A stretch of 64,000 nucleotides of DNA, taken from Sphingomonas sp. 28-63-12. Its GTDB lineage: Bacteria; Pseudomonadota; Alphaproteobacteria; Sphingomonadales; Sphingomonadaceae. Shown here in pieces: positions 1 through 64,000 of this stretch. The position numbers were made by a program, and so were the translations under genes. The notes beneath the pieces are model-generated. The model made no database searches. It had not been told where the DNA came from and was given only the letters and a program-made list of their open reading frames with translations. The stretch lies in NCBI GenBank assembly GCA_002281535.1, contig NCGD01000010.1:1-64000 (forward strand), in the 5' to 3' direction. Numbering within the stretch: position 1 is the stretch's first letter; each line of letters begins with the position of its first letter.

Positions 1-90
1 GCGCCACTAGACCCGAAGGTCTCGTTCGACTTGCATGTGTTAGGCATGCCGCCAGCGTTCGTTCTGAGCCAGGATCAAACTCTCAAGTTT
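1..90 (-). rRNA. rrs: 16S ribosomal RNA, 5' end only (partial)
   Basis: The reverse complement reads the universal 16S 5' region: GAGTTTGATCCTGGCTCAG, then the GAACGCTGGCGG block and a variable V1 stem. The gene runs leftward out of the window, so only about 90 nucleotides are present. The mature 5' end is placed near base 90 by aligning the GAGTTTG block with E. coli 16S, where about eight bases precede it. The V1 sequence resembles sphingomonads, but 90 bases cannot fix the genus. Confidence 0.97.
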
Positions 91-439
91 GATGTTCCTA
101 CCCGACCGGATGGAATGATCCGGACAGGCAAGCTCATTTCAAGGAGCCATTCCTGCACATTACATATTACTGTGGATATGTATTGAGACATATGAGCCGA
201 CGATCGAAGCAAGCTTCGATTGACGTCCATAAGGAACGGCCTAATTTACCGAGAGCTGACGCCTTAAAACCGTCAGACCCGGAGCCGCCGCCCACATGTC
301 CCTTCATCTAAACCAACAATGTCAAAGAGCGCAAAAGACCGACGCTTTCCCGTTCCCCTTTTTCAGTGGGGGCGGGCTAGCGCCGAGGATTTGGTGACTG
401 CAGAAGCAAACCGTGTGGTGTGCCGCTGCGGTGGACTGG
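91..439 (-). other. rRNA operon leader with boxA antitermination signal
   Basis: This is transcribed spacer between the rRNA promoter and mature 16S, read right to left. A boxA-like element, GCTCTTTGACA on the minus strand, lies at 320-330. Such elements recruit the NusB/NusE antitermination complex in bacterial rrn leaders. The leader is less GC-rich than the flanking genes. No convincing protein-coding gene is seen in it; short open frames on the plus strand cross the rRNA leader and promoter and look like chance. Confidence 0.75.
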
Positions 440-468
440 CTTATATGGAGAGGTCGCAGACCCGTCAA
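440..468 (-). promoter_or_regulatory. Strong sigma70-type promoter of the rRNA operon
   Basis: On the minus strand a -35 box TTGACG (468 to 463) and a -10 box TATAAG (445 to 440) are separated by exactly 17 bases. An A/T-rich stretch at about 470-495 sits where an UP element would be. The promoter points into the 16S leader and lies upstream of boxA, so it is very likely the main rrn promoter. Confidence 0.8.
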
Positions 469-563
469 ACGGTTTTTGCAATTTTCTTACAAAGAGGGCT
501 GTGACCCGCAGAAATGCTGGAGTTTACGGGTCTGTAAGCACCTTGGGTGCATAACAGTTGGCT

Positions 564-2051
564 ATGGAATCGCCCCTCACCCCTCCGAATCGCGAGTCGG
601 AAACGCTCGCCAGCCAAGTGCGCAGCGCCGTTATCTGGCGTTCGGGCAGCCAAATCCTCGCGCAGCTGGTGCAATGGAGCGCGACCTTCCTGGTGATTCG
701 CATCCTTGCCCCCGCAGATTACGGTCTGTTCGCGATGACGCAGGTGGTGATTCTCTTTCTCACCATGCTGAACGGCTATGGTCTGGCCAGCGGGCTCATT
801 CAGCAAAGCGACGTCACCGAACGGCAGATCCGCCAGCTGTTCGGGATGATGGTGCTGCTCAACGGCGTGCTCGCTATTACCCAGCTGCTGCTCGCCCCGA
901 TCGCCGCAGCCTATTATCGCCAGCCGATCGTCGGGCAAATGCTGCAGGTGCAAGCTTTGCTCTATGTGACGATCCCCTTCATGGCACTTGCCTATGCGCT
1001 GCTATCGCGCTCGATGGATTTCCGCGCCCAGGCAAAGGTCAACATCATCGCCTCCATCGCCAGCGCGACGGCAGCGCTTGGCGGCGCGCTCGCGGGTATG
1101 GGTGTTTGGACATTGGTGGTCGCGCCATTGGTAATGTTCTCGGTCCGGGCAATCGGGATGACCGTAGCCGCACGATCGCTGGTGTGGCCGATTTTCGATT
1201 TTCGCGGTGCCGGCCATCTGGCCCGCTATGGCGGACTGATGGCGATCGGCCAGCTCTTCTGGTTCGTCGAAAGCCAGGCTGATGTCTTCATTGCCGGGCG
1301 CAGCCTCGATCCGCATTGGCTGGGCATTTATACCACCAGCCTGTTCCTGACGCAGATCTTCGTGTCCAAGGTCGTGCCCCCGCTGAACGAGGTTGCCTTT
1401 TCGGCCTATGCCCGGCTCCAGCATGATGGAGAAGCGGTTGCGCGCGCCTTTGCCCGCAGCGTGCGGGTCATCATGACCGCCGCCTTGCCCTTCTATGTCG
1501 GGCTGGCCGTCACCGCCGAACCGCTGGTGCTGACGATGCTTGGCCCCAAATGGGCAGAAGCGGCGCCGATCGTGCGGATACTTGCCTGCGCCATGCCACT
1601 GCTGACGCTGCAGGTACTGTTCTCGCCAGCGTGTGATGCCAAGGGGCGGCCCGGAATCAGCGTCCAGAATGGCGCCACCGGCGCGGTGTTGCTGACACTC
1701 GCTTATCTGATCGGCATCCAATGGGGGGTGATCGGCCTCGCCTGGTCGTGGCTGGCTGCCTATCCGCTTTATCTTGGCATCAGCCTGTGGCGCTCGTTGC
1801 CGGTGATCGGCGTGTCAGCGCGCGCGCTGCTGCAGTCGATCCTGCCGCCACTGATCGCCGCGCTCGGCATGGGCGTGGTAGTAATGATGCTCGGCGATGT
1901 CCTGCCGCCGCTCCCCGCCCCGCTGCGGCTCGTGATTCTCGTGGCCGTCGGGGCGGTCGTCTATGTCGGCTGGCTCGGCGTGTTTGCGCGCGGGGTGATC
2001 GGTGAAATCATGACGATCATCCGCCGCCAACCCGTGGTTGCCCTGGTCTGA
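564..2051 (+). CDS. Polysaccharide/lipopolysaccharide flippase (Wzx/MOP superfamily)
   Basis: The protein of about 495 residues is almost entirely hydrophobic, with roughly 12-14 predicted membrane segments and the N-terminal pattern of polysaccharide export flippases (a short cytosolic start, then a helix followed by RILAPADYGLFAM). Members flip lipid-linked glycan units across the inner membrane. Two starts are possible, TTG at 558 and ATG at 564; neither has a clear Shine-Dalgarno, and ATG is preferred. The gene stands alone, divergent from the rRNA operon, without neighbouring glycosyltransferases, so its glycan substrate cannot be inferred. WzxC-type colanic-acid or exopolysaccharide export is the nearest general description. 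Confidence 0.85.
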   Translation: MESPLTPPNRESETLASQVRSAVIWRSGSQILAQLVQWSATFLVIRILAPADYGLFAMTQVVILFLTMLNGYGLASGLIQQSDVTERQIRQLFGMMVLLNGVLAITQLLLAPIAAAYYRQPIVGQMLQVQALLYVTIPFMALAYALLSRSMDFRAQAKVNIIASIASATAALGGALAGMGVWTLVVAPLVMFSVRAIGMTVAARSLVWPIFDFRGAGHLARYGGLMAIGQLFWFVESQADVFIAGRSLDPHWLGIYTTSLFLTQIFVSKVVPPLNEVAFSAYARLQHDGEAVARAFARSVRVIMTAALPFYVGLAVTAEPLVLTMLGPKWAEAAPIVRILACAMPLLTLQVLFSPACDAKGRPGISVQNGATGAVLLTLAYLIGIQWGVIGLAWSWLAAYPLYLGISLWRSLPVIGVSARALLQSILPPLIAALGMGVVVMMLGDVLPPLPAPLRLVILVAVGAVVYVGWLGVFARGVIGEIMTIIRRQPVVALV

Positions 2052-2082
2052 AGGCCAGGCGGGCTGGATCAACCCGTGAGGA

Positions 2083-2511
2083 TCAGGCCGTCTGAATATA
2101 ATCGCGCATGGCCGCAGCATCGGCTTCGATTCGGTCGATTCGATATTTGACGAGATCGCCGATCGAGACGACGCCGATCACCCGCCCGCCCTCGAGCACC
2201 GGCAAATGCCGGATTCGCCGCCGCGTCATCAATGAAAGCGCACCGATCACCGCATCTCCGGGGCTGACGGTGATCGCCGGCGCGGTCATCACATCGCCGA
2301 CCTTGCGCATCAGCGCATCGACGCCGCCCGCGTCCAGCGCATGGATCACGTCACGCTCCGAAAAAATGCCGACGACATTGGGGCCGTCCATCACCGGCAG
2401 GGCGCCGATTCGCCGCTTGGCGAGCAGGCTGGCCGCTTCCATCACGCTTTGGTGGGCCGTGACCGAGATGACTTCACGGCCCTTGCCGACGAGGATCGCT
2501 GCGATTGTCAT
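2083..2511 (-). CDS. CBS-domain protein
   Basis: This 142-residue protein consists of little more than a tandem CBS pair (Bateman module), about residues 10-65 and 75-130. Visible signatures are GALPVMDGPNVVGIFSERD in the first repeat and RHLPVLEGGRVIGVVS.GD in the second. Such stand-alone modules usually bind adenosine nucleotides and act as energy sensors; the partner is unknown. The start at 2511 is chosen because a good Shine-Dalgarno (GGAGAG) lies just upstream; a longer frame to 2553 lacks one. The gene is convergent with the flippase, with only 31 bases between stops. Confidence 0.9.
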   Translation of the reverse strand: MTIAAILVGKGREVISVTAHQSVMEAASLLAKRRIGALPVMDGPNVVGIFSERDVIHALDAGGVDALMRKVGDVMTAPAITVSPGDAVIGALSLMTRRRIRHLPVLEGGRVIGVVSIGDLVKYRIDRIEADAAAMRDYIQTA

Positions 2512-2596
2512 GATTCTCTCTCCTGGAGCGCATTGGCCCCGACCGTCCAACATTTACGCTCTTGAGAATTCCACGTTTCCCGCCCAATTGAAAGCA

Positions 2597-2875
2597 ATGC
2601 CGCATCCGCTCCCCGGTCTCGATGATCCCGAACAAGCCGCCTTTGCCTGGGCGCGCTACCGCATGATCCTGCGCTGGATGACGCTGGCGATGATCGTCAT
2701 CGTCACCGGCGCGATCTTGTTGCTCGATTTTGCCTATGGCCCCTTGTCATGGGTAGCGATTGCCGCTGCCGTCGGCGGCTTTGGTGGCACGATCATGCTG
2801 ACCGCCGCGCTGATGGGCCTTGTATTCATGAGCTCGGGCACCGGCCATGATGAGCGCGTCAAGGATATTGAATAG
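2597..2875 (+). CDS. Small membrane protein, conserved hypothetical
   Basis: The 92-residue protein has two strong hydrophobic segments, about residues 26-46 and 52-78, between a short acidic N-terminus and a charged C-terminus (HDERVKDIE). The start is the ATG at 2597, after which the sequence begins MPHPLPGLDDPEQAAFAWARY. It is divergent from the CBS gene, with 85 bases between starts. No function can be assigned; it resembles small two-helix inner-membrane proteins found in sphingomonads. Confidence 0.75.
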   Translation: MPHPLPGLDDPEQAAFAWARYRMILRWMTLAMIVIVTGAILLLDFAYGPLSWVAIAAAVGGFGGTIMLTAALMGLVFMSSGTGHDERVKDIE

Positions 2876-2992
2876 AGTCACTGCCCGTTCAGGGCGATCA
2901 GGCGCCCGTCTCCAGTTGGGTAACGGGTGATTTCGGCAGCGGAGCAACGCCTGCCACACAGGCAATAGCGGGCCGGCACCCCGCAATCGATC

Positions 2993-4564
2993 CTATCGAT
3001 ACGCCTTCACCGCAAAATCCAGCGTCGCCCGGTCATTGGGCGCCACGGTTACCGGCAACCGCCAGCCGCCCGGCCCGCGCACCAGCCCCGCCGGGCGATC
3101 GACAAGCTCGCCCGGCACCAGGATTTCGGCCCGAATATCTACCGCCCGCGCATTGCTGATCGTCGCCCGCCAGCGGGTCTGTTTCCGCTGCCGCTGGATC
3201 GCCACCAATGTCCATTGCACATCGGGGCTGGTGCCGGCGCCGATCTCAACCTCCTCGCCGATCGCGCGGTCGGCCATGGCGCGCTCACCGATCAGCAGGT
3301 CCTGCCCGTCCTGCGGCGCGAACAGCGCGAGGCCGCCGGCCGGCAGCGGCAGGCCAAGCCCCTCATCGGCGATATTTCGCGCGCGCATCACCAGCGGCAT
3401 GGCCTGCGGCGTCGCCCGACCGCCAAGCATCGGTGCGGCATAGACCCGCGCGAACGCCGCTGCCGGCTGATCGATCATCGCCACCTGCTTCTGGCTCTGC
3501 GCCGCCAGATCGACGCGGATCGGCACCCGGTAGAGTTTCAGGTCGCCAAGCTCTTCCTGCGCGGCAACGACCGGTGGAGGCGGCGGGGGCGGCGGTGGGG
3601 CCATCATTGCCATCGGCGCGGGAAACGCCCCGCGCTGCCGTCGATATCCTGTTACGACAATGTTGGACTCATCATCGGCCGATCCATCAAGCATCCAGGG
3701 CAATCGTTCGAACAAATAGCGCGGGTGCGTGCTGGTGGTGTCCATCGGCCAGCAGCGCAAATGCAGCGCGGGATCGGGGCGGCGCGGCGACGGCGCATTG
3801 GCCACTTTGTTGGGCCGCCCGGCGACGACCTGTAGCCGGGCATCGCGGAAGCTCTGGATGCCGCCATTGGCGACGGTCAGCCAGGCGAACAGGCCGATCT
3901 TGTCGTCGTCCCGGTGGGTATGCGCGACATAATTGGCGCCCCAGTCGAACCCCTGCGCCATATAGGTCAGCTGCACCGTCACCGTCATCGCGCGGTCGCT
4001 GCTCGCCAGTACCGAAAGGGTCGGGCGCGGCGTCAGCCCGACCGGGACACCGTCATAGCGCATCCGTTCGGGCAGCCCCGAACAGCCCAACGCCTCGATC
4101 CCCTGTGGCGTCGTCAGGATCACCCCGCCGCCCGGCCCGGCCTGGATCACGGCATCCTGCTCGTTCACCTTGCCGGTCTTGCGGTTGGTCCGCACCAGAT
4201 GGACGCGGCGTTTGAGATAGGCGTCGACCAGCCCGGCCGGCGACAACAGGCGTGCATCGCGATTCTTCTCACGCACCCCCTTGGGCAGGCCGGTGACGAT
4301 CGCGGTTTCGGGCAGCAGCCCTTCGGCCACGCCCTCGAACCGGATCACGCTGTCGCCGGCCGGGATGGTGACCGTGCGGGTTTCACTGATCAGCGCATAA
4401 CCGCCCGGCCAGCGTCGGTCCATCGCGCCCTCGCCGCGATCGGGATCGCGGTAGACGGTCACCGATACATTGCCCGCCTCGCCAGCCGCGACCGCAACGG
4501 GCGACGACGGCGGCTGCGGACCGGCCCCAATCAGGAACAGCAAGGGCAGCAGCCTGCCGAGCAT
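2993..4564 (-). CDS. DUF4139-domain exported protein with TonB-box-like motif and polyproline
   Basis: This 523-residue protein starts with a hydrophobic signal-like segment (residues 3-15) and belongs to the DUF4139 family (mucoidy-inhibitor-like, function unknown). The family's core surrounds the LSYxxxGxxW-type motif, seen here as LTYMAQGFDWGANY (199-212). Two insertions stand out: IVVTGYRR at 302-309, matching the N-terminal motif of sphingomonad TonB receptors, and nine consecutive prolines at 323-331, which would need elongation factor P. It follows its paralogue after three bases and is probably co-translated. It is likely periplasmic or surface-associated. Confidence 0.8.
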   Translation of the reverse strand: MLGRLLPLLFLIGAGPQPPSSPVAVAAGEAGNVSVTVYRDPDRGEGAMDRRWPGGYALISETRTVTIPAGDSVIRFEGVAEGLLPETAIVTGLPKGVREKNRDARLLSPAGLVDAYLKRRVHLVRTNRKTGKVNEQDAVIQAGPGGGVILTTPQGIEALGCSGLPERMRYDGVPVGLTPRPTLSVLASSDRAMTVTVQLTYMAQGFDWGANYVAHTHRDDDKIGLFAWLTVANGGIQSFRDARLQVVAGRPNKVANAPSPRRPDPALHLRCWPMDTTSTHPRYLFERLPWMLDGSADDESNIVVTGYRRQRGAFPAPMAMMAPPPPPPPPPVVAAQEELGDLKLYRVPIRVDLAAQSQKQVAMIDQPAAAFARVYAAPMLGGRATPQAMPLVMRARNIADEGLGLPLPAGGLALFAPQDGQDLLIGERAMADRAIGEEVEIGAGTSPDVQWTLVAIQRQRKQTRWRATISNARAVDIRAEILVPGELVDRPAGLVRGPGGWRLPVTVAPNDRATLDFAVKAYR

Positions 4565-4567
4565 TGC

Positions 4568-5992
4568 TCAGTACCGCGTGTCGAAGGTCGCCGTCGCTTC
4601 GGTGGTGCCATTGGCCGCCACCGGCACCTTCCACTCGATCCGGTCGGCGGAGACGCGGGTGCCGGTGATGCTTTGCGCCGCGATGCGGACATCGCCGTAC
4701 AGCCCGTCCTGTGCCAGATCGACCGTCACCGGCCCGGGCCGCGCGTTGGTGATGATGTAGCGCATCCGCGTCTGCCATCGGCGATTGGAGAGTTTGGTGC
4801 GCTCCTCGACCACCGTCTTGATCTTCACGTCGAATGCCTCGCCGATCCGCAGCGCCATCGCCGATCCCATCGGCGTGTGGTCGATACGGGTTTCGCCGAT
4901 GAACTGTGGCTCGCCCTTTGCGTCGCGCAGATAGACGCGGATCGTCCCCGCCGGCAGCTGATCGCCCAGCCCGCCATCGCGCGAGGTTGAAAATTTGATC
5001 ACTGTCGTGGCGCTGCGCGGATCGTCGTTCGCCCCAAGCCAGCCATTGACGAACTCATAGGCCTTGCGCGCGGCCGCCGCCTTCACATCAAGGAAGCTGA
5101 CCTGCTTCTGCTGGGCATTGGCGATCGTTGTCCGCTCGGCGAGCGGATAGAGATAATAATCCCCCAGCCGCTCGCGCGCACCGCTTTCGGTCCCCGCCGC
5201 CTCAAGCGAATCGCTGAGCGCAGCGAAGCGGTTCGATCCGCCACCGACATTGCCGGCAACCAGCAAGGTGCGGGCATTAGCAAAGGTGGTGCCGGTATTG
5301 TTGGTCAGCGTTACCCAACCCTGCATGTCGATCGTCGCCTTGGCCTCGTCGAACAAGGCGACATAATCACTCGTCCAGCCGAGCCCTGGCGTCAGATAGC
5401 TCAGCCGGGTGGCGACCGGACCGGCATGGCTGGCATCGACGGTCACGCTCAACGTTGGCCGCGCCCGCAGATTTTCGGGCACCCGATCAAAGATCACCCG
5501 CACCGGCAGGCCGTCATCGCGCAGCACCTCGATCCGCTCGCCGATCTGCAGCACGATGCCGCCATTGGCCGCGAGCACCCGCGCCTGTTCGCGCGTTTCA
5601 GCGCCGGTTGCGGGATTGGTGCGGACGATCGTCACGATCTTGCCGACTGCCTTTTCCATCAGCTTGTCGGGCGAGAGCAGGTCATAATCGAAATTCTGTT
5701 CGACCACGCCAAGCCCCGGCCCAGCCAAGGTGACCGTCTCGGGGCGGATCTGCGCCGAGACATCGGCAAATTCCTGGCGCGAGCGGCCCGCGGGCACGTC
5801 AAGCGCCCGGATATCCTGCACGAGCGCAAGATTGCTATTATATATAGTGACCGCGATATCGCCCTGCCCACTCGTGCGGCTCCCGCTGGGATTGGGCGCG
5901 CCCTTATCGGGCACGGCGGCCAGCGGCGCCGTCTGGGCGGATGCCGTGGTCGGAAGCAGCGCCAGTGTCGTCAAGACCAACCACCGCATCAA
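4568..5992 (-). CDS. DUF4139-domain exported protein, paralogue
   Basis: The 474-residue protein has a clear signal peptide (MMRWLVLTTLALLPTTASAQ, cleaved near residue 20) and a DUF4139 body with the core LSYLTPGLGWTSDYVAL near residue 217-233. It is the upstream member of a tandem pair; the second copy begins three bases after its stop. Both copies share segment order (SPxxLxxxxxxKxVxxVRTNxxTG, then RARPTLSVT or PRPTLSVL), so they arose by duplication. No catalytic residues are evident. Two ATG codons at the start make 5992 or 5989 equally possible. Confidence 0.85.
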   Translation of the reverse strand: MMRWLVLTTLALLPTTASAQTAPLAAVPDKGAPNPSGSRTSGQGDIAVTIYNSNLALVQDIRALDVPAGRSRQEFADVSAQIRPETVTLAGPGLGVVEQNFDYDLLSPDKLMEKAVGKIVTIVRTNPATGAETREQARVLAANGGIVLQIGERIEVLRDDGLPVRVIFDRVPENLRARPTLSVTVDASHAGPVATRLSYLTPGLGWTSDYVALFDEAKATIDMQGWVTLTNNTGTTFANARTLLVAGNVGGGSNRFAALSDSLEAAGTESGARERLGDYYLYPLAERTTIANAQQKQVSFLDVKAAAARKAYEFVNGWLGANDDPRSATTVIKFSTSRDGGLGDQLPAGTIRVYLRDAKGEPQFIGETRIDHTPMGSAMALRIGEAFDVKIKTVVEERTKLSNRRWQTRMRYIITNARPGPVTVDLAQDGLYGDVRIAAQSITGTRVSADRIEWKVPVAANGTTEATATFDTRY

Positions 5993-6079
5993 CCGTCTCC
6001 CGACTTGATCAGATGCTGGTCATGCTAGGCGGACGGGGGCGCGGGTCAACCGTCAATCACACTGGGATGCTGCTACGTG

Positions 6080-6104
6080 CCGGCCGCCGATCGCTGGCGG
6101 CCGG
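6080..6104 (-). terminator. Stem-loop after the DUF4167 gene (possible terminator without U tract)
   Basis: A perfect nine-base inverted repeat, CCGGCCGCC and GGCGGCCGG with a seven-base loop, starts about 12 bases past the stop of the minus-strand gene ending at 6116. There is no run of T on either strand, so it may be an incomplete terminator or a 3'-end stabilising hairpin. Confidence 0.45.
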
Positions 6105-6115
6105 TGCGCAACGCG

Positions 6116-7069
6116 TTATTCGGCGGCGCTTGTCTCGCTCGTCGTGGTGCGACGACGCCGGCGCGGCTTTTCCTCGGCCGCCGGGCCATCACCATCATTG
6201 ACGATCGCCGACAGGCTCAGCGAGGGGGGCAGGCGATCGGCATCGAACGCACCGTCATCGCTGTCACGCGGTGCCGGGTCGACGGCTACGGCCGACCGGC
6301 GCGGCCGGCCGCGGCGCGGCCGTTCTGCATCGGCTTCGGGCGGTGTGGGCGCAGAATCGATCTGCGTCTGGCCCTGATCGGCGACCTCGGCCTGATGGCG
6401 GCGCGGCGGACGCTCGGCACCACCTTCGCGCGGCGCGGAATCACGGGGGCCAGAATCTCGCTGCCCGTCGCGGGGCCCATCACGCTGTCCATCCCGTGAC
6501 GCGGGCGCCCGGTTGGCATAGCCGTCACGCGGCGCTGCATCGCGATTTGATTCGCGGCCATTGGCGCGGCCACCGTCACGGGGAGCGGCGTCACGCGGCG
6601 CGGCGTCGCGATTACCGCTGTCCCGGTTGTTATTGTCCCGGTTGTTATTGTCGCGGTTGCCGCCGTCACGGCTGCCGTTTTCGCGGTTCCCATTGCGATC
6701 GCCCTGATAGGGATCGACGCGATCATCGGCCATGCCTTCGACATTGCCGTCATAATCGTCGTCATCGCCATCATCGAACTGGTCGTTCTGGCCCCGGCGC
6801 GGTTGATTCTCTTCGAAGCGCGATCGAGTTTCGGCGAGCACGCGAAAATAATGGTCGGCGAACTGCAGGTAATATTCGGTATTGACCCGATCACCTTGCA
6901 TCTGGGCGTCGCGCGCCAGCGTTTTGAATTTTTCGAGCAACTGCGCGGCATTGCCGCGCGCGCGATTGTCGATGCGATTGCCGTTTTCGGGCCCACGCCC
7001 TGGATTGCCACCCTGCGAGCGCTGCCCGCCACGACCGCGACGGCGGCCGGCTTGACGATTATTGATCAA
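6116..7069 (-). CDS. DUF4167-domain protein, probable RNA-binding, low-complexity tail
   Basis: The start is taken as TTG at 7069, giving MINNRQAGRRRGRGGQ, the usual beginning of this alphaproteobacterial family; GAGGA lies about ten bases upstream. An in-frame ATG at 7177 would add 36 residues of unconserved sequence. Residues 1-85 hold the basic RGG-like start and the conserved core (QLLEKFKTLARDAQMQGD, then EYYLQFADHYFRVL). The rest is disordered: acidic, then runs of NRDNN/PRD repeats, then an AT-hook-like RPRRGRPRR. A 15-base unit is directly duplicated at 6621-6650. Function is unproven; RNA or ribosome association is inferred from composition. Confidence 0.85.
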   Translation of the reverse strand: MINNRQAGRRRGRGGQRSQGGNPGRGPENGNRIDNRARGNAAQLLEKFKTLARDAQMQGDRVNTEYYLQFADHYFRVLAETRSRFEENQPRRGQNDQFDDGDDDDYDGNVEGMADDRVDPYQGDRNGNRENGSRDGGNRDNNNRDNNNRDSGNRDAAPRDAAPRDGGRANGRESNRDAAPRDGYANRAPASRDGQRDGPRDGQRDSGPRDSAPREGGAERPPRRHQAEVADQGQTQIDSAPTPPEADAERPRRGRPRRSAVAVDPAPRDSDDGAFDADRLPPSLSLSAIVNDGDGPAAEEKPRRRRRTTTSETSAAE

Positions 7070-7325
7070 GTCCTGTTGTCCTCGTGCCTTAAATTCAAAA
7101 CCGGCGTCGCTCCGTAGATGCGGATGCATGCCCTCGCCGCCCTCGCCCCAACCACCGGGTGCGACTGCGTCTGCCACGGCCGCCGGACGACAGCGGCTTC
7201 ATGACGAAGGAACCGGGCAACTGCCCGTTTTCAACAAGTTAAGCTGAAAACGCGTGCCCCTGCTCTGTCAATAGCGGTAGAAGTTGCTTTCTCCAAGCAG
7301 AATTATGTGACGTTTGCTTTGCACT

Positions 7326-8171
7326 TTACGAAAGAAGCAGGGCGCGCGGGCGCCCACCCAGGTCTCGGCGCATCGTTGCCGCCAGTCCGGCCTGCTGCGC
7401 CAGCGTTGTCACCGCATCGGCCTGGCGGTGGCCGATCTCCAGCACCGCAATGCCGCCGGGCGACAGCAGGCGCGGCAGCGCGGGCAGGATCGCGCGATAG
7501 GCGTCAAGGCCATCCGCGCCGCCAAATAGCGCACTGGCCGGCTCGTGCATCTGCACCTCAATTGTCAGCGCCTCTTCGGTGCCGATATAGGGCGGGTTGG
7601 CAAGCACCAGATCGAAGCGGCGCGCAAGCGCACCGGCCCAGTCACCAGGCGCGAACCAGTCACCCAATTGCAGGGTCACGCGATCGGCAAGGCCAAGCCG
7701 CCGGGCATTTGCCCCGGCCATGGCCAGCGCTCCGGCCGAACGATCAATCCCAACCCCGCTTGCCCGCGGCCATTGATCGAGCGCCGCAAGCAGCAATGTC
7801 CCTGGGCCGGTGCCGAGGTCGAGGATTGTCGCCGGCCCCGTCGCCCCGAAATGGTCAAGCGCCGCCTCGATCAGCGTCTCGCTATCGGCGCGCGGCACCA
7901 GCGCGCCCGGGCCGACCGCCAGATCGATCGTCCAGAACGCGCGGCTGCCGGTGATATAGGCGATCGGCTCATGTGTCAGCCGGCGCGCGACCAACCCATC
8001 GAAGCCGGGCGGGGCGGGGTCATCGAGCCGGCGCAGCAGCAAATCCTCGCGCGACACGCCGATCGCGTGCGCCATCAGCAGCTCAGCATCAAGGCGCGGG
8101 GTGAGTGTGACAGGGGCAAGCGCCAACACCGCATCGCCGATCTGCTGACGACAACTAACCTCACGCCCCAT
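7326..8171 (-). CDS. prmC: Release factor glutamine methyltransferase PrmC (HemK)
   Basis: PrmC methylates the glutamine of the GGQ motif in release factors RF1 and RF2 with S-adenosylmethionine. The 281-residue protein shows the N-terminal helical domain, the SAM-binding loop DLGTGPGT at about 118-125 and the substrate-binding NPPY at 192-195. It lies directly after prfA, its substrate gene, on the same strand. ATG at 8171 is chosen for its adjacent GAGG and match to family length; ATG at 8204, overlapping the prfA stop, is the alternative. Confidence 0.93.
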   Translation of the reverse strand: MGREVSCRQQIGDAVLALAPVTLTPRLDAELLMAHAIGVSREDLLLRRLDDPAPPGFDGLVARRLTHEPIAYITGSRAFWTIDLAVGPGALVPRADSETLIEAALDHFGATGPATILDLGTGPGTLLLAALDQWPRASGVGIDRSAGALAMAGANARRLGLADRVTLQLGDWFAPGDWAGALARRFDLVLANPPYIGTEEALTIEVQMHEPASALFGGADGLDAYRAILPALPRLLSPGGIAVLEIGHRQADAVTTLAQQAGLAATMRRDLGGRPRALLLS

Positions 8172-8193
8172 TATTCCTCGCCCGCCACGCAGG

Positions 8194-9273
8194 TCAGGCT
8201 GCATCAAGCGTGGCCAGCCGCTCCGCTTCGTCCTCGGCGATCAGCGCGCCGATCAGGTCTTCCATGTCGCCCTGCAAAATCTCCGGCAGCCGGTGGAGCG
8301 TCAGGTTGATGCGGTGGTCGGTCACCCGCCCTTGCGGATAATTATAGGTACGAATCCGCTCCGATCGATCGCCCGAGCCGACCATCGATTTGCGCGCGCC
8401 CGCCCGTTCGGCATGGAGACGCTCGCGCTCGGCCTCGTACAGGCGCGTGCGCAGCACCTTCATCGCCTTGGCTTTGTTTTTATGCTGCGACTTTTCGTCC
8501 TGCTGGATCACCACCAGCCCGGTCGGGATATGGACGATTCGCACGGCGCTATCGGTGGTGTTGACTGATTGGCCACCGGGGCCAGACGAGCGATAAATGT
8601 CGATCCGCAGATCCTTGTCCTCGATCTTGACGTCGACTTCCTCGGCCTCGGGCAGGACCGCAACAGTGGCGGCAGAGGTATGAATTCGCCCGCCCGCCTC
8701 TGTCGCCGGCACCCGTTGAACGCGGTGGACGCCGCTTTCGAATTTCATCCGCGCGAACACGCCCTGGCCGTTCACGCTGGCAATAACTTCCTTGTAACCG
8801 CCCAATTCGGCCGGGCTGGCCGAGATCAGTTCGACCCGCCAGCCATGATTGTCGGCATAACGCTGGTACATGCGGAACAGATCGCCGGCGAACAACGCCG
8901 CTTCGTCCCCCCCGGTACCGGCGCGGATTTCAAGCATCGCCGCGCGTTCGTCGGCGGCATCGCGCGGCAGCAGCGCCAGGGCAAGGTGCCGCTCGGCATC
9001 GGGCAGCCGCGATTTAATGTCGGCGATTTCCTCGCGCGCCATTTCGCGGATATCGGCATCGCTGTCGGGCGCCTCGAGCAAGGTCGCCAGCACGCCAAGC
9101 TCGGCGCGCAACCGGCGGACCTCGCAGGCGGCCTTTACGACAGGTTCGAGCTCGGCATATTCCTTCGAAACCGCCACGAAGCGCTCGGACGGTAGATCGC
9201 CTGTAGCCATCAGCGCCTGCAGCTCATCCCGGCGCGCGGCAATCTGCGCAATACGTTCTGGAGAGACGCTCAT
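8194..9273 (-). CDS. prfA: Peptide chain release factor 1
   Basis: RF1 reads UAA and UAG stop codons and triggers peptidyl-tRNA hydrolysis on the ribosome. The 359-residue protein has the catalytic GGQ at 233-235 inside [15 protein letters not shown] and the PAT stop-recognition tripeptide of RF1 at 189-191 ([14 protein letters not shown]), which distinguishes it from RF2. Length matches the family. It sits between hisS and prmC on the same strand, with a repeat element in the gap to hisS. Confidence 0.97.
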
Positions 9274-9290
9274 GCGGCACCCCCATCACC

Positions 9291-9378
9291 CGTCAACGTC
9301 ACCCCAACGAAAGCTGGGATATCATGCCGCAAGCGCGTGCTCTCGCCGCCAGAGATCCCAATCTTCGTTGGGTTGACG
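9291..9378. repeat. REP-like intergenic palindrome
   Basis: In the hisS-prfA gap, a left arm (9291-9320, CGTCAA..CCCCAACGAAAGCTGGGAT) pairs with a right arm (9354-9378, GATCCCAATCTTCGTTGGG..GACG) around a central spacer. The left arm shares the CACCCCA-CGAAAGC-GGG pattern with the element at 41041. Such CCCAGCGAAAGCTGGG palindromes occur as dispersed extragenic elements in many sphingomonad genomes. It may form a hairpin in the hisS-prfA transcript. Confidence 0.75.
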
Positions 9379-9415
9379 ACAGAGGGTGACCAGAATTGAT
9401 TGCGAACGGTTCTGA

Positions 9416-10681
9416 TCATGGGCGCACTGCCGAGAAGGACGTCTCAAAGCCATCAAAGATGGCTTGCGCCCTTGCGCGATCCATCGGACGATCATCAACA
9501 GGCCGCGCGCCGCTATGGCGTAAACCATCCCGCGTATCGAGAGAGATCGCCCAAATTGGGTTGGCCTTCATCGCCCGGTCATATCGCTTTCGCGGACTGC
9601 CCGAGATGAAGCACTCTGCAACGAACCCTTCCCGGCGGAATGCTGCGGCAAGCGCCATCGCGTCATACTCCCGATCCGCATTTTCTGCAGCGATCGCGAT
9701 ATCCAGGGTCGCACTGCATGGCTCCTCCACCAGCATCGCCAGCCGCTCAATCCCCGCCGCCCAGCCGACACCCGGCATTGGCTTGCCGCCCAAACTCTCG
9801 ATCAGCCCGTCATAGCGCCCGCCCGCCAGCACGGTCCCTTGCGCACCCAACCGGTCGGTGACGAATTCGAACGCCGTATGGCGGTAATAATCCAGCCCCC
9901 GCACCAGCCGATCGTTGCGTGTCCACGCCACGTCCGCCGCATCAAGTCCCTTGGTCACACTCTCGAAAAACGCCCCCGCCTCGGGCGTGAGATAACCGTC
10001 AATACCCGGTGCGCTATCGGCAATCGGCCGGTCTCGCGGATCCTTTGAATCCAGAATGCGCAGCGGATTCTTGTCGAGCCGCGCCAGGCTATCCTCGCTC
10101 AATTCTCCGCGATGCGCCTCGAAATGCGCGACCAGCGCGGTGCGCCAAGCGTCGCGCGTCTCGGCATCGCCCAGCGTGTTGAGTTGCAGCGTTACCCCCG
10201 CCGAAATGCCCAGTTCGCGGATCAGCTGATCGGCAAACACCAGCAGCTCGACATCGGCCGCTGGTTCCGCCGCGCCGATGATTTCGGCGTCGATCTGATG
10301 GAACTGGCGATAGCGCCCCTTTTGCGGACGTTCATAGCGAAACACCGGGCCATGAGTGACGATCTTCAGTGGCACAAATTGCTGCCAGCCCTCCGTCAGG
10401 AAAGCACGCGCGATGCCGGCCGTGAATTCGGGGCGCAAGGTGATCGAATCGCCACCGCGATCCTCAAAGCTGTACATTTCCTTGGACACGACATCGGTGG
10501 TCTCACCAAGCGACCGCGCAAACACCGCCGTCGCCTCGAACACCGGCAGTTCGACGCGCTGGAAACAGTAAAGTTTGCGCACACGTTCGAACGCTTCGAC
10601 CACGCGCGCAAAGCGGCGCTGGTCGTCGCCAAAAATGTCCTGGGTACCGCGGATGCGGTTGGGCGTTTCTGTCCGAGCCAT
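9416..10681 (-). CDS. hisS: Histidine--tRNA ligase
   Basis: This class II synthetase charges tRNA-His. The 421-residue protein has the expected N-terminal [12 protein letters not shown], motif 2 ([20 protein letters not shown]), the histidine-specific [15 protein letters not shown] and motif 3 ([17 protein letters not shown]), followed by the anticodon-binding domain. The ATG at 10681 is chosen because [12 protein letters not shown] aligns with family N-termini; upstream in-frame codons add unconserved residues. It is the first gene of a hisS-prfA-prmC set. Confidence 0.97.
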
Positions 10682-10873
10682 TAATCGGCGGTCTCTAAGC
10701 GAGCAGAACGCCAAATGCCAGTGGCTGGGCGGAGAATTGGGTAATTCAGGCAATCCGCGCGTCCTAATCGGCGCAACAAATGTTTAAGACTGGACTAAAG
10801 GATGTAGTCGGGCCTGCATCTGCCATAAAGCTCGGGGATATCGGGCGGCCACCGCATCAGCTAGGTAGGTGTC

Positions 10874-11518
10874 ATGTCTAAAACCCCCGTCATCATCCGC
10901 ATCGGCCAGCGCATCGCACCGCCCCGCTTCCTGCTTTTTTGCGTCGTCCTGGCGATTGCTCTGGTCCTGCTGATCCCGGTGATCGGGCCAACGCGCGGCA
11001 TCCTCGCGGCGTTCGACATCGCCAGCGCACTGTTCCTGGCGGTAATCGCGCCGCTATTGGGCAGCGAGGCCGCCGCCATGCGGATGCAAGCGGCCAACAA
11101 TGACGCCAATCGCGCGCTGCTGCTGGCGACCTGCGTCGTCGTCACCCTGGTCATCCTGATCGCGGTGGCCAGCGAAATGGCCGACATGAAAAGCCACGGC
11201 ACCGTGGCACTGGTGGTGATGACACTGGTGCTGGCCTGGCTGTTCTCCAACACCGTCTGGGCGCTGCATTACGCCAATCTCTATTATACCGGCGACGAGC
11301 ACGGCAACGACAAGCGCGGCATCAGCTTTCCCGAATGCGAGGAACCCAATTACTGGGATTTCGCCTATTTCAGCTTCACCCTGGGCATGACCTTCCAGAC
11401 CTCCGACGTCGTCATCACTAAAACCGCGATCCGGCGCCCAGTGATCGCCCAATCGCTCGCATCCTTCATATTCAATATCGGTGTGCTCGCCTTCTCGATC
11501 AACGTGCTCGGCAAGTGA
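10874..11518 (+). CDS. DUF1345 membrane protein
   Basis: The 214-residue protein has about five membrane segments and the conserved DUF1345 C-terminal region (YWDFAYFSFTLGMTFQTSDV, residues 156-175), followed by a last helix. Charged, conserved loop residues such as DEHGNDKRGISFPE precede this block. The family is widespread in proteobacteria, and its function is unknown; resemblance of the FSFTxGMTFQTSDV loop to an ion-channel selectivity region is speculative. The start ATG at 10874 is preceded by a GGTAGGT ribosome-binding site. The gene stands alone between hisS (divergent) and the M61 peptidase. Confidence 0.85.
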   Translation: MSKTPVIIRIGQRIAPPRFLLFCVVLAIALVLLIPVIGPTRGILAAFDIASALFLAVIAPLLGSEAAAMRMQAANNDANRALLLATCVVVTLVILIAVASEMADMKSHGTVALVVMTLVLAWLFSNTVWALHYANLYYTGDEHGNDKRGISFPECEEPNYWDFAYFSFTLGMTFQTSDVVITKTAIRRPVIAQSLASFIFNIGVLAFSINVLGK

Positions 11519-11602
11519 TCGGGCGCCCGACTGGACGCGAGCCGGCTGCACTGCTTTAACCCTGCCACTCTCTCTCCAAATCCTGCCGAAAGCCCCCCAT
11601 CG

Positions 11603-13507
11603 ATGATCCGTTTGCTTTCCCTGACCGCGATGCTGCTCGCTTCCACCGCCGCGGTTGCCGAAAATTCCAGGCCGCAGCCGGTGCCGTTTGTCGACACCAT
11701 CCCGGCCGCGCGCGACACGCCCTATCCCGGTACGATCACACTGGCGATCGACGCCACCGATACCAAGCAGGGGGTTTTTCGCGTGAAGGAGAGCGTGCCC
11801 GTCGACAAGGCCGGGCCGATGGTGCTGCTGTTTCCCAAATGGCTGCCCGGCAACCACTGGGCATCGGGCCAGATCGAAAAGCTTGCCGGGCTTCGCATCA
11901 GCGCAGGCGGAAAGCCGGTGAGCTGGACGCGCGACGCCGTTGACGTCTTTGCCTTTCATGTCGATGTGCCCGCCGGAGCAGAGGCCCTGGATATCGATCT
12001 GCAGTTTCTGTCAGCCACGACCACCGCGCAGGGGCGCGTTGCGGTCACGCCCAATCTCATCAGCCTGCAATGGAATTCGATGAGCCTATATCCGGCCGGC
12101 TATTTCACGCGGCAGATCCCGATCGAGGCGACAGTGACCTATCCTACCGGCTGGACGGCCGCGTCGGCGCTGACCGCCAAGGTCGACGGCGCGGTCTATC
12201 ACTATGAAAAGACCAATTACGAAGTGCTGGTCGATTCGCCCGTCGTTGCCGGGCGCTATTACAAGGCGTTCGCGCTCTCGCCGCGCGTTACGATCGACGC
12301 CTTTGCCGATACGCCGGCACAGCTTGTCGCCTCCCCGGCGCAGCTCCAGGTGCATCGCAATCTGGCCGATCAGGCGGTCAAATTGTTCGGCGCGCAGCAT
12401 TACGACAATTATCATTTCCTGTTCACGATCTCGGACGATTTGGGCGGAATCGGGCTGGAACATCATCGCTCGTCCGAAGACGGGGTGAAGCCGGGCTATT
12501 TCACCGAGTGGGACACCAGCATGCCGTCGCGCAATTTGTTGCCGCACGAATATAGCCATAGCTGGGATGGCAAATTCCGCCGGGGCGCCGATCTCTGGAC
12601 GCCCGATTTCCGGACGCCGATGCGCGACAGCCTGCTCTGGGTCTATGAAGGCCAGACGCAATTCTGGGGCTATGTGCTTCAGGCCCGTTCGGGGCTGGTC
12701 AGTAAGCAAGACACGCTCGATGCCTATGCGATGATCATCGCCAGCCTCGACACGGCCGGCGGGCGCGACTGGCGGCCGCTGATCGACACAACCAATGATC
12801 CGATCGTCGCGTCGCGCAAGCCCAAGGGATGGACGAGCTGGCAGCGCTCGGAAGATTATTACAACGAAGGGCTGCTGATCTGGATGGAGGTCGATTCGAT
12901 GCTGCGGCAGCAGACCCGCGGCAAGAAATCGATGGATGACTTTGCCCGCGCCTTTTTCGGCATTAACGATGGCGACTGGGGTGAAGTAACCTATACGATC
13001 GACGACGTTGCCGCGACGCTGAACGCTATTGCCCCCTATGACTGGAAAGCGTTCCTGACCAAGCGGACCACCGAGACGGGTGCGCCCGCCCCAATCGGCG
13101 GCTTCGCCGCCAATGGCTATAAGCTGGTCTACACCGAATCCCCGAGCGCCTATTTCAAGGCCAATGAAAAGAACCGCAAGAATACCGATCTCAGCTATTC
13201 GCTCGGCATCGTGATTGGCAAGGACGGCGAGATCAGCAGCGTGACCTGGGGAGGCCGCGCCGCCAAGGCAGGGCTGAGCGTCGGCGACTCGATCACCGCT
13301 ATCAACGGCCTGGCTTATTCGCCTGAGAAGCTCAAAGAAGCGATCACCAGCGCCAAGGGGACAGAAGCACCGCTCGTCCTGCTGATCAAGAGTGGCGATC
13401 GGATCGGCGAAACGGTAATCGACTATCATGGCGGATTGCAGTACCCGCGCCTCGAAAAAATCGGCACCGGAGAGGGTGGCCTCGATCGGCTTTTGGCAGC
13501 CAAGTAG
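11603..13507 (+). CDS. M61 family metallopeptidase with C-terminal PDZ domain, exported
   Basis: The 634-residue protein has a signal peptide (residues 1-19, cleaved at VAE), an N-terminal beta domain, and the zinc catalytic site HEYSH at 315-319 with a downstream glutamate ligand (WVYEGQTQFWG, E349). A PDZ domain fills about 525-605 (GLSVGDSITAINGLAY). M61 enzymes are glycyl aminopeptidase-like, acting on small peptides in the periplasm. The gene is followed 11 bases later by the pyrophosphatase gene, a probable two-gene transcript. Confidence 0.92.
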   Translation: MIRLLSLTAMLLASTAAVAENSRPQPVPFVDTIPAARDTPYPGTITLAIDATDTKQGVFRVKESVPVDKAGPMVLLFPKWLPGNHWASGQIEKLAGLRISAGGKPVSWTRDAVDVFAFHVDVPAGAEALDIDLQFLSATTTAQGRVAVTPNLISLQWNSMSLYPAGYFTRQIPIEATVTYPTGWTAASALTAKVDGAVYHYEKTNYEVLVDSPVVAGRYYKAFALSPRVTIDAFADTPAQLVASPAQLQVHRNLADQAVKLFGAQHYDNYHFLFTISDDLGGIGLEHHRSSEDGVKPGYFTEWDTSMPSRNLLPHEYSHSWDGKFRRGADLWTPDFRTPMRDSLLWVYEGQTQFWGYVLQARSGLVSKQDTLDAYAMIIASLDTAGGRDWRPLIDTTNDPIVASRKPKGWTSWQRSEDYYNEGLLIWMEVDSMLRQQTRGKKSMDDFARAFFGINDGDWGEVTYTIDDVAATLNAIAPYDWKAFLTKRTTETGAPAPIGGFAANGYKLVYTESPSAYFKANEKNRKNTDLSYSLGIVIGKDGEISSVTWGGRAAKAGLSVGDSITAINGLAYSPEKLKEAITSAKGTEAPLVLLIKSGDRIGETVIDYHGGLQYPRLEKIGTGEGGLDRLLAAK

Positions 13508-13518
13508 GAAAATATTCT

Positions 13519-14061
13519 ATGCGTATCGACATGATCCCGGTCGGCGACGATCCGCCCAACAGCCTCAATGTCATCATCGAAGTGCCGGTCGGCGGCGAAC
13601 CGGTGAAATATGAATTCGACAAGAAGTCAGGGGCGCTGTTTGTCGATCGTATCCTGCATACGCCGATGCGCTATCCGGCCAACTATGGCTTCATCCCGCA
13701 CACATTGTCGCCCGATGGCGATCCGCTCGACGCGCTGGTCGTGGCACGCTCGCCCTTCATCCCGGGCTGTGTGGTCCGCGTTCGGCCGATTGCCGTACTT
13801 TTTCTCGAAGACGAGGCCGGCGGCGACGAAAAGCTGCTCACGGTTCCGGTCGACGCGACTTTCCCTTATTATGCCAATGTCGACGAACATCATGACCTGC
13901 CGGAAATCGTGATGCAGCAGATCGAACATTTCTTTACCCATTACAAAGACCTGGAGCCCAAAAAATGGGTACGGGTCGGCAAATGGGGCGGGGCGGACGA
14001 GGCGCGCCAGATCGTGCTGGAAGCGATCGAGCGGGCCGCCGCCGAAAAGACCTCGGCCTAA
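13519..14061 (+). CDS. ppa: Inorganic pyrophosphatase (family I)
   Basis: The enzyme hydrolyses pyrophosphate to phosphate, pulling forward biosynthetic reactions in the cytoplasm. The 180-residue protein shows KYEFDKKSG, RYPANYGFIPHT and the signature DGDPLDALV with its three metal-binding aspartates. Length and architecture are those of soluble bacterial family I enzymes. It starts 11 bases after the M61 gene, with AGGA upstream. Its last four bases overlap the stop of the convergent TfoX-like gene. Confidence 0.97.
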   Translation: MRIDMIPVGDDPPNSLNVIIEVPVGGEPVKYEFDKKSGALFVDRILHTPMRYPANYGFIPHTLSPDGDPLDALVVARSPFIPGCVVRVRPIAVLFLEDEAGGDEKLLTVPVDATFPYYANVDEHHDLPEIVMQQIEHFFTHYKDLEPKKWVRVGKWGGADEARQIVLEAIERAAAEKTSA

Positions 14062-14414
14062 CGCTTGGCGCGGGGTTTGCGGGCGGGTGCCCGCTGCCCC
14101 GCGGCGATCGCGAGAGCGGCCCAGTCGCGAAGCGCATCGGCATCGTCATAGATTTCATCGGGCGCGCGCCGATAGTTCATCGATCCTGCGCGCCCCTCGC
14201 CCATTTGATAGGTGAAGCGTGGACAGGCCGCCGCGTCCCACACGGCATCGCTCTCGGCATCGGCCTTGAACCAGAGCTGGTCGTCAACGACGATCGCGAA
14301 GATCGTCGCGTCGAGATAGAGTGTCACGCCGCCCATCATCGCGCGCCGGGTCAGCGTGCCGATCGGCGCCAGCGCCTCCTCGATCCAGGCGATTAGGCCG
14401 GTATCAACCGCCAT
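14058..14414 (-). CDS. TfoX/Sxy N-terminal domain protein
   Basis: The 118-residue protein matches the TfoX N-terminal domain: LTRRAMMGGVTLYLDATIFAIVVDDQLWFKAD, then a YR-containing stretch (MNYRRAPDEIYDD). It lacks the C-terminal helix-hairpin-helix domain of full TfoX/Sxy, the competence regulator, so a role in competence is not implied. The tail is basic (APARKPRAKR). Its ATG shares one base with the TGA of the upstream acetyltransferase, and its stop overlaps the convergent ppa stop by four bases. Confidence 0.85.
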   Translation of the reverse strand: MAVDTGLIAWIEEALAPIGTLTRRAMMGGVTLYLDATIFAIVVDDQLWFKADAESDAVWDAAACPRFTYQMGEGRAGSMNYRRAPDEIYDDADALRDWAALAIAAGQRAPARKPRAKR

Positions 14415-14893
14415 CAGCGGTGCTCAGCCAGTGCCCGCAGCTGATCGCCCTCCATCCGCCACAAATCAAAGTCGGCATTGTGGGTACCGCCATGTCGTGC
14501 ATAAAATCGCTTGGTCGCTTCATTGTCGGTCCTCACGATCCAGTCCATCCACGCGCAGTCGCGATCAAGCGCCTCAGCGGCAAGGGCGCGCAACAATGCC
14601 TCGCCAGCGCCGCTTCCCCGGGCTGGTTCGTCGACATAAAGGTCCTCAAGGAACAGCACTGGTTCGGCTAACCAGAAATTGTAGGTCAGATACCAAAGCG
14701 CAATCCCCACCACTGTATCGTCCAGCGCTGCGACATGGGCGAAGCCCCGCAGGTCGTGGCCGAACAACGCCTTGTCGAGCGCCGCCTGGGTCCCAGAAAC
14801 CCAGTGTTCACGGTGCCAGTGCCGCCCAAACGCCAATAAGAGACGATGAATTTCAGGTACATCGTTTCGCGTCGCGCGGCGGATTGCCAGCAT
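14414..14893 (-). CDS. GNAT family N-acetyltransferase
   Basis: The 159-residue protein has a single GNAT fold. The acetyl-CoA-binding signature reads EDLYVDEPARGSGAGEALL (about 84-102), the R/Q-x-x-G-x-G/A motif A. N-terminal IRRATRNDVPEIHRLL is typical. It resembles diamine N-acetyltransferase-type GNATs (FLEDLYV), as does the adjacent copy, so the two probably arose by duplication. The substrate is unknown. The start at 14893 lies six bases after the stop of the upstream paralogue. Confidence 0.88.
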   Translation of the reverse strand: MLAIRRATRNDVPEIHRLLLAFGRHWHREHWVSGTQAALDKALFGHDLRGFAHVAALDDTVVGIALWYLTYNFWLAEPVLFLEDLYVDEPARGSGAGEALLRALAAEALDRDCAWMDWIVRTDNEATKRFYARHGGTHNADFDLWRMEGDQLRALAEHR

Positions 14894-14898
14894 CTCGA

Positions 14899-15381
14899 TC
14901 AATCCTTCGCGGCCAGCGTGATCAGCGCATCGCCTGACACCCGGCACGTCCGCCATTCCTCCATCATCTCGGCCCCCATTGCCCGATAGAAATCGATCGC
15001 GGGCGTATTCCAGGTCAGCACCTGCCATTCAAACCGCGTGCAACCCCGCTCGACCGCTATCGCCGCCAGCCGCTTGAGCAAAGCTTTGCCGACGCCACTA
15101 CCGCGCGCTGCGGGCGTGACATAGAGATCCTCCAGATACAGGCCGCGCCAGCCCGTCCAGGTCGAGAAATTATGGAAAAACAGCGCCAAGCCGGCAGCGG
15201 TGCCGTCAACTTCCGCGATCAGCGCTTCAGCGGCGGGCGCTCTGGCGAACATCGCCGCGTGCAGCAATTCCTCGGTCGCGACCACTTTTTCCAGCGCGCG
15301 TTCGAATTCGGCGAGTTCGCGCACAAAATGCAGCACGGTCGGCACGTCGCGGGGCTCGGCTGCGCGGATCATCAGGGTCAT
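14899..15381 (-). CDS. GNAT family N-acetyltransferase (diamine acetyltransferase-like)
   Basis: The 160-residue protein begins MTLMIRAAEPRDVPTVLHFVRELAEFERAL, the start usual for spermidine/diamine N1-acetyltransferase-like proteins, and carries YLEDLYVTPAARGSGVGKALL (motif A). EWQVLTWNTPAIDFYRAMGAE matches the family's C-terminal part. The substrate is inferred only by similarity. Its ATG overlaps the stop of the EamA transporter gene in an ATGA arrangement, implying translational coupling with a putative exporter. Confidence 0.88.
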   Translation of the reverse strand: MTLMIRAAEPRDVPTVLHFVRELAEFERALEKVVATEELLHAAMFARAPAAEALIAEVDGTAAGLALFFHNFSTWTGWRGLYLEDLYVTPAARGSGVGKALLKRLAAIAVERGCTRFEWQVLTWNTPAIDFYRAMGAEMMEEWRTCRVSGDALITLAAKD

Positions 15382-16268
15382 GCGGCGGCTTCCGTTTGCG
15401 GGGCCGGAGCGGCTGGCCCGCGAATCGCAACCAGGCACCCGGCGATGATCAACATGGCCCCCGCGACCGTGAACAGCGAGACCTGCTCGCCAAAAAACAG
15501 ATAGCCCAGGATCGCCGCCCATACAAAGGCGGTATATTCGACTGGTGCCAGCACTTGCGCCTCGGCCCGACCATAAGCCCAGGCCAGGGCCATCGCCGAA
15601 ACCGACCCCAAAGCTGCGGCGGCGCCGATCGCCGGCAATTGTGCCAACAAGGGCAGTCCGGCGAACCAGGGCGCGCCGATCGCGAGCAGCCCGCTAAGCA
15701 CCATGCTGGTAAACAACGCGACCTCCAGCGGATCAGCGACCTGCGCCTGCTGGCGCAATAGGATAAGGCTGTAGGCGTAGAAGATCGAGGCGGCGAAGAT
15801 CGCCATCGACCCCAGTATATGCGCCGTCGACGCCTGGGCCTGCACTTCACCGGCCGCGATCACCAGCACGCCAAGGCTGGCGACGATCGATCCCAGTATC
15901 GCCGTGCGCCGGATCGATTCGCCGAGCAGCGCTGCAGCAAAATAGAGCGCGATCAGCGGGGCAAGAAAGGTCAGGGCGACGCCTTGCGCCATCGGCACCC
16001 GCACCAGCCCCCAGAAGAACAGCAATACCGAAATGCCGGCGGTGCCGCCGCGCATCATATGAAGTCTGCGCGCGGCTGGCCCGGGCCATGGCCGCCGCCG
16101 CGCCACGAAAACCACCCCGAGCAGCAGCACCCCGACTACCGATCGCCAAAGCACCGCGCTATAGGCGCCGCTGGTGATGCTGAGCCCCTTCATCAGCGCA
16201 TCCATCACCGAATAGGTCGCGATCCCACAGGAAGCGACGGCGAAGGCGATACTGTTCCGGCTGACCAT
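15378..16268 (-). CDS. EamA-type (DMT superfamily) transporter
   Basis: The 296-residue protein has about ten membrane helices arranged as two EamA repeats (about 5-135 and 150-285), the architecture of small-metabolite exporters such as RhtA or YdcZ relatives. Conserved features include WRSVVGVLLL in the first half and EYTAFVWAAILGYLFFGEQ in the second. The ATG at 16268 is chosen because the hydrophobic repeat begins immediately after it. It is coupled by overlap to two acetyltransferase genes, which suggests export of an acetylated or related compound, but this is inference. Confidence 0.88.
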   Translation of the reverse strand: MVSRNSIAFAVASCGIATYSVMDALMKGLSITSGAYSAVLWRSVVGVLLLGVVFVARRRPWPGPAARRLHMMRGGTAGISVLLFFWGLVRVPMAQGVALTFLAPLIALYFAAALLGESIRRTAILGSIVASLGVLVIAAGEVQAQASTAHILGSMAIFAASIFYAYSLILLRQQAQVADPLEVALFTSMVLSGLLAIGAPWFAGLPLLAQLPAIGAAAALGSVSAMALAWAYGRAEAQVLAPVEYTAFVWAAILGYLFFGEQVSLFTVAGAMLIIAGCLVAIRGPAAPAPQTEAAA

Positions 16269-16320
16269 CCATGCCCGATAGCGATACCAGCCCTCGGCGT
16301 CACGCGACGACCGGTGGCCA

Positions 16321-16818
16321 CTAGCGCAATCGCATCTGATCGCCCGAAATCTGGACGTTGGCGATCCGCCGCAAATAGCTATGGCCGAGCAGCGAGATGT
16401 CCGCCTGTTCCAGCACAACGGCGCCGATATCGGTCGCGCGCTTGCCGTCAAGCACGATGCTGGCGATCCGCACTTCCTGCCCACGGACGTCGCCACCCGC
16501 GCCGCGCCCCACCACCGAGAATTGTCCAGGATCGAAATCGACATGCGCGCGGCGGGCATCCTCCTGGGTGAGCGCGACGGTATCGGCGCCTGTGTCCACA
16601 ACGAATCGGATGGGCTCGTCATTCACATCGGCGATTGCCAGGAAATGGCCGCTTGGCGCGCGATCCAGCACAGTTTCGACCGGCATGTCACGATGGGATG
16701 GCGGCGGCTTGGCGGCCGAGGTCAGACCAACAGGGGGCGGCGCAACGGTGGCGACGGGTGGCAACGACAGGCCGATGGCAATCCCGGCAATAGCAACAAG
16801 GAAGAGCGCAACCCGCAT
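16321..16818 (-). CDS. Retropepsin-like (clan AA) aspartic protease, membrane-anchored
   Basis: The 165-residue protein has an N-terminal hydrophobic segment (residues 3-22) and a single retropepsin fold with the active-site motif VVDTGADTVAL near 73-83 and the C-terminal LLGHSYLRR. It fits the bacterial TIGR02281-type family, believed to dimerise to form an active site. Its target is unknown. It lies 58 bases downstream of ispG and 52 bases upstream of the EamA gene, all on one strand. Confidence 0.87.
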   Translation of the reverse strand: MRVALFLVAIAGIAIGLSLPPVATVAPPPVGLTSAAKPPPSHRDMPVETVLDRAPSGHFLAIADVNDEPIRFVVDTGADTVALTQEDARRAHVDFDPGQFSVVGRGAGGDVRGQEVRIASIVLDGKRATDIGAVVLEQADISLLGHSYLRRIANVQISGDQMRLR

Positions 16819-16876
16819 CCCACCGCCATATCAGGCGCTGCTTAGGCCGGTGCTAATGGCGATGGCAAACAAAGCG

Positions 16877-18004
16877 TTACTCCGCCGCCTCGACCAGCTT
16901 GGCCTGGTCCGCTGCGTCGATTTCCTCGGCCTTGGCCTCGACCAATTTGACGATATGTTCGATCATATCTTCACTTTGCACGGTATGATCGGTGACGCCC
17001 GACAGATAGACCATGTGCTTGCCGTTGCCGCCGCCGGTCAGCCCGATATCGGTCTCGCGCGCTTCGCCGGGGCCATTGACGACGCAGCCGAGTACCGAGA
17101 GCGACATGGGCGTGCGGATATGCTGGAGGCGCTCTTCCAGTGCCTGCACGGTGCGGATCACATCAAAGCCCTGCCGCGCGCAGCTGGGACAACTGACGAC
17201 ACGGACGCCGCGGTTGCGAATGCCGAGTGCCTTCAGGATTTCGAAGCCGACACGCACCTCATCCTCGGGCTCGGCCGATAGCGAGACGCGGATTGTGTCG
17301 CCAATGCCGTACCAGAGCAGCGAACCGATCCCGATCGCCGACTTGACGGTGCCGCCAACAAAGCCGCCAGCCTCGGTAATGCCAAGATGCAGCGGGCAAT
17401 CGACCGCCTCGGCCAATTGCTGATACGCGGCAACGGCCAGGAAGAAATCGGAAGCCTTCACGGCAACCTTGAACTCATGGAAATCATGATCCTGGAGCAG
17501 CTTGATATGATCGAGCGCGCTTTCGACCAGCGCATCAGGACACGGCTCGCCATATTTTTCGAGCAGGTCCTTTTCCAGGCTCCCACCATTCACGCCGATC
17601 CGGATCGCGCAGCCATTGGCCTTGGCCGCGTTGACGACTTCCTTCACGCGTGCCGCCGAGCCGATATTACCGGGATTGATGCGCAGACAAGCCGCGCCCG
17701 CATCGGCGGCTTCCAGCGCGCGCTTATAATGGAAATGGATGTCCGCCACGATCGGCACGCGGCTCGCGCGAACGATCTGCTTGAGCGCCGCGGTGCTCTC
17801 CACATCCGGGCACGACACGCGGATGATATCGACGCCAGCATCCTCGCAGCGCCGGATCTGGTCGATCGTCGCCTTGGCATCCTCGGTCGGGGTATTGGTC
17901 ATTGTTTGAACAGTGACCGGTGCGTCCCCGCCGACGGGGACGTTGCCGACCATGATCTGGCGGCTTTGGCGACGGGTAATATCGCGCCAGGGGCGAAGCG
18001 ACAT
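16877..18004 (-). CDS. ispG: 4-hydroxy-3-methylbut-2-en-1-yl diphosphate synthase (flavodoxin)
   Basis: IspG is the iron-sulfur enzyme converting methylerythritol cyclodiphosphate to HMBPP in the non-mevalonate isoprenoid pathway. The 375-residue protein starts [16 protein letters not shown] and shows [27 protein letters not shown], and three cluster-ligand cysteines in SCPSC and [11 protein letters not shown]. The ATG at 18004 has GAGG about nine bases upstream. Length is that of the short proteobacterial form. It leads a possible six-gene minus-strand unit running down to the TfoX-like gene. Confidence 0.97.
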
Positions 18005-18121
18005 GGCAGGGTTCCTCAAGCGTTCAAGCGCGATATAGCGTTGCCTTAGCCGCCCGTCGATACGATAGCGCGGAGCAAGGATAATCCGACGCCAACAATC
18101 TGGCACAGTCGGCGGGAGAAT

Positions 18122-19279
18122 GTGTTGGGCCGGCATTATGGGATGGATTGGTTGCGCATCGGCGCGTTCGGCCTGTTGATCTTCTATCATATCGGCTTGG
18201 TATTCGTGCACTGGGCCTATCACGCTAAGACAGCACACCCGATGCCCTGGGTTGCGGTGCCACTGCAGGCCATCAACGCTTGGCGTTTGCCGCTGCTGTT
18301 CCTGGTGTCTGGCTATGCCAGTCGCGCAATTTTTACAGGCGACAAGCGGGCCGGCACCTTTACCTGGAACCGCACCAAAAGGCTGATCCCGCCGTTGCTG
18401 TTCGGGGTGATCGTGATCGTGCCAGTACAACCCTGGATCGAACTGGTCACTCAGCACGGCTATAACCGCGATTTTTTGACCTTCTGGACCCGCGATTATT
18501 TCCGCTTCGGCACGCTGGGTGGCATTGCGCTGCCCACCTGGCAGCATCTGTGGTTTGTCGGCTATCTGTGGGTTTATACGGTCGTGCTGGCAATCCTGCT
18601 GACCCTGCTACCCGTCCACTTCACATCGGCACTGTCCCGCTGGGCCGACTCGGTGCTGTCGGGGCCGTTGATCCTGGCGCTGCCCATCGCGCTGCTGATC
18701 GGCAACTGGATCTGGATCTATCCCGGCGCCCGCGAGACCCATGGCTTTATTGACGACTGGCCGGTCCATCGCGTCTATTTTGCGATGTTCCTGTTCGGCT
18801 TTCTGCTGCGCAAAAGTGCAGCGGTCTGGGCCGCGATCCGTCGCTGGTGGCGCTGGGCGGCCGTGCTGGCGGTTGGCGGCTATGCCGTGGTGGCCAGCAT
18901 CGAGATCGCCTATCTCGGTCCCTATCTGCCAAGTCGAGCGCTATGGTTCTGGTTCGGCGTTGCCCGCGCGGTGCAGAGCTGGGGCGCGATCGTCGCACTG
19001 ATTGGCATTGCCGACCGCTATCTGAACCACGATCATCGGCTGCGCCCGATGCTGACCGAAGCGGTGTTCCCCTTCTATCTGATCCACCAGACAATCATCG
19101 TGCTGGTCGCCGGCGAACTGCTAGCCTTCGGCCTGCCGCCGCTGGCTGAATTCGCCATCATACTGGCCGCAACGATTACCGGCTGCTGGGCCTTCTATCG
19201 GATCGGTCGCGAAATTGGGTGGCTGCGGCCGTTGATCGGGCTGCGCACCCGCCTTTCCCGTCCCGCCGCCGCCATCTGA
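18122..19279 (+). CDS. Acyltransferase 3 family membrane protein
   Basis: The 385-residue protein has about ten membrane segments and the acyltransferase-3 features: an N-terminal histidine in a helix ([11 protein letters not shown]), FLVSGYASR with an arginine at the membrane edge, and [10 protein letters not shown]. Such proteins transfer acyl groups to glycans or lipids at the inner membrane; OpgC-type succinyltransferases are close in architecture. GTG at 18122 follows GGGAG; an ATG seven codons later (18143) is possible. It is divergent from ispG and 15 bases upstream of the isoaspartyl peptidase gene. Confidence 0.85.
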
Positions 19280-19294
19280 TCCTGGAGCCTGCCA

Positions 19295-20224
19295 ATGCCC
19301 GATTCCCCTTGGACGCTGCTGATTCATGGCGGCGCCGGCCTGCTGACCCGGGAGACACTGGCGCCCGAACAATCGGCCGGCGCGCGCGCCGCGCTTGGCC
19401 GGGCCCTTGATGCCGGTGCAGCAGTGCTGGCGGATGGTGGTGACTCGATCGACGCCGTCGAAGCGGCGGTCAGGGTGCTGGAAGACGATCCGCATTTCAA
19501 CGCAGGGCGCGGCGCTGTGCTGACTTTTGAGGGGGCAATCTCGCTCGATGCCGCAATCATGGACGGTCGCGACCGCCGCGCCGGATCGGTCGCCGGCGTC
19601 ACCGCGACGCGCAACCCCGTGAGCCTTGCCCGCCATGTGATGACGGATACACCGCATGTGATGCTCAGCGGCACGGGTGCCGATCAATTTTCGCGCGCGC
19701 AGGGCCTCGATCAGGCGGGCCGCGACTGGCTAGTGACGGCCGAGCGCGAAACCCAGCTGACGGCGATGCACGCCGATCCCGCTGGCTGGTTCGATGTCGC
19801 GATGAAATATGGCACAGTCGGCGCGGTCGCCTGCGACGCGCAAGGCCATGTCGCCGCCGCCACCTCGACGGGCGGCGTCACCGGGAAGCGCTGGGGCCGA
19901 ATCGGCGATTCGCCGTTGATCGGGGCGGGCACCTATGCCGATGATCGCGGCTGCGCCGTTTCTGCCACCGGATCAGGTGAATTTTTCCTCCGCGCCTGCG
20001 CTGGCCATGAAATTGCGGCCCGGATGCGATTGATCGGCGAGGATATCGATACGGCTGCCCGCACCGTGCTGGCCGATGTGACTGCGCTTGGCGGCACCGG
20101 CGGGGTGATCGTCGCCGCGCCCGACGGATCGGCCAGTTGGCACTTCACGACGCCCGGCATGTTTCGCGCCGGGACCAGCGCACGCGGCGATCGCACCGTC
20201 GCGATCTTCGGCGACGAGGGGTAG
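19295..20224 (+). CDS. iaaA: Isoaspartyl peptidase / L-asparaginase (Ntn-hydrolase)
   Basis: The 309-residue precursor belongs to plant-type asparaginases, which self-cleave to expose a threonine nucleophile. The cleavage site reads KYGTVGAVACD with Thr174 as the new N-terminus. IHGGAG (10-14), NAGRGAVLT (69-77), and the substrate loop GTYADDRG are typical. The enzyme removes isoaspartyl dipeptides from damaged protein and hydrolyses asparagine. The start has GGAG eight bases upstream. It follows the acyltransferase closely and precedes the nuclease gene. Confidence 0.93.
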   Translation: MPDSPWTLLIHGGAGLLTRETLAPEQSAGARAALGRALDAGAAVLADGGDSIDAVEAAVRVLEDDPHFNAGRGAVLTFEGAISLDAAIMDGRDRRAGSVAGVTATRNPVSLARHVMTDTPHVMLSGTGADQFSRAQGLDQAGRDWLVTAERETQLTAMHADPAGWFDVAMKYGTVGAVACDAQGHVAAATSTGGVTGKRWGRIGDSPLIGAGTYADDRGCAVSATGSGEFFLRACAGHEIAARMRLIGEDIDTAARTVLADVTALGGTGGVIVAAPDGSASWHFTTPGMFRAGTSARGDRTVAIFGDEG

Positions 20225-20262
20225 CTTTCAATCACCGTTGTCCATGGCTAGGGGCAAATGCC

Positions 20263-21111
20263 ATGAAGAAGCGCATCCTGATCCTTGCCGCCGCGTTGTC
20301 GCTGGCGCTCCACGCGCCGGCACAGGCCTATGGCCAGTTCGGCCATGAAACCATTGCCCGAATCGCGATGGCCAATATCGTCCCGCAAACGCGCGCCCGG
20401 GTGGCCGCCCTGCTGGCACGATCGGCGGCGCTGGCCACGCCAGCCTGCCCGGCCCGCACCATAGAGCAACTCAGCATCTGGCCCGATTGCATTCGCGGCT
20501 TGGGCCCGCGCTTTTCCTACACCGCTTCGTGGCACTACCAGAATGTTGATATCTGCCGGCCCTTTGACCTGAAAAGCGCCTGCCGCGACGGCAATTGTGT
20601 TTCGGCGCAGGTCGACCGCGCGGTGAAGCTGCTTAAGGACAATACCCTGCCGATTGCCGAGCGGGTCCAGGCGCTCGCCTTCCTTGTCCACTTTACCGGC
20701 GATCTTCATATGCCGTTGCATGGCGGCGACCATCACGATCTCGGCGGCAATCAGGTAAAGGCGGCATATGGCGTCTATGCGCCCGATCGATTGAATCTGC
20801 ATAGCATCTGGGACGGCGCACTTGCCGAGCGTGCGATCACCACCGGGCCGTCGCTCGTCCGGCGGTATTCGGCAGCGGAGGCAGCCCAGATCGAGGCTGG
20901 GACGACCGAGGATTGGAGCCGCGAGGCCTGGGCCGTCAGCCGCGACGTCGCTTATCCTAGCGCAATCGGCGACCAGCCCTGTACCACGCCACCGCCGGCC
21001 CGGGCCAAGCTGGACGATGCGACGATCGAACGCCTGATCCCGATTGCGCGATTGCAGGTGGAACGTGCCGGGCTGCGGCTGGCGCGGTTGCTGGATGAAG
21101 CGTTTGGCTGA
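20263..21111 (+). CDS. S1/P1-type zinc nuclease, exported
   Basis: The 282-residue protein has a signal peptide (MKKRILILAAALSLALHAPAQA) and the S1/P1 zinc-cluster histidines: FGHETIARIA near the N-terminus, SWHYQNVD, FLVHFTGDLHMPLHGGDHHDLGGN and NLHSIWD. These enzymes cleave single-stranded DNA and RNA and remove 3'-phosphates. In characterised members the mature protein begins with Trp, whose amino group binds zinc; here the predicted mature start is Tyr-Gly-Gln. The start is ATG 20263, with AGGGG upstream. It is likely periplasmic or secreted, used for phosphate or nucleotide scavenging. Confidence 0.93.
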   Translation: MKKRILILAAALSLALHAPAQAYGQFGHETIARIAMANIVPQTRARVAALLARSAALATPACPARTIEQLSIWPDCIRGLGPRFSYTASWHYQNVDICRPFDLKSACRDGNCVSAQVDRAVKLLKDNTLPIAERVQALAFLVHFTGDLHMPLHGGDHHDLGGNQVKAAYGVYAPDRLNLHSIWDGALAERAITTGPSLVRRYSAAEAAQIEAGTTEDWSREAWAVSRDVAYPSAIGDQPCTTPPPARAKLDDATIERLIPIARLQVERAGLRLARLLDEAFG

Positions 21112-21114
21112 GCC

Positions 21115-22077
21115 TTATCGCTTCGCCTCCACAAACGCGGCAATTGCCGCGATCACGCCCGGATCGATCGGCAGATCAGGATTGGCGTAGCTTGCCGCAT
21201 TTGCAGCGCGATCAGCGTCTCCGACCGTTTTCAGAACGTGGTTGACGCCGGAGAGAAGCACCAGCCTGGCATCGGATCGGCCCGCCGCCAGCAAGCGCGC
21301 ATCGGCAACGCCGATCTGGATGTCGTTTTCCCCCTGCAAAATTAGCAGGGGGCTCGTGGATTTGGCAGCAAGCTCGGCAGGTTGATAGCGCATCAGGTCG
21401 ATCAGGTAATCCTGCACTGCCGGCGCAAACAGCCCCATCAGCCCGGGGTGCATACCCGCGGTGTCGACATGCTCACCGGTCTCAAGCTTGGCCAATGCGG
21501 CATCCGCTTGATCGAAGATCACTGCATTGGCAGGATTGGCGTGGATCTGGTCGTGGATCAGCGTGCCGAACGGGCGACCAGCGGCCGAGACCAGGATTCG
21601 GCCGCAAATGTCGGACGCATCCGGCGTGGCCAGCACCACCAGCCCGCCCTCGCTATGGCCGAGCAGCCAAACACAACGCGCGCCGGTCGCATTGCGCGTG
21701 GCCTGCACCCAGGCGCGGACATCGGCAGCATAGTCTGCGATCGTCACCTTGTTCGCATCAGCGATGGCGGCTTTGCTGCTGAACATACCGCGCTTGTCGA
21801 TCCGCACCGTCGAGATGCCACGGGCAGCAAGGCCTTCGGCGAGCAAGCGATAGGAAGCCGCCTTGACGCCCAGCGGGCTATTGCCATCGCGATCGGTCGG
21901 GCCCGAGCCGGGCACGATCAGCACCACCGGTTGGCCCCTGCCGGCATCGAGCAGGCCGCCATGCAATGGCGCCAAAGGGCCGGGTGCGCTCAATTCGGTT
22001 ACGGGCTGATCCGCAAGGGCAGCGACCGGCGCCGCTGCCAACATCAACGCGCCAAGCAGCGCATAGCCACGATTCAT
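21115..22077 (-). CDS. Alpha/beta hydrolase, exported
   Basis: The 320-residue protein has a signal peptide (MNRGYALLGALMLAAAPVAALA) and an alpha/beta-hydrolase fold: oxyanion region VPGSGPTDRDGNSP, nucleophile elbow GHSEGG, acid region QGENDIQIGV and the catalytic histidine in SGVNHVLK. The pattern fits the family of exported dienelactone-hydrolase-like or YqiA/BD-FAE-type esterases, with unknown substrate. It ends three bases past the convergent nuclease stop. ATG 22092 is an alternative start. It lies 17 bases after the small membrane protein gene. Confidence 0.85.
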   Translation of the reverse strand: MNRGYALLGALMLAAAPVAALADQPVTELSAPGPLAPLHGGLLDAGRGQPVVLIVPGSGPTDRDGNSPLGVKAASYRLLAEGLAARGISTVRIDKRGMFSSKAAIADANKVTIADYAADVRAWVQATRNATGARCVWLLGHSEGGLVVLATPDASDICGRILVSAAGRPFGTLIHDQIHANPANAVIFDQADAALAKLETGEHVDTAGMHPGLMGLFAPAVQDYLIDLMRYQPAELAAKSTSPLLILQGENDIQIGVADARLLAAGRSDARLVLLSGVNHVLKTVGDADRAANAASYANPDLPIDPGVIAAIAAFVEAKR

Positions 22078-22094
22078 GTCCCTGCGCCTCATGG

Positions 22095-22364
22095 TCAGCG
22101 GCGCCAGCCCCAATGCCAGCGCCAGCCGCCATCGGTTTTCAACCACACCACCACCACGAACGGCAGGGTGATCGCGAAAATGGCGGCAATCTTGGTGGCG
22201 TCATCGGCTACCCAGCGGGCAAGGCCCAGCACAGCAGCGAGAAATCCGGCGACCAGCGCCCAGCCCTGCCACGTCACCGGGGTTGCGCCCAAGCCGAACA
22301 TTTTGGGGGCAAACCAATAGCCCGGGCGCACCTTGAATGCCGTTTGGAGATCACCGAATTTCAT
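22095..22364 (-). CDS. Small two-helix membrane protein
   Basis: The 89-residue protein has two hydrophobic segments, about 31-52 and 58-74, with a Trp-rich basic C-terminus (DGGWRWHWGWRR). The N-terminal KVRPGYWFAPKMFGLGATPVTWQG is distinctive, but no family is recognised with confidence. Its ATG overlaps the stop of the upstream ribbon-helix-helix gene in an ATGA, so the two are translationally coupled. It may be the membrane partner of the SPFH protein of the same operon (inference). Confidence 0.78.
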   Translation of the reverse strand: MKFGDLQTAFKVRPGYWFAPKMFGLGATPVTWQGWALVAGFLAAVLGLARWVADDATKIAAIFAITLPFVVVVWLKTDGGWRWHWGWRR

Positions 22365-22573
22365 GACTCTTCCTCCTGTTTAGCCGGCGGCCGCCCACGC
22401 CGGGGCTGGTCACTCACTGCCACCTTTACGCCGCGCCGAGCCAATGCCTCGCGCAGCAGATATTCTACTTGGGCGTTGATGCTGCGCAAATCACCCGCCG
22501 CGCTCCTTTCGATCGCTGCATACAGTGCCGGATCGAGTCGAAGCGGAAAGGCTTTCTTGGTCGGCGCCGACAC
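22361..22573 (-). CDS. Arc-like ribbon-helix-helix DNA-binding protein with AT-hook-like tail
   Basis: The 70-residue protein reads as an Arc/MetJ-type ribbon-helix-helix: beta strand KKAFPLRLD (6-14), then helices ALYAAIERSAAG and SINAQVEYLLREALARRG. A basic tail holds RRGRPPA (58-64), the R-G-R-P core of an AT hook. The start is GTG at 22573 (or 22576), a few bases after the SPFH stop; an in-frame ATG at 22636 would lie inside the SPFH gene. It likely regulates its own operon, which is preceded by an AT-rich palindrome. Similar proteins are sometimes named as antitoxins; no toxin gene is recognisable here. Confidence 0.78.
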   Translation of the reverse strand: MSAPTKKAFPLRLDPALYAAIERSAAGDLRSINAQVEYLLREALARRGVKVAVSDQPRRGRPPAKQEEES

Positions 22574-22584
22574 CACGCCGCCGA

Positions 22585-23484
22585 TCAGTAGAGCGAACCG
22601 GCGTTGACCACCGGCTGGGTATCGCGCTCCCCGCACAGCACGACCATCAGGTTCGAGACCATGGCCGCGCGCCGCTCATCATCAAGCTCGACGACATTCT
22701 TGGCGGACAGCATGTCGAGCGCCATCTCGACCATCCCGACCGCACCTTCGACCAGCGTCTTGCGCGCTGCCACCACCGCCTCGGCCTGCTGACGGCGCAG
22801 CATGGCACCGGCAATTTCCTGGGCATAGGCCAAATGGGTAAAGCCGCATTCGTCGACCGTGATGCCCGCCGTGACCAGCCGGGCGATCAACTCGGTGCGT
22901 AATTCGGCACCAATCTGGTCGTGGTTGCCGCGTAACGTCACTTCCTGATGTTCGAAATCGTCATAGGGATAACGCGAGCCGATCGTGCGCACCGCGGCTT
23001 CGGCCTGGACGACGACAAACGACTTGTAATCGTCAATATCGAACAGCGCCTGGGCGGTATCGGTCACGCGCCAAACCACTTGCGTTGCGATCTCAATTGG
23101 GTTGCCGCGCAGGTCGTTGACCTTCAATCGCTCGGAAATCATGTTGTTGGCGCGCAGCGAGATTTTTTTCTTGGTCATCCACGGCCAGAGCCAGCGCAGG
23201 CCATTGACCCGGTCGCTGCCTTTATAGGCGCCAAACAGCGTGATCGCCGCCGCCTGGTTGGGCTGGATCATGTAGAAACCCGGTACCAGGAAGCCAAATA
23301 TCAGCGCCCCGCCGATCAACAGGGTCAGACCAACCGCCGAATCACTCTTCATCAGCGTTACGCCCGCCGCCATGGCGGCGATTGCCGCCAGCGTCACCAC
23401 CAGCATTACATATCCGCTCGACGCCCGCGCTGGATAATCCCGGCTGCGGGCCAATCCTGCACTGTCTGCCTGCGACTCAACCAT
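22585..23484 (-). CDS. SPFH/Band-7 domain membrane protein
   Basis: The protein of 299 residues has two adjacent hydrophobic segments (about 25-70) and then an SPFH domain (about 72-245), starting PGFYMIQPNQAAAITLFGAYKG and continuing LRANNMISERLKVNDLRGNPIEIATQVVWRV. SPFH proteins form large membrane-bound assemblies, often linked to protease control or lipid domains. Two ATGs are present; 23484 is preferred because GGGAGG then sits five bases upstream. It opens an operon with the ribbon-helix-helix and small membrane proteins. Confidence 0.88.
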   Translation of the reverse strand: MVESQADSAGLARSRDYPARASSGYVMLVVTLAAIAAMAAGVTLMKSDSAVGLTLLIGGALIFGFLVPGFYMIQPNQAAAITLFGAYKGSDRVNGLRWLWPWMTKKKISLRANNMISERLKVNDLRGNPIEIATQVVWRVTDTAQALFDIDDYKSFVVVQAEAAVRTIGSRYPYDDFEHQEVTLRGNHDQIGAELRTELIARLVTAGITVDECGFTHLAYAQEIAGAMLRRQQAEAVVAARKTLVEGAVGMVEMALDMLSAKNVVELDDERRAAMVSNLMVVLCGERDTQPVVNAGSLY

Positions 23485-23500
23485 CATGACCTCCCGTTAA

Positions 23501-23520
23501 GATGATATCATATTTATATC
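23501..23520 (-). promoter_or_regulatory. AT-rich palindrome upstream of the SPFH operon (possible operator/promoter)
   Basis: A perfect ten-base palindrome ATGATATCAT (23502-23511) overlaps a second inverted repeat, GATAT/ATATC (23504-23508 and 23516-23520). On the minus strand TATAAA (23518-23513) could be a -10 box. The site is directly before the SPFH ribosome-binding site and is almost free of G and C in a GC-rich genome. An autoregulatory site for the ribbon-helix-helix protein is the inference. Confidence 0.4.
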
Positions 23521-23558
23521 GTCGTAACGCATTGCGCAAGCCGAATCGGTCGCCCATG

Positions 23559-23590
23559 AAAAGGGCGGCGGTGCCGAAGCCCCGCCGCCC
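23559..23590 (-). terminator. Rho-independent terminator of the tol-pal operon
   Basis: On the minus strand, nine G/C pairs (GGGCGGCGG against CCGCCGCCC, arms 23582-23590 and 23563-23571) enclose a loop containing TTCG, followed by TTTT (23562-23559). It lies 26 bases past the pal stop. Confidence 0.85.
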
Positions 23591-23615
23591 ATCAGTCGCG
23601 TCCAGTTTCAGGCCG

Positions 23616-24125
23616 TTACTTCAGGACAATCGTCACCGCACGGCGGTTCTGCGCCCAGCTTGCCTCGTCCGATCCCAGTGCGATTGGGCGTTCCTTGCCA
23701 TAGCTGATCGTCGTGATCCGGGTGGGCGAGACACCACGCGCCGCCAGGTAGTTCTTGGTCGCGTTGGCGCGGCGGTCCCCGAGCGCGAGGTTATATTCGC
23801 GGGTGCCACGCTCATCGCAATGGCCCTCGATCGATACCGGCACATTGGGATATTTTGCCAGCCAGGCGGACTGGCTATCCAAGGTGGCGCGTGCTTCCGA
23901 ATCAATGTCATATTGATCGAGCGCGAAATGGATCGTGTCGCTGGTGACGGAGCGCAGGAAGTCTGCGGCCGAGCCCGGGATGATGCCGTCGCCGGCGGGT
24001 TCCTGATATCCCGGCGCGGTGGTGCCAACCGGGCCCGGGGGCAAGGTTTCCTTGCGCTTGGTCGTGCACCCTGCCGTCGCTAAAAGCGCGGCTGCGATGA
24101 TGATCGTCGTCGTCAGTTTGGCCAT
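23616..24125 (-). CDS. pal: Peptidoglycan-associated lipoprotein Pal
   Basis: Pal anchors the outer membrane to peptidoglycan and is pulled by the Tol system during division. The 169-residue protein has a lipoprotein signal with lipobox ATAGC (Cys20) and an OmpA-like domain (about 60-168) with FALDQYDIDSEA, EGHCDERGTREYNLALGDRRA and the C-terminal NRRAVTIVLK. A strong GAAGGAGG ribosome-binding site precedes the ATG. It is the last gene of the tol operon, 85 bases after tolB; a TTGACA at 24203-24208 (minus strand) might give it an extra promoter, but no good -10 was found. Confidence 0.97.
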   Translation of the reverse strand: MAKLTTTIIIAAALLATAGCTTKRKETLPPGPVGTTAPGYQEPAGDGIIPGSAADFLRSVTSDTIHFALDQYDIDSEARATLDSQSAWLAKYPNVPVSIEGHCDERGTREYNLALGDRRANATKNYLAARGVSPTRITTISYGKERPIALGSDEASWAQNRRAVTIVLK

Positions 24126-24210
24126 TTTCGTCCTCCTTCGACTTTGGTCGTACTTTACCGCCCATTCCGTGAGCGTCAGTGTGAAGCCATGCTTAGTTAA
24201 CTGTCAATTA

Positions 24211-25608
24211 TTACGGCCTGAGCGGTCCCCAGCCCGGATCTGATCCATCAAGGGGCGTGGCAAGCCGGCGCTCGTTGACGCCCGTCAGATCCACCGACCA
24301 AAGATCGGCCGTTCCCGCACGGCCCTGGCCCGATCGGAAGAACATCAGCACACGGCCATTGGGGGCCCAACTCGGCGACTCATCCTGCCAGTCATCGGTC
24401 AGTAATTTCTCGCCGCTGCCGGTTGGGCTCATGATGCCGATCTGGAAGTTACCCGTAACGCGGGTAAACGCGATCAGGTCGCCGCGCGGGCTCCACACCG
24501 GGGTGGCATAACGGCCGCCGCCAAAGCTAATCCGGTGCTGGTTCGATCCGTCGGCATTCATTACATAAAGCTGCTGGCCACCCGAACGATCGCTTTCGAA
24601 CGCGATCTGCGACCCATCGGGCGAATAGCTGCCGCCAGTGTCGATCCCGGGCGAGTTAGTCAGCCGCTGCGGCTGGCCGCCAGAGGCAGGGACCCGATAG
24701 ATATCGGTATTGCCGCCCACCGCCATCGAAAACAGAATATAACGGCCATCGGGCGAGAAGCGCGGCGCGAAGGTCAGGTTGCCTGGCGGAACCACCTGGC
24801 GCTGCCGCCCGCTGCCAATATCATAGACATAGATGGCCGGGCGATCGCCGACATAGCTCATATAAACGATCGACTGCTGGTTGGGCGCAAACCGCGGCGT
24901 CAGCACGATCGACTGGCCATTGGTCAGGAAGCGGTGATTGGCTGCGTCTTGGTCCATGATCGCCAACCGCTTGATCCGCCGGTTTTTCGGTCCGGTTTCC
25001 GATACATAGATCACGCGGCTGTCGAAATACGGCCCCTCGCCGGTCAACCTGGTATAGACCATGTCGGCGCATTTATGGGCAGCGCGCCGCCAATCGGCGG
25101 GCTGAACGACAAAGCCCTGCCGGGTCAGCTCGATCTTCGAAAACACGTCATAAAGGTAGCAGCCAACAGTGAGCGTACCGTCGCCATTGGCGCGGACAAA
25201 ACCCTGAACCAGCGCCTGTGCACCCGTGCCACCCCAATAATCGAATTGTGGCGCAGTCACTTCGGGGAAATCAACCGATTTGAGCGCATTGGCGCCGAGC
25301 GGGCTGAACAACCCGGAATTCTTCAGATCGGCCGTCATCACCGCCGCCAGCTGTTGGCCCAGCACATCGGTCGGCCCGGCCGGGGTCGAGACCACATTGG
25401 TCGTCGGCATCACCGGAATGGCGATCGGCAATGGTGCGGAGATTCCGCCTGTCACCGATACCTCGAGCGGCGCCGGGCCGGTCGGCACCTGCCCCTGGGC
25501 GGTTGCACCAGCCGGGGGCGACGCCGGCGCAGTTTGCGCGAAAGCGGGCAGCGCGACGCTCAGCAGCAGGGCTGCGAGCGACGACAGCGAAGAAACGCGG
25601 ATGATCAT
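24211..25608 (-). CDS. tolB: Tol-Pal system protein TolB
   Basis: TolB is the periplasmic beta-propeller that binds Pal and is engaged by TolA. The 465-residue protein has a signal peptide (cleaved near AFAQ), an N-terminal TolB domain ([19 protein letters not shown]) and WD40-like repeats with [37 protein letters not shown] and [12 protein letters not shown]. The ATG at 25608 directly precedes the signal peptide; upstream in-frame sequence lies inside tolA. A Pro/Ala-rich insert follows the signal peptide. Confidence 0.97.
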
Positions 25609-25621
25609 TACAATATTATCC

Positions 25622-26506
25622 TCAACGCAGTTGCCATTTGTAGTTGATATTGTTCCAGCCGCCACTGGGCGTTTGGTAATATTCGGGCGGCAGCCGTAAC
25701 GGCGAACACCCCTTGAAAGCGGCGATTCCCAAATCGATAACCCGCCGGGCATAGCGCCCGGCTTCACCATCTGTCCCAGTTTGACGCACCATGGTCGGCG
25801 TCGCTGCAAGCGTGCCATCGGGATTGAGCCGCAGATTGAGTACCGTTACGATCTCGTTGGCGCCGGGTCCAGGATTGACCTGGCGGTCGGCGCAGGGCTG
25901 GATCTGCCGCGATATTGCATCCTGAATGCTCGCCAGCGCCCGGGCATCGATGACCGCAGCGCGCGGCGTGACCGATTTGCTCGGGCTCGGCTTGTCGGTG
26001 AGCCCTTTCAGAAAATCATCGCCCAAACGTGATCCGCGCGGCCGCGGTTTGCTCGACGATGGATCGGTGCCGGTGGACGCGGCGCGGCTCGGCCTGGCCG
26101 GCGTCGCGGGAGCCGCCTCGCGCTTGGGTGGTGATTTGGCGGCCTGTTGCGGCGCCTCGGGTGTCGGCTTTTTCGGATTCGGCTTGGCGAACTCGGCCGG
26201 CTTGGCAGGCGGTGCCGGCTTGGGCTGTGGCGCTGGCGGCACCGGCAGGGGCGCGGCCGGCTTGGGCTCTGGGGGCGGCGCATCTTCGGGCGGCCCGGCA
26301 TCGGGCGCGCGCGATTCGGCAGGCGGCACCTTGAACTGTGGTGCAGTCGCGACCAGCCCGACCTCATCAACAAGCGAAACATCGATCGGTGCTTCGAGCG
26401 ATTTCATCGGCTTTGGCGCGGCCAGAAAGCTCGCGGACAGCAGCGCAAACACCGCGACATGCAGTATAATGGCAATGGTGAGCCCAGCGGTATCGGAACG
26501 GTCCAT
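25622..26506 (-). CDS. tolA: TolA-like protein of the Tol-Pal system
   Basis: TolA spans the periplasm from the TolQR motor to the outer membrane. The 294-residue protein has one N-terminal membrane helix (about 8-30), a proline/alanine/lysine-rich linker (about 60-150), and a small C-terminal domain (about 190-294) with two cysteines (QPCADRQ, KGCSPL) matching TolA C-terminal domains of Alphaproteobacteria. The linker is proline-rich, more like TonB than the long alanine-rich helix of E. coli TolA. Identity rests strongly on position between tolR and tolB. Confidence 0.92.
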
Positions 26507-26548
26507 CGTCGGACGCTCACTCGATGCCCAGAAGAAATGCGCGCCGGG

Positions 26549-26986
26549 TCACGGCTTCTCCTTGCCCACGGTGACCAGCGCCACGCGGTTGAGCCCCGCG
26601 CGGTTGAGTTCGCCCATTACCCGCATGACCTTGCCATATGCCAGGCCGCGATCGGCGCGCAGATAGATTTCAGGCGGCTTGCCATCGGGCGCCTTGGCGG
26701 CGATCTGCCCAAGGACATCGGGTAGAATTGCCTGATTCACCTCATCATCGTTGACGAACAGCCGGCCCTGCTCATCAAGCGCAATCTGGACCGGCTTCTG
26801 ATCCTGATCGAGCGGCTTGGCGCGACTGTCAGGCAGATTGACGGGCACCCCGGCGGTCAGCAGCGGGGCGGTGACCATGAAGATGATCAACAGCACCAGC
26901 ATCACATCGACCATCGGTGTCACATTGATCTCGGCCATCGGTGTGCGCCGGCCGCGCGCACGCTGGGAAGGCAGGTTGATCGCCAT
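26549..26986 (-). CDS. tolR: Tol-Pal system protein TolR (ExbD family)
   Basis: TolR forms the proton-driven motor with TolQ. The 145-residue protein has one membrane helix (about 22-42) preceded by the conserved MAEINVTPMVDVMLVLLIIFM, with the proton-carrying aspartate in MVDVML. The periplasmic domain (EIYLRADRGLAYGKVMRVMGEL) is typical of ExbD/TolR. Its ATG overlaps the tolQ stop by one base. Confidence 0.96.
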   Translation of the reverse strand: MAINLPSQRARGRRTPMAEINVTPMVDVMLVLLIIFMVTAPLLTAGVPVNLPDSRAKPLDQDQKPVQIALDEQGRLFVNDDEVNQAILPDVLGQIAAKAPDGKPPEIYLRADRGLAYGKVMRVMGELNRAGLNRVALVTVGKEKP

Positions 26987-27693
26987 CAGCCCTTGGCCTT
27001 CAGGCCAGGGCCTTCGAGCTGGCGGCTGAGCGTGGCATGGAAGCCATCGGCAAAGCGATTGAGCCGCGCTTCGATCCGGTTGATGGCATGGCTGTAGCGA
27101 TTATAGCCGATCACCGCCGGAATCGCCGCGAACAGGCCAATTGCGGTGGCGAACAGCGCCTCGGCAATGCCGGGCGCAACGACGGCGAGCGACGTGCTCT
27201 GCGCAGCGGCGATCCCGCTGAAACTGCGCATGATCCCCCAAACCGTGCCGAATAGCCCGACAAAGGGGGCCACCGAGCCAACTGTTGCCAGGATGTTGAG
27301 CCGATCGGCCAGCTTGTCGACTTCTGCCGCCACTGCCGAGCCCATTGCGGTGGCCAGGCGTTCGCGCGTGCCCTCCTTGTCGATGGCGCTGCCCGTCGTT
27401 GAGCGCCGCCATTCGGCAACGCCAGCGCCAAACACCCGCGCGACCGGTACGTCGCTTTCGCCTTCGCTGCGATGGAACGCGTCGATGTCGCTCGAATTCC
27501 AGAAATCGCGTTCGAACCGCTCGCCACGCCGCCGGGCACTGCCAACCTTGATCGCCAGCGCGATGATCACGCCCCAGGTCCAGATGCTGGCAAGCAGCAA
27601 CCCAGCCATCACGATCTTCACGACGATATCGGCCTGCAAAAACAGGGCGACCGGCGACAGGGTCGAGGGATCGGTATTCAGGACGAAATTCAT
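26986..27693 (-). CDS. tolQ: Tol-Pal system protein TolQ (ExbB/MotA family)
   Basis: The 235-residue protein has three membrane segments (about 22-45, 135-160, 175-200) and the conserved LNILATVGSVAPFVGLFGTVWGIM and GIAEALFATAIGLFAAIPAVIGYN blocks of proton-channel subunits. It energises TolA at the inner membrane. Its ATG overlaps the ybgC stop in an ATGA, and its stop touches tolR, so ybgC, tolQ and tolR are tightly coupled. Confidence 0.97.
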   Translation of the reverse strand: MNFVLNTDPSTLSPVALFLQADIVVKIVMAGLLLASIWTWGVIIALAIKVGSARRRGERFERDFWNSSDIDAFHRSEGESDVPVARVFGAGVAEWRRSTTGSAIDKEGTRERLATAMGSAVAAEVDKLADRLNILATVGSVAPFVGLFGTVWGIMRSFSGIAAAQSTSLAVVAPGIAEALFATAIGLFAAIPAVIGYNRYSHAINRIEARLNRFADGFHATLSRQLEGPGLKAKG

Positions 27694-28211
27694 GATGCGC
27701 TCATGCCCCTTCTATCTTGGCCCTTCTGTGCGTCGGCCGTCGGCTTACCCTGCTCAACGTCTGGCCACACCAACTGTTCAAATGCCGCGATCCAAGCCGC
27801 CGGTTGCCGTCTCGCCCGCCCGCCGGGAGAGACGAATACCGCGGTCACCTCTGCCTCGGCCAATATCAGCCCGTCTTTGATGACTCGTTGATGAATACGG
27901 CACGAAGCGGGCCGAATCGCGACCAATCGAGTTGCCACCACCAGCGAATCGTCGAGCCGGGCCGGTGCCTTGTACCGAATCGACACATCGCTAACCGCAT
28001 AGGCGCCCTCGCCCGCTTGATGCGCCGCGCGCTGGTCAATGCCCGCCAGCCGCAGCATGTCCGATCGCCCCCGCTCCATCCAGCGCAGATAATTGGCGTG
28101 ATAGACGACGCCCGACAGATCGGTATCCTCGAAATAGACGCGCACCCCCAGCCGGTGCTCGCGCCCGGCGAAACGGCCCTCAACAGGCTTATCGTCCACA
28201 CCTTCATCCAT
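27690..28211 (-). CDS. ybgC: Tol-Pal-associated acyl-CoA thioesterase YbgC
   Basis: This hotdog-fold thioesterase of 173 residues carries the catalytic motif YFEDTDLSGVVYHANYLRWMERGRSD (shown in part: YFEDTD then VYHANYL), with the key aspartate and histidine. YbgC hydrolyses acyl-CoA or acyl-ACP and accompanies tol genes in many proteobacteria. ATG 28211 is chosen for the AGAGG nine bases upstream; longer frames run into the divergent ABC gene. It is the first gene of the tol operon. Confidence 0.93.
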   Translation of the reverse strand: MDEGVDDKPVEGRFAGREHRLGVRVYFEDTDLSGVVYHANYLRWMERGRSDMLRLAGIDQRAAHQAGEGAYAVSDVSIRYKAPARLDDSLVVATRLVAIRPASCRIHQRVIKDGLILAEAEVTAVFVSPGGRARRQPAAWIAAFEQLVWPDVEQGKPTADAQKGQDRRGMSAS

Positions 28212-28289
28212 CGGCACGCCTCTACCCGAGCCACCGACGTCACGAAAGCCCGGCTGGACGGGCGGCATCGGCACGATAGGATGCGGGGC

Positions 28290-29027
28290 ATGACGACCCC
28301 CGCCCTGCGCATCCGTGGCCTTGCCAAGGCTTTTGACAAACCCGTTATCACCGGGCTCGATCTCGATGTGCCGGCCGGCCAGCTTTATGCGCTGCTTGGC
28401 CCCAACGGGGCGGGCAAGACGACGACGCTGAGGATGGTGACCGGGCTGACCAAGCCCGATGCCGGGCTGATCGAGATTTACGGAATCGATGCGCAGCGCC
28501 GCCCGAGTGCGGCCAAGGCCATTACGGCCTGGCTGCCCGATGAGCCAATGCTCTATGATAAGCTGAGCCCGGCCGAATATCTGGCCTTTGTCGCCGGGCT
28601 TTGGCGGATCAAGCCGCGCGACGCTGCCCCTGCCGCCGAGGAGCTGCTCCACTGGCTTGATCTGTGGGAGGTTCGCGACACGCGCTGCGAGGGGTTTTCG
28701 CGCGGCATGAAGCAGAAGGTCGCACTGGCTGGCGCGCTGATCCACAAGCCCCGGCTGCTGATCCTTGATGAGCCGCTCACCGGGCTCGACGCACAAATGG
28801 CGCGCAGTGTGAAGGATGCGCTGCGCGCCCAGGTCGATGCCGGCGCGACGGTGATTGTCACCACCCATATATTGGAGGTCGCCGAACGGCTGGCCGACCG
28901 GATTGGGATCATCGCGCACGGCAAAATGCTGATCGAAGGCACAATGGGCGAATTGCGCGCGCAGGTCGGCTCGGCGGAGTCGACGCTGGAAGACGCGTTT
29001 ATCCGCCTGACCCAGGCACCCGAATGA
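28290..29027 (+). CDS. ABC transporter ATP-binding protein
   Basis: The 245-residue protein is one ATPase domain with Walker A GPNGAGKTTT, Q/P-loop region TAWLPDEPMLYD, signature FSRGMKQKVALA, Walker B LLILDEPLTGLD and switch histidine TTHILE. It matches exporters of the CcmA/NatA type. Start is ATG 28290; an in-frame ATG at 28281 is possible. It overlaps the permease gene by an ATGA. The substrate is unknown. Confidence 0.92.
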   Translation: MTTPALRIRGLAKAFDKPVITGLDLDVPAGQLYALLGPNGAGKTTTLRMVTGLTKPDAGLIEIYGIDAQRRPSAAKAITAWLPDEPMLYDKLSPAEYLAFVAGLWRIKPRDAAPAAEELLHWLDLWEVRDTRCEGFSRGMKQKVALAGALIHKPRLLILDEPLTGLDAQMARSVKDALRAQVDAGATVIVTTHILEVAERLADRIGIIAHGKMLIEGTMGELRAQVGSAESTLEDAFIRLTQAPE

Positions 29028-30466
29028 GCTGGTTGATGCGCGGCCTGCCTGGGGGCTCTTTTGGCTGGTTGGTGCTGCATGAATTGCGGCTCAATCTGCG
29101 CGGCGTACGACGGCGGGCGCTATCGACATGGTTGGGCGTGTGGCTGCTATTCGGCTATCTCGCGCTGGGCGTCAGTATTGCGGTCGGGCTTCGCGACGTC
29201 GCAATCATGCCGAGCGCCGCGATCATGGATGGCATGCTTGCCGCCAGCCTGGTGGCGCTCTCGCTAATGGTCACCCAGGCGGTGCTTGCCAGCTATCGGA
29301 CGCTCTATGACGCGGGCGATCTCGATCTGCTCCTCTCCTCGCCAGCGGATGGCCGGACGGTGCTGGGCGCCAAGCTCATCGGGATCGCCGGCACGATTGT
29401 GCTGACCTATGCCGTGTTGACCCTGCCAATCGTCGTACCAGTAGCGGCGATCGGCCATCCGCAGTTCTGGGGTGTTCTGGCCTTGCTCGCCGCGCTGGCG
29501 CTGGCTGCGGCGTGTATCGGGCTGGGCATTACTCTACTGCTCGCCTGGATTGCCGGCCCGCGCGCCGCCCGCACCGTCGGACAGATCGTCGCCGCGCTGC
29601 TGGGTGGCGGTTTCTTCATCGTTTCCCAGTTGCTGTCGCACGATCGGCCGGGGCGCGGTCGCATTGAGATTTTTGAAAGGCTGCGCGATAGCAAGATCGG
29701 CGAAAGCCCAGTTGGATCACTGCCGGGCCGGGTGGCCTTTGGCGAGCCAATCGCGGTCGCGCTGTTGCTTGGCGCGACGTTGCTGTTGTTCGGGGTCGCG
29801 AGCCGACTATTTCAGGCACGCTTCCTCGCCAGCTATCAGGCGGCGGGCATGCGGCTGGCGCGCACCAAGGCATCGCGGCGCGGGATTGGGCGGCACTTCA
29901 AATCGGGCCTGTTCGCGGCGATCTTCGCCAAGGAATTTCGCTTGCTCCGCCGCGATCCGGCGCTTGCCTTCCAGATCGTACTGCGGCTGGTTTATCTCGC
30001 CCCCCTGATGTTGATCGGCTTTGGCGGGCGCAGCGGCAGCGGCGTGCCGATCGGGTCGTCCCTCGCCTTTGCCAGCGTACTGGTGGTTGGCCAGCTGGTC
30101 GGCAGCTTTGCCTGGCTGACCATTTCGGCCGAGGACACCCCCGATCTGCTGACCGTAGCACCGGTCGACAAGAGCGAGGCCAATCGCGCCAAGCTGGTAG
30201 CAGCACTCGCCATGGCCGCTCCGATCGGCGTGGTGCTGCCGATTGCGGTGTTGCTGCAATCGCCGCTTGGCGGGATCGTCACGCTGGCGATGACCGCCAT
30301 CGCCGGCACACTCGCTGGCATCATCGAGCTCAGCTTCGGCAAACCGATGCCACGCAAATCCTTCAATCGGCGGCGCGGCGGCGGCGTGATTGCCGGCATC
30401 CTGGGAGTTGTCGTCACCATTATCTGCGGCGGGATTGCCGGGGTGAGCGTCTACATGCTGGGCTAA
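29024..30466 (+). CDS. ABC transporter permease
   Basis: The 480-residue protein has about ten to twelve membrane segments in two clusters separated by a cytoplasmic region (about 290-325, [31 protein letters not shown]). It is the only plausible membrane partner of the preceding ATPase, with an ATGA overlap. The arrangement of one ATPase and one large permease suggests an exporter; there is no substrate-binding protein. The substrate cannot be inferred. Its stop overlaps the convergent ruvB stop by four bases. Confidence 0.85.
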
Positions 30467-31488
30467 GCCTGATCGAACAGGCTATCCTGCGCGCCGGGCG
30501 GCGGATTGAGGCCGAGATGCTTCCAGCCCAACGCGTTGAGGCAGCGACCGCGTGCTGTGCGGGCGACCAGCCCGAGCTGGATCAGATAGGGCTCGATCAC
30601 TTCTTCAATAGTGTCGCGTGGTTCGCTGAGGCCTGCCGCCAGCGTTTCCACCCCGACCGGGCCACCGCGATAGATGTCGGCGATCATCATCAGATAGCGC
30701 CGGTCCATCGCATCGAGCCCGAGCGAATCGACCTCAAGCCGGTTGAGCGCCGCGTCCGCCGCCCTGGCATCGACAATGGCATGGCCGGCCGCATGCGCGA
30801 AATCGCGCACCCGTCTGAGCAATCGCCCGGCGATCCGCGGCGTGCCGCGCGCGCGCCGGGCGACTTCGGTGGCCCCGTCGGCAGACAAAGCAAGATCAAG
30901 CAACCCCGCCGCCCGCGCCACGACCTTTTCCAGTTCGTCGACCGAGTAGAAATGCAGCCGTACCGGGATACCGAACCTGTCGCGCAGCGGCGTCGTCAGC
31001 AATCCTTGCCGCGTCGTCGCGCCGACCAGCGTGAATTTGGGAAGATCGATCCGGACACTGCGCGCTGACGGCCCCTCGCCGATCATCAGATCGAGCGCGC
31101 GATCCTCCATCGCTGGATAGAGGATTTCCTCGACCGCGGGCGCAAGCCGGTGAATCTCATCGATGAACAGCACATCGCCGTCCTCCAGATTGGTGAGCAA
31201 AGCTGCCAAATCGCCCGATTTGGCAATGACCGGGCCCGATGTGGCGCGAAATCCGACCCCGAGCTCGCGTGCGATGATCTGCGCCAGGGTCGTTTTGCCC
31301 AGCCCTGGAGGGCCAAAGAACAGCACATGATCGAGCGCGTCTCCGCGCGCCTTGGCGGCATTAATGAAGACCCGCAGATTTTCGCGCGCCGCCTTTTGCC
31401 CGACAAATTCGTCGAGCGATTTCGGGCGCAGCGCGGCATCGACATCCTCGGGCTTGCGCGTCGGCGCGAGGAGGCGGTCGTCGGTCAT
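30463..31488 (-). CDS. ruvB: Holliday junction branch migration helicase RuvB
   Basis: RuvB hexamers drive branch migration at junctions bound by RuvA. The 341-residue protein has [11 protein letters not shown] near the start, Walker [12 protein letters not shown], Walker [10 protein letters not shown], sensor 1 [19 protein letters not shown] and the C-terminal winged helix ([26 protein letters not shown]). It follows the DsrE-like gene by five bases. Confidence 0.97.
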
Positions 31489-31493
31489 CGTCG

Positions 31494-32066
31494 TCAGAAG
31501 GGATTCAGCGTGTAGCCGCGCTGCTGGAGCAGCGCATGCGCCGTCATCGCCGAAAGCGCCATCTTTACGCCGGGCAGCATGTCGCCCTTGCCGATCCCGA
31601 GCCCGGCGGCGCTCTGTCCACAGAGATAGATGTCGACGCCATGCGCCAGCAGGGCAGCGACAAGTGCCTCGCTGCCATTCGCCAGACCCGCATTATGAGC
31701 CGCATAGAAAGGCTGCCTGGTCAGATCGAACCCGGCACGGCCATGGACGACGAGGGCGACATGGATATTTGCAGGCGGCACGCCAGCAGCGGCATTCATG
31801 TTGATGAAGCGCGCCGCGCTGTCGATGGCCCGGCTCATTTCGCCAGCCTTGGCGGGATCGCTAATATCGAAAGCCACCTTGAACATCGTGTCGGGTGGCA
31901 CCGGCATATCGGCGTCGACCGCCGCGACCTTGCCGAACTCTCTAAAGACGGGGCCGGCCGCGAAGGTTGCTGCCCGAACCGGCGAAATGGCCAATGCCAG
32001 CCCCAGCCCCAGCACCAGCACCAGCGATGCCACGATCCAGAACCGTCCGAACCTATTGCTTTTCAT
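31494..32066 (-). CDS. DsrE-family protein, exported, within the ruv cluster
   Basis: The 190-residue protein has an N-terminal signal peptide or anchor (about 10-32, [12 protein letters not shown]) and a DsrE/DsrF-like fold with [13 protein letters not shown] and [12 protein letters not shown] containing the conserved cysteine. DsrE-type proteins take part in sulfur transfer, but exported single-domain members are uncharacterised. The hydrophobic core is encoded by tandem six-base repeats (31998-32027). It overlaps the ruvA stop (ATGA) and precedes ruvB, an unusual position. Confidence 0.85.
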
Positions 32067-32659
32067 TTCGCCGCCTTTCGCAGTGCAAGCCGCACCAGTG
32101 TGTCGAGCGTGGCCCCCGCCCCCAATTCGTCTTCCGCCGCCTTGACCGCGCCCGCTGCTTCCGCCGGCCTGAAACCAAGGTTAAGCAGTGCCGAGACTGC
32201 ATCAGCACCAATGCCTTCAGCGATCGGCACACCATGCACCGCCCCACCTAGCGCAATTCCACCCACCTTGTCCTTCAACTCGCGCACGATCCGTTCGGCG
32301 AGTTTCGGGCCAACACCATTGGCGCGCGCGACCATCGCCTTGTCCTGCGCCGCGATCGCCCGCACCAGATCCTCTGGCTCCAACGCCGACAATATCGCCA
32401 GCGCTACCCGCGCACCCACGCCCTGCACACCGGTGAGCAAGCGGAACCAGTCGCGCTCACCCGCACTGGCGAAGCCGACCAGGCGAAGAAAATCCTCCCC
32501 CACCAGCATTTCGGTGTGGAGCATCACCGCTTCACCAAGCGGGCCGATCGCCGCGAGCGTCCGTGCCGATGCACCGACAAGATAGCCTACCCCGCCGACA
32601 TCAATCACCGCATGATCGATGCCCGTCGAATCGAGCCGCCCCTTCAGATGCGCAATCAT
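32063..32659 (-). CDS. ruvA: Holliday junction branch migration complex subunit RuvA
   Basis: RuvA binds four-way junctions and loads RuvB. The 198-residue protein begins [11 protein letters not shown] and has the OB domain ([13 protein letters not shown]-like), helix-hairpin-helix repeats ([36 protein letters not shown]) and the C-terminal RuvB-contact domain ([16 protein letters not shown]). It is first in a ruvA-DsrE-ruvB unit and divergent from the hemerythrin-like gene. Confidence 0.96.
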
Positions 32660-32908
32660 TGCGGCGCGCGCCGCGACGACGCCGCGGCTGCCGAGCGCGT
32701 ACCGCTTGCTGCGGCTGGGCGGCAGGTTTCTGGCAGGACAGCCCGCAGATCAGGAAGCAGATGCATCGAAAGTACGTAACAGGAACACCGCGCGTTGGGA
32801 AAGCGAAAGATGACGACGCGCAACGGGAGGTGCTCGCCAGCGACGGCTGGTTAACGCCTTGGCCATAGAGTTGCGGTAGCGAGATCGATTGATGCATTGG
32901 GAGGAATC

Positions 32909-33424
32909 GTGACTGCCATTGAACGCTGGGTGAACGAACAAGCCGAACTGCGCGCCGCCACACACGCGCTGCGCGATCTGGTGGCAATGGCAGAGCCGCC
33001 GCTGCCGGTTCTGTTAATCCCGGCGCGCTGGCGCATTGCCCGCGCGCTGCTGCGCTATCTGCCCTCGACCGACAGGATCATCTATGCGCGCTTGCGGCTC
33101 CATACCGATCCGGCCGCGCGCGCCACCGCAGCCCGGTTCGCGGCAGAGGCGGACGCGATCTATATCGCGTTCGACAAGCATCTCGACCGGTGGACGCCCG
33201 AGGCCGCTTTGGCCGATTGGGCAGGATACCGCGCTCATGTCCGCCGTCAGGCGGCGATGGTCGATGACCGTTTGGTGCGGGAGAAGACCGAATTGCTGCC
33301 CTGGCTCTCCACCGCGCCTGATCTGGCGCCGGCGCGCGCGCCCGGCGACCGCAATTGGGCGGGCGATGGGTGGCGGATTCGCGACATGCTGGGGGTCGAT
33401 CAGGTCCTTGCGGCTCAGGCCTAG
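32909..33424 (+). CDS. Hemerythrin-like helical protein (tentative)
   Basis: The 171-residue protein starts at GTG 32909 behind a near-perfect GGGAGGA. It is all-helical in appearance. The spacing of R-IIYARL (about 50-56), FAAEADAIYIAFDKHLDRW (about 77-95), an aromatic-Asp-Trp segment (LADWAGYRAHVRRQA) and RLVREKTELLPWL recalls hemerythrin HHE domains, but most iron-ligand histidines are missing, so any metal site would be altered. It is a lone plus-strand gene inserted between ruvA and ruvC. Function is unknown. Confidence 0.7.
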   Translation: MTAIERWVNEQAELRAATHALRDLVAMAEPPLPVLLIPARWRIARALLRYLPSTDRIIYARLRLHTDPAARATAARFAAEADAIYIAFDKHLDRWTPEAALADWAGYRAHVRRQAAMVDDRLVREKTELLPWLSTAPDLAPARAPGDRNWAGDGWRIRDMLGVDQVLAAQA

Positions 33425-33496
33425 GCCGGCGTCAATGCCGCCAGCGCGGCGGTCAGCGCACCGGCGACCGTACTTGTCGTTACGCTGGAGTAATCG

Positions 33497-33988
33497 CTAA
33501 CGCCCGGTGGTCGCCCGCGCACTCGCCAGGTGATGCGCGTGGCAGATCGCCACCGCGAGCGCGTCGGCCGCATCGGGCCCGTCGATCTTTACGCCGGGCA
33601 GCAGCCGCGCAACCATCGCATGGACCTGCGCCTTTTCGGCGGCGCCCGTGCCGACCACCGATTTCTTCACCAACCGCGCGGCATATTCGCCAACATCGAT
33701 CCCGCTGCGCGCGACGGCGCAGATCACCACCCCGCGCGCCTGGCCCAGTTTCAGCGTCGATTGCGGGTTGGCGTTAACGAACACTTCCTCGACCGCCGCG
33801 CTTTCCGGCGCGTGATCGACAATCAGTGCGGCGAGCATCGCATCGAGATGGGCGAGCCGGCGTGGCAGCGGCGCGGTGCTTTCAGTCTTCAGCCGGCCAT
33901 TGGCGAGGTGCGAGAGCCGGTTACCCTCGGCGCGGATCAGGCCCCAGCCGGTGGTACCGAGCCCGGGATCGAGACCGAGGATGATCAG
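33497..33988 (-). CDS. ruvC: Crossover junction endodeoxyribonuclease RuvC, probable CTG start
   Basis: RuvC resolves Holliday junctions with paired nicks. The 163-residue protein carries the four acidic catalytic residues: Asp7 in [13 protein letters not shown], Glu67 in AAVEEVF, and Asp139/Asp142 in [11 protein letters not shown]. The conserved N-terminus is preceded in frame by CTG at 33988, with GGAG eight bases upstream, and this CTG overlaps the yebC TGA. The nearest in-frame ATG (34033) lies inside yebC without homology support, so CTG is preferred. Confidence 0.9.
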
Positions 33989-34728
33989 CCCAGCTTCTCC
34001 ATCACCGCGTCGGAAATTTCGTAATTGCCCCACACGGTTTGGACATCATCGTCATCGTCGAGCGTATCGAGCAGCTTGAACAGCGTCGCCGCGTCATCCT
34101 CGGCGACATCGACCATCGTCTGCGGCCGCCAGGCGAGCTTGGCCCCTTCGGGCTCGCCGAGCACAGGCTCAAGCGCCTTGACCACTTCATGCAGATCGCC
34201 CTGCGCTGTCCAGATTTCGTGGCCGTCCTCGCTGGAGGTGACGTCCTCGGCGCCCGCCTCGAGCGCCGCTTCGAACACCTTGTCGCCATCGCCAACGCCG
34301 ATCGGATAGTTGATCAGCCCGACCCGGTCGAACGCATGGCTGACCGATCCCGATGCGCCCAGATTGCCGCCATTCTTCGACACGGCCGTCCTGACATTGG
34401 TAGCGGTGCGGTTGCGGTTGTCGGTCAGCGCCTCAATGATCAGCGACACGCCGCCAGGGCCGAACCCCTCATAGCGGATTTCCTCATAGGTCTCGGCATC
34501 GCCGCGCGTCGCCTTGTCGATCGAGCGCTGGATATTATCCTTCGGCAGCGACGCGGCCTTGGCCGCGTTTACGGCGGCGCGCAGCCGCGGATTCATGTCC
34601 GGATCGGGCAGGCCCATTTTCGCCGCGACGGTAATTTCGCGGCTGAGCTTGGAGAAGAGCGACGAGCGCTTCTTATCCTGCGCACCCTTGCGGTGCATGA
34701 TGTTTTTGAACTTGGAATGGCCTGCCAT
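33985..34728 (-). CDS. yebC: YebC/PmpR-family protein
   Basis: The 247-residue protein starts [21 protein letters not shown], the family hallmark, with [19 protein letters not shown] and [13 protein letters not shown]-type blocks (here [13 protein letters not shown]). YebC-family proteins have been described as transcription regulators and, more recently, as translation factors easing ribosome stalling at proline runs; which applies here is not known. It lies upstream of ruvC with overlapping stop and start, as in many proteobacteria. The nine-proline run in the DUF4139 protein would be one possible client. Confidence 0.95.
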
Positions 34729-34767
34729 GGTCTTGTCTCTATCAGTTTTGGTGCGCGGGCGGAAAGA

Positions 34768-35007
34768 TCACACCAGCCCGAGCGCCGCCTTGTAGGTATC
34801 GAGCAGCATTTCCGCCTCGTCGCGGTGATGTTTTTCCATTTTACGCAGCCGCACGATCGTGCGCATCGTCTTGGTGTCGAAACCGGTCGATTTGGCCTCG
34901 GCATAAACGTCTGCGATATCGTCGGCCATTGCCTTTTTTTCTTCTTCCAGCCGCTCGATACGTTCGATGAGAAGGCGAAGCTGGTCGGCAGCGATAATGT
35001 CGCTCAT
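34768..35007 (-). CDS. DUF2312 / GapR-like DNA-binding protein
   Basis: The 79-residue protein is almost entirely coiled-coil: [21 protein letters not shown], then [29 protein letters not shown], the signature of DUF2312. The Caulobacter member, GapR, is a nucleoid-associated protein that encircles overtwisted DNA and supports replication. The same role is inferred here. It lies 39 bases upstream of yebC on the same strand. Confidence 0.92.
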
Positions 35008-35095
35008 GGGGTCTGGGCTCCGGAAAGATTGTGGTGAGCGCGGTCGTCTAGGCGATCATACCGCCGCGCTCAACCTCGGTGATCAGGCAGCATGG

Positions 35096-36457
35096 TCAAT
35101 TGGGCGGATACGCCTGCCGCTGCCCATTTGCCTTTACGGTGACGCCGTGCTGCATCACGAAATCAACTTTTTCCAGCCGGGTCACATCCACAACCGGGTC
35201 GCCGATCACCGCGATAATGTCGGCTGTCTTGCCAGCTTCGATCGTGCCGAGTTGATCGGATCGACCGAGCAGATCGGCCGCGGCAACGGTTGCTGCGCGA
35301 ATCGCCGCCGCCGGCGTCATGCCTGCCTTCACCATCAGGGCAAATTCCTGCGCATTGTCGCCATGCTTCGATACACCGGTATCGGTGCCAAACGCGATCT
35401 TCACACCGGCTGCAATGGCGCGCCGGTGGCTGCTGAGCATGGCGGCGGCAGCGGCCTCGGCCTTGGGGATCGTCGCAGGCGGCAACTGCCCGCCGCGCGC
35501 CTGCGCCAGCGCAGCGACTGGCGCGAGCATCGTCGGCACCAGATACGCGCCCTTTGCCTTGAACAGCGCAATCGCCTCATCATCCAGAAAGCTGCCATGC
35601 TCGATCGAATCAACCCCGGCGATCAGCGCCGCCTTCGTCCCTTCCGCCGCGTGACTGTGCGCGGCGACCTTGCGGCCAAAGCTGTGCGCGGTGTCGATGA
35701 TCGCTTTCATCTCCTCGGGCGTCATTTGCCGCCCGAGTCCGCCCGCGACATTGGAGAGCACGCCACCGGTCGCCGCGAATTTGATCACCAACGCGCCCAG
35801 CCCGATCTGCGCTCGCACCGCGCGGCGGCATTCTTCGGGGCCGTCGCACAGGTTGATCTCGGTCGCGTGGACCGCCGCCGCGAATTCCTCTGCCAGGCCA
35901 TTGCCCGCGTCGCCGTGCCCACCGGTCACCGAGATCATCTCCCCGGCGTTGATGATTGTCGGCCCCTCAATCTCGCCCGCCGCAATCGCGTCGCGCAACG
36001 CGCGGATGCCGCGCGGATCGCCGCCCAGGTCGCGCACCGTGGTGAACCCGGCCTCGAGATCAGCACGGGCATTTTTCTGCGCCTCGACCATATCGTCGAA
36101 GCGGTCACGGGTCAGTGCGCCAAGCCGCGCCTTGAGCGGATCGCCGCCGATGCCCCAAAGGTGCACATGCAGGTCGATCAGCCCAGGCAGGACATAGCGA
36201 TCGCGCAGATCGATCAGGGCCGCGCCGGGTTCGGCGGCAGCAAATCCGTCGCGAATCTCGGCCACTTTGCCGTCGCGGATGACAATCGTGCTGTTGCCCC
36301 GCGCCGGCTGACCGGGACGATCGAGCAGCTGACCAGCCTGGATATAAACGACCTTTACCGCCGGCGCGGTGGTGGGCACGGATTGTGCCGCTGCCGCCGA
36401 TGCCAGCGTCATCATGGTCAGCGCCAGGCCAAAGCCCGGCATCATTTTCCCGATCAT
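35096..36457 (-). CDS. Metal-dependent amidohydrolase, exported
   Basis: The 453-residue protein has a signal peptide (cleaved near ASAAAAQS) and an amidohydrolase TIM barrel: VLPGLIDLHVHLWG with the metal-binding HxH, a lysine-bearing strand (GALVIKFAATGG), KVAAHSHAAEG, SIEHGSFLDDEA and FGTDTGVSKHGDN. It resembles the imidazolonepropionase-like/Xaa-Pro dipeptidase (prolidase-type) amidohydrolases of periplasm. The start at 36457 gives the signal peptide; GGGGGGA lies just upstream. Confidence 0.92.
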   Translation of the reverse strand: MIGKMMPGFGLALTMMTLASAAAAQSVPTTAPAVKVVYIQAGQLLDRPGQPARGNSTIVIRDGKVAEIRDGFAAAEPGAALIDLRDRYVLPGLIDLHVHLWGIGGDPLKARLGALTRDRFDDMVEAQKNARADLEAGFTTVRDLGGDPRGIRALRDAIAAGEIEGPTIINAGEMISVTGGHGDAGNGLAEEFAAAVHATEINLCDGPEECRRAVRAQIGLGALVIKFAATGGVLSNVAGGLGRQMTPEEMKAIIDTAHSFGRKVAAHSHAAEGTKAALIAGVDSIEHGSFLDDEAIALFKAKGAYLVPTMLAPVAALAQARGGQLPPATIPKAEAAAAAMLSSHRRAIAAGVKIAFGTDTGVSKHGDNAQEFALMVKAGMTPAAAIRAATVAAADLLGRSDQLGTIEAGKTADIIAVIGDPVVDVTRLEKVDFVMQHGVTVKANGQRQAYPPN

Positions 36458-36530
36458 CGCATCCCCCCAAATTGTTGTTGGCACCTCCCTATCGGGGATT
36501 GCCGACGGGTCAAAGGGCGCACCCGACCGA

Positions 36531-36836
36531 TCACGCGTTCTTCGCCACACTTGCCTGCATCCGCGCGAGTTGATCCGGCGTGGCCTCGGCCTGGTGCGCG
36601 GCCTTCCACACGGCATAGGGCATGCCATAAATCGTCTCGCGGGCGGCAGCCTTGTCGAGCGGGTCAGCGGTGGCGGCGCTTGCTTCCTCGACCCAGTCGG
36701 ACAGGCAGTTGCGGCAAAAGCCGGCCAGCCCCATCAGATCGACATTCTGGGCATCGGTGCGGTGGCGCAGATGCAAGATCAGCCGACGAAACGCCGCTGC
36801 GGCGACGGCGTCGTCAAGGCTCTCAATCGTCGGCAC
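36531..36836 (-). CDS. DUF1244 family protein
   Basis: The 101-residue protein matches DUF1244: AAAFRRLILHLRHRTDAQNVDLMGLAGFCRNCLSDWVEEA (shown here by its parts, FRRLI.HL, NVDLMGLAGFCRNCLSDW), then TIYGMPYAVWKAAHQ. Two cysteines in FCRNC could bind a metal. The family is common in Alpha- and Gammaproteobacteria, structure known, function not. It is divergent from pyk and 73 bases upstream of the amidohydrolase gene. Confidence 0.9.
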   Translation of the reverse strand: MPTIESLDDAVAAAAFRRLILHLRHRTDAQNVDLMGLAGFCRNCLSDWVEEASAATADPLDKAAARETIYGMPYAVWKAAHQAEATPDQLARMQASVAKNA

Positions 36837-36908
36837 TATCAGTCTCCCTGGTTGATCCTGCTCAGATAGGGGCTAGAGGCGAAACGGCAAAGCCCGAGGA
36901 AAGCATCT

Positions 36909-38366
36909 ATGAGCAAGGCAACGACCCCGCGACTGCGCAAGGTGCGTGTCCTGGCGACGCTGGGACCCGCCAGCAGCACGCCCGAGATGATCGAAAAATT
37001 GTTCATGGCCGGTGCCGATGCGTTTCGCATCAATATGAGCCATGGCGACCAGGCCAGCAAAATCCCGGTGATTGACGCGATTCGCAAGCTCGAAAAGCGC
37101 ATTGGCCGACCGACCACGATCCTCGCCGATCTGCAGGGCCCGAAATTGCGCGTCGGCAAATTCGCCGACGGGCGGATTGAGCTCGTCACCGGCCAGAGTT
37201 TTCGCCTCGATCGCGACCCGACGCCGGGCGATATCAGCCGCGTCGAGCTGCCGCACCGCGAAATTTTCGTGGCGATCGAGGAGGGCGCGCGCCTGCTGCT
37301 CGACGATGGCAAGCTGGTGCTGCGTGTCACCGACCATGGCGACGACTGGATCGACACCAAGGTGGTGACGGGCGGCACGCTATCGAACAGCAAGGGGCTG
37401 AACGTGCCGGATGTCGTGGTGCCGATGGCAGCGCTGACCGACAAGGACCGCAGCGACCTGGTGTTTGCGCTGGACCAGAAGGTCGACTGGATCGCGCTTA
37501 GCTTCGTTCAACGGCCCGAGGATCTCGCCGAGGCGCGGCTGCTGATCCAGGGGCGCGCGGCCTTGCTCGCCAAGATCGAGAAGCCATCGGCGATCGATCG
37601 GCTGGAGGAGATTGTGGAGCAGTGCGACGGGGTCATGGTCGCGCGCGGCGACCTTGGCGTCGAGCTGCCGCCCGAGCAGGTGCCGCCGCTGCAGAAGCGG
37701 ATCGTCGAGGTCTCGCGGCGGCTCGGCCGGCCGGTGGTGGTGGCCACGCAAATGCTCGAATCGATGATCACTTCGCCCTCGCCCACCCGCGCCGAAGTGT
37801 CCGACGTGGCGACCGCCGTCTATGACGGGGCAGACGCGATCATGCTGTCGGCCGAAAGCGCGGCCGGCGCCTGGCCGATCGAATCGGTCGCGATGATGAA
37901 TTCGATCGCCGAAGCGGTCGAGCGCGACCCCATGCACGGCGAACGCGTGCATTTCACGATCACCCGGCCCGATCCGACCACGGCGGATGCGCTGGCCGAG
38001 GCGGCAAAGACGATTGCCCAGACCGCCGGAGCGGCGGCGATCATCTGCTTCACGATATCCGGCTCGACCGCGCGCCGAATCGCCCGCGAGCGCCCCTCGG
38101 TACCGTTGCTGGTGCTGACCCCCAAGCTGGAGACCGCGCGGCGGCTGGGGCTGCTCTGGGGCACCCATGCCGTCCATACCCGCGATGTCGGCTCGTTCGA
38201 AGACATGGTCGCCAAGGCCAAACGGATGGCGCTGCGTCACCGCATCGCCAAGGCGGGCGACCGGGTGATCGTGATGGCGGGCGTACCCTTTGGCACGCCG
38301 GGATCGACCAATGTGCTGCACGTGGTGCGGATCATCGGCGATGAGCTGAAGGGCTATGGGGGGTAG
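36909..38366 (+). CDS. pyk: Pyruvate kinase
   Basis: The enzyme makes pyruvate and ATP from phosphoenolpyruvate and ADP, the last step of lower glycolysis or Entner-Doudoroff catabolism. The 485-residue protein shows VLATLGPASS, RINMSHGD, LADLQGPKLRVG, the catalytic lysine in LLAKIEKPSAI, MVARGDLGVELP, and VATQMLESMI. GAGGAAA precedes the ATG. Its 3' end overlaps the convergent HAD gene by 13 bases. Confidence 0.97.
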   Translation: MSKATTPRLRKVRVLATLGPASSTPEMIEKLFMAGADAFRINMSHGDQASKIPVIDAIRKLEKRIGRPTTILADLQGPKLRVGKFADGRIELVTGQSFRLDRDPTPGDISRVELPHREIFVAIEEGARLLLDDGKLVLRVTDHGDDWIDTKVVTGGTLSNSKGLNVPDVVVPMAALTDKDRSDLVFALDQKVDWIALSFVQRPEDLAEARLLIQGRAALLAKIEKPSAIDRLEEIVEQCDGVMVARGDLGVELPPEQVPPLQKRIVEVSRRLGRPVVVATQMLESMITSPSPTRAEVSDVATAVYDGADAIMLSAESAAGAWPIESVAMMNSIAEAVERDPMHGERVHFTITRPDPTTADALAEAAKTIAQTAGAAAIICFTISGSTARRIARERPSVPLLVLTPKLETARRLGLLWGTHAVHTRDVGSFEDMVAKAKRMALRHRIAKAGDRVIVMAGVPFGTPGSTNVLHVVRIIGDELKGYGG

Positions 38367-39010
38367 CGAGCGGTCATGGATCGAGCGCCGGCGCCCACCG
38401 CCAGCCCCAGCCCCAGCCCTGCCAATGCCGCCTCCAATGCCCCTGCATCAGTGAAATGATGCGCGGCCATCCCCATCGCCCGGGCCGCCTCGACATTCGC
38501 CGGGTTATCGTCGACAAAAAACGCCTCCCCAGCCGCCAGGCCGAAGCGCTTCAGCGCCAGCGCGTAAATCGCCGGATCGGGCTTCATTAGGCCGACATCG
38601 CCTGAAACGACAATGTCGCGGAAGCGATCGAACATTGCCGGCTCGGTGGCGCGAAACGGGGCGAAGAATTCGGCGGAGAAATTAGTGATCGCAAACAGCG
38701 GCACGCCGGCGGCGTCCAGCGCGGCGACAAGCGCGTCCATCCCGGGCACCACGCCCCGGATCGTTTCATTGAATCGGGGGCCCAGCGCGCCGATCAAGGC
38801 CGCATGCCGGGGATACCGGGCGATCAGTTCGGCGGATGTTTCGGCAAAGGGACGGCCGGCATCATGCTGGACATGCCATTGCATCGTCACGACATCGCAC
38901 AGAAACGCATCGAGCGCCCGATCGTCAGCGATCAGGCGCTCGTAGAGAAACCGGAGGTTCCATTCATACAGCACATTGCCGATATCGAAGATAACGGCAC
39001 GCGGCTGCAT
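38354..39010 (-). CDS. HAD-superfamily phosphatase (YihX-like)
   Basis: The 218-residue protein has HAD motif I as FDIGNVLYEW (nucleophile Asp9, with Gly where most have the second Asp), motif II ITNFS, motif III lysine in GLMKPDPAIY and motif IV FVDDNPANVEAA. The DxGNV form is that of YihX-type sugar phosphatases. Its C-terminus (about 196-206) is encoded by a CAGCCC repeat at 38402-38419. It lies ten bases after the L36 gene on the same strand and overlaps the pyk stop. Confidence 0.9.
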   Translation of the reverse strand: MQPRAVIFDIGNVLYEWNLRFLYERLIADDRALDAFLCDVVTMQWHVQHDAGRPFAETSAELIARYPRHAALIGALGPRFNETIRGVVPGMDALVAALDAAGVPLFAITNFSAEFFAPFRATEPAMFDRFRDIVVSGDVGLMKPDPAIYALALKRFGLAAGEAFFVDDNPANVEAARAMGMAAHHFTDAGALEAALAGLGLGLAVGAGARSMTARYPP

Positions 39011-39020
39011 CGGCGGTTGA

Positions 39021-39146
39021 TCAGCCCTGGCGGGCCTTGAACCGGCGGTTGGTCTTGTTGATCACATAGGTGCGACCACGCCGACGAATCACGCGGTTAT
39101 CGCGATGGCGGCCTTTGAGCGACTTCAGGGAATTGCGGATCTTCAT
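39021..39146 (-). CDS. ykgO: Ribosomal protein L36, Cys-free (type B)
   Basis: This 41-residue protein reads [20 protein letters not shown], then [21 protein letters not shown]. It lacks the zinc-binding cysteines and histidine of classical L36, so it is the zinc-independent form common in Alphaproteobacteria. It is part of the large ribosomal subunit near the peptidyl transferase centre. The gene is easily missed because of its length. Confidence 0.95.
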
Positions 39147-39308
39147 GATCGATTCGCTTCTCGTAATTCTTGGGTTCTGGAAAGCGGCTGCGCCTATAGG
39201 CCGGTTGCCGCCAAGTCAAGCGATGTGGTCTCGATACGGCCCCAATTGGCCCCCATATGCCGGTCGGGGCGTTGATCACGAAACGAAACGGGGATGGTGG
39301 AGCCTGAT

Positions 39309-39920
39309 ATGCGTCTAATGACCCCTGCAATTTTGATCGCCTTGGCGCTGGCCGTGCCGATCGCCCCGGCGACCGCGGCGACACGGGTGAAAGTGACCCG
39401 GTTTCATCTCGGCACGCCGATCAGCCCGGCACCGATTTCGATCCAGACGGGCGTCGGCAATGATCCGCAAAGCCTGGAGCAGCAGCAATTTGCAACAGCC
39501 GTGGCCGCCGAGCTCGATCGGCTTGGCTTTACGCACCCCGCCAATGCGGGCAGCGACGGCGATAGCAGCCCGCCCCTGCTCGCCACCGTGACCGTCAAAC
39601 GCGAGAGCCGCGAGGAGACGGCGGCCAATAAGCCACTGACCATCGGGATCGGCGGCGGCGGCTATGGCGGCAATGTCGGCGGCGGCATCGGGGTTGGCTT
39701 CGGCATCGGCAAACGCGCGACGCGGACCTTCTACACCACCGAACTCGCCGTCCAGATCCGCCGTCGGGCCGATGGTGGCGCGATCTGGGAAGGGCGCGCG
39801 GTGATCGAGGTCAACGCCCGGTCAAGGGATGCCCAGCCCGACATTCTGGTCAACAAACTCGCCCAAGCGCTGTTCCGGGGGTTCCCCGGCGAATCCGGGC
39901 GCACTATCACCGTCAAATGA
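39309..39920 (+). CDS. DUF4136-type exported protein with glycine-rich segment
   Basis: The 203-residue protein has a signal peptide (about 1-24, ending PATAA) and a DUF4136-like beta domain: [52 protein letters not shown] glycine-rich stretch at about 112-134 ([19 protein letters not shown]) interrupts it. No lipobox cysteine is present, unlike many relatives. ATG 39309 is chosen because GGAG is seven bases upstream; ATG 39294 is an alternative. It is coupled to the carboxypeptidase gene by an ATGA. Confidence 0.8.
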
Positions 39921-41038
39921 CCATCAGCATCACGGCCGCCTTTGACGGCGGCAACATCCATGTCCTGCGCCAGGACGACGCCAGCGCCGATCTTGAGATC
40001 GTGAAGGACCGCGATTCGGAATTCTACCAATGGTTTTATTTCCGGGTATCGGGCGCGGCGGGCCGCACCCTGACATTACGGATCATCAACGCAGCAGGAT
40101 CTGCCTATCCGATGGGTTGGCCCGGCTATCGCGCCCGGGTCAGCACTGATCGCGACAACTGGGTGCTGGCAGACGCCACTGATTATGCCGACGGGGTGTT
40201 AACCATCACCCACAGGGCGACCAGCGCATTGAGCTGGTTCGCCTATTTCGCACCCTATCCGATCGAGCGCCACAATGCGCTGATCGCCCGTTATGCAGCG
40301 ATGGACGGCGTGACTCATCGGGAGCTCGGCCAGTCGATTGACGGCCAGCCGATCGACTGCCTGTCGATCGGGACCGGCGCCAAAAATGTCTGGCTCTATG
40401 GCCGCCAGCATCCCGGCGAGACGATGGCCGAATTTTGGATGGAGGGCGCGCTCGAACGGCTGACCCACGCCACCGACCCGGTCACCGCCGCGCTGCTCGC
40501 CAAGGCGAGCTTCCACATCGTGCCCAATGCCAATCCCGATGGCTCGTCGCGCGGGCATTTGCGCACCAACGCGGTGGGCGTGAACCTCAACCGCGAATGG
40601 GCGACGCCAACGCTGGAGAAAAGCCCCGAAGTGCTCGCCATCCGCAAGGCGATGGATGAGACCGGCGTGACCTTTGCGATGGATGTGCATGGCGACGAGG
40701 CGATCCCGGCCAATTTCATCGCCGGGTTTGAAGGCATTCCCCGCTGGACCGATTCCCAGGGCGACAAATTCTACGCCTTCCAGGCCGCACTGGCTGCGCA
40801 TACGCCCGATTTTCAGACCAAGCTTGGCTATCACAAGTCAGCGCCAGGCAAGGCCAATTTGTCGATGTCGACCAACCAACTCGCTGAGCGTTTCGGCGCC
40901 GTGGCGATGACGTTGGAAATGCCGTTCAAGGATCATGACAGCAACCCAGATCCGCTGCGGGGCTGGTCGCCCGAGCGGTGCCGCACATTGGCGCATAGCT
41001 GCCTGGAAGTGCTGGCAGCCCAGATCGACGGCTATTGA
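39917..41038 (+). CDS. M14 family zinc carboxypeptidase (cytosolic-type)
   Basis: The 373-residue protein has an N-terminal beta domain (about 1-115, with [11 protein letters not shown]) and an M14 catalytic domain: zinc ligands HPGE (H165, E168) and DVHGDE (H258), substrate-binding [13 protein letters not shown] and GVNLNREW, and catalytic Glu334 in TLEMPF. This layout matches the M14D cytosolic carboxypeptidase-like group. No signal peptide is seen. Its ATG overlaps the DUF4136 gene stop. Confidence 0.92.
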
Positions 41039-41040
41039 TC

Positions 41041-41118
41041 TTGACGATCACCCCAGCGAAAGCCGGGGTCTCGGGCGATGGCGAACCAAGCCGCTCAAGA
41101 TGCCAGCGTGCGCTGGCA
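41041..41118. repeat. REP-like intergenic element
   Basis: After the carboxypeptidase stop, TGACGATCACCCCAGCGAAAG and CCGGGGTCTC (41042-41072) can form a hairpin; 28 bases on, TGCCAGCG and CGCTGGCA (41101-41108, 41111-41118) form a perfect inverted repeat. The first part matches the left arm of the element at 9291. It may act as a transcript-end hairpin before gpmA. Confidence 0.7.
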
Positions 41119-41145
41119 TGATGCTATCGGAGTAGAAGCTGCCCC

Positions 41146-41832
41146 ATGCCGACCCTTGTTCTGATCCGCCACGGCCAATCGGCCTGGAACCTCGAAAACC
41201 GTTTCACTGGCTGGTGGGACGTCAATGTCACCGAAAAGGGCGCGGAGGAAGCGCGCGCGGCCGGGCGGCTGATGGCGGCCAGGGGGCTGGATTTCGACCA
41301 GTGCTTCACGTCGTTTCAGACCCGCGCGATCAAGACGCTCAACCTCGCGCTTGAGGAAATGGGGCGGCTATGGCTGCCGGTCGAAAAAAACTGGCAGCTG
41401 AACGAGCGCCATTATGGCGGGCTGACTGGGCTCAACAAGACCGAGACCGCCACTGAATTTGGCGAAGAGCAGGTCAAGATCTGGCGCCGCAGCTTCGACA
41501 TTCCGCCGCCGCCGATGGAGGCCGACTCCCCCTACGATCTTTCGCACGATCGGCGCTATGCTGGCATCACCGTGCCCAGGGCCGAAAGCCTGAAGGACAC
41601 GATCGCGCGGGTGCTACCCTATTGGGAGGCGTCCATCGCGCCCGCGCTGCGGGAAGGCCGGCGAGTTCTGATCTCGGCGCACGGCAATTCGTTGCGTGCG
41701 CTGGTCAAGCATTTGTCGGGTATTGCTGATCATGAAATCACGCATCTCGAAATCCCCACCGGGCAGCCGATTGTGTACGAACTCGATTCTGCGCTGGCCG
41801 CGCTGGATCGCTATTATCTGAGCGAGCGGTAA
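41146..41832 (+). CDS. gpmA: 2,3-bisphosphoglycerate-dependent phosphoglycerate mutase
   Basis: The enzyme interconverts 3- and 2-phosphoglycerate in glycolysis. The 228-residue protein has the phospho-accepting histidine in [21 protein letters not shown], then [14 protein letters not shown] and the second active-site histidine in [14 protein letters not shown]. Length is typical of the dPGM type. It is followed 12 bases later by the GFA protein gene. Confidence 0.96.
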
Positions 41833-41844
41833 GGGAGACAGCCA

Positions 41845-42273
41845 ATGACGGACGGCGCGTGCCGATGCGGCCAGCTTCGCTTTCGGGTAACGGGCACGCC
41901 GTTGATGACGATGGCTTGCCACTGCACTGGCTGCCAGAAAATGTCGGCCAGCGCCTTTTCGCTCAGTACGTTCTATCCTGCCCGCGCCTTTACCGTGATC
42001 GCGGGCCAGCCGGTCATCGGCGGCCTGCATGGCGGCACGCGTCATTTCTTCTGCGGCCACTGCCTCAGCTGGGCCTATACCCAGCCCGAGGGCATGGACG
42101 ATTTCGTCAATGTCCGCTCAACGCTGTTGCAAGATGCAGCGGACTATCGGCCGTTCATTGAAACATTTACGGCGGACAAGCTGGCTTGGGCCGAGACCGG
42201 CGCGAAGCACAGCTTCAAACGCTTCCCGCCATCGGACGCATTTGCGGCGCTGATGGCGGCGTTTGCCATCTGA
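41845..42273 (+). CDS. GFA/CENP-V family zinc-binding protein
   Basis: The 142-residue protein has the GFA zinc ligands: C6 and C8 in GACRCGQ, C25/C27/C30 in ACHCTGCQK, and C70/C73 in FFCGHC. The family includes glutathione-dependent formaldehyde-activating enzyme, but most members have unknown roles. GGGAG lies seven bases upstream of the ATG. It sits between gpmA and purE, with no formaldehyde pathway nearby. Confidence 0.9.
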   Translation: MTDGACRCGQLRFRVTGTPLMTMACHCTGCQKMSASAFSLSTFYPARAFTVIAGQPVIGGLHGGTRHFFCGHCLSWAYTQPEGMDDFVNVRSTLLQDAADYRPFIETFTADKLAWAETGAKHSFKRFPPSDAFAALMAAFAI

Positions 42274-42340
42274 TTTAGGGGTCGCGATGACAAATCACCA
42301 AGGCATTGCCCGTGATCGCCCCAACCGCTAACCCCAAGCG

Positions 42341-42820
42341 ATGAACCCACTTGTCGGCATCATCATGGGCAGCACTTCCGATTGGGAGACGATGCGCCAG
42401 GCAGCTGAAATACTGGACGCCATGGGCGTCCCTTATGAGACCAAAGTCGTCTCGGCCCACCGAACCCCGCAACGGCTGGTCGATTATGCCACCACGGCCG
42501 CCGATCGCGGGCTGAAGGTGATCATCGCGGGTGCAGGGGGGGCGGCGCATCTGCCCGGCATGACGGCGGCGATGACGCATTTGCCGGTGCTCGGTGTACC
42601 GGTTCAGTCCAAGGGACTCGACGGCATGGATAGCCTGCTCTCGATTGTGCAGATGCCCGCCGGCATTCCGGTTGGCACTTTGGCGATCGGCAAGGCGGGC
42701 GCCAAGAATGCCGGCCTGCTGGCAATCGCGATTCTGGCGCTGGCCGATCCCGTGCTGTCGCAGCAATTGCAAGCCTGGCGCACCGCGCAGACGGCCAGCG
42801 TCGCGACCGATCCGGCGTGA
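42341..42820 (+). CDS. purE: N5-carboxyaminoimidazole ribonucleotide mutase
   Basis: PurE converts N5-CAIR to CAIR in purine synthesis. The 159-residue protein shows [22 protein letters not shown] and [15 protein letters not shown] with the substrate-binding residues, followed by [21 protein letters not shown]. It overlaps purK by an ATGA-type GTGA junction, the usual pair in bacteria. Confidence 0.97.
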
Positions 42821-43884
42821 AGGCACTTCCCCCCGGTTCCACCATCGGCATCCTGGGCGGCGGGCAGCTTGGCCGTATGCTCGCCATCGCCGCTGCGCAA
42901 CTCGGCTACAACACCCGCGTCCTCGCGCCCGATGAGGAAGCCGTCGCCGCGCAAACCGCCGCCAGCTTCACCCGCGCCGATTATCACAGCCGCATCGTGC
43001 TCGACGAATTCGCAAGCGCTGCCGATGTCGTCACCTATGAATTCGAGAATATCGATATCGAGCCGGTCGATTATCTGAGCGGCAAGGTGCCCGTTCACCC
43101 CAGCCCGACCTCGCTTTCCATCGCGCAGGACCGCGCCGACGAAAAGAGCTTCGTCAACGCGCTCGGCGGCCGCACCGCCGCCTGGGCCAAGGTGACGACG
43201 CTGGCCGAACTCCAGGCCGCGGTCGCCACCATCGGCACCCCTGCGATCCTGAAGACGCTCCGCCTCGGCTATGACGGCAAGGGGCAGGTCCGCCTCCATA
43301 CCGCCGCCGATATCGATACCGCCTGGGCCGCGATCGGCGAACGCCCTGCGATCCTCGAAGCCTTTATCCCCTTCAGCCATGAATTCTCGATCGTGCTCGC
43401 GCGCGGCAGCGATGGCGCGATGGTCAGCTATCCGCCACCCTGGAACGAGCACAAGGACGGCATCCTCGCCCGCTCCACCCTCCCCGCTCCGCCTGAAATC
43501 GCGCGCCAATGGGGCGAGGCGGCGACGCTCACCGGCCGAATCGCCGAAACGCTCGGCCATATCGGCGTGCTGACCTGCGAATATTTCGTGGGTGCCGACG
43601 GCCCGGTGTTCAACGAAATGGCGCCGCGCGTCCACAATAGCGGCCACTGGACGATCGAGGGCGCGGTGACGAGCCAGTTCGAAAACCACATCCGCGCCAT
43701 CTGCGGCCTGCCGCTCGGCGATACCGGGCTGACCGCGAGCAAGGTCGAGATGGAAAACCTGATCGGCAAGGATGCCGACCGCTGGGCCAATATCCTCGCC
43801 GAGCGCGACGCCCATTTACACCTGTACGGCAAGACGGTGCGCCCGGGGCGCAAGATGGGGCATGTAACGCGACTGGTTCGATAA
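42817..43884 (+). CDS. purK: N5-carboxyaminoimidazole ribonucleotide synthase
   Basis: PurK uses ATP and bicarbonate to carboxylate AIR, supplying PurE. The 355-residue ATP-grasp protein begins with GTG 42817 and shows [48 protein letters not shown] and [24 protein letters not shown]. It ends five bases before the convergent cytochrome gene. Confidence 0.97.
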
Positions 43885-43889
43885 CCTCG

Positions 43890-44855
43890 CTACTCGTTTG
43901 CCAATGATGCAGCCATCTGGGCCCGTGTCCACGGCGGACGACTGCCGAGATAAGCGGCCAAATCGAGGATTTGAGCGTCGCTGAGCGTCGCGGCGACACC
44001 CTGCATCGGCGCCGCGCCGGGGTCGTTGCGGGTACGGGCGCGGAAGCCGGCGAGCTGGCGGGCGATATAGCTCGGCGATTCACCGCCGATGCCGACGAAA
44101 TGCGCCGTGTGGCAGGTGGCACAGGCGGGGGATTTCGCGGTGCCGCGATTGGCGAGGGCGGCCCCTCGCGTCAGCGAGCCGGTCGGGACAAAGGCAATCG
44201 TTTGTTCGTGCGGATCATGGAGACGGTGGCGCTCGGCGCTTACCGCCCCTTCGATGATGCGGTTACCGAGTGGTTCCCGCGCGGATGGGTCAAAGGCGTA
44301 CAAAAAGCCTTCGGGCGAGGCCCGGGGGATGGTCGTCGCTTCGATTACCTTCGCATGGCGCTGCGGCTCGAGGCGAGAGAAATAGACAGCGGCCGCCCGG
44401 AGCTCAGCCCGGCTAACTGTGCGCGCGACGGTCGCCATATAATCGCTTGGCATCGAGGGGCGGGCCGAACGGCGCGTGCCGCTTGCAAAGGCGCGAACCT
44501 GTTCTTCGATATAGTCCACCGGCAGACCGCGCAGCTGTGCGTTTTCGCTGCGCCCCACACCATTGACCAGATGGCAATAACCACATGCCCCTTCCTTATG
44601 TGCCAGCACGGCGCGCGGGGCTGGCGGATGTTCGTTCGGCAACCAGTCAAGCGCGTGGGTTCGATCACGACGCTGCGCCTCGGTGAAGCTTTTGGCCGAA
44701 CCCGGCAGGCGGTAGACGCGCGTAGGCGGGATTGCCGCGGGCTTGGGTCCCACGCCCGGGAACGCCCAGTCAAGCGGTGCGGCAGGGGCAGCCGCGACCA
44801 GCATTGCCGCAGCAAGCACAACGAAATTCCTACGCTGCTTCACCAGGCGCACCAT
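43890..44855 (-). CDS. Diheme c-type cytochrome, exported
   Basis: The 321-residue protein has a signal peptide (about 8-26) and two heme-binding sites, CGYCH (91-95) and CATCH (245-249), each followed by a cytochrome-c fold with a methionine ligand region (RPSMPSDYMA, AAPMQGVAATLS). Such tandem c4/c553-type proteins carry electrons in the periplasm; the partner oxidase or dehydrogenase is not in the window. It starts 46 bases upstream of... no closely coupled gene and ends next to purK, convergent. Confidence 0.9.
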   Translation of the reverse strand: MVRLVKQRRNFVVLAAAMLVAAAPAAPLDWAFPGVGPKPAAIPPTRVYRLPGSAKSFTEAQRRDRTHALDWLPNEHPPAPRAVLAHKEGACGYCHLVNGVGRSENAQLRGLPVDYIEEQVRAFASGTRRSARPSMPSDYMATVARTVSRAELRAAAVYFSRLEPQRHAKVIEATTIPRASPEGFLYAFDPSAREPLGNRIIEGAVSAERHRLHDPHEQTIAFVPTGSLTRGAALANRGTAKSPACATCHTAHFVGIGGESPSYIARQLAGFRARTRNDPGAAPMQGVAATLSDAQILDLAAYLGSRPPWTRAQMAASLANE

Positions 44856-44901
44856 GATGCAATTGCTCCCCGCCAGCTGTTTCGAGCTTGCTGCCCCGCG
44901 C

Positions 44902-46794
44902 CTATTTCACCAGCGGCAGCGCAATATAACTCGCCCCTGCCCCCGCCACCGTCACCTTCTGCGTCGCCTTCTGATAATCGCCCGGCTTGGCAAAGAAGAT
45001 GTTGGGCACGAATGTCTGCGGGTTGCGGTCATAGAGCGGGAACCAGCTCGACTGGATTTGCACCATGATGCGGTGGCCGGGCTTGAAGACATGGTTCGCC
45101 TGCGGCAGCGCGAATTGATAATCGAGCGGCTTGCCTGCGGCGATCGGCTTGGGCTTGTCGAGCCCCTCGCGGTACCGCCCGCGGAAAATGTCCATCGCTA
45201 CCGCCAGCTGATAGCCGCCCATCTTCTGATCACCCGCGACCTGATCGGGATAGACGTCGATGAGCTTGACCACCCAGTCGCTGTCGGTGCCGCTGGTGGC
45301 GGCGTTGAGATGGACCTGGGGCTGGCCAGCGATCGTGACCGGCGCGGTCAGCACATCGGTGGTGAAACTGAGCACATCGGGACGCGCGGCGGCGTTGCGC
45401 TGGTCGCTGGTCAGCCAGGCTGTCCAGTGATCGCCGTCATAGCCGATCGGCGCGACCGGACGTGGCACGAAGGTGACCGGGTGGGCGGGATCGCTGACAT
45501 AATCCGCGGTCTGTGTGGCGCCCTCTGCCTTGGCAAAGCCGAGCGCCCCGCTAGGCTTCAGATATAGTGGCGTCGTCGCCGGAGCGGCCGGCCAATCGCT
45601 GCGCCGCTGCCATTCATTGCTGCCCGACTGGAACACCGTGACGGGCGCAACGTCCATCGGCGTGCCCTTCAGAAAATGCGCCAGGAAGGGCGCCAGGACA
45701 TGGTGGCGCCACCATTTGCCGGTGTCCTGATCCCAATCGATATTGCCGAGATTGCTGGCCTTGCCGATCTCCTGGCCGTGATACCAGGGGCCCATCGACA
45801 GATAGACCATGTCGCCGCCCACATCCTTGGGCTTGATCGCGCGGTAGACGGCGGTCGCGCCATAAATATCTTCCTGATCCCATAGCGAATTGACCAGCAT
45901 CACCGGCACCTTCAGCGGCGCCTTGGCGAGGATCAGGTCCATCGCCTGTTCCTGCCAATAGCTGTCATAGGCGGGATGAGCGGTGATCTTCTGCCAGAAG
46001 CCGATCTGCTCAAGCCCGTGACGATGGCCATATTCGCCAGCGCTGCCGGCACTCATCAGCTCGTCATATTGATCGGCATGGTTGCGGAACCAGGGGGCGC
46101 TATTATCGGCGGTGGCGATCTGTTCCCAGATATAGTCGATGCCGAGCTGGCGGAACGCGCCATTGTGGAACCAGTCATCGCCGCGCCAGCCATCGACCAT
46201 CGGGTTCATCGGCACGGACACTTTGAGCGCCGGATGCGGATTGATCAGCGCGACCAGCGGCTCATACCCGTCATAGCTGATTCCGAGGATGCCGACCTTG
46301 CCGTTCGACTGGGTGAGGTTCTTCACCAGCCAGTCGATGGTGTCGTAGCAATCGGTCGAATCATCGACCTGGGTAGGGTTGAGCGAGGTGCCGACCAATG
46401 GCCGGTTCATTACATAATCGCCCTTCGAGCCATATTTGCCGCGCACGTCCTGGATCACGCGGATATAGCCGCCCTCGGCAATCACATCATAGGCATTGTC
46501 ATAGCCTTCAAGCGCGGTGGCGAGATCGCCCGCCTTGGCATTCATGCTCAGCGCTTCGGCATTATAGGGGGTACGCGTCATCAGAATGGGGGCGTCCATG
46601 GCGCCCTTCGGCGTCAGGATAACGGTGTGGAGCGTGACACCGTCGCGCATCGGGATATCGACCGAACGGCGATCATAATTGGCGCCTTGGGTCACCGGGT
46701 TCACCACCGCCGGGCGTTCGGTATAGCTTTGCGCAATCGCACTGCCACCAAGCAGCGCGACCGCTGCTGCACCCGCCAAAAACCTGTTGATCAT
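44902..46794 (-). CDS. CocE/NonD-family hydrolase, exported
   Basis: The 630-residue protein has a signal peptide (cleaved near SAIAQ) and the X-Pro dipeptidyl-peptidase/cocaine-esterase layout: alpha/beta-hydrolase with nucleophile GISYDG (Ser173), VNSLWDQED with the acid region, WYHGQE with the histidine, and a C-terminal jelly-roll (VTIAGQPQVHLNAATSGTDSDWVVKLIDVYPD). It resembles glutaryl-7-ACA acylase-type alpha-amino-acid ester hydrolases. The start at 46794 gives the signal peptide. Substrate: acyl amides or esters, unknown in detail. Confidence 0.93.
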   Translation of the reverse strand: MINRFLAGAAAVALLGGSAIAQSYTERPAVVNPVTQGANYDRRSVDIPMRDGVTLHTVILTPKGAMDAPILMTRTPYNAEALSMNAKAGDLATALEGYDNAYDVIAEGGYIRVIQDVRGKYGSKGDYVMNRPLVGTSLNPTQVDDSTDCYDTIDWLVKNLTQSNGKVGILGISYDGYEPLVALINPHPALKVSVPMNPMVDGWRGDDWFHNGAFRQLGIDYIWEQIATADNSAPWFRNHADQYDELMSAGSAGEYGHRHGLEQIGFWQKITAHPAYDSYWQEQAMDLILAKAPLKVPVMLVNSLWDQEDIYGATAVYRAIKPKDVGGDMVYLSMGPWYHGQEIGKASNLGNIDWDQDTGKWWRHHVLAPFLAHFLKGTPMDVAPVTVFQSGSNEWQRRSDWPAAPATTPLYLKPSGALGFAKAEGATQTADYVSDPAHPVTFVPRPVAPIGYDGDHWTAWLTSDQRNAAARPDVLSFTTDVLTAPVTIAGQPQVHLNAATSGTDSDWVVKLIDVYPDQVAGDQKMGGYQLAVAMDIFRGRYREGLDKPKPIAAGKPLDYQFALPQANHVFKPGHRIMVQIQSSWFPLYDRNPQTFVPNIFFAKPGDYQKATQKVTVAGAGASYIALPLVK

Positions 46795-46856
46795 ATCCGC
46801 CCCTGATGAAGTTGGTTCGGCCAGCATGACGCGGCAATCGCGGCGACGCAACGCAG

Positions 46857-46889
46857 AAAGGCCCGCCCCTCCCGAAGGAAAGGCGGGCC
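46857..46889 (-). terminator. Hairpin terminator after the 99-residue protein gene
   Basis: GGCCCGCC (46860-46867) pairs with GGCGGGCC (46882-46889), with TTT following on the minus strand. It begins about 30 bases past the stop at 46920 and would end transcription before the CocE gene. Confidence 0.65.
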
Positions 46890-46919
46890 ATTGCGCGCAT
46901 CGTTACGATGGCGTGAGAC

Positions 46920-47219
46920 TTAGGCGCGGGTACCCGACATCGGGAAGCTGCCAAACGCGCCGGCGCCGACGCTGCCGGTGATCGTGTCGCCATCGATCGT
47001 CGCTTCGCAGGTCAGGGTCATCGGCATCGGCACGGTCATCGCCATCGTCCATTTGATGGTGTTGCCGTCGACGGTGCCGTCAGTGATCTCGACCGACCCC
47101 ATCTGACCCGAGCTGGTGCCGGTCCAGGTGGCGCCATCGCTCTTGATAACCACGGTCGACGCCTGATCGCCGAGCGGGGACTTCACAACGGTATTCCAGG
47201 TGCCATCGACTGCGGCCAT
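46920..47219 (-). CDS. Small beta-rich conserved hypothetical protein
   Basis: The 99-residue protein is built of short beta strands with repeated Gly-Thr-Trp and Gly-Asp patterns: DGTWNTVVKSPLGDQAST, ATWTGTSSGQMGSVEI, NTIKWTMAMTVPMPMTLTCEATIDGD, GAFGSFPMSGTRA. It looks like a compact beta-sandwich or lipocalin-like fold. No signal peptide is visible. Similar stretches occur in sphingomonad hypothetical proteins, but no function is known. It lies 26 bases downstream of the M16 gene. Confidence 0.75.
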   Translation of the reverse strand: MAAVDGTWNTVVKSPLGDQASTVVIKSDGATWTGTSSGQMGSVEITDGTVDGNTIKWTMAMTVPMPMTLTCEATIDGDTITGSVGAGAFGSFPMSGTRA

Positions 47220-47245
47220 GATCGCTTCTCCTGTAGCTTCGGTTA

Positions 47246-50092
47246 TTACTTCACGTCCATGACGGACGCGGCGGGCACCACCTCCACCGGCAGGCCGAGC
47301 GAGTCAAGCTGGGGGCGCACGACCTTGGCGTCACCTACCACCACCCAGACAAACCTGGCTGGGTCGAGGGCGGCGCGTGCCGCAGCGTCAAGCTCGCCCA
47401 ACGTCATCGCGCGATATTTTTGCGTGATCGTCGCGTAATAATCATCGGGCCGCTTATACTGATCATTATCGAGCATCGCCGATAGCACCGCGCCGGCAGT
47501 TTCGAAATTACCCGCCAGTTCACGAGTCGCGCCGTTGATCGTGCGGGTGAATTCGGCCGGCGTGATGCCGTTGGTGCCAAGGAACTCTTTCAGGTCGCCC
47601 TGCAGCGCCTTGATCGAATCCCCAGTCCGGTCAGCCTGGACGGGCGCGTTGATGCGATAGCTGACAAGCTGTTCGGTCTGGGCGAAGCCGCCACCGGCAC
47701 CATAGGACCAATGCTTGGTCTCGCGCAGATCATAATTGATCCGCGACAGGAAATCGCCGCCGAGCACGTCATTGGCGGTGCGGACGTTGAGCAGATCGTC
47801 GCTGCCCTTGAGCGGGGTCAGCTGTCCGGCCGCGATCAGCGATTGCGGCGAATCGGGCCGATCGATCAACACGATCTTGGGCGCGGCCTGCACCGGGGAA
47901 ACGCTGAGATCCTTGACCCCCGCCGGGCCAACCCCTGCCCAGTCACCGAAGCTGCGGTTGAGCAGCGGCACGAGATCGGCGAGCGCGAGATCGGACACGA
48001 CAAACATCTTGGCCTTTTCCGGGCGGAGCCAGGCCTGCTGGAAAGCGATGAGATCATCGCGGGTCAGCTTGGCCACCGCGACTGGATCGCCGCCCTGGCC
48101 CGCCGTCTTGGCATAAGGCGATGGCCCGAACAGCAATTTCGGCAGCACGCGCCCAGCCAGCCCGCCGGGGCTGGAGAGTTCCTGCTGGATACCGGCGAGC
48201 TGGGTTGTCCGCAGCCGGGCAACCTCTTCCGGCGTGAAGGCCGGGTGTCGAACGATATCAGCAAACAGGTCAAACGCGCCTGCCGCATTGGCGCTGGGCG
48301 CATCGACGCTCAGAAATGTCCGATCCGGGCTGGCACCGGTCGAGACATTGGCACCAAGCCGCTCCTGCGCTTCGGCAAGCGCGATCGAATCGCGCGACAT
48401 CGTCCCTTCGTCGAGCATCGACAGGGTCAGCTGCTGGACGCCCAATTTGTCAGCCGGATTGGCGACCGCGCCCGCATCAAAGCTGATCAGCGCACGCGTC
48501 ACCGGCACGGCGGTGCGTTGCGCATAGACGACTTCAATGCCGTTCGAGAGCCTGGCGCGCTCAATCTTGGGGAAGACCAGATTGGCGACCGGGCCGACCA
48601 TGGGATCGGTTTCGGCGCGCGAATGGGCCGGCTTCAGATTGGGCGGCGAGACCAGCGGTTTTGGCGCAGCGGCCACGTCGGTCGATGCCTCGCGCGGCCC
48701 GGCAAGCACCGAAAGCCCGTAGACCGGGCGAGTCAGCCATGCCTGGACGGCCGCCTGGACGCTGGCCGGGGTCTGTGCGGCAAGCGCGGCGAGCTGCTTC
48801 TTGAAATAGCCCGGATCGTTCGAATAAAGTTCACCCTGCGCCAGCGCGACCGCCTTGCCACCAAAACCACCGACCGATTCGAGCCCGGCAATCCGGCGCG
48901 CCACACTGGTCGTGACGACGCGCTGGAGTTCGTCGGCGTTCGGCCCGGTCTGGATGAAATCGGCAATCAACGCGTCGAGCCGCTTGCTCGCGACATCGAC
49001 ATCGACACCGGGACGCACCACCATGACGACCTGGAATATCCCCACCTGGGCCAGTGACTGGACGTTGGCGCTCACCTGAATAGCGAGCTTTTCCTTGCGA
49101 ACCAGCGCATTGTCTAGCCGCGAGCTGGACAGCCCCCCGAGCGCCGAGGCCGCTGCCGCCAGTGCAGCCGCGTCCTTGTCATTGAGCCCGGGGACGGCCC
49201 AGGACCGCATGACCAATGCCGCACCGACACGGTCATGGATCACGTCGCTTTTCGGCGCGGCCAGCGTCGGCACCGGCGCCGCCGGCAATTCGGTTTTGGG
49301 GCCAGCCTTGATCTTGCCGAAATATTTGCCGACCAGCGCCTTGGCCCTCGCCAGATCGATGTCACCCGCCAGCACCAGCACGGCGTTGTTGGGGCCATAA
49401 TGGCTGCGGAACCAGTCCTTCACATCATCAAGGCTGGCGGCGTCGAGATCGGCGAGCGAGCCAATCACCGTGTGGCCATAAGGATGACCTGCCGGGAACA
49501 ACCCCTCGATCTGCTTGTATTGGCGAAGGCCATAGGGCTGGTTGTCGCCCTGGCGCTTTTCATTCTGGACGACGCCGCGCTGTTCATCGAGCACCTCCTG
49601 CGTCACCGCGCCGAGCAGATAGCCCATCCGGTCGCTTTCGAGGAACAATGCCTTTTCGAGCGCGGGCGTCGGCACGGTTTCGAAATAATTGGTACGATCA
49701 TAATTGGTTGTACCGTTGAGGTCGGTGGCACCGACCTGCTTCAGGGGCTCGAAGAAATCGCCCGGCGCATTTTCACTGCCGTTGAACATCAGATGCTCGA
49801 ACAGATGGGCAAAACCCGTCTTGCCCTTGGGCTCGAACTTGGAGCCGATATTGTACCAGACGCTGACGGCGACGACTGGTGCTTTGCGATCGGTGTGGAC
49901 GATGACGCGCAACCCGTTGGGCAGCGTGAACTGATCATAGGCAATGTCGACCTTCTTGATCAGATCGGCGACCGGTGCGGGCGCGACCGCGACTGTCGCC
50001 GGCGCCTGCGCCTGCGCCTGCGCACTGGCGGCGAGCGGACTGATGAGCGCGCAGAAGGCAACGCCGGACAGGGCGATCGATCGAAGATGCAT
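47246..50092 (-). CDS. M16 (pitrilysin/insulinase) family zinc peptidase, exported
   Basis: The 948-residue protein has a signal peptide (to about residue 24) and two M16 halves. The N-terminal half has the inverted zinc site HLFEH (96-100) with a downstream glutamate region (VLDEQRGVVQNEKRQ); the C-terminal half (about 510-940) lacks it and contains RLGANVSTGASPD and the family's R/Y-bearing region (YDLRETKHWSYG). Such fused pairs form a closed peptidase chamber in the periplasm. AQAQAQ after the signal is encoded by GCGCCT repeats (50002-50023). Confidence 0.93.
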   Translation of the reverse strand: MHLRSIALSGVAFCALISPLAASAQAQAQAPATVAVAPAPVADLIKKVDIAYDQFTLPNGLRVIVHTDRKAPVVAVSVWYNIGSKFEPKGKTGFAHLFEHLMFNGSENAPGDFFEPLKQVGATDLNGTTNYDRTNYFETVPTPALEKALFLESDRMGYLLGAVTQEVLDEQRGVVQNEKRQGDNQPYGLRQYKQIEGLFPAGHPYGHTVIGSLADLDAASLDDVKDWFRSHYGPNNAVLVLAGDIDLARAKALVGKYFGKIKAGPKTELPAAPVPTLAAPKSDVIHDRVGAALVMRSWAVPGLNDKDAAALAAAASALGGLSSSRLDNALVRKEKLAIQVSANVQSLAQVGIFQVVMVVRPGVDVDVASKRLDALIADFIQTGPNADELQRVVTTSVARRIAGLESVGGFGGKAVALAQGELYSNDPGYFKKQLAALAAQTPASVQAAVQAWLTRPVYGLSVLAGPREASTDVAAAPKPLVSPPNLKPAHSRAETDPMVGPVANLVFPKIERARLSNGIEVVYAQRTAVPVTRALISFDAGAVANPADKLGVQQLTLSMLDEGTMSRDSIALAEAQERLGANVSTGASPDRTFLSVDAPSANAAGAFDLFADIVRHPAFTPEEVARLRTTQLAGIQQELSSPGGLAGRVLPKLLFGPSPYAKTAGQGGDPVAVAKLTRDDLIAFQQAWLRPEKAKMFVVSDLALADLVPLLNRSFGDWAGVGPAGVKDLSVSPVQAAPKIVLIDRPDSPQSLIAAGQLTPLKGSDDLLNVRTANDVLGGDFLSRINYDLRETKHWSYGAGGGFAQTEQLVSYRINAPVQADRTGDSIKALQGDLKEFLGTNGITPAEFTRTINGATRELAGNFETAGAVLSAMLDNDQYKRPDDYYATITQKYRAMTLGELDAAARAALDPARFVWVVVGDAKVVRPQLDSLGLPVEVVPAASVMDVK

Positions 50093-50127
50093 GCGGGGTT
50101 ACCTCGTCAAGAAATTGAATTTACCTG

Positions 50128-50155
50128 ATTATAACAGGGCGATTCGCCGTGACAA
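50128..50155 (-). promoter_or_regulatory. Promoter of the M16 peptidase gene
   Basis: On the minus strand TTGTCA (50155-50150) and a consensus TATAAT (50133-50128) are 16 bases apart, pointing toward the ATG at 50092. GAGG ten bases before the ATG would be the ribosome-binding site. Confidence 0.7.
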
Positions 50156-50312
50156 CAGGCACATCGGGACCGGCCTTCGGCCAGCCCGCCCACACCGGCA
50201 GCGCCTCCCCCCGGCGCATTTCCCGGGGGCTGGCTTGCCAAAAACGCCTTCCCTGTCGAAGCGGAGTCAACGTCCGGGAGACGCGACTGCACCCTGCCGG
50301 CCATGATTACGC

Positions 50313-52469
50313 TCAGGGCCGGTAATCACGCTCCTTGTGCTTTTCGAGGTCGGCAGGATCGAACCAGACCGGCTTGGTCTTATGATCGACGAACAGCTGC
50401 ATCTGATCGGTATAATGTTTCGACTCCGGCCGCGTCGACGCCGCCCCGTAAGGCTGGATCGATTGCGACGAGACCTTGCCGGCCTTGTCCCAGGCGATGA
50501 ACATGATGAAGCTGTCGCCATGCTTCACAACCAGCCGGCCATCGGGCGCCTCGTCCCAGGTTGACGTCGCGCGCAGCACGTCCGGCCCGCCATCAAGCGG
50601 CAGATCGACCTTGCCCTGGCGCAGCCTGAGTACCGTGCCGAGCGGCGGATCGAGCTTGCCGAAATGCAGCATCAGATATTCGGCTGCGGCCTTCAGCTCG
50701 TCACGCGCATTGGGCCAGGGCTTGCGCGGATAATGGATGCGGTTGCCGACGCGCAGCAGGATCGCGGCCATCGCATCGGCCGGGCCCTTGCCGTCGTAAT
50801 TCCAGTCCCACTGCGCCATGATCTGCTTGGCATCGATCAGCAGCTTATCGCCTTTTGGATCGACCTTGTTGATGTCGTCGAACCAGCGCGCCGCCCAGCT
50901 ATATTTGCTGATGCCGGTATCATATTTGATGCGGTGGAGATCGGCGTCGGTGATCCTCGGATCGGCCCCCATCAGCTCGATCGCGCGGGTGCCGCGATTG
51001 GTGGTGTCGGTCTCGATCCCGAGCAGGGGCGAGAAATCAGCCGGGTTGAGCTCGCTCCCGGTGCCGGCCGCCTGGAAGGGCGTATTGTTGGCATTGACCA
51101 GAAACCCCGAAGCCGGGTTGATGTTCCGCGGAATCATCGCCCACGGCACCGTGCCCGACGCCAGATCGGCTGCCGTATCGCCGGGCAGGACATGGGCGTA
51201 ATCAAAGCCCGGTTTGCGGTTCAGGAATGCCGCATTGTAGAAATAGGCAATGTTGCCTGCGGCGTCACCATACAGGAAATTGGTCGCCGGAATCGCCTGC
51301 TTGGCGAGTGCCGCCTGCCATTCGGCAAAGTCGCGCGCTTTGTTGAGGCGGTAATATTCCTCGACCATGCCAAGCTGTTCGGGCGCGGCATAATGGATCG
51401 CATAGGCGCCAGTCTTGTTGATGATCACCGGGCCATGGACCGATCGATAGGCCGTACGCGGCACGGGCAGGACGAACGGGCCCCACAATTTCACATGCAG
51501 CCACACACGCTGCGTTTCGAGCGGCAGCCATTTGCCATCGAAGCGATACTGGGTGCCGTCCTTGTTCATCACGAGTTTATAGATGTCGATCAGGTCTGGC
51601 CGGTTGACGGTATTGGTCCAGCCCAATGTCTTGTTGTGCCCGAGCAACGGATAGGGCGCGCCGGGAAAGGTTGCGCCGGCAAAGTCCCAACCCTGCTTGG
51701 AATGGACCACCAGCTCATACCAGGCGACGCCGCCACGATAAGGCTGGTGCGAATTGGAAACGAGTCGGGTAAAGCCATCCGCCGAACGCTTGGGCGCGAC
51801 GACAAAGGCGTTGGAGCCGTTGAGATTGCCCTCATTGGGGTCGGCCGCGCCCGCTGGGATCGGGGCGATATCGGGCGAATCGGGATGCGCGCCGGCATTC
51901 TCAACGGGGAGCGGCTTGTCGCCGACCAAAGCGCCGAGCACCGCATCAAGGCCGAAAAAGAAGGGCGACCGCAGCACGAAACCCGCCGCGATATCCTGGC
52001 CGTTGACCGGAAACAGGTTGCGCAACCGGACTTCACCGGGGTGCGTATCGGCAAAGTGGTTGAGGCCGGCGGCATAGGCATCGAGCAGCGCGCGGACATC
52101 GGCGGGCTGCTTCATATAGTCGCGCGTCACCGTTTCGCGGGCGCGGACCAGATGAAGGGCGAAATCAATGCCGGCGCCGTCCTGGCCGAGCAGGGCCCCG
52201 GCGCGCCCGCGCGTCATCGCGACCACTTCCTGCAAGGTCGCGAAATCATCCTCGGCATGGGCATAGGCAATACCGTAACCGACATCGGCATCGCTGGTGC
52301 CAAAGACATGCGGGACGCCAAATGTGTCGCGAACGATGCGCGTGTCATAGCGGTGCGCGGGCGGCGGAGCGGCAGCGGTAGCGGTAAGCGGCTCCCACAG
52401 CGCCAGCCCGATCGCGGCGATGATCAGCAATGTCACCACCGCACCCAAACCCCGAACAACAAATCGCAT
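50313..52469 (-). CDS. Penicillin acylase family protein (Ntn-hydrolase), exported
   Basis: The 718-residue precursor has an N-terminal hydrophobic signal (about 7-25), an alpha chain, and the self-cleavage site NLNGSNAFVV, freeing Ser219 as nucleophile. The beta chain shows SNSHQPYRGGVAWYELVVHS and GHNKTLGWTNT, with catalytic Asn downstream in NANNTPF. The family covers penicillin G/V acylases, cephalosporin acylases and acyl-homoserine-lactone acylases such as PvdQ. Substrate cannot be fixed by sequence alone. It lies alone, 220 bases upstream of the M16 promoter region. Confidence 0.93.
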   Translation of the reverse strand: MRFVVRGLGAVVTLLIIAAIGLALWEPLTATAAAPPPAHRYDTRIVRDTFGVPHVFGTSDADVGYGIAYAHAEDDFATLQEVVAMTRGRAGALLGQDGAGIDFALHLVRARETVTRDYMKQPADVRALLDAYAAGLNHFADTHPGEVRLRNLFPVNGQDIAAGFVLRSPFFFGLDAVLGALVGDKPLPVENAGAHPDSPDIAPIPAGAADPNEGNLNGSNAFVVAPKRSADGFTRLVSNSHQPYRGGVAWYELVVHSKQGWDFAGATFPGAPYPLLGHNKTLGWTNTVNRPDLIDIYKLVMNKDGTQYRFDGKWLPLETQRVWLHVKLWGPFVLPVPRTAYRSVHGPVIINKTGAYAIHYAAPEQLGMVEEYYRLNKARDFAEWQAALAKQAIPATNFLYGDAAGNIAYFYNAAFLNRKPGFDYAHVLPGDTAADLASGTVPWAMIPRNINPASGFLVNANNTPFQAAGTGSELNPADFSPLLGIETDTTNRGTRAIELMGADPRITDADLHRIKYDTGISKYSWAARWFDDINKVDPKGDKLLIDAKQIMAQWDWNYDGKGPADAMAAILLRVGNRIHYPRKPWPNARDELKAAAEYLMLHFGKLDPPLGTVLRLRQGKVDLPLDGGPDVLRATSTWDEAPDGRLVVKHGDSFIMFIAWDKAGKVSSQSIQPYGAASTRPESKHYTDQMQLFVDHKTKPVWFDPADLEKHKERDYRP

Positions 52470-52711
52470 CGGTCACTCCCCCGTTTTTCTTTGAGCGAAG
52501 GTGTAGCCACGGGCTGCGACAAACGCCACGCAGCTTTGAGAAAATGCGATCGATTTCGAAATCGCTGCTCTTTTGCGGGAACGCGACGTCCGTGAGGCGA
52601 CAATGGTGGCGCTACCCTGGCGCTGGCAATAGCCAGCACCGACAAGGCTTTGACAAGCGCTGGCAAACCGTCATGCTACCATTCCTGTATCCTCAGCCCA
52701 TTGGAGTCGTG
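52470..52711 (+). other. Divergent intergenic region upstream of the acylase and the orphan protein
   Basis: No gene is recognised here. TTGACA on the plus strand (52650-52655) could be the -35 box of the 52712 gene, but the matching -10 is weak. GGAG at 52703-52706 is the ribosome-binding site of that gene. Confidence 0.4.
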
Positions 52712-54373
52712 ATGGCCGACCATGCCACCACCGACCGTCCGAAGGCCCGCCCCGGTGATTGCCCCGGCAGGGCGCTGACCGGCTTGGAGGCGGCACCGGC
52801 GGTCATGGCGCTAGGTGACGTTTCGGACATGCTGAACGGGGGAGCGCAAGTCGCGTCGCTGCGCTCGCTTGGCACGCAGCTATCGGCAGGCCCCATAGGA
52901 CAGGCCCCGATTGAATGGGCCGGCGGGCAACCGATCGGTGGTGGCCCTACTTCGGACAACGGGGTCGCGCAGCGCCGACGAATTCCGGTCCCCAACGGCC
53001 TGGGGGTTGTTGCTGTCGACGCCCCCAAGACGGTCTTTTTTGGCCCTGCGTCAGCGGTCGCCGCTCGCTACTGGGCGAAGACGCTGCCGGCTCAACCGAC
53101 CCGTGCCGACCAACTGGCGGCGATCGCCAATGCGGCGGCAACGATTGGCAATCGAATCAATCAGATTGTCGACAGTCAGTGGAATTACAACAGCGCATTG
53201 ATCGACGACGCGGCGGTGAATTTCTTCGACCCCATCCGGGTCAGGCTCGGCGGCGATTATACCGTGGGCGGCCAGATCAGGCGGCTGACGCTCGACTATC
53301 ATTTCGGCAATGCCATGGCGGGGTATGTGATCAACGTCGCCGATACCGGCCCCAACCTCAACGACAGCATGCATGACCCAAATGCAGGCGGCGCACCCGG
53401 GGCCGGGGAATATAGTTCCATCCACGCCGTGGCTGCCCATCCAGTCGGTCCATTGGCGGCCGACCTCAACGATCCCGACGCGGTGACCAAAATCGCCGGC
53501 GAGGGCGCCCGTTGGCAGGTGATCGCCAATAATGCTGCCAAGGTGCGCGACGACACGCGGATTTTTTCGAACGCAGCGGCCGACAATCTGCCCAATACGA
53601 CCGTCCGCTACGTCACATTCCCGCAATTGTGGAAATCCTGGGCGGCAACCTTTGGCAAGGTCTATGGCATAGCCGATGCGACGGTCGTGACCGCGCTGGC
53701 GGCGGCGACCGTCACCATCAAGACTCTTGCGCATCCCGACGGCGAGGCTTCGCCGGTCGGCATAACGACAAGCGACCAGATGAGCGCCGCACATGACGTT
53801 TCGGTTGATCCTGAAAAGCCTGCCAATCAAGCAGCGCTTGCGCATGAAACGGTCGGTTTGCTGAACGTGAAGATCGACGCGCTCGATTTCAGCCAGACGC
53901 TGGCGAATGCCATCGCCGCTGCCCGTGGCAGACTTCCTGCCGCCAATATTTCGTTGAACGTCGAGGGCTATGCCGGCGGGGACCAGTTTGTGTTCCTGTG
54001 CAGTGGGCCGACCGATGCGCTGGCGCCACCGGTGACGCTGCGCGCCGCGCATAGTTTCCCGGCCTATCGGCAGGCGCCGATGCTTCCGGCAATCAAGCAG
54101 GCCACACCTGCGTTTGATGATGCTGACGAACTTTATGAAAACGACGCCCGAGCATATTACGATTCGTCGATCGAAACGTTCATTGAATTTTTCGAGCAAT
54201 ATTTGAATGATCACGAGATCAACGGAGTCGATGCGGCAGCATTGGTGGCCGAGAATTTCCCCTTTTCAGTGCCGCTAAGTGCCGAAGTGGGGGGCGATAT
54301 CCCCGACGACGCCGAAATGGCACGGATGATCACTGCGTATCAGGTCGCCCATCCGCCAGCCATCGACGACTGA
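52712..54373 (+). CDS. Unassigned 553-residue protein, N-terminus resembling injection-system cargo
   Basis: GGAG five bases upstream supports the ATG at 52712. There is no signal peptide or membrane helix. Residues 36-61 (DVSDMLNGGAQVASL, then RSLGTQLSAGP) and VAQRR at 85-89 recall the short leader repeats (LxxxSPxVxxLxxLQ.., VVQR) seen in DUF4157-linked cargo of extracellular contractile injection systems. The middle (about 130-330) has NxxNQIVDSQWNYNS, DYHFGNAMAGYVINVADTGPN and histidine-bearing SSIHAVAAHPVG; the C-terminus is acidic and helical (SSIETFIEFFEQYLND). No family or catalytic site is recognised. It is a single gene between the acylase and clpB. Confidence 0.8.
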   Translation: MADHATTDRPKARPGDCPGRALTGLEAAPAVMALGDVSDMLNGGAQVASLRSLGTQLSAGPIGQAPIEWAGGQPIGGGPTSDNGVAQRRRIPVPNGLGVVAVDAPKTVFFGPASAVAARYWAKTLPAQPTRADQLAAIANAAATIGNRINQIVDSQWNYNSALIDDAAVNFFDPIRVRLGGDYTVGGQIRRLTLDYHFGNAMAGYVINVADTGPNLNDSMHDPNAGGAPGAGEYSSIHAVAAHPVGPLAADLNDPDAVTKIAGEGARWQVIANNAAKVRDDTRIFSNAAADNLPNTTVRYVTFPQLWKSWAATFGKVYGIADATVVTALAAATVTIKTLAHPDGEASPVGITTSDQMSAAHDVSVDPEKPANQAALAHETVGLLNVKIDALDFSQTLANAIAAARGRLPAANISLNVEGYAGGDQFVFLCSGPTDALAPPVTLRAAHSFPAYRQAPMLPAIKQATPAFDDADELYENDARAYYDSSIETFIEFFEQYLNDHEINGVDAAALVAENFPFSVPLSAEVGGDIPDDAEMARMITAYQVAHPPAIDD

Positions 54374-54391
54374 ACGACATTCGGCCCGTCA

Positions 54392-54419
54392 CTTGTGTTG
54401 CAAATCGGCAACACTATAT
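54392..54419 (+). promoter_or_regulatory. Heat-shock (sigma32/RpoH) promoter of clpB with internal palindrome
   Basis: CTTG (54392-54395) and ACTATAT (54413-54419) are 17 bases apart and fit the alphaproteobacterial RpoH pattern CTTG-N17-CYTATNT at all but one position. A perfect seven-base inverted repeat, GTGTTGC/GCAACAC with a six-base loop, fills the spacer (54395-54414). Confidence 0.75.
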
Positions 54420-54446
54420 TGCTTGGAAAGGTAGGGACTTTCAGCA

Positions 54447-57026
54447 ATGAACCTCGAAAAATTCACTGATCGCGCCAAGGGTTTTCTCCAGTCGGCGCAA
54501 ACTGTTGCCATCCGCATGAGCCACCAGCGGATCGGGCCGGAACATCTGCTCAAGGCGCTGCTCGAGGACGAACAGGGCCTTGCGTCGGGACTGATCAAGG
54601 CAGCCGGCGGTGATCCGGCGCGTGCGCTGAGTGAAACCGATCTGGCGCTCGGCAAGGTGCCGGCAGTCTCGGGCAGCGGCGCGCAGCAGGCACCGGGGCT
54701 CGACAATGATGCCGTCCGGCTGCTCGATCAGGCCGAGCAGGTCGCGCAGAAAGCGGGCGACAGCTATGTGACGGTCGAGCGGCTGCTGGTTGCGCTGGCG
54801 CTGTCACTCAATACCGTCGCTGGCAAGGCGATCAAGGCATCGGGTGCCACGCCTGAGGGTATCAACGCCGCGATCAACGAGCTGCGCAAGGGCCGCACCG
54901 CCGACACGGCCGGTGCCGAGGACCGCTACGACGCGCTCAAGAAATTTGCGCGTGACCTGACCCAGGCGGCGCGCGACGGTAAGCTCGATCCGGTGATCGG
55001 CCGCGACGAGGAAATCCGCCGTACCATCCAGATCCTCGCCCGTCGCACCAAGAACAACCCAGTGCTGATCGGCGAGCCCGGCGTCGGCAAGACCGCGATT
55101 GCCGAGGGCCTCGCGATTCGGATCGCCAATGGCGATGTACCCGATACGCTCAAAGGGCGGCGGCTGATGGCGCTCGATCTCGGCAGCCTGGTCGCGGGCG
55201 CCAAATATCGCGGCGAGTTCGAGGAACGGCTGAAAGGCGTGCTCGACGAGGTGCAGGCCGCCGAGGGCGATATCGTGCTTTTCATCGACGAGATGCATCA
55301 GCTGATCGGTGCCGGCAAATCAGAGGGCGCAATGGATGCATCGAACTTGCTGAAGCCTGCACTGGCGCGCGGCGAACTGCACTGCGTCGGCGCGACCACG
55401 CTCGACGAATATCGCAAGCATGTCGAGAAAGACCCAGCACTGCAGCGGCGCTTCCAGCCGGTGTTCGTCGGCGAGCCGACCGTGCCCGACACGGTCAGCA
55501 TCCTGCGCGGCCTGAAGGAGAAATATGAGCTGCACCACGGTGTGCGGATCACCGATGCAGCGATCGTCGCGGCGGCAACCCTTTCCAATCGCTATATCAC
55601 CGATCGCTTTCTGCCCGACAAGGCAATCGATCTGATGGACGAGGCGGCGAGCCGCATCCGCATGGAAGTGGAAAGCAAGCCCGAGGAGATCGAGACGCTC
55701 GACCGGCGGATCATCCAGCTCAAGATCGAGCGGGAGGCGCTGAAGCGCGAAACCGATGCGGCATCGAAGGACCGGCTGATTACGCTGGAGGGTGAGCTCG
55801 CCAATCTGGAGCAGCAATCCGCCGAACTGACCCAGCGTTGGCAGGCCGAGAAGGACAAGATCGCCGGTGAGGCCCGGATCAAGGAGCAGCTCGATGCGGC
55901 CCGGCTCGAGGTCGAACAAGCGCAGCGCGCCGGGGATCTCGGCAAGATGGCTGAGCTCAATTACGGCACCATTCCGGCGCTGCAGAAACAGCTCGATGAA
56001 GCGCAGGGCCAGACCCAGGGCGCGATGCTCCGCGAGGAAGTGACGGCGGAGGATATCGCCGGAGTCGTCGCGCGCTGGACCGGGATTCCGGTCGAACGGA
56101 TGATGGAGGGTGAGCGCGACAAGTTGCTCCAGATGGAGGAGACGATCGGCAAGCGCGTGATCGGCCAGAAGGAAGCCGTACGCGCGGTTTCGACCGCGGT
56201 CCGGCGTGCGCGGGCAGGGTTGCAGGACCCGAACCGGCCGCTCGGTTCCTTCCTGTTCCTGGGGCCAACCGGGGTGGGCAAGACCGAGCTGACCAAGGCG
56301 CTCGCCGAATTCCTGTTCGACGACCCCGCCGCGATGGTGCGCATCGACATGAGCGAGTTCATGGAGAAGCACGCGGTAGCGCGGCTGATCGGCGCGCCGC
56401 CGGGCTATGTCGGCTATGAAGAGGGCGGTGTGCTGACTGAGGCGGTCCGGCGGCGGCCCTATCAGGTGATCCTGTTCGACGAGGTCGAAAAGGCGCATGG
56501 CGACGTGTTCAACGTGCTGTTGCAGGTGCTCGACGATGGCCGTTTGACCGATGGCCAGGGTCGGACGGTCGATTTCACCAATACGATCATCGTGCTCACC
56601 TCAAATCTGGGGAGCCAGTATCTGACCGCGCTTGAGGACGGACAGGACGTGTCCACTGTCGAGCCGCAGGTGATGGAGATGGTTCGCGCGCATTTCCGCC
56701 CGGAATTTCTCAACCGGCTCGACGAAATCGTGCTGTTCCACCGGCTCGGTCAGAGCGAGATGGCACCGATCGTCGACATCCAGGTCGAGCGGGTCCGCAA
56801 ATTGCTGGCCGAGCGCAAGGTGACGATCGCGCTGACCGATGCTGCGCGCACCTGGCTCGGGCGGGTCGGCTATGATCCCGTCTATGGCGCCCGCCCACTC
56901 AAGCGCGCGGTTCAGCGCTATCTGCAGGACCCGCTCGCGGATCTGATCCTGTCAGGGGCGGTGAAGGATGGGGCGACGATTCACGCCGATGAGGGCGACG
57001 GAGCGCTGGCGATCAGCGTGACCTGA
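54447..57026 (+). CDS. clpB: ATP-dependent chaperone ClpB
   Basis: ClpB is the ring-forming disaggregase that works with DnaK on heat-damaged proteins. The 859-residue protein has the N-terminal Clp repeats (about 1-145), first AAA+ domain with Walker [14 protein letters not shown], the M-domain coiled coil (about 405-525) that separates ClpB from ClpA/ClpC, and a second AAA+ domain with [13 protein letters not shown]. An RpoH-type promoter lies upstream. Confidence 0.98.
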
Positions 57027-57318
57027 GCCGGACCGGCGCGACAATCCGGGATGCTGGCCTGCTGGCCCGGGCAGCGCCGGCCGCTGCCAGGGCGAGCACG
57101 CAGGCGAGGCACTGCGTTTGTGCGAGTACCATATCGCAGCCGGGCGTAGGGTGGCGGGGCAGGACGGCGCCGCTGTGCACGCAATCAAGGCTGGGATAAA
57201 ATTCGGGCGTGACGGTCTGGGCCGGGACGGCATCCGGTCGAAACGCACGGTTCAAAGGACGGTCATCGGGCCCGGGCACCCGCAGCAGGCCAAGCAGCCG
57301 ACGCCGCCGATCGCGCAT
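57027..57318. other. Intergenic region between clpB and the TonB receptor gene
   Basis: No supported gene. A short minus-strand frame (57013-57318) overlaps the end of clpB and has arginine/proline-rich composition typical of chance frames in GC-rich DNA. No tRNA or repeat was recognised. Confidence 0.6.
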
Positions 57319-57357
57319 AAAAAAAGGGGCTGTCTTGCGACAGCCCCTTTTCCTTTT
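57319..57357. terminator. Bidirectional rho-independent terminator
   Basis: GGGGCTGTC (57326-57334) and GACAGCCCC (57339-57347) form a perfect nine-pair stem with a TTGC loop. A run of seven A precedes it (T run on minus) and TTTTCCTTTT follows on plus. It serves the TonB receptor gene (minus, ending 57375) and can also end clpB transcripts. Confidence 0.92.
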
Positions 57358-57374
57358 GTCGACGCTCGACGTGG

Positions 57375-60300
57375 TTAGAAGTTGACCTTCACACCAGCGC
57401 GGAACTGACGCCCATAGATGTTGTTGCCGGCCTGGACCGGGTTGTAGAGATACGCACCATAGGTGACCGGGTCGATCGGTGGCAGGCGATCAATCAGATT
57501 GAGCACGTTGCCATAGATCGTGAACTTGTCGGTGATTTTCGCCGTCAGGTTCATGTCGATCGTGATGTAGCTCTTCACGCGGGTACCCGTGCCAGGATAG
57601 CCAGGAGCCAAACCACCATCACGGTAGCCGGTGCCCTGATCCTGCGCCGAGAGATCGTAACCCGACGTGTAGTTTGCCGTCGTCGTCAGCGCGATCGGAC
57701 CACGCTCAATCGTGTTGGTCCAGTGACCGCGCCAGCGGAACGTGCCCGAGCCGGCGGTCAGGTTGAAGTTACCCAACGTGTCGACATAGGTTTCCTTGGT
57801 GCCGTCCGGGAAGGTCGTGCTCAGTTCCAGCGTCAAGCTGGCTTCCAGGTCGGTCGTCAGCGTGTAGTCGCCAAGGTGGAACTTGCCGTTGGCGCCGAAA
57901 TCGATGCCTTCCGACTTCTGCGAGTTGGCGTTGATCAGCTGCGTCTGCACGAAGGCGATACGCGGCCGGGCACCCGGGTTGTTCACGTCCGGCGCGTCAG
58001 GGACCACATTGTAGCCGGCGGGGATTGCCGTGCCGGCATAATATGCCGCCACTGCCGGTGCCGACGTTGGCGTGGTGATGACGCCCGTCTTCTTGATGTT
58101 GTAGTAATCGACCGTGAACGAGACGTTCTTGAATGGCTCGAACAGAATGCCTGCGGTGAAGCTGCGCGACTTTTCAGGCTGAAGATTAGGCGAAGCCAGC
58201 GTCGTCAGACCGATCGAGTATTGCGTCAGATATTGCGGGCATGCCGTGTTTGCCGTCGCGTTGACGGCGCAAGCGGCACCATATTGCGCGCGGAAGGTCG
58301 ATGGGATGTTCGTGACCGACTGCGACACATAGCCGGTGGTTGGCAACGCGTTAGCTTCAGCAAAGCTTGGGATGCGGAAACCACGCGAATAGGTGCCCCG
58401 CAACACGAGCTGGCGGATCGGCTTCAGCTTGAAGCCAAACTTCGGTGAGAAAGCGCTCTGCCCCGAAGAATAGCTGTCATAACGGCCGGAAGCATTCAGT
58501 TCGAGCTGGTCGATGACCGGCGCGCTGATTTCGTAGAAGCCAGATGCGACCGTACGATTGCCCGACGTACCAAAGGCGTTCAGCGTGAAGTAGCGCTGCG
58601 TTGGCCCGTTATAATCGGGGTTGGAGCTGGGCGCGTTGACGGCTTCGTAATAGAACGACCCACCGCCGCCGAGCTGCAGCGGACCACCTGGCAAGTCGAA
58701 CAACGCCTTGTTGAACGTTGCCTGCACCTGATAAAGATCAGACGTTGCATTGGTGATGTTGTCCGGCCGCAGATAGTTGTTGACGGCCGCGCTGTTGAGC
58801 TCGGGATTGACGAAGTTGTAGGTGCCGTCGCCGATCACATCCAGCAGATGCTGGATATAGACATAGCCCTTCTGCAGACGACGCAGATCGGTGTGCATCG
58901 CGGTCGCATCGACCTTGTAGCCGACGTCACCGAAGATCGTGCCGCTGATACCGGCAGCTGCACGGTAAACCTTGCTCGTCGTTTCATTGTAGGTGCGATC
59001 CGCCGGACGACCGGTCAGACGGGCAACCTGGCCCTGCGCCGCGAACGGGTTGTTCGGGTTCAGGCGACGATCGGCAGCGGTGTCGCAATTGACGCGCGCG
59101 GCGCAGACATACACTGGCAATGCCAGAATGCCCGAGCCAGGAGCGAGCGGCACTGCAAAGGCCGTCGAGGTTGAGAAGCGCGGATTGGCGATACCGGTTG
59201 GCGCATTGCCAAGGATCGTTGCAGGGAAGCTGCTATAGCTCGATTGGGTCTGCTGGAAGTTGACCGCCAGATAGGCTTCCGACGAATCGCCAACCTTGGC
59301 CGTGAACCGGGCCGAACCGCCAAAGCGTTCGATCCGCGGCGCGACGACCTGGTAATCGTTCACATAATCTTCCTGGCAGATGATGCCCGAAGGTGCCGCC
59401 GTGCCCGCTGCCGTCAGCTCGGCTGCCGACAGAGTCGTCGAGCTGCCGCCATAGCAAGGGCTGGTTGGGTTGAGCTTCTGATAGCGACCCTGCGCAACGC
59501 CACCGTTCTGCACGCCGTTCGAATAACCGACATTGGTGTAGGGACGGACATAATAGTCATAGGGAAGCGCGAAACCGGTAAAGCTGCCATCGGCATTGCG
59601 GCCGTTGAAAATGCCGTTCGGGCCGCCGATGCCCTGCTGGTTGGCCGAATTGAACGGTGCCGGCAGATCGCGGTTCGAAACTTCACCGCTGCGATAGTAG
59701 AAGCCGCTGATATAGGCGTTGAAGCCCTTCTCATCGAGATCGCCGGTGCCGGCGGTCAGCGTCAGGCGCTGGTTGGGGGCATCGCCGCGCTGGGAAACAC
59801 CGGCTTCGGCGCGCGCCGAAATGCCCGTGAACTTGCGCTTGGTGATGATGTTGACGACGCCCGCGATGGCATCGGCACCATAGCTCGACGATGCACCGTC
59901 GCGCAGCACTTCAACGCGCTCGACGATATCGTCAGGGATGGTGTTGAGATCGACGAAGTTGCGCGAGCCATCATCCGCGAGCGGATAATAAGCGGCACGC
60001 AGGCCATCGAACAGCACCAGGGTCGAGTTGGTCGACAGACCGCGCAGCGAAACCGACGATGCGCCGCCCGCAAACGCGCCATTGGCAGTGAACGAGTTGG
60101 TCAGCGACGGGCCGTTGTTCGACGACAGCTGCTGCAGCGCGTCCTGAACGGTGTTGATGCCGCGCTTGTCGAGGTTTTCCTGGGTCAACGTCGTCACTGG
60201 CGACACGCCCTCGGTGTCGGTGCGACGGAACAGCGTGCCGGTCACCACGATGTCGGCATCGCCGGTCGTTGCGGTGGCTGGCGCCGGTGCGGTTGGTGCG

Positions 60301-60398
60301 GTCTGCGCGAAGGCGGGCGTTGCCCCGATAGCGAGAACCATCGGCGCAGCGGCCGACAGCAATGCCATTTTATGCGCAAGTTTCGTTGATTTTGCCAA
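57375..60398 (-). CDS. TonB-dependent outer-membrane receptor
   Basis: The 1007-residue protein has a signal peptide (cleaved near AFAQ), the sphingomonad N-terminal motif DIVVTGTLFRR (about 49-59), a plug domain (about 62-190, with SVSLRGLSTNSTLVLFDGLR and GASSSYGADAIAGVVNIIT), and a 22-strand barrel ending in ..GRQFRAGVKVNF with the terminal phenylalanine needed for barrel assembly. The ligand is unknown; no co-transcribed transporter or glycosidase gives a clue. The start is TTG 60398 with GGGG eight bases upstream; ATG 60368 is the alternative. Confidence 0.95.
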   Translation of the reverse strand: MAKSTKLAHKMALLSAAAPMVLAIGATPAFAQTAPTAPAPATATTGDADIVVTGTLFRRTDTEGVSPVTTLTQENLDKRGINTVQDALQQLSSNNGPSLTNSFTANGAFAGGASSVSLRGLSTNSTLVLFDGLRAAYYPLADDGSRNFVDLNTIPDDIVERVEVLRDGASSSYGADAIAGVVNIITKRKFTGISARAEAGVSQRGDAPNQRLTLTAGTGDLDEKGFNAYISGFYYRSGEVSNRDLPAPFNSANQQGIGGPNGIFNGRNADGSFTGFALPYDYYVRPYTNVGYSNGVQNGGVAQGRYQKLNPTSPCYGGSSTTLSAAELTAAGTAAPSGIICQEDYVNDYQVVAPRIERFGGSARFTAKVGDSSEAYLAVNFQQTQSSYSSFPATILGNAPTGIANPRFSTSTAFAVPLAPGSGILALPVYVCAARVNCDTAADRRLNPNNPFAAQGQVARLTGRPADRTYNETTSKVYRAAAGISGTIFGDVGYKVDATAMHTDLRRLQKGYVYIQHLLDVIGDGTYNFVNPELNSAAVNNYLRPDNITNATSDLYQVQATFNKALFDLPGGPLQLGGGGSFYYEAVNAPSSNPDYNGPTQRYFTLNAFGTSGNRTVASGFYEISAPVIDQLELNASGRYDSYSSGQSAFSPKFGFKLKPIRQLVLRGTYSRGFRIPSFAEANALPTTGYVSQSVTNIPSTFRAQYGAACAVNATANTACPQYLTQYSIGLTTLASPNLQPEKSRSFTAGILFEPFKNVSFTVDYYNIKKTGVITTPTSAPAVAAYYAGTAIPAGYNVVPDAPDVNNPGARPRIAFVQTQLINANSQKSEGIDFGANGKFHLGDYTLTTDLEASLTLELSTTFPDGTKETYVDTLGNFNLTAGSGTFRWRGHWTNTIERGPIALTTTANYTSGYDLSAQDQGTGYRDGGLAPGYPGTGTRVKSYITIDMNLTAKITDKFTIYGNVLNLIDRLPPIDPVTYGAYLYNPVQAGNNIYGRQFRAGVKVNF

Positions 60399-60694
60399 AT
60401 TCTTAACCCCTTTTTCTAACCCCCCGAGCCGCCGAAGACAGGCTTGGAAGGTTGATTGTCAGCCGCAAACATCCCCCAAAGTGGATGAGCGACGCTGCGT
60501 TAAGACTGGACAGTAAGCCCCTTGCTGTAAAGGTGTCATTCAGTTTGGCCTGTCAACTTTTGGAACATAGTATCTAAAATGCCACATTAATGACCGGGCT
60601 GAGTCATAAAATTACAAGGGTTTGGCACAGGATTCCGCCACCGCAGCGGACGGTGGGCGGCAGGCATTGACGTTGGCGATTGGTGGTCTGCTGC
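60399..60694 (-). other. Intergenic region upstream of the TonB receptor
   Basis: This A/T-richer stretch probably holds the receptor's promoter. TTGACA on the minus strand (60556-60551) is followed after 19 bases by TTTACA (60531-60526), a weak sigma70-type candidate giving a long leader of about 120 bases. No gene or structured RNA was recognised. Confidence 0.4.
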
Positions 60695-61654
60695 CTATTG
60701 AACGACAGGCATCGGACCGGCGAGGAGCAGCGGATCGATTCGGCTGTCACGCCATTTCAGGCTCCAGTGAAGATGCGGGCCGGTTGCCCGCCCGGTCATG
60801 CCGACCGCGCCGATTCGTTGGCCACGCCTTACAGTCTCGCCCACCCGCACATCGATCCGGCTCAGGTGGAGAAAGGCGCTGTTGAGCCCCATGCCATGAT
60901 CGATCATCAGCAGATTACCTTCGAGCGTGAAGGGATGGTCCGCCGCCAGAATGACCACGCCGTCAGCCGGCGCCATCACCGGCGTGCCCGCCGGCTGGGC
61001 AATGTCGCTGCCTGAGTGATAGCTGCCCGCCTCGCCATTCTTGTAGATACGCTGCGAGCCGAACATGCCCGACAGCCGGCCGACCACCGGCCACAGAAAT
61101 GGCTGCTGCCACCCTGAGGAAATAACGCTGATCCGCCGCGCCGCATTGATCTGGTCCAGTTCGGCCGGGCGCAGCCGGTTGAACTCCTCGCTCGGCTGGG
61201 CAAAGCGCGGCAGCGAATCGAGCCGCTCGATATTCCACGCGCGCGCCGCGACCGCCAAGGGTTGATCGACATGCCGCCCGTCCTCGAGCGTCGCCGAGAG
61301 CATCGCCGTCGGCGGCGCATCGCGATCAAAGGCGATCAGGAAGCGGCCGTCCGGCGCCATCGGCAACGGCGCGCCGTTGAAGCTGAGCAGGGTGGTGCCA
61401 GCAGGCGCTGTGCCGATCACCGCGCCGCCCTGAATAAGCGGGCCCGACAGGCGAAAGCCGGTTTGCGTGAGCAGGCGCTGGCCCATCACCGAAGGGGCCG
61501 GCTTTGCGGCGGCAGGCGTCGCGACGGGCACCGGCCTGGCGCCGGCCACGGCGCGCGCAGTGGCGGTGGCGGTGGCGGTGGCGGTGGCCAGCGTCGCGAT
61601 CAGGACGGCTGCCCCCAGCCAATGCAATGCGCGATGCCCCCCGGGGCGCATCAT
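60695..61654 (-). CDS. M23 family (LytM-type) peptidase, exported
   Basis: The 319-residue protein has a signal peptide, a beta-rich middle domain and a C-terminal LytM domain with the zinc ligands H-SGSD (HSGSDIAQPAG) and GPHLHW. Such enzymes cut peptidoglycan cross-links or, when degenerate, activate amidases; here the zinc motif is intact. Its signal peptide contains ATATATATA from GGTGGC repeats (61565-61588). The ATG overlaps the stop of the DUF2093 gene (ATGA). Confidence 0.92.
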   Translation of the reverse strand: MMRPGGHRALHWLGAAVLIATLATATATATATARAVAGARPVPVATPAAAKPAPSVMGQRLLTQTGFRLSGPLIQGGAVIGTAPAGTTLLSFNGAPLPMAPDGRFLIAFDRDAPPTAMLSATLEDGRHVDQPLAVAARAWNIERLDSLPRFAQPSEEFNRLRPAELDQINAARRISVISSGWQQPFLWPVVGRLSGMFGSQRIYKNGEAGSYHSGSDIAQPAGTPVMAPADGVVILAADHPFTLEGNLLMIDHGMGLNSAFLHLSRIDVRVGETVRRGQRIGAVGMTGRATGPHLHWSLKWRDSRIDPLLLAGPMPVVQ

Positions 61655-61851
61655 GCCGGTGCCATCGCTGCCATGGCGATCGCCGCGCTGGCATAGGGTT
61701 GTTGCAGTGCCACGCTCCAATAGCGCAGCGCGTCGAGCGGAATCCGCTCCCCGGTGACGGCGCAATCGACATGATCGCCCGGCGCCAGCACGCGAAAGCT
61801 GTTGGCCATATAATGGAGCCGGGCGGCGCGATCGGTATTCGACATCAACAT
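61651..61851 (-). CDS. DUF2093 family protein
   Basis: The 66-residue protein has the DUF2093 features ARLHYMANSFRVLAPGDHV and CAVTGERIPLDALRYWSV. The family is small, alphaproteobacterial, of unknown function, and often lies next to xseA. Starts at 61851 or 61845 are both possible. It sits between xseA (44 bases) and the M23 gene (overlap). Confidence 0.88.
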   Translation of the reverse strand: MLMSNTDRAARLHYMANSFRVLAPGDHVDCAVTGERIPLDALRYWSVALQQPYASAAIAMAAMAPA

Positions 61852-61895
61852 GGCAAGCTTTCCTGAACGGGCCGGCGAGCAGTCCTTCCTGCCCC

Positions 61896-63284
61896 TTATA
61901 GCAGGCTGGGTTGTTCGCTGGCGGGTTTTTCATAGGACCTTGGTGGCGCGCGCTCAACCCGCGCTGCAACGCTGCCGTCACCGAAATTGAGCGTCAGCGC
62001 ACCGGCCGCCCGCGCCTCGGCCGCGCTGGTCACCACACCGCCGCTGCGCGCTTCGACCAGCACATAGCCGCGCTTGAGCAGTCCCTTGGGGTTGAGCGCA
62101 TCGATCAGCTTGCCGGTCCGGTCAAGCCGGTCCTGCGCCGCCGCCAGCTGGCGCGCCAGCATGGCCGGGCGCAGCACCGCACCGGCACGGTCAAGCTGGC
62201 CACGCCCGCGTGTCACCCGCGCTTCGAGCGCACGATCAAGCCGGGCGCCCAGCTCATCGGCCTTTTGCCGCTGCGGTCCGAGCAGCGCATCGCGCCGGGG
62301 CAGCAGCCGTGCCAGCGCCGCCAGCCGCTCGCGACCGCGTTCCTGATAGCGCCGCGCGCAGCGTTCGGCGCGCAAGGCATAGCCGGCGACGGCCGCGATC
62401 AGGTCAGCGCGGACTGGCACCGCGATCTCGGCGGCAGCGGTCGGGGTCGGGGCGCGCAGATCGGCCGCAAAGTCGGAGAGGCTTGTGTCGGTTTCATGCC
62501 CCACCGCCGAGATCAGCGAGATCGAGCAGCCGGCGATGGCGCGCACCACCACTTCCTCGTTAAACGCCCAGAGATCCTCGATCGACCCGCCACCCCGCGC
62601 GACGATCACCAGATCGGGGCGCGGCACCGGCCCGCCCGGAGCAATCGCATCAAAGCCACGCACTGCCGCCGCAATCTGCCCGGCTGCCGCCTCACCCTGC
62701 ACCGCGACCGGCCAGACGATGACATGGCTGGGGAACCGGTCCGCCAGCCGGTGAAGAATGTCGCGAATCACCGCCCCGGTCGGCGAAGTGACGACGCCAA
62801 TCGTGCGCGGCAAAAAAGGCAGCGTCTGCTTGCGCGCCGGATCGAACAACCCCTCGCCGGCCAGCTTGGCCTTGAGCTTTTCGAACAGCGCCATCAGCGC
62901 GCCTTCGCCTGCCAGCTCCATCCGGTCGATCACGATCTGATATTTCGACCGGCCGGGATAGGTGGTGAGCTTGCCGGTGGCGATGACCTCGATGCCGTCC
63001 TGGGGGGTGAAGGCCAGCGCGTTGGCCGCACCCTTCCAGATCACCGCATCGATCACCGCGCTGTCATCCTTCAGCGCCAGATAGACATGGCCGGAAACCG
63101 CACGCTTATAGCCCGATATCTCGCCGCGCAGCCGGACATGCCCGAATTCGCCCTCGACAAAGCGCTTGAGCTTCAGCGACAGCTCGCCAACGCTGAGGGG
63201 GACTGCATTGTCCCCGGGGATGGTCTCGGCTACCAGCCGGGCGCCGCTGCCATCCTGGCCGTCTTCGGGGAAATTGTTGATCAT
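61896..63284 (-). CDS. xseA: Exodeoxyribonuclease VII large subunit
   Basis: ExoVII degrades single-stranded DNA from both ends. The 462-residue protein has the N-terminal OB domain ([28 protein letters not shown], part of residues 29-60), the catalytic domain ([58 protein letters not shown]) and a coiled-coil C-terminus. The start ATG at 63284 overlaps the divergent purD ATG. The small subunit gene is not in the window. Confidence 0.97.
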
Positions 63285-64000
63285 GAACGTCCTGCTGATC
63301 GGATCTGGCGGCCGCGAGCATGCGCTGGCGTGGAAACTGGCACAATCGCCGGGCCTCACCACCCTGTATGCCGCACCCGGCAATCCGGGCATAGCCCGGC
63401 ATGCGACAATCGCGCCAATCGATCCGGCCGATCATCGCGGTATCATTGATTTCTGCCTGCGCAATTCGATCCAGCTGGTCGTGATCGGGCCCGAGGCGCC
63501 ACTGGTCGACGGGCTCGCCGACAATCTGCGGACGATGAAGATTGCGGTGTTCGGCCCCGATGCCAAGGCGGCCCGGCTCGAAGGATCGAAAGGCTTTACC
63601 AAGGATCTGTGCAAGCGCGCCAAAATCCCGACCGCGCGCTATGCGCGGGTCACGTCGCGTGACGGCGCGCTGGCGGCGCTCGACGATTTCGGCATGCCGG
63701 TGGTGATCAAGGCGGACGGCCTTGCGGCGGGCAAGGGCGTGACGATCGCCAGCACGCGTGACGAGGCCGAAGCGGCGCTGGACGGCATGTTCGGCAAATC
63801 GGGCGGTGATGCGGTAATCGAGGAGTTTCTGGAGGGCGAGGAAGCAAGCCTGTTCGTCCTGACCGACGGCGTGACGATCATGGCCTTCGGATCGGCCCAG
63901 GATCACAAGCGGGTCGGCGAGGGGGACACTGGCCCCAATACCGGCGGCATGGGCGCCTATAGCCCGGCCCGGGTGCTTACGCCGGCGCTTGAAGCCCAGG
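63283..64000 (+). CDS. purD: Phosphoribosylamine--glycine ligase (partial, runs off the window)
   Basis: PurD joins phosphoribosylamine and glycine with ATP in the second step of purine synthesis. The 239 visible residues read [20 protein letters not shown], then [54 protein letters not shown] and the ATP-grasp stretch [17 protein letters not shown] and [22 protein letters not shown]. The 3' part is missing because the window ends. Its ATG shares the CATG with the xseA start on the other strand. Confidence 0.96.

Follow-up and report, generated by a model that had tools for sequence, protein, structure and literature searches.

A probable contractile injection system cargo of the leader-only type, encoded upstream of clpB in Sphingomonas sp. 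28-63-12

What a protein of no recognisable family, encoded directly upstream of clpB in Sphingomonas sp. 28-63-12, might do, and with which other genes of its genome it belongs, is the question raised by this locus. The window, the whole 64,000-nucleotide stretch of DNA that was analysed, is contig C54 in a draft assembly of 54 contigs and 3.48 Mb. An earlier reading made from the sequence alone (hereafter the sequence-only reading) had likened the N-terminus of this protein, here named P0001, to the leaders of cargo proteins of extracellular contractile injection systems (eCIS). That reading gained support, as the leader resemblance was above chance, two contractile injection system (CIS) loci were encoded elsewhere in the genome and cargo genes occupied the same slot in 17 other genomes. 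P0001 is probably a CIS cargo of the leader-only kind, encoded at a docking slot that lies far from the machines and is common to the genus; as such it would be delivered and active. The best explanation as a whole, in which we have good confidence, is that of a CIS cargo made up of a leader and a payload, inserted at the clpB slot and served by a machine of the type found on contig C51. Membership of P0001 among CIS cargos is held at probable because the gene lies outside, and away from, the CIS loci. The features of the protein are as follows.

52712–54373, + strand: leader-only CIS cargo candidate P0001, 553 aa; an open frame without a family, proposed on position and leader evidence.
52793–52894, + strand: leader-like repeat stretch, residues 28–61, APAVMALGDVSDMLNGGAQVASLRSLGTQLSAGP; located with two leader matrices and by aligning it in pairs to the leader of cargo L045 and to an Azospirillum leader-only protein.
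52964–52978, + strand: VAQRR, residues 85–89, with the sole [VILA]Q[RK] motif (residues 86–88) of P0001; presumed leader/body boundary.
52979–54370, + strand: acidic body, presumed effector, residues 90–553; no relatives found.

The frame between 52712 and 54373 (+) was uninterrupted over 553 codons, and GGAG was read by eye 5 bases 5′ of the ATG. Codon-position GC was 0.66/0.50/0.70 compared to 0.65/0.45/0.77 in the adjacent acylase gene; these values are gene-like and the ORF is real. The sequence-only reading had described a protein without a recognisable family, which agreed with the lack of any match at E ≤ 10 in Pfam, NCBIfam and PHROGs; a sequence search of the PDB gave nothing useful (top match E 1.9). 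The eCIS_core domain (DUF4157, PF13699), which carries an HExxH motif, was not found in P0001 with Pfam at E ≤ 10, and P0001 was therefore not classed as a DUF4157 protein. Its layout is a leader, a single [VILA]Q[RK] motif and an orphan acidic body. The earlier statement that there is no signal peptide held as far as hydropathy, the sole check, can take it (no 19-residue window above 1.49). A sigma-70 promoter scan across 52300–54600 detected nothing, and none of four simple promoter patterns was common to the P0001 gene and other cargo genes.

Leaders for comparison were taken from 72 distinct DUF4157 proteins, nearly all from Sphingomonas loci. A Sphingomonas leader matrix of 29 columns was built from 13 leaders (12 selected by sequence pattern and 1 by hand), with P0001 left out. 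The best window of this matrix on P0001 was residues 28–56 with 17.0 bits, a score that no shuffle reached, whether the first 150 residues (0/20,000) or the whole protein (0/5,000) had been shuffled. P0001 ranked 16th among the 1,673 ORFs of the fetched loci; only the proteins used for training (13) and two ORFs that are themselves leader-only ranked higher. As the training leaders, each left out in turn, scored 22.7–64.1 bits, the P0001 leader is weaker than every one of them. A second matrix was trained independently on 14 repeat windows, all from phyla other than that of Sphingomonas. Its top window on P0001 was residues 34–61 with 7.3 bits; this score was reached in 41/20,000 cases when the first 150 residues were shuffled and in 45/5,000 when the whole protein was. 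This placed P0001 4th of 888 ORFs, below two unrelated ORFs of the window (11.6 and 8.2) and the strain's own DUF4157 cargo on contig C29 (7.5). The resemblance of the P0001 leader to cargo leaders is thus above chance with two training sets, and the windows that they chose bore out the placing of an eCIS-cargo-like leader at residues 36–61 by the sequence-only reading.

An alignment of P0001 residues 1–58 with the leader of L045, a DUF4157 cargo of genome G057, had a score of 75 with one single-residue gap. This score was reached by 0/20,000 shuffles against the L045 leader, by 3/1,000 when the best of the 72 leaders was taken and by 2 of 107 control ORFs against the same 72. L045 occupies the same slot as P0001, between an acylase gene and clpB. 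The best alignments of the P0001 leader had E values of 0.02–0.04 in databases that were small and selected. The profile check that had been proposed for the N-terminus brought up no alignment to an unrelated domain, and its outcome was divided: the leader HMM run on P0001 alone gave 7.4 bits and a best-domain E of 2.7e-4, whereas a six-frame search of the host genome with the leader profile at E ≤ 1 listed the C29 cargo alone and not P0001. Given this genome-wide miss beside the scores above chance, identification of the leader is supported, yet the leader does not suffice by itself.

VAQRR was located at residues 85–89, where it had been noted earlier. The motif that it contains, [VILA]Q[RK], was present in 44 of 66 Sphingomonas N-termini preceding DUF4157 (12.0 in shuffles) and in 70 of 87 such N-termini from other phyla (19.3 in shuffles). 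Across 161 DUF4157 proteins it did not occur at all in the 50 residues N-terminal of HExxH, reached 24 per 1,000 residues between 50 and 75 residues past HExxH, with its peak at 60–75, and beyond 100 residues past HExxH mostly fell to 0.5–2.7 per 1,000 (3.9 in one sparse bin). It was found at +35 to +95 from HExxH in 85 of 143 representatives, which are not 143 independent cases because the ungapped thinning that kept 143 of 154 was crude and left near-duplicates visible. Within this interval it was the most enriched of 140 tripeptide classes (8.7-fold; next 3.2-fold). The N-terminal and post-HExxH counts therefore indicate that [VILA]Q[RK] marks both borders of the DUF4157 domain.

Proteins with a leader and no HExxH, like P0001, were found in three other genomes (G171, G170 and Azospirillum). 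L050 of G171 adjoins a DUF4157 cargo and has a counterpart, L051, in G170. L146 of G170 consists of two adjoining leader-only genes, with G171 matches at the corresponding place, and L213 is a leader-only protein within a CIS locus of Azospirillum lipoferum. Residues 8–76 of P0001 matched L213 with E 0.041, the sole match among 80 named DUF4157 loci at E ≤ 1. The boundary-type VQR/AQR is at residue 81 in L050, 79 in the first L146 gene, 87 in L213 and 86 in P0001. A further motif precedes it in L050 (at 44) and in the first L146 gene (at 57); P0001 has the one at 86 alone. The motif pair of L050 is present in L051, in a longer reading frame, and the second L146 gene has a leader and VQL at about residue 82 (by eye) with no [VILA]Q[RK]. 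The plan of a leader, VQR/AQR at about residue 80 and a body without HExxH is accordingly also that of L050/L051, the first L146 gene and L213. The bodies of the G170 pair (L146, 5208–7481) differ from one another, and the second has a repeated EDEWGPFQG-type linker. The Azospirillum protein (L213, 16840–18114, − strand; 424 aa) had codon-position GC of 0.53/0.38/0.57, much below that of its neighbours, which suggests that it was recently acquired.

The slot in which P0001 lies has the following borders and content.

54447–57026, + strand: clpB, which bounds the slot downstream; 291/295 genomes of the genus have a match at E ≤ 1e-200.
50313–52469, − strand: penicillin-acylase-like gene, upstream border of the slot (tblastn).
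47246–50092, − strand: M16-peptidase-like gene, upstream border in strains without an acylase match (comparison of the slots of the genus).
52562–54391, no strand: segment absent from the close relative G210, where about 39 bp are found; a presumed insertion at the slot.

We take the border genes to be clpB and the genes of a penicillin acylase and an M16 peptidase. The gene order in the window is M16 (−), acylase (−), P0001 (+) and clpB (+). Comparison across the genus revealed 17 other Sphingomonas genomes in which DUF4157 cargo, with up to four in tandem, is flanked by M16/acylase on one side and clpB on the other. These comprise 13 of the 20 DUF4157 regions of one fetched set and 4 of the 19 of another; the slot position in G131 was taken from a domain match, the gene having been missed by the ORF filter, and G250, whose hits parallel those of G249, stands outside the set. 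The CIS marker Pvc16_N was present in 17/17 slot genomes, compared to 51/295 in the background (p 9e-15) and 41/61 in the DUF4157-positive genomes (p 2.8e-4). The slot cargos of the 17 genomes had several leader types, and the leader class of P0001 was found at E < 1e-3 in only four of them (G057, G141, G209 and G212). When 20 slots were fetched by clpB coordinates, 5 were nearly empty (149–230 bp), 1 was a DUF4157 slot already counted (G280) and the other 14 had other or unassigned sequence, no upstream border in the stretch or a contig end. The slot cargo of G280 (L049, 4392–6431, − strand) has a NUDIX domain (E 2.3e-6) in addition to DUF4157.

The relative G210 has a ClpB 96% identical to that of the host and a gap of 188 bp between the acylase gene and clpB. 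Alignment of this gap and the start of clpB with the window gave two blocks, 52524–52561 (38 bp) on the acylase side and 54392–54505 on the clpB side; the intervening 52562–54391 is best read as an insertion between the upstream regions of the acylase and clpB genes. An inverted repeat, GTGTTGC-N6-GCAACAC, was present at 54395–54414, just 5′ of clpB, with altered copies in G210 and G254; it may be an operator or promoter element of clpB that was retained through the insertion. There was no evident immunity gene among the neighbours of P0001, and one survey reports the absence of an immunity gene for a notable proportion of such systems (PMC3482391).

A search of the host genome for eCIS sheath and AAA+ genes, as had been proposed, found both at two CIS loci, on contigs C32 and C51. 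The sheath family PF04984 matched on C32, and PF13699 matched two proteins, on C32 and C29. The C32 locus encodes, in one run, a sheath, a gp19 tube, Pvc16_N, an AAA+ protein with a winged-helix domain, a DUF4157 protein, CIS_tube and gp25. C51 encodes Pvc16_N, a sheath C-terminal domain, two gp19 tubes, CIS_tube, a gpV/GPD spike and gp25, and, further along, an AAA+ and a DUF4280 protein. The C51 system (L113, 1–20000; L148, 148–1934) differs in type from that of C32 and begins at the contig edge. As P0001 is on C54, its gene is outside both loci. The sequence-only reading had noted no sheath, tube or baseplate gene in the window and had considered, if the likeness was real, an orphan cargo or a domesticated relative; the machine is not missing, as two are encoded elsewhere in the genome. 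Its remark that eCIS are not known from sphingomonads in the textbook sense needs correction: PF13699 was present in 61 of 295 Sphingomonas genomes, Pvc16_N in 51 and both in 41, so that CIS genes are not rare in the genus. Judged by title and the start of the abstract, a full-text literature search returned no paper on CIS of sphingomonads.

Which of the two machines would serve P0001 was approached through its leader class. In a sample of 35 of the 51 Pvc16_N-positive genomes (G000 left out), the class (profile E < 1e-3) was present in 9 of the 15 genomes that have a C51-like locus and in none of the 20 others (Fisher 7e-5), a pairing in which the nine genomes are those whose cargos supplied the profile leaders, so that the profile favours them. 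These leaders were chosen by sequence pattern before the machine types were known, and the 600-bit border was set after the values had been seen. The fragment of G004 had no machine genes and the contig of G288 gave only 4 kb. There is just one Pvc16_N match in G057, the genome whose slot cargo has the leader most similar to that of P0001, and it falls in a C51-like locus. Loading by the C32 machine instead is possible, though rather unlikely. The C32 locus has its own AAA+ and DUF4157 protein, and a C32-like baseplate protein (E ≤ 1e-20) was present in 9 of the 17 slot genomes. That proportion, however, amounts to no tracking of the slot, and the leader class was absent at E < 1e-3 from the 9 other genomes in which C32-type baseplate matches were strongest. 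From the leader-class pairing, the G057 locus and the failure of C32-type baseplates to follow the slot, the C51 machine is therefore favoured for P0001 and for the C29 cargo, and a C51-type CIS is the likely machine of P0001.

The body of P0001 has a pI of 4.55, one cysteine and no membrane segment by hydropathy. The acidic C-terminus described earlier was confirmed (21 D/E and 3 K/R in the last 100 residues). The Trp/His-rich centre was not, as the whole 553 residues contain 6 W and 11 H, a composition that ruled out a Trp/His-rich effector core. A single-sequence AlphaFold model was unusable (mean pLDDT 33, pTM 0.20). Whole P0001 matched its own genome alone among 100 genomes; a search of 397 family genomes gave matches in 51 at E ≤ 10, the best non-self E being 0.0026. 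Plasmids and phages yielded no relative of the whole protein, and six exact 8-residue patterns retrieved none from IMG/VR or genome_contigs (species genomes). The body alone, searched against 190 class genomes, had its own genome as the single match at E ≤ 0.01. Weak body matches were discarded after inspection: L057 proved to be a PmbA/TldD peptidase, a glycine dehydrogenase domain was matched by L060, L059 belongs to no family and resembles an Arg/Ala-rich frame, and L058 was judged by eye to be an out-of-frame reading beside a thioredoxin-like frame. A jackhmmer run on selected weak-match loci recruited L057 and L059 only and was not trusted.

That P0001 was found only in its own genome (in the 100 genomes, and at better than E 0.002 in the 397), together with its divergent leader and missing DUF4157, could point to a decayed cargo that has lost this domain and is now inactive or being lost. 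We consider this unlikely. The frame of 553 codons is intact, its codon-position GC is that of a gene, and leader-only proteins recur (L050/L051 in G171/G170 and the two neighbours in G170), because of which to lack DUF4157 seems a normal condition for such proteins.

Quite unlikely, too, is that P0001 is an ordinary accessory gene at a variable site beside clpB, with a leader likeness produced by chance in an Ala/Gly-rich N-terminus. Other genes do occupy the slot in other strains, the genome-wide leader search missed P0001 at E ≤ 1, two of the 107 control ORFs equalled its pairwise score and two unrelated window ORFs beat it with the other-phyla matrix. Against this, two independently trained matrices chose the same stretch, the VAQR at 86 lies near the positions in leader-only cargos (79, 81 and 87), and G057 has a cargo with an alignable leader in this very slot. 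An accessory role in the CIS, as adaptor, chaperone, tape-measure or cap with the same leader but without being injected, would suit the lack of both DUF4157 and any toxin family, but is very improbable, as the gene is distant from both machine loci and in other strains the slot encodes DUF4157 proteins whose C-termini vary, one of them with NUDIX.

The preferred reading is thus that P0001 would be carried as cargo (effector) by a phage-tail-like contractile injection system, most likely one of the C51 type because the leader class of P0001 tracks that machine. The first 80 or so residues would form a loading leader of the type of one DUF4157 cargo class in the genus, and residues 90–553 the payload, DUF4157 being missing. 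Its gene would have been inserted into the slot 5′ of clpB, a site at which Sphingomonas would dock CIS cargo apart from the machine loci. An AAA+ ATPase of the machine would load P0001 into the tube, and the leader may be cleaved at VAQR by a DUF4157 protein in trans. By analogy with published systems P0001 would then be injected into another cell and act there, possibly as a toxin.

Several described systems resemble this arrangement. The DUF4157/eCIS_core (PVC-metallopeptidase) cargos of the Cgo1/Cgo2 type in AlgoCIS (PMC8894135) are, like P0001, found with a CIS in the genome; they lie in the AlgoCIS cluster, whereas P0001, likened to them by description, lacks DUF4157 and is encoded beside clpB away from the machines. 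The DUF4157 proteins fetched here share with P0001 a leader with a repeat and [VILA]Q[RK], followed by a body of their own. In two surveys, eCIS-associated toxins (EATs) without DUF4157 are found near DUF4157 genes (PMC11297309, PMC8213781). EATs have DUF4157 proteins elsewhere in the genome, as P0001 does; almost all, however, lie ≤ 10 genes from the last core gene, whereas P0001 is on another contig. The N-terminus of P0001, with no F/W/Y among its first eight residues and only mildly hydrophilic, is also unlike the eCIS signal-peptide trend given in these surveys (PMC8213781, PMC11297309). Loading of PVC effectors is reported to depend on an N-terminal signal and the AAA+ protein Pvc15 (PMC11495950). 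P0001 would likewise have an N-terminal loading signal and AAA+ proteins are encoded at both host loci; the likeness is drawn from descriptions, and P0001 has a leader of the kind seen in DUF4157 cargos. Further payloads that are distant from machines and have no recognisable domain, and which could escape methods relying on distance to a CIS locus, can be sought through the clpB slot and the pairing of leader and machine.

From its position at the boundary of DUF4157 and effector across phyla, [VILA]Q[RK] is a candidate processing (cut) site; an anchoring or recognition role would fit this position equally well. Zhang et al. 2012 predicted that the metallopeptidase releases toxins by autoproteolysis (PMC3482391). 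Growth inhibition by Cgo1 is described as independent of the metalloprotease motifs in the AlgoCIS paper (PMC8894135), and two further papers regard the part that DUF4157 plays in CIS cargo as an open question (PMC8213781, PMC11297309). Among the titles returned by literature searches there was no paper on VQR in contractile injection or on a DUF4157 cleavage site. We tentatively propose, as an idea more doubtful than not, that [VILA]Q-[RK] is the cut site of DUF4157 (in cis, and in trans for leader-only cargos) and that the clpB slot is dedicated to cargo exchange, with payloads swapped independently of the machine. As the motif is on both DUF4157 flanks and is kept in cargos without DUF4157, the processing hypothesis is directly testable.

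A second cargo dock adjoins an EAL regulator and holds the C29 cargo of the host as well as cargos of G288, G170, G171 and G282. The C29 cargo (L007, 4–1791, − strand) is a 595-aa DUF4157 protein whose gene is divergent from those of what we take to be an EAL-type regulator and a histidine kinase. Its C-terminus is, to our eye, reminiscent of a His-Me finger nuclease.
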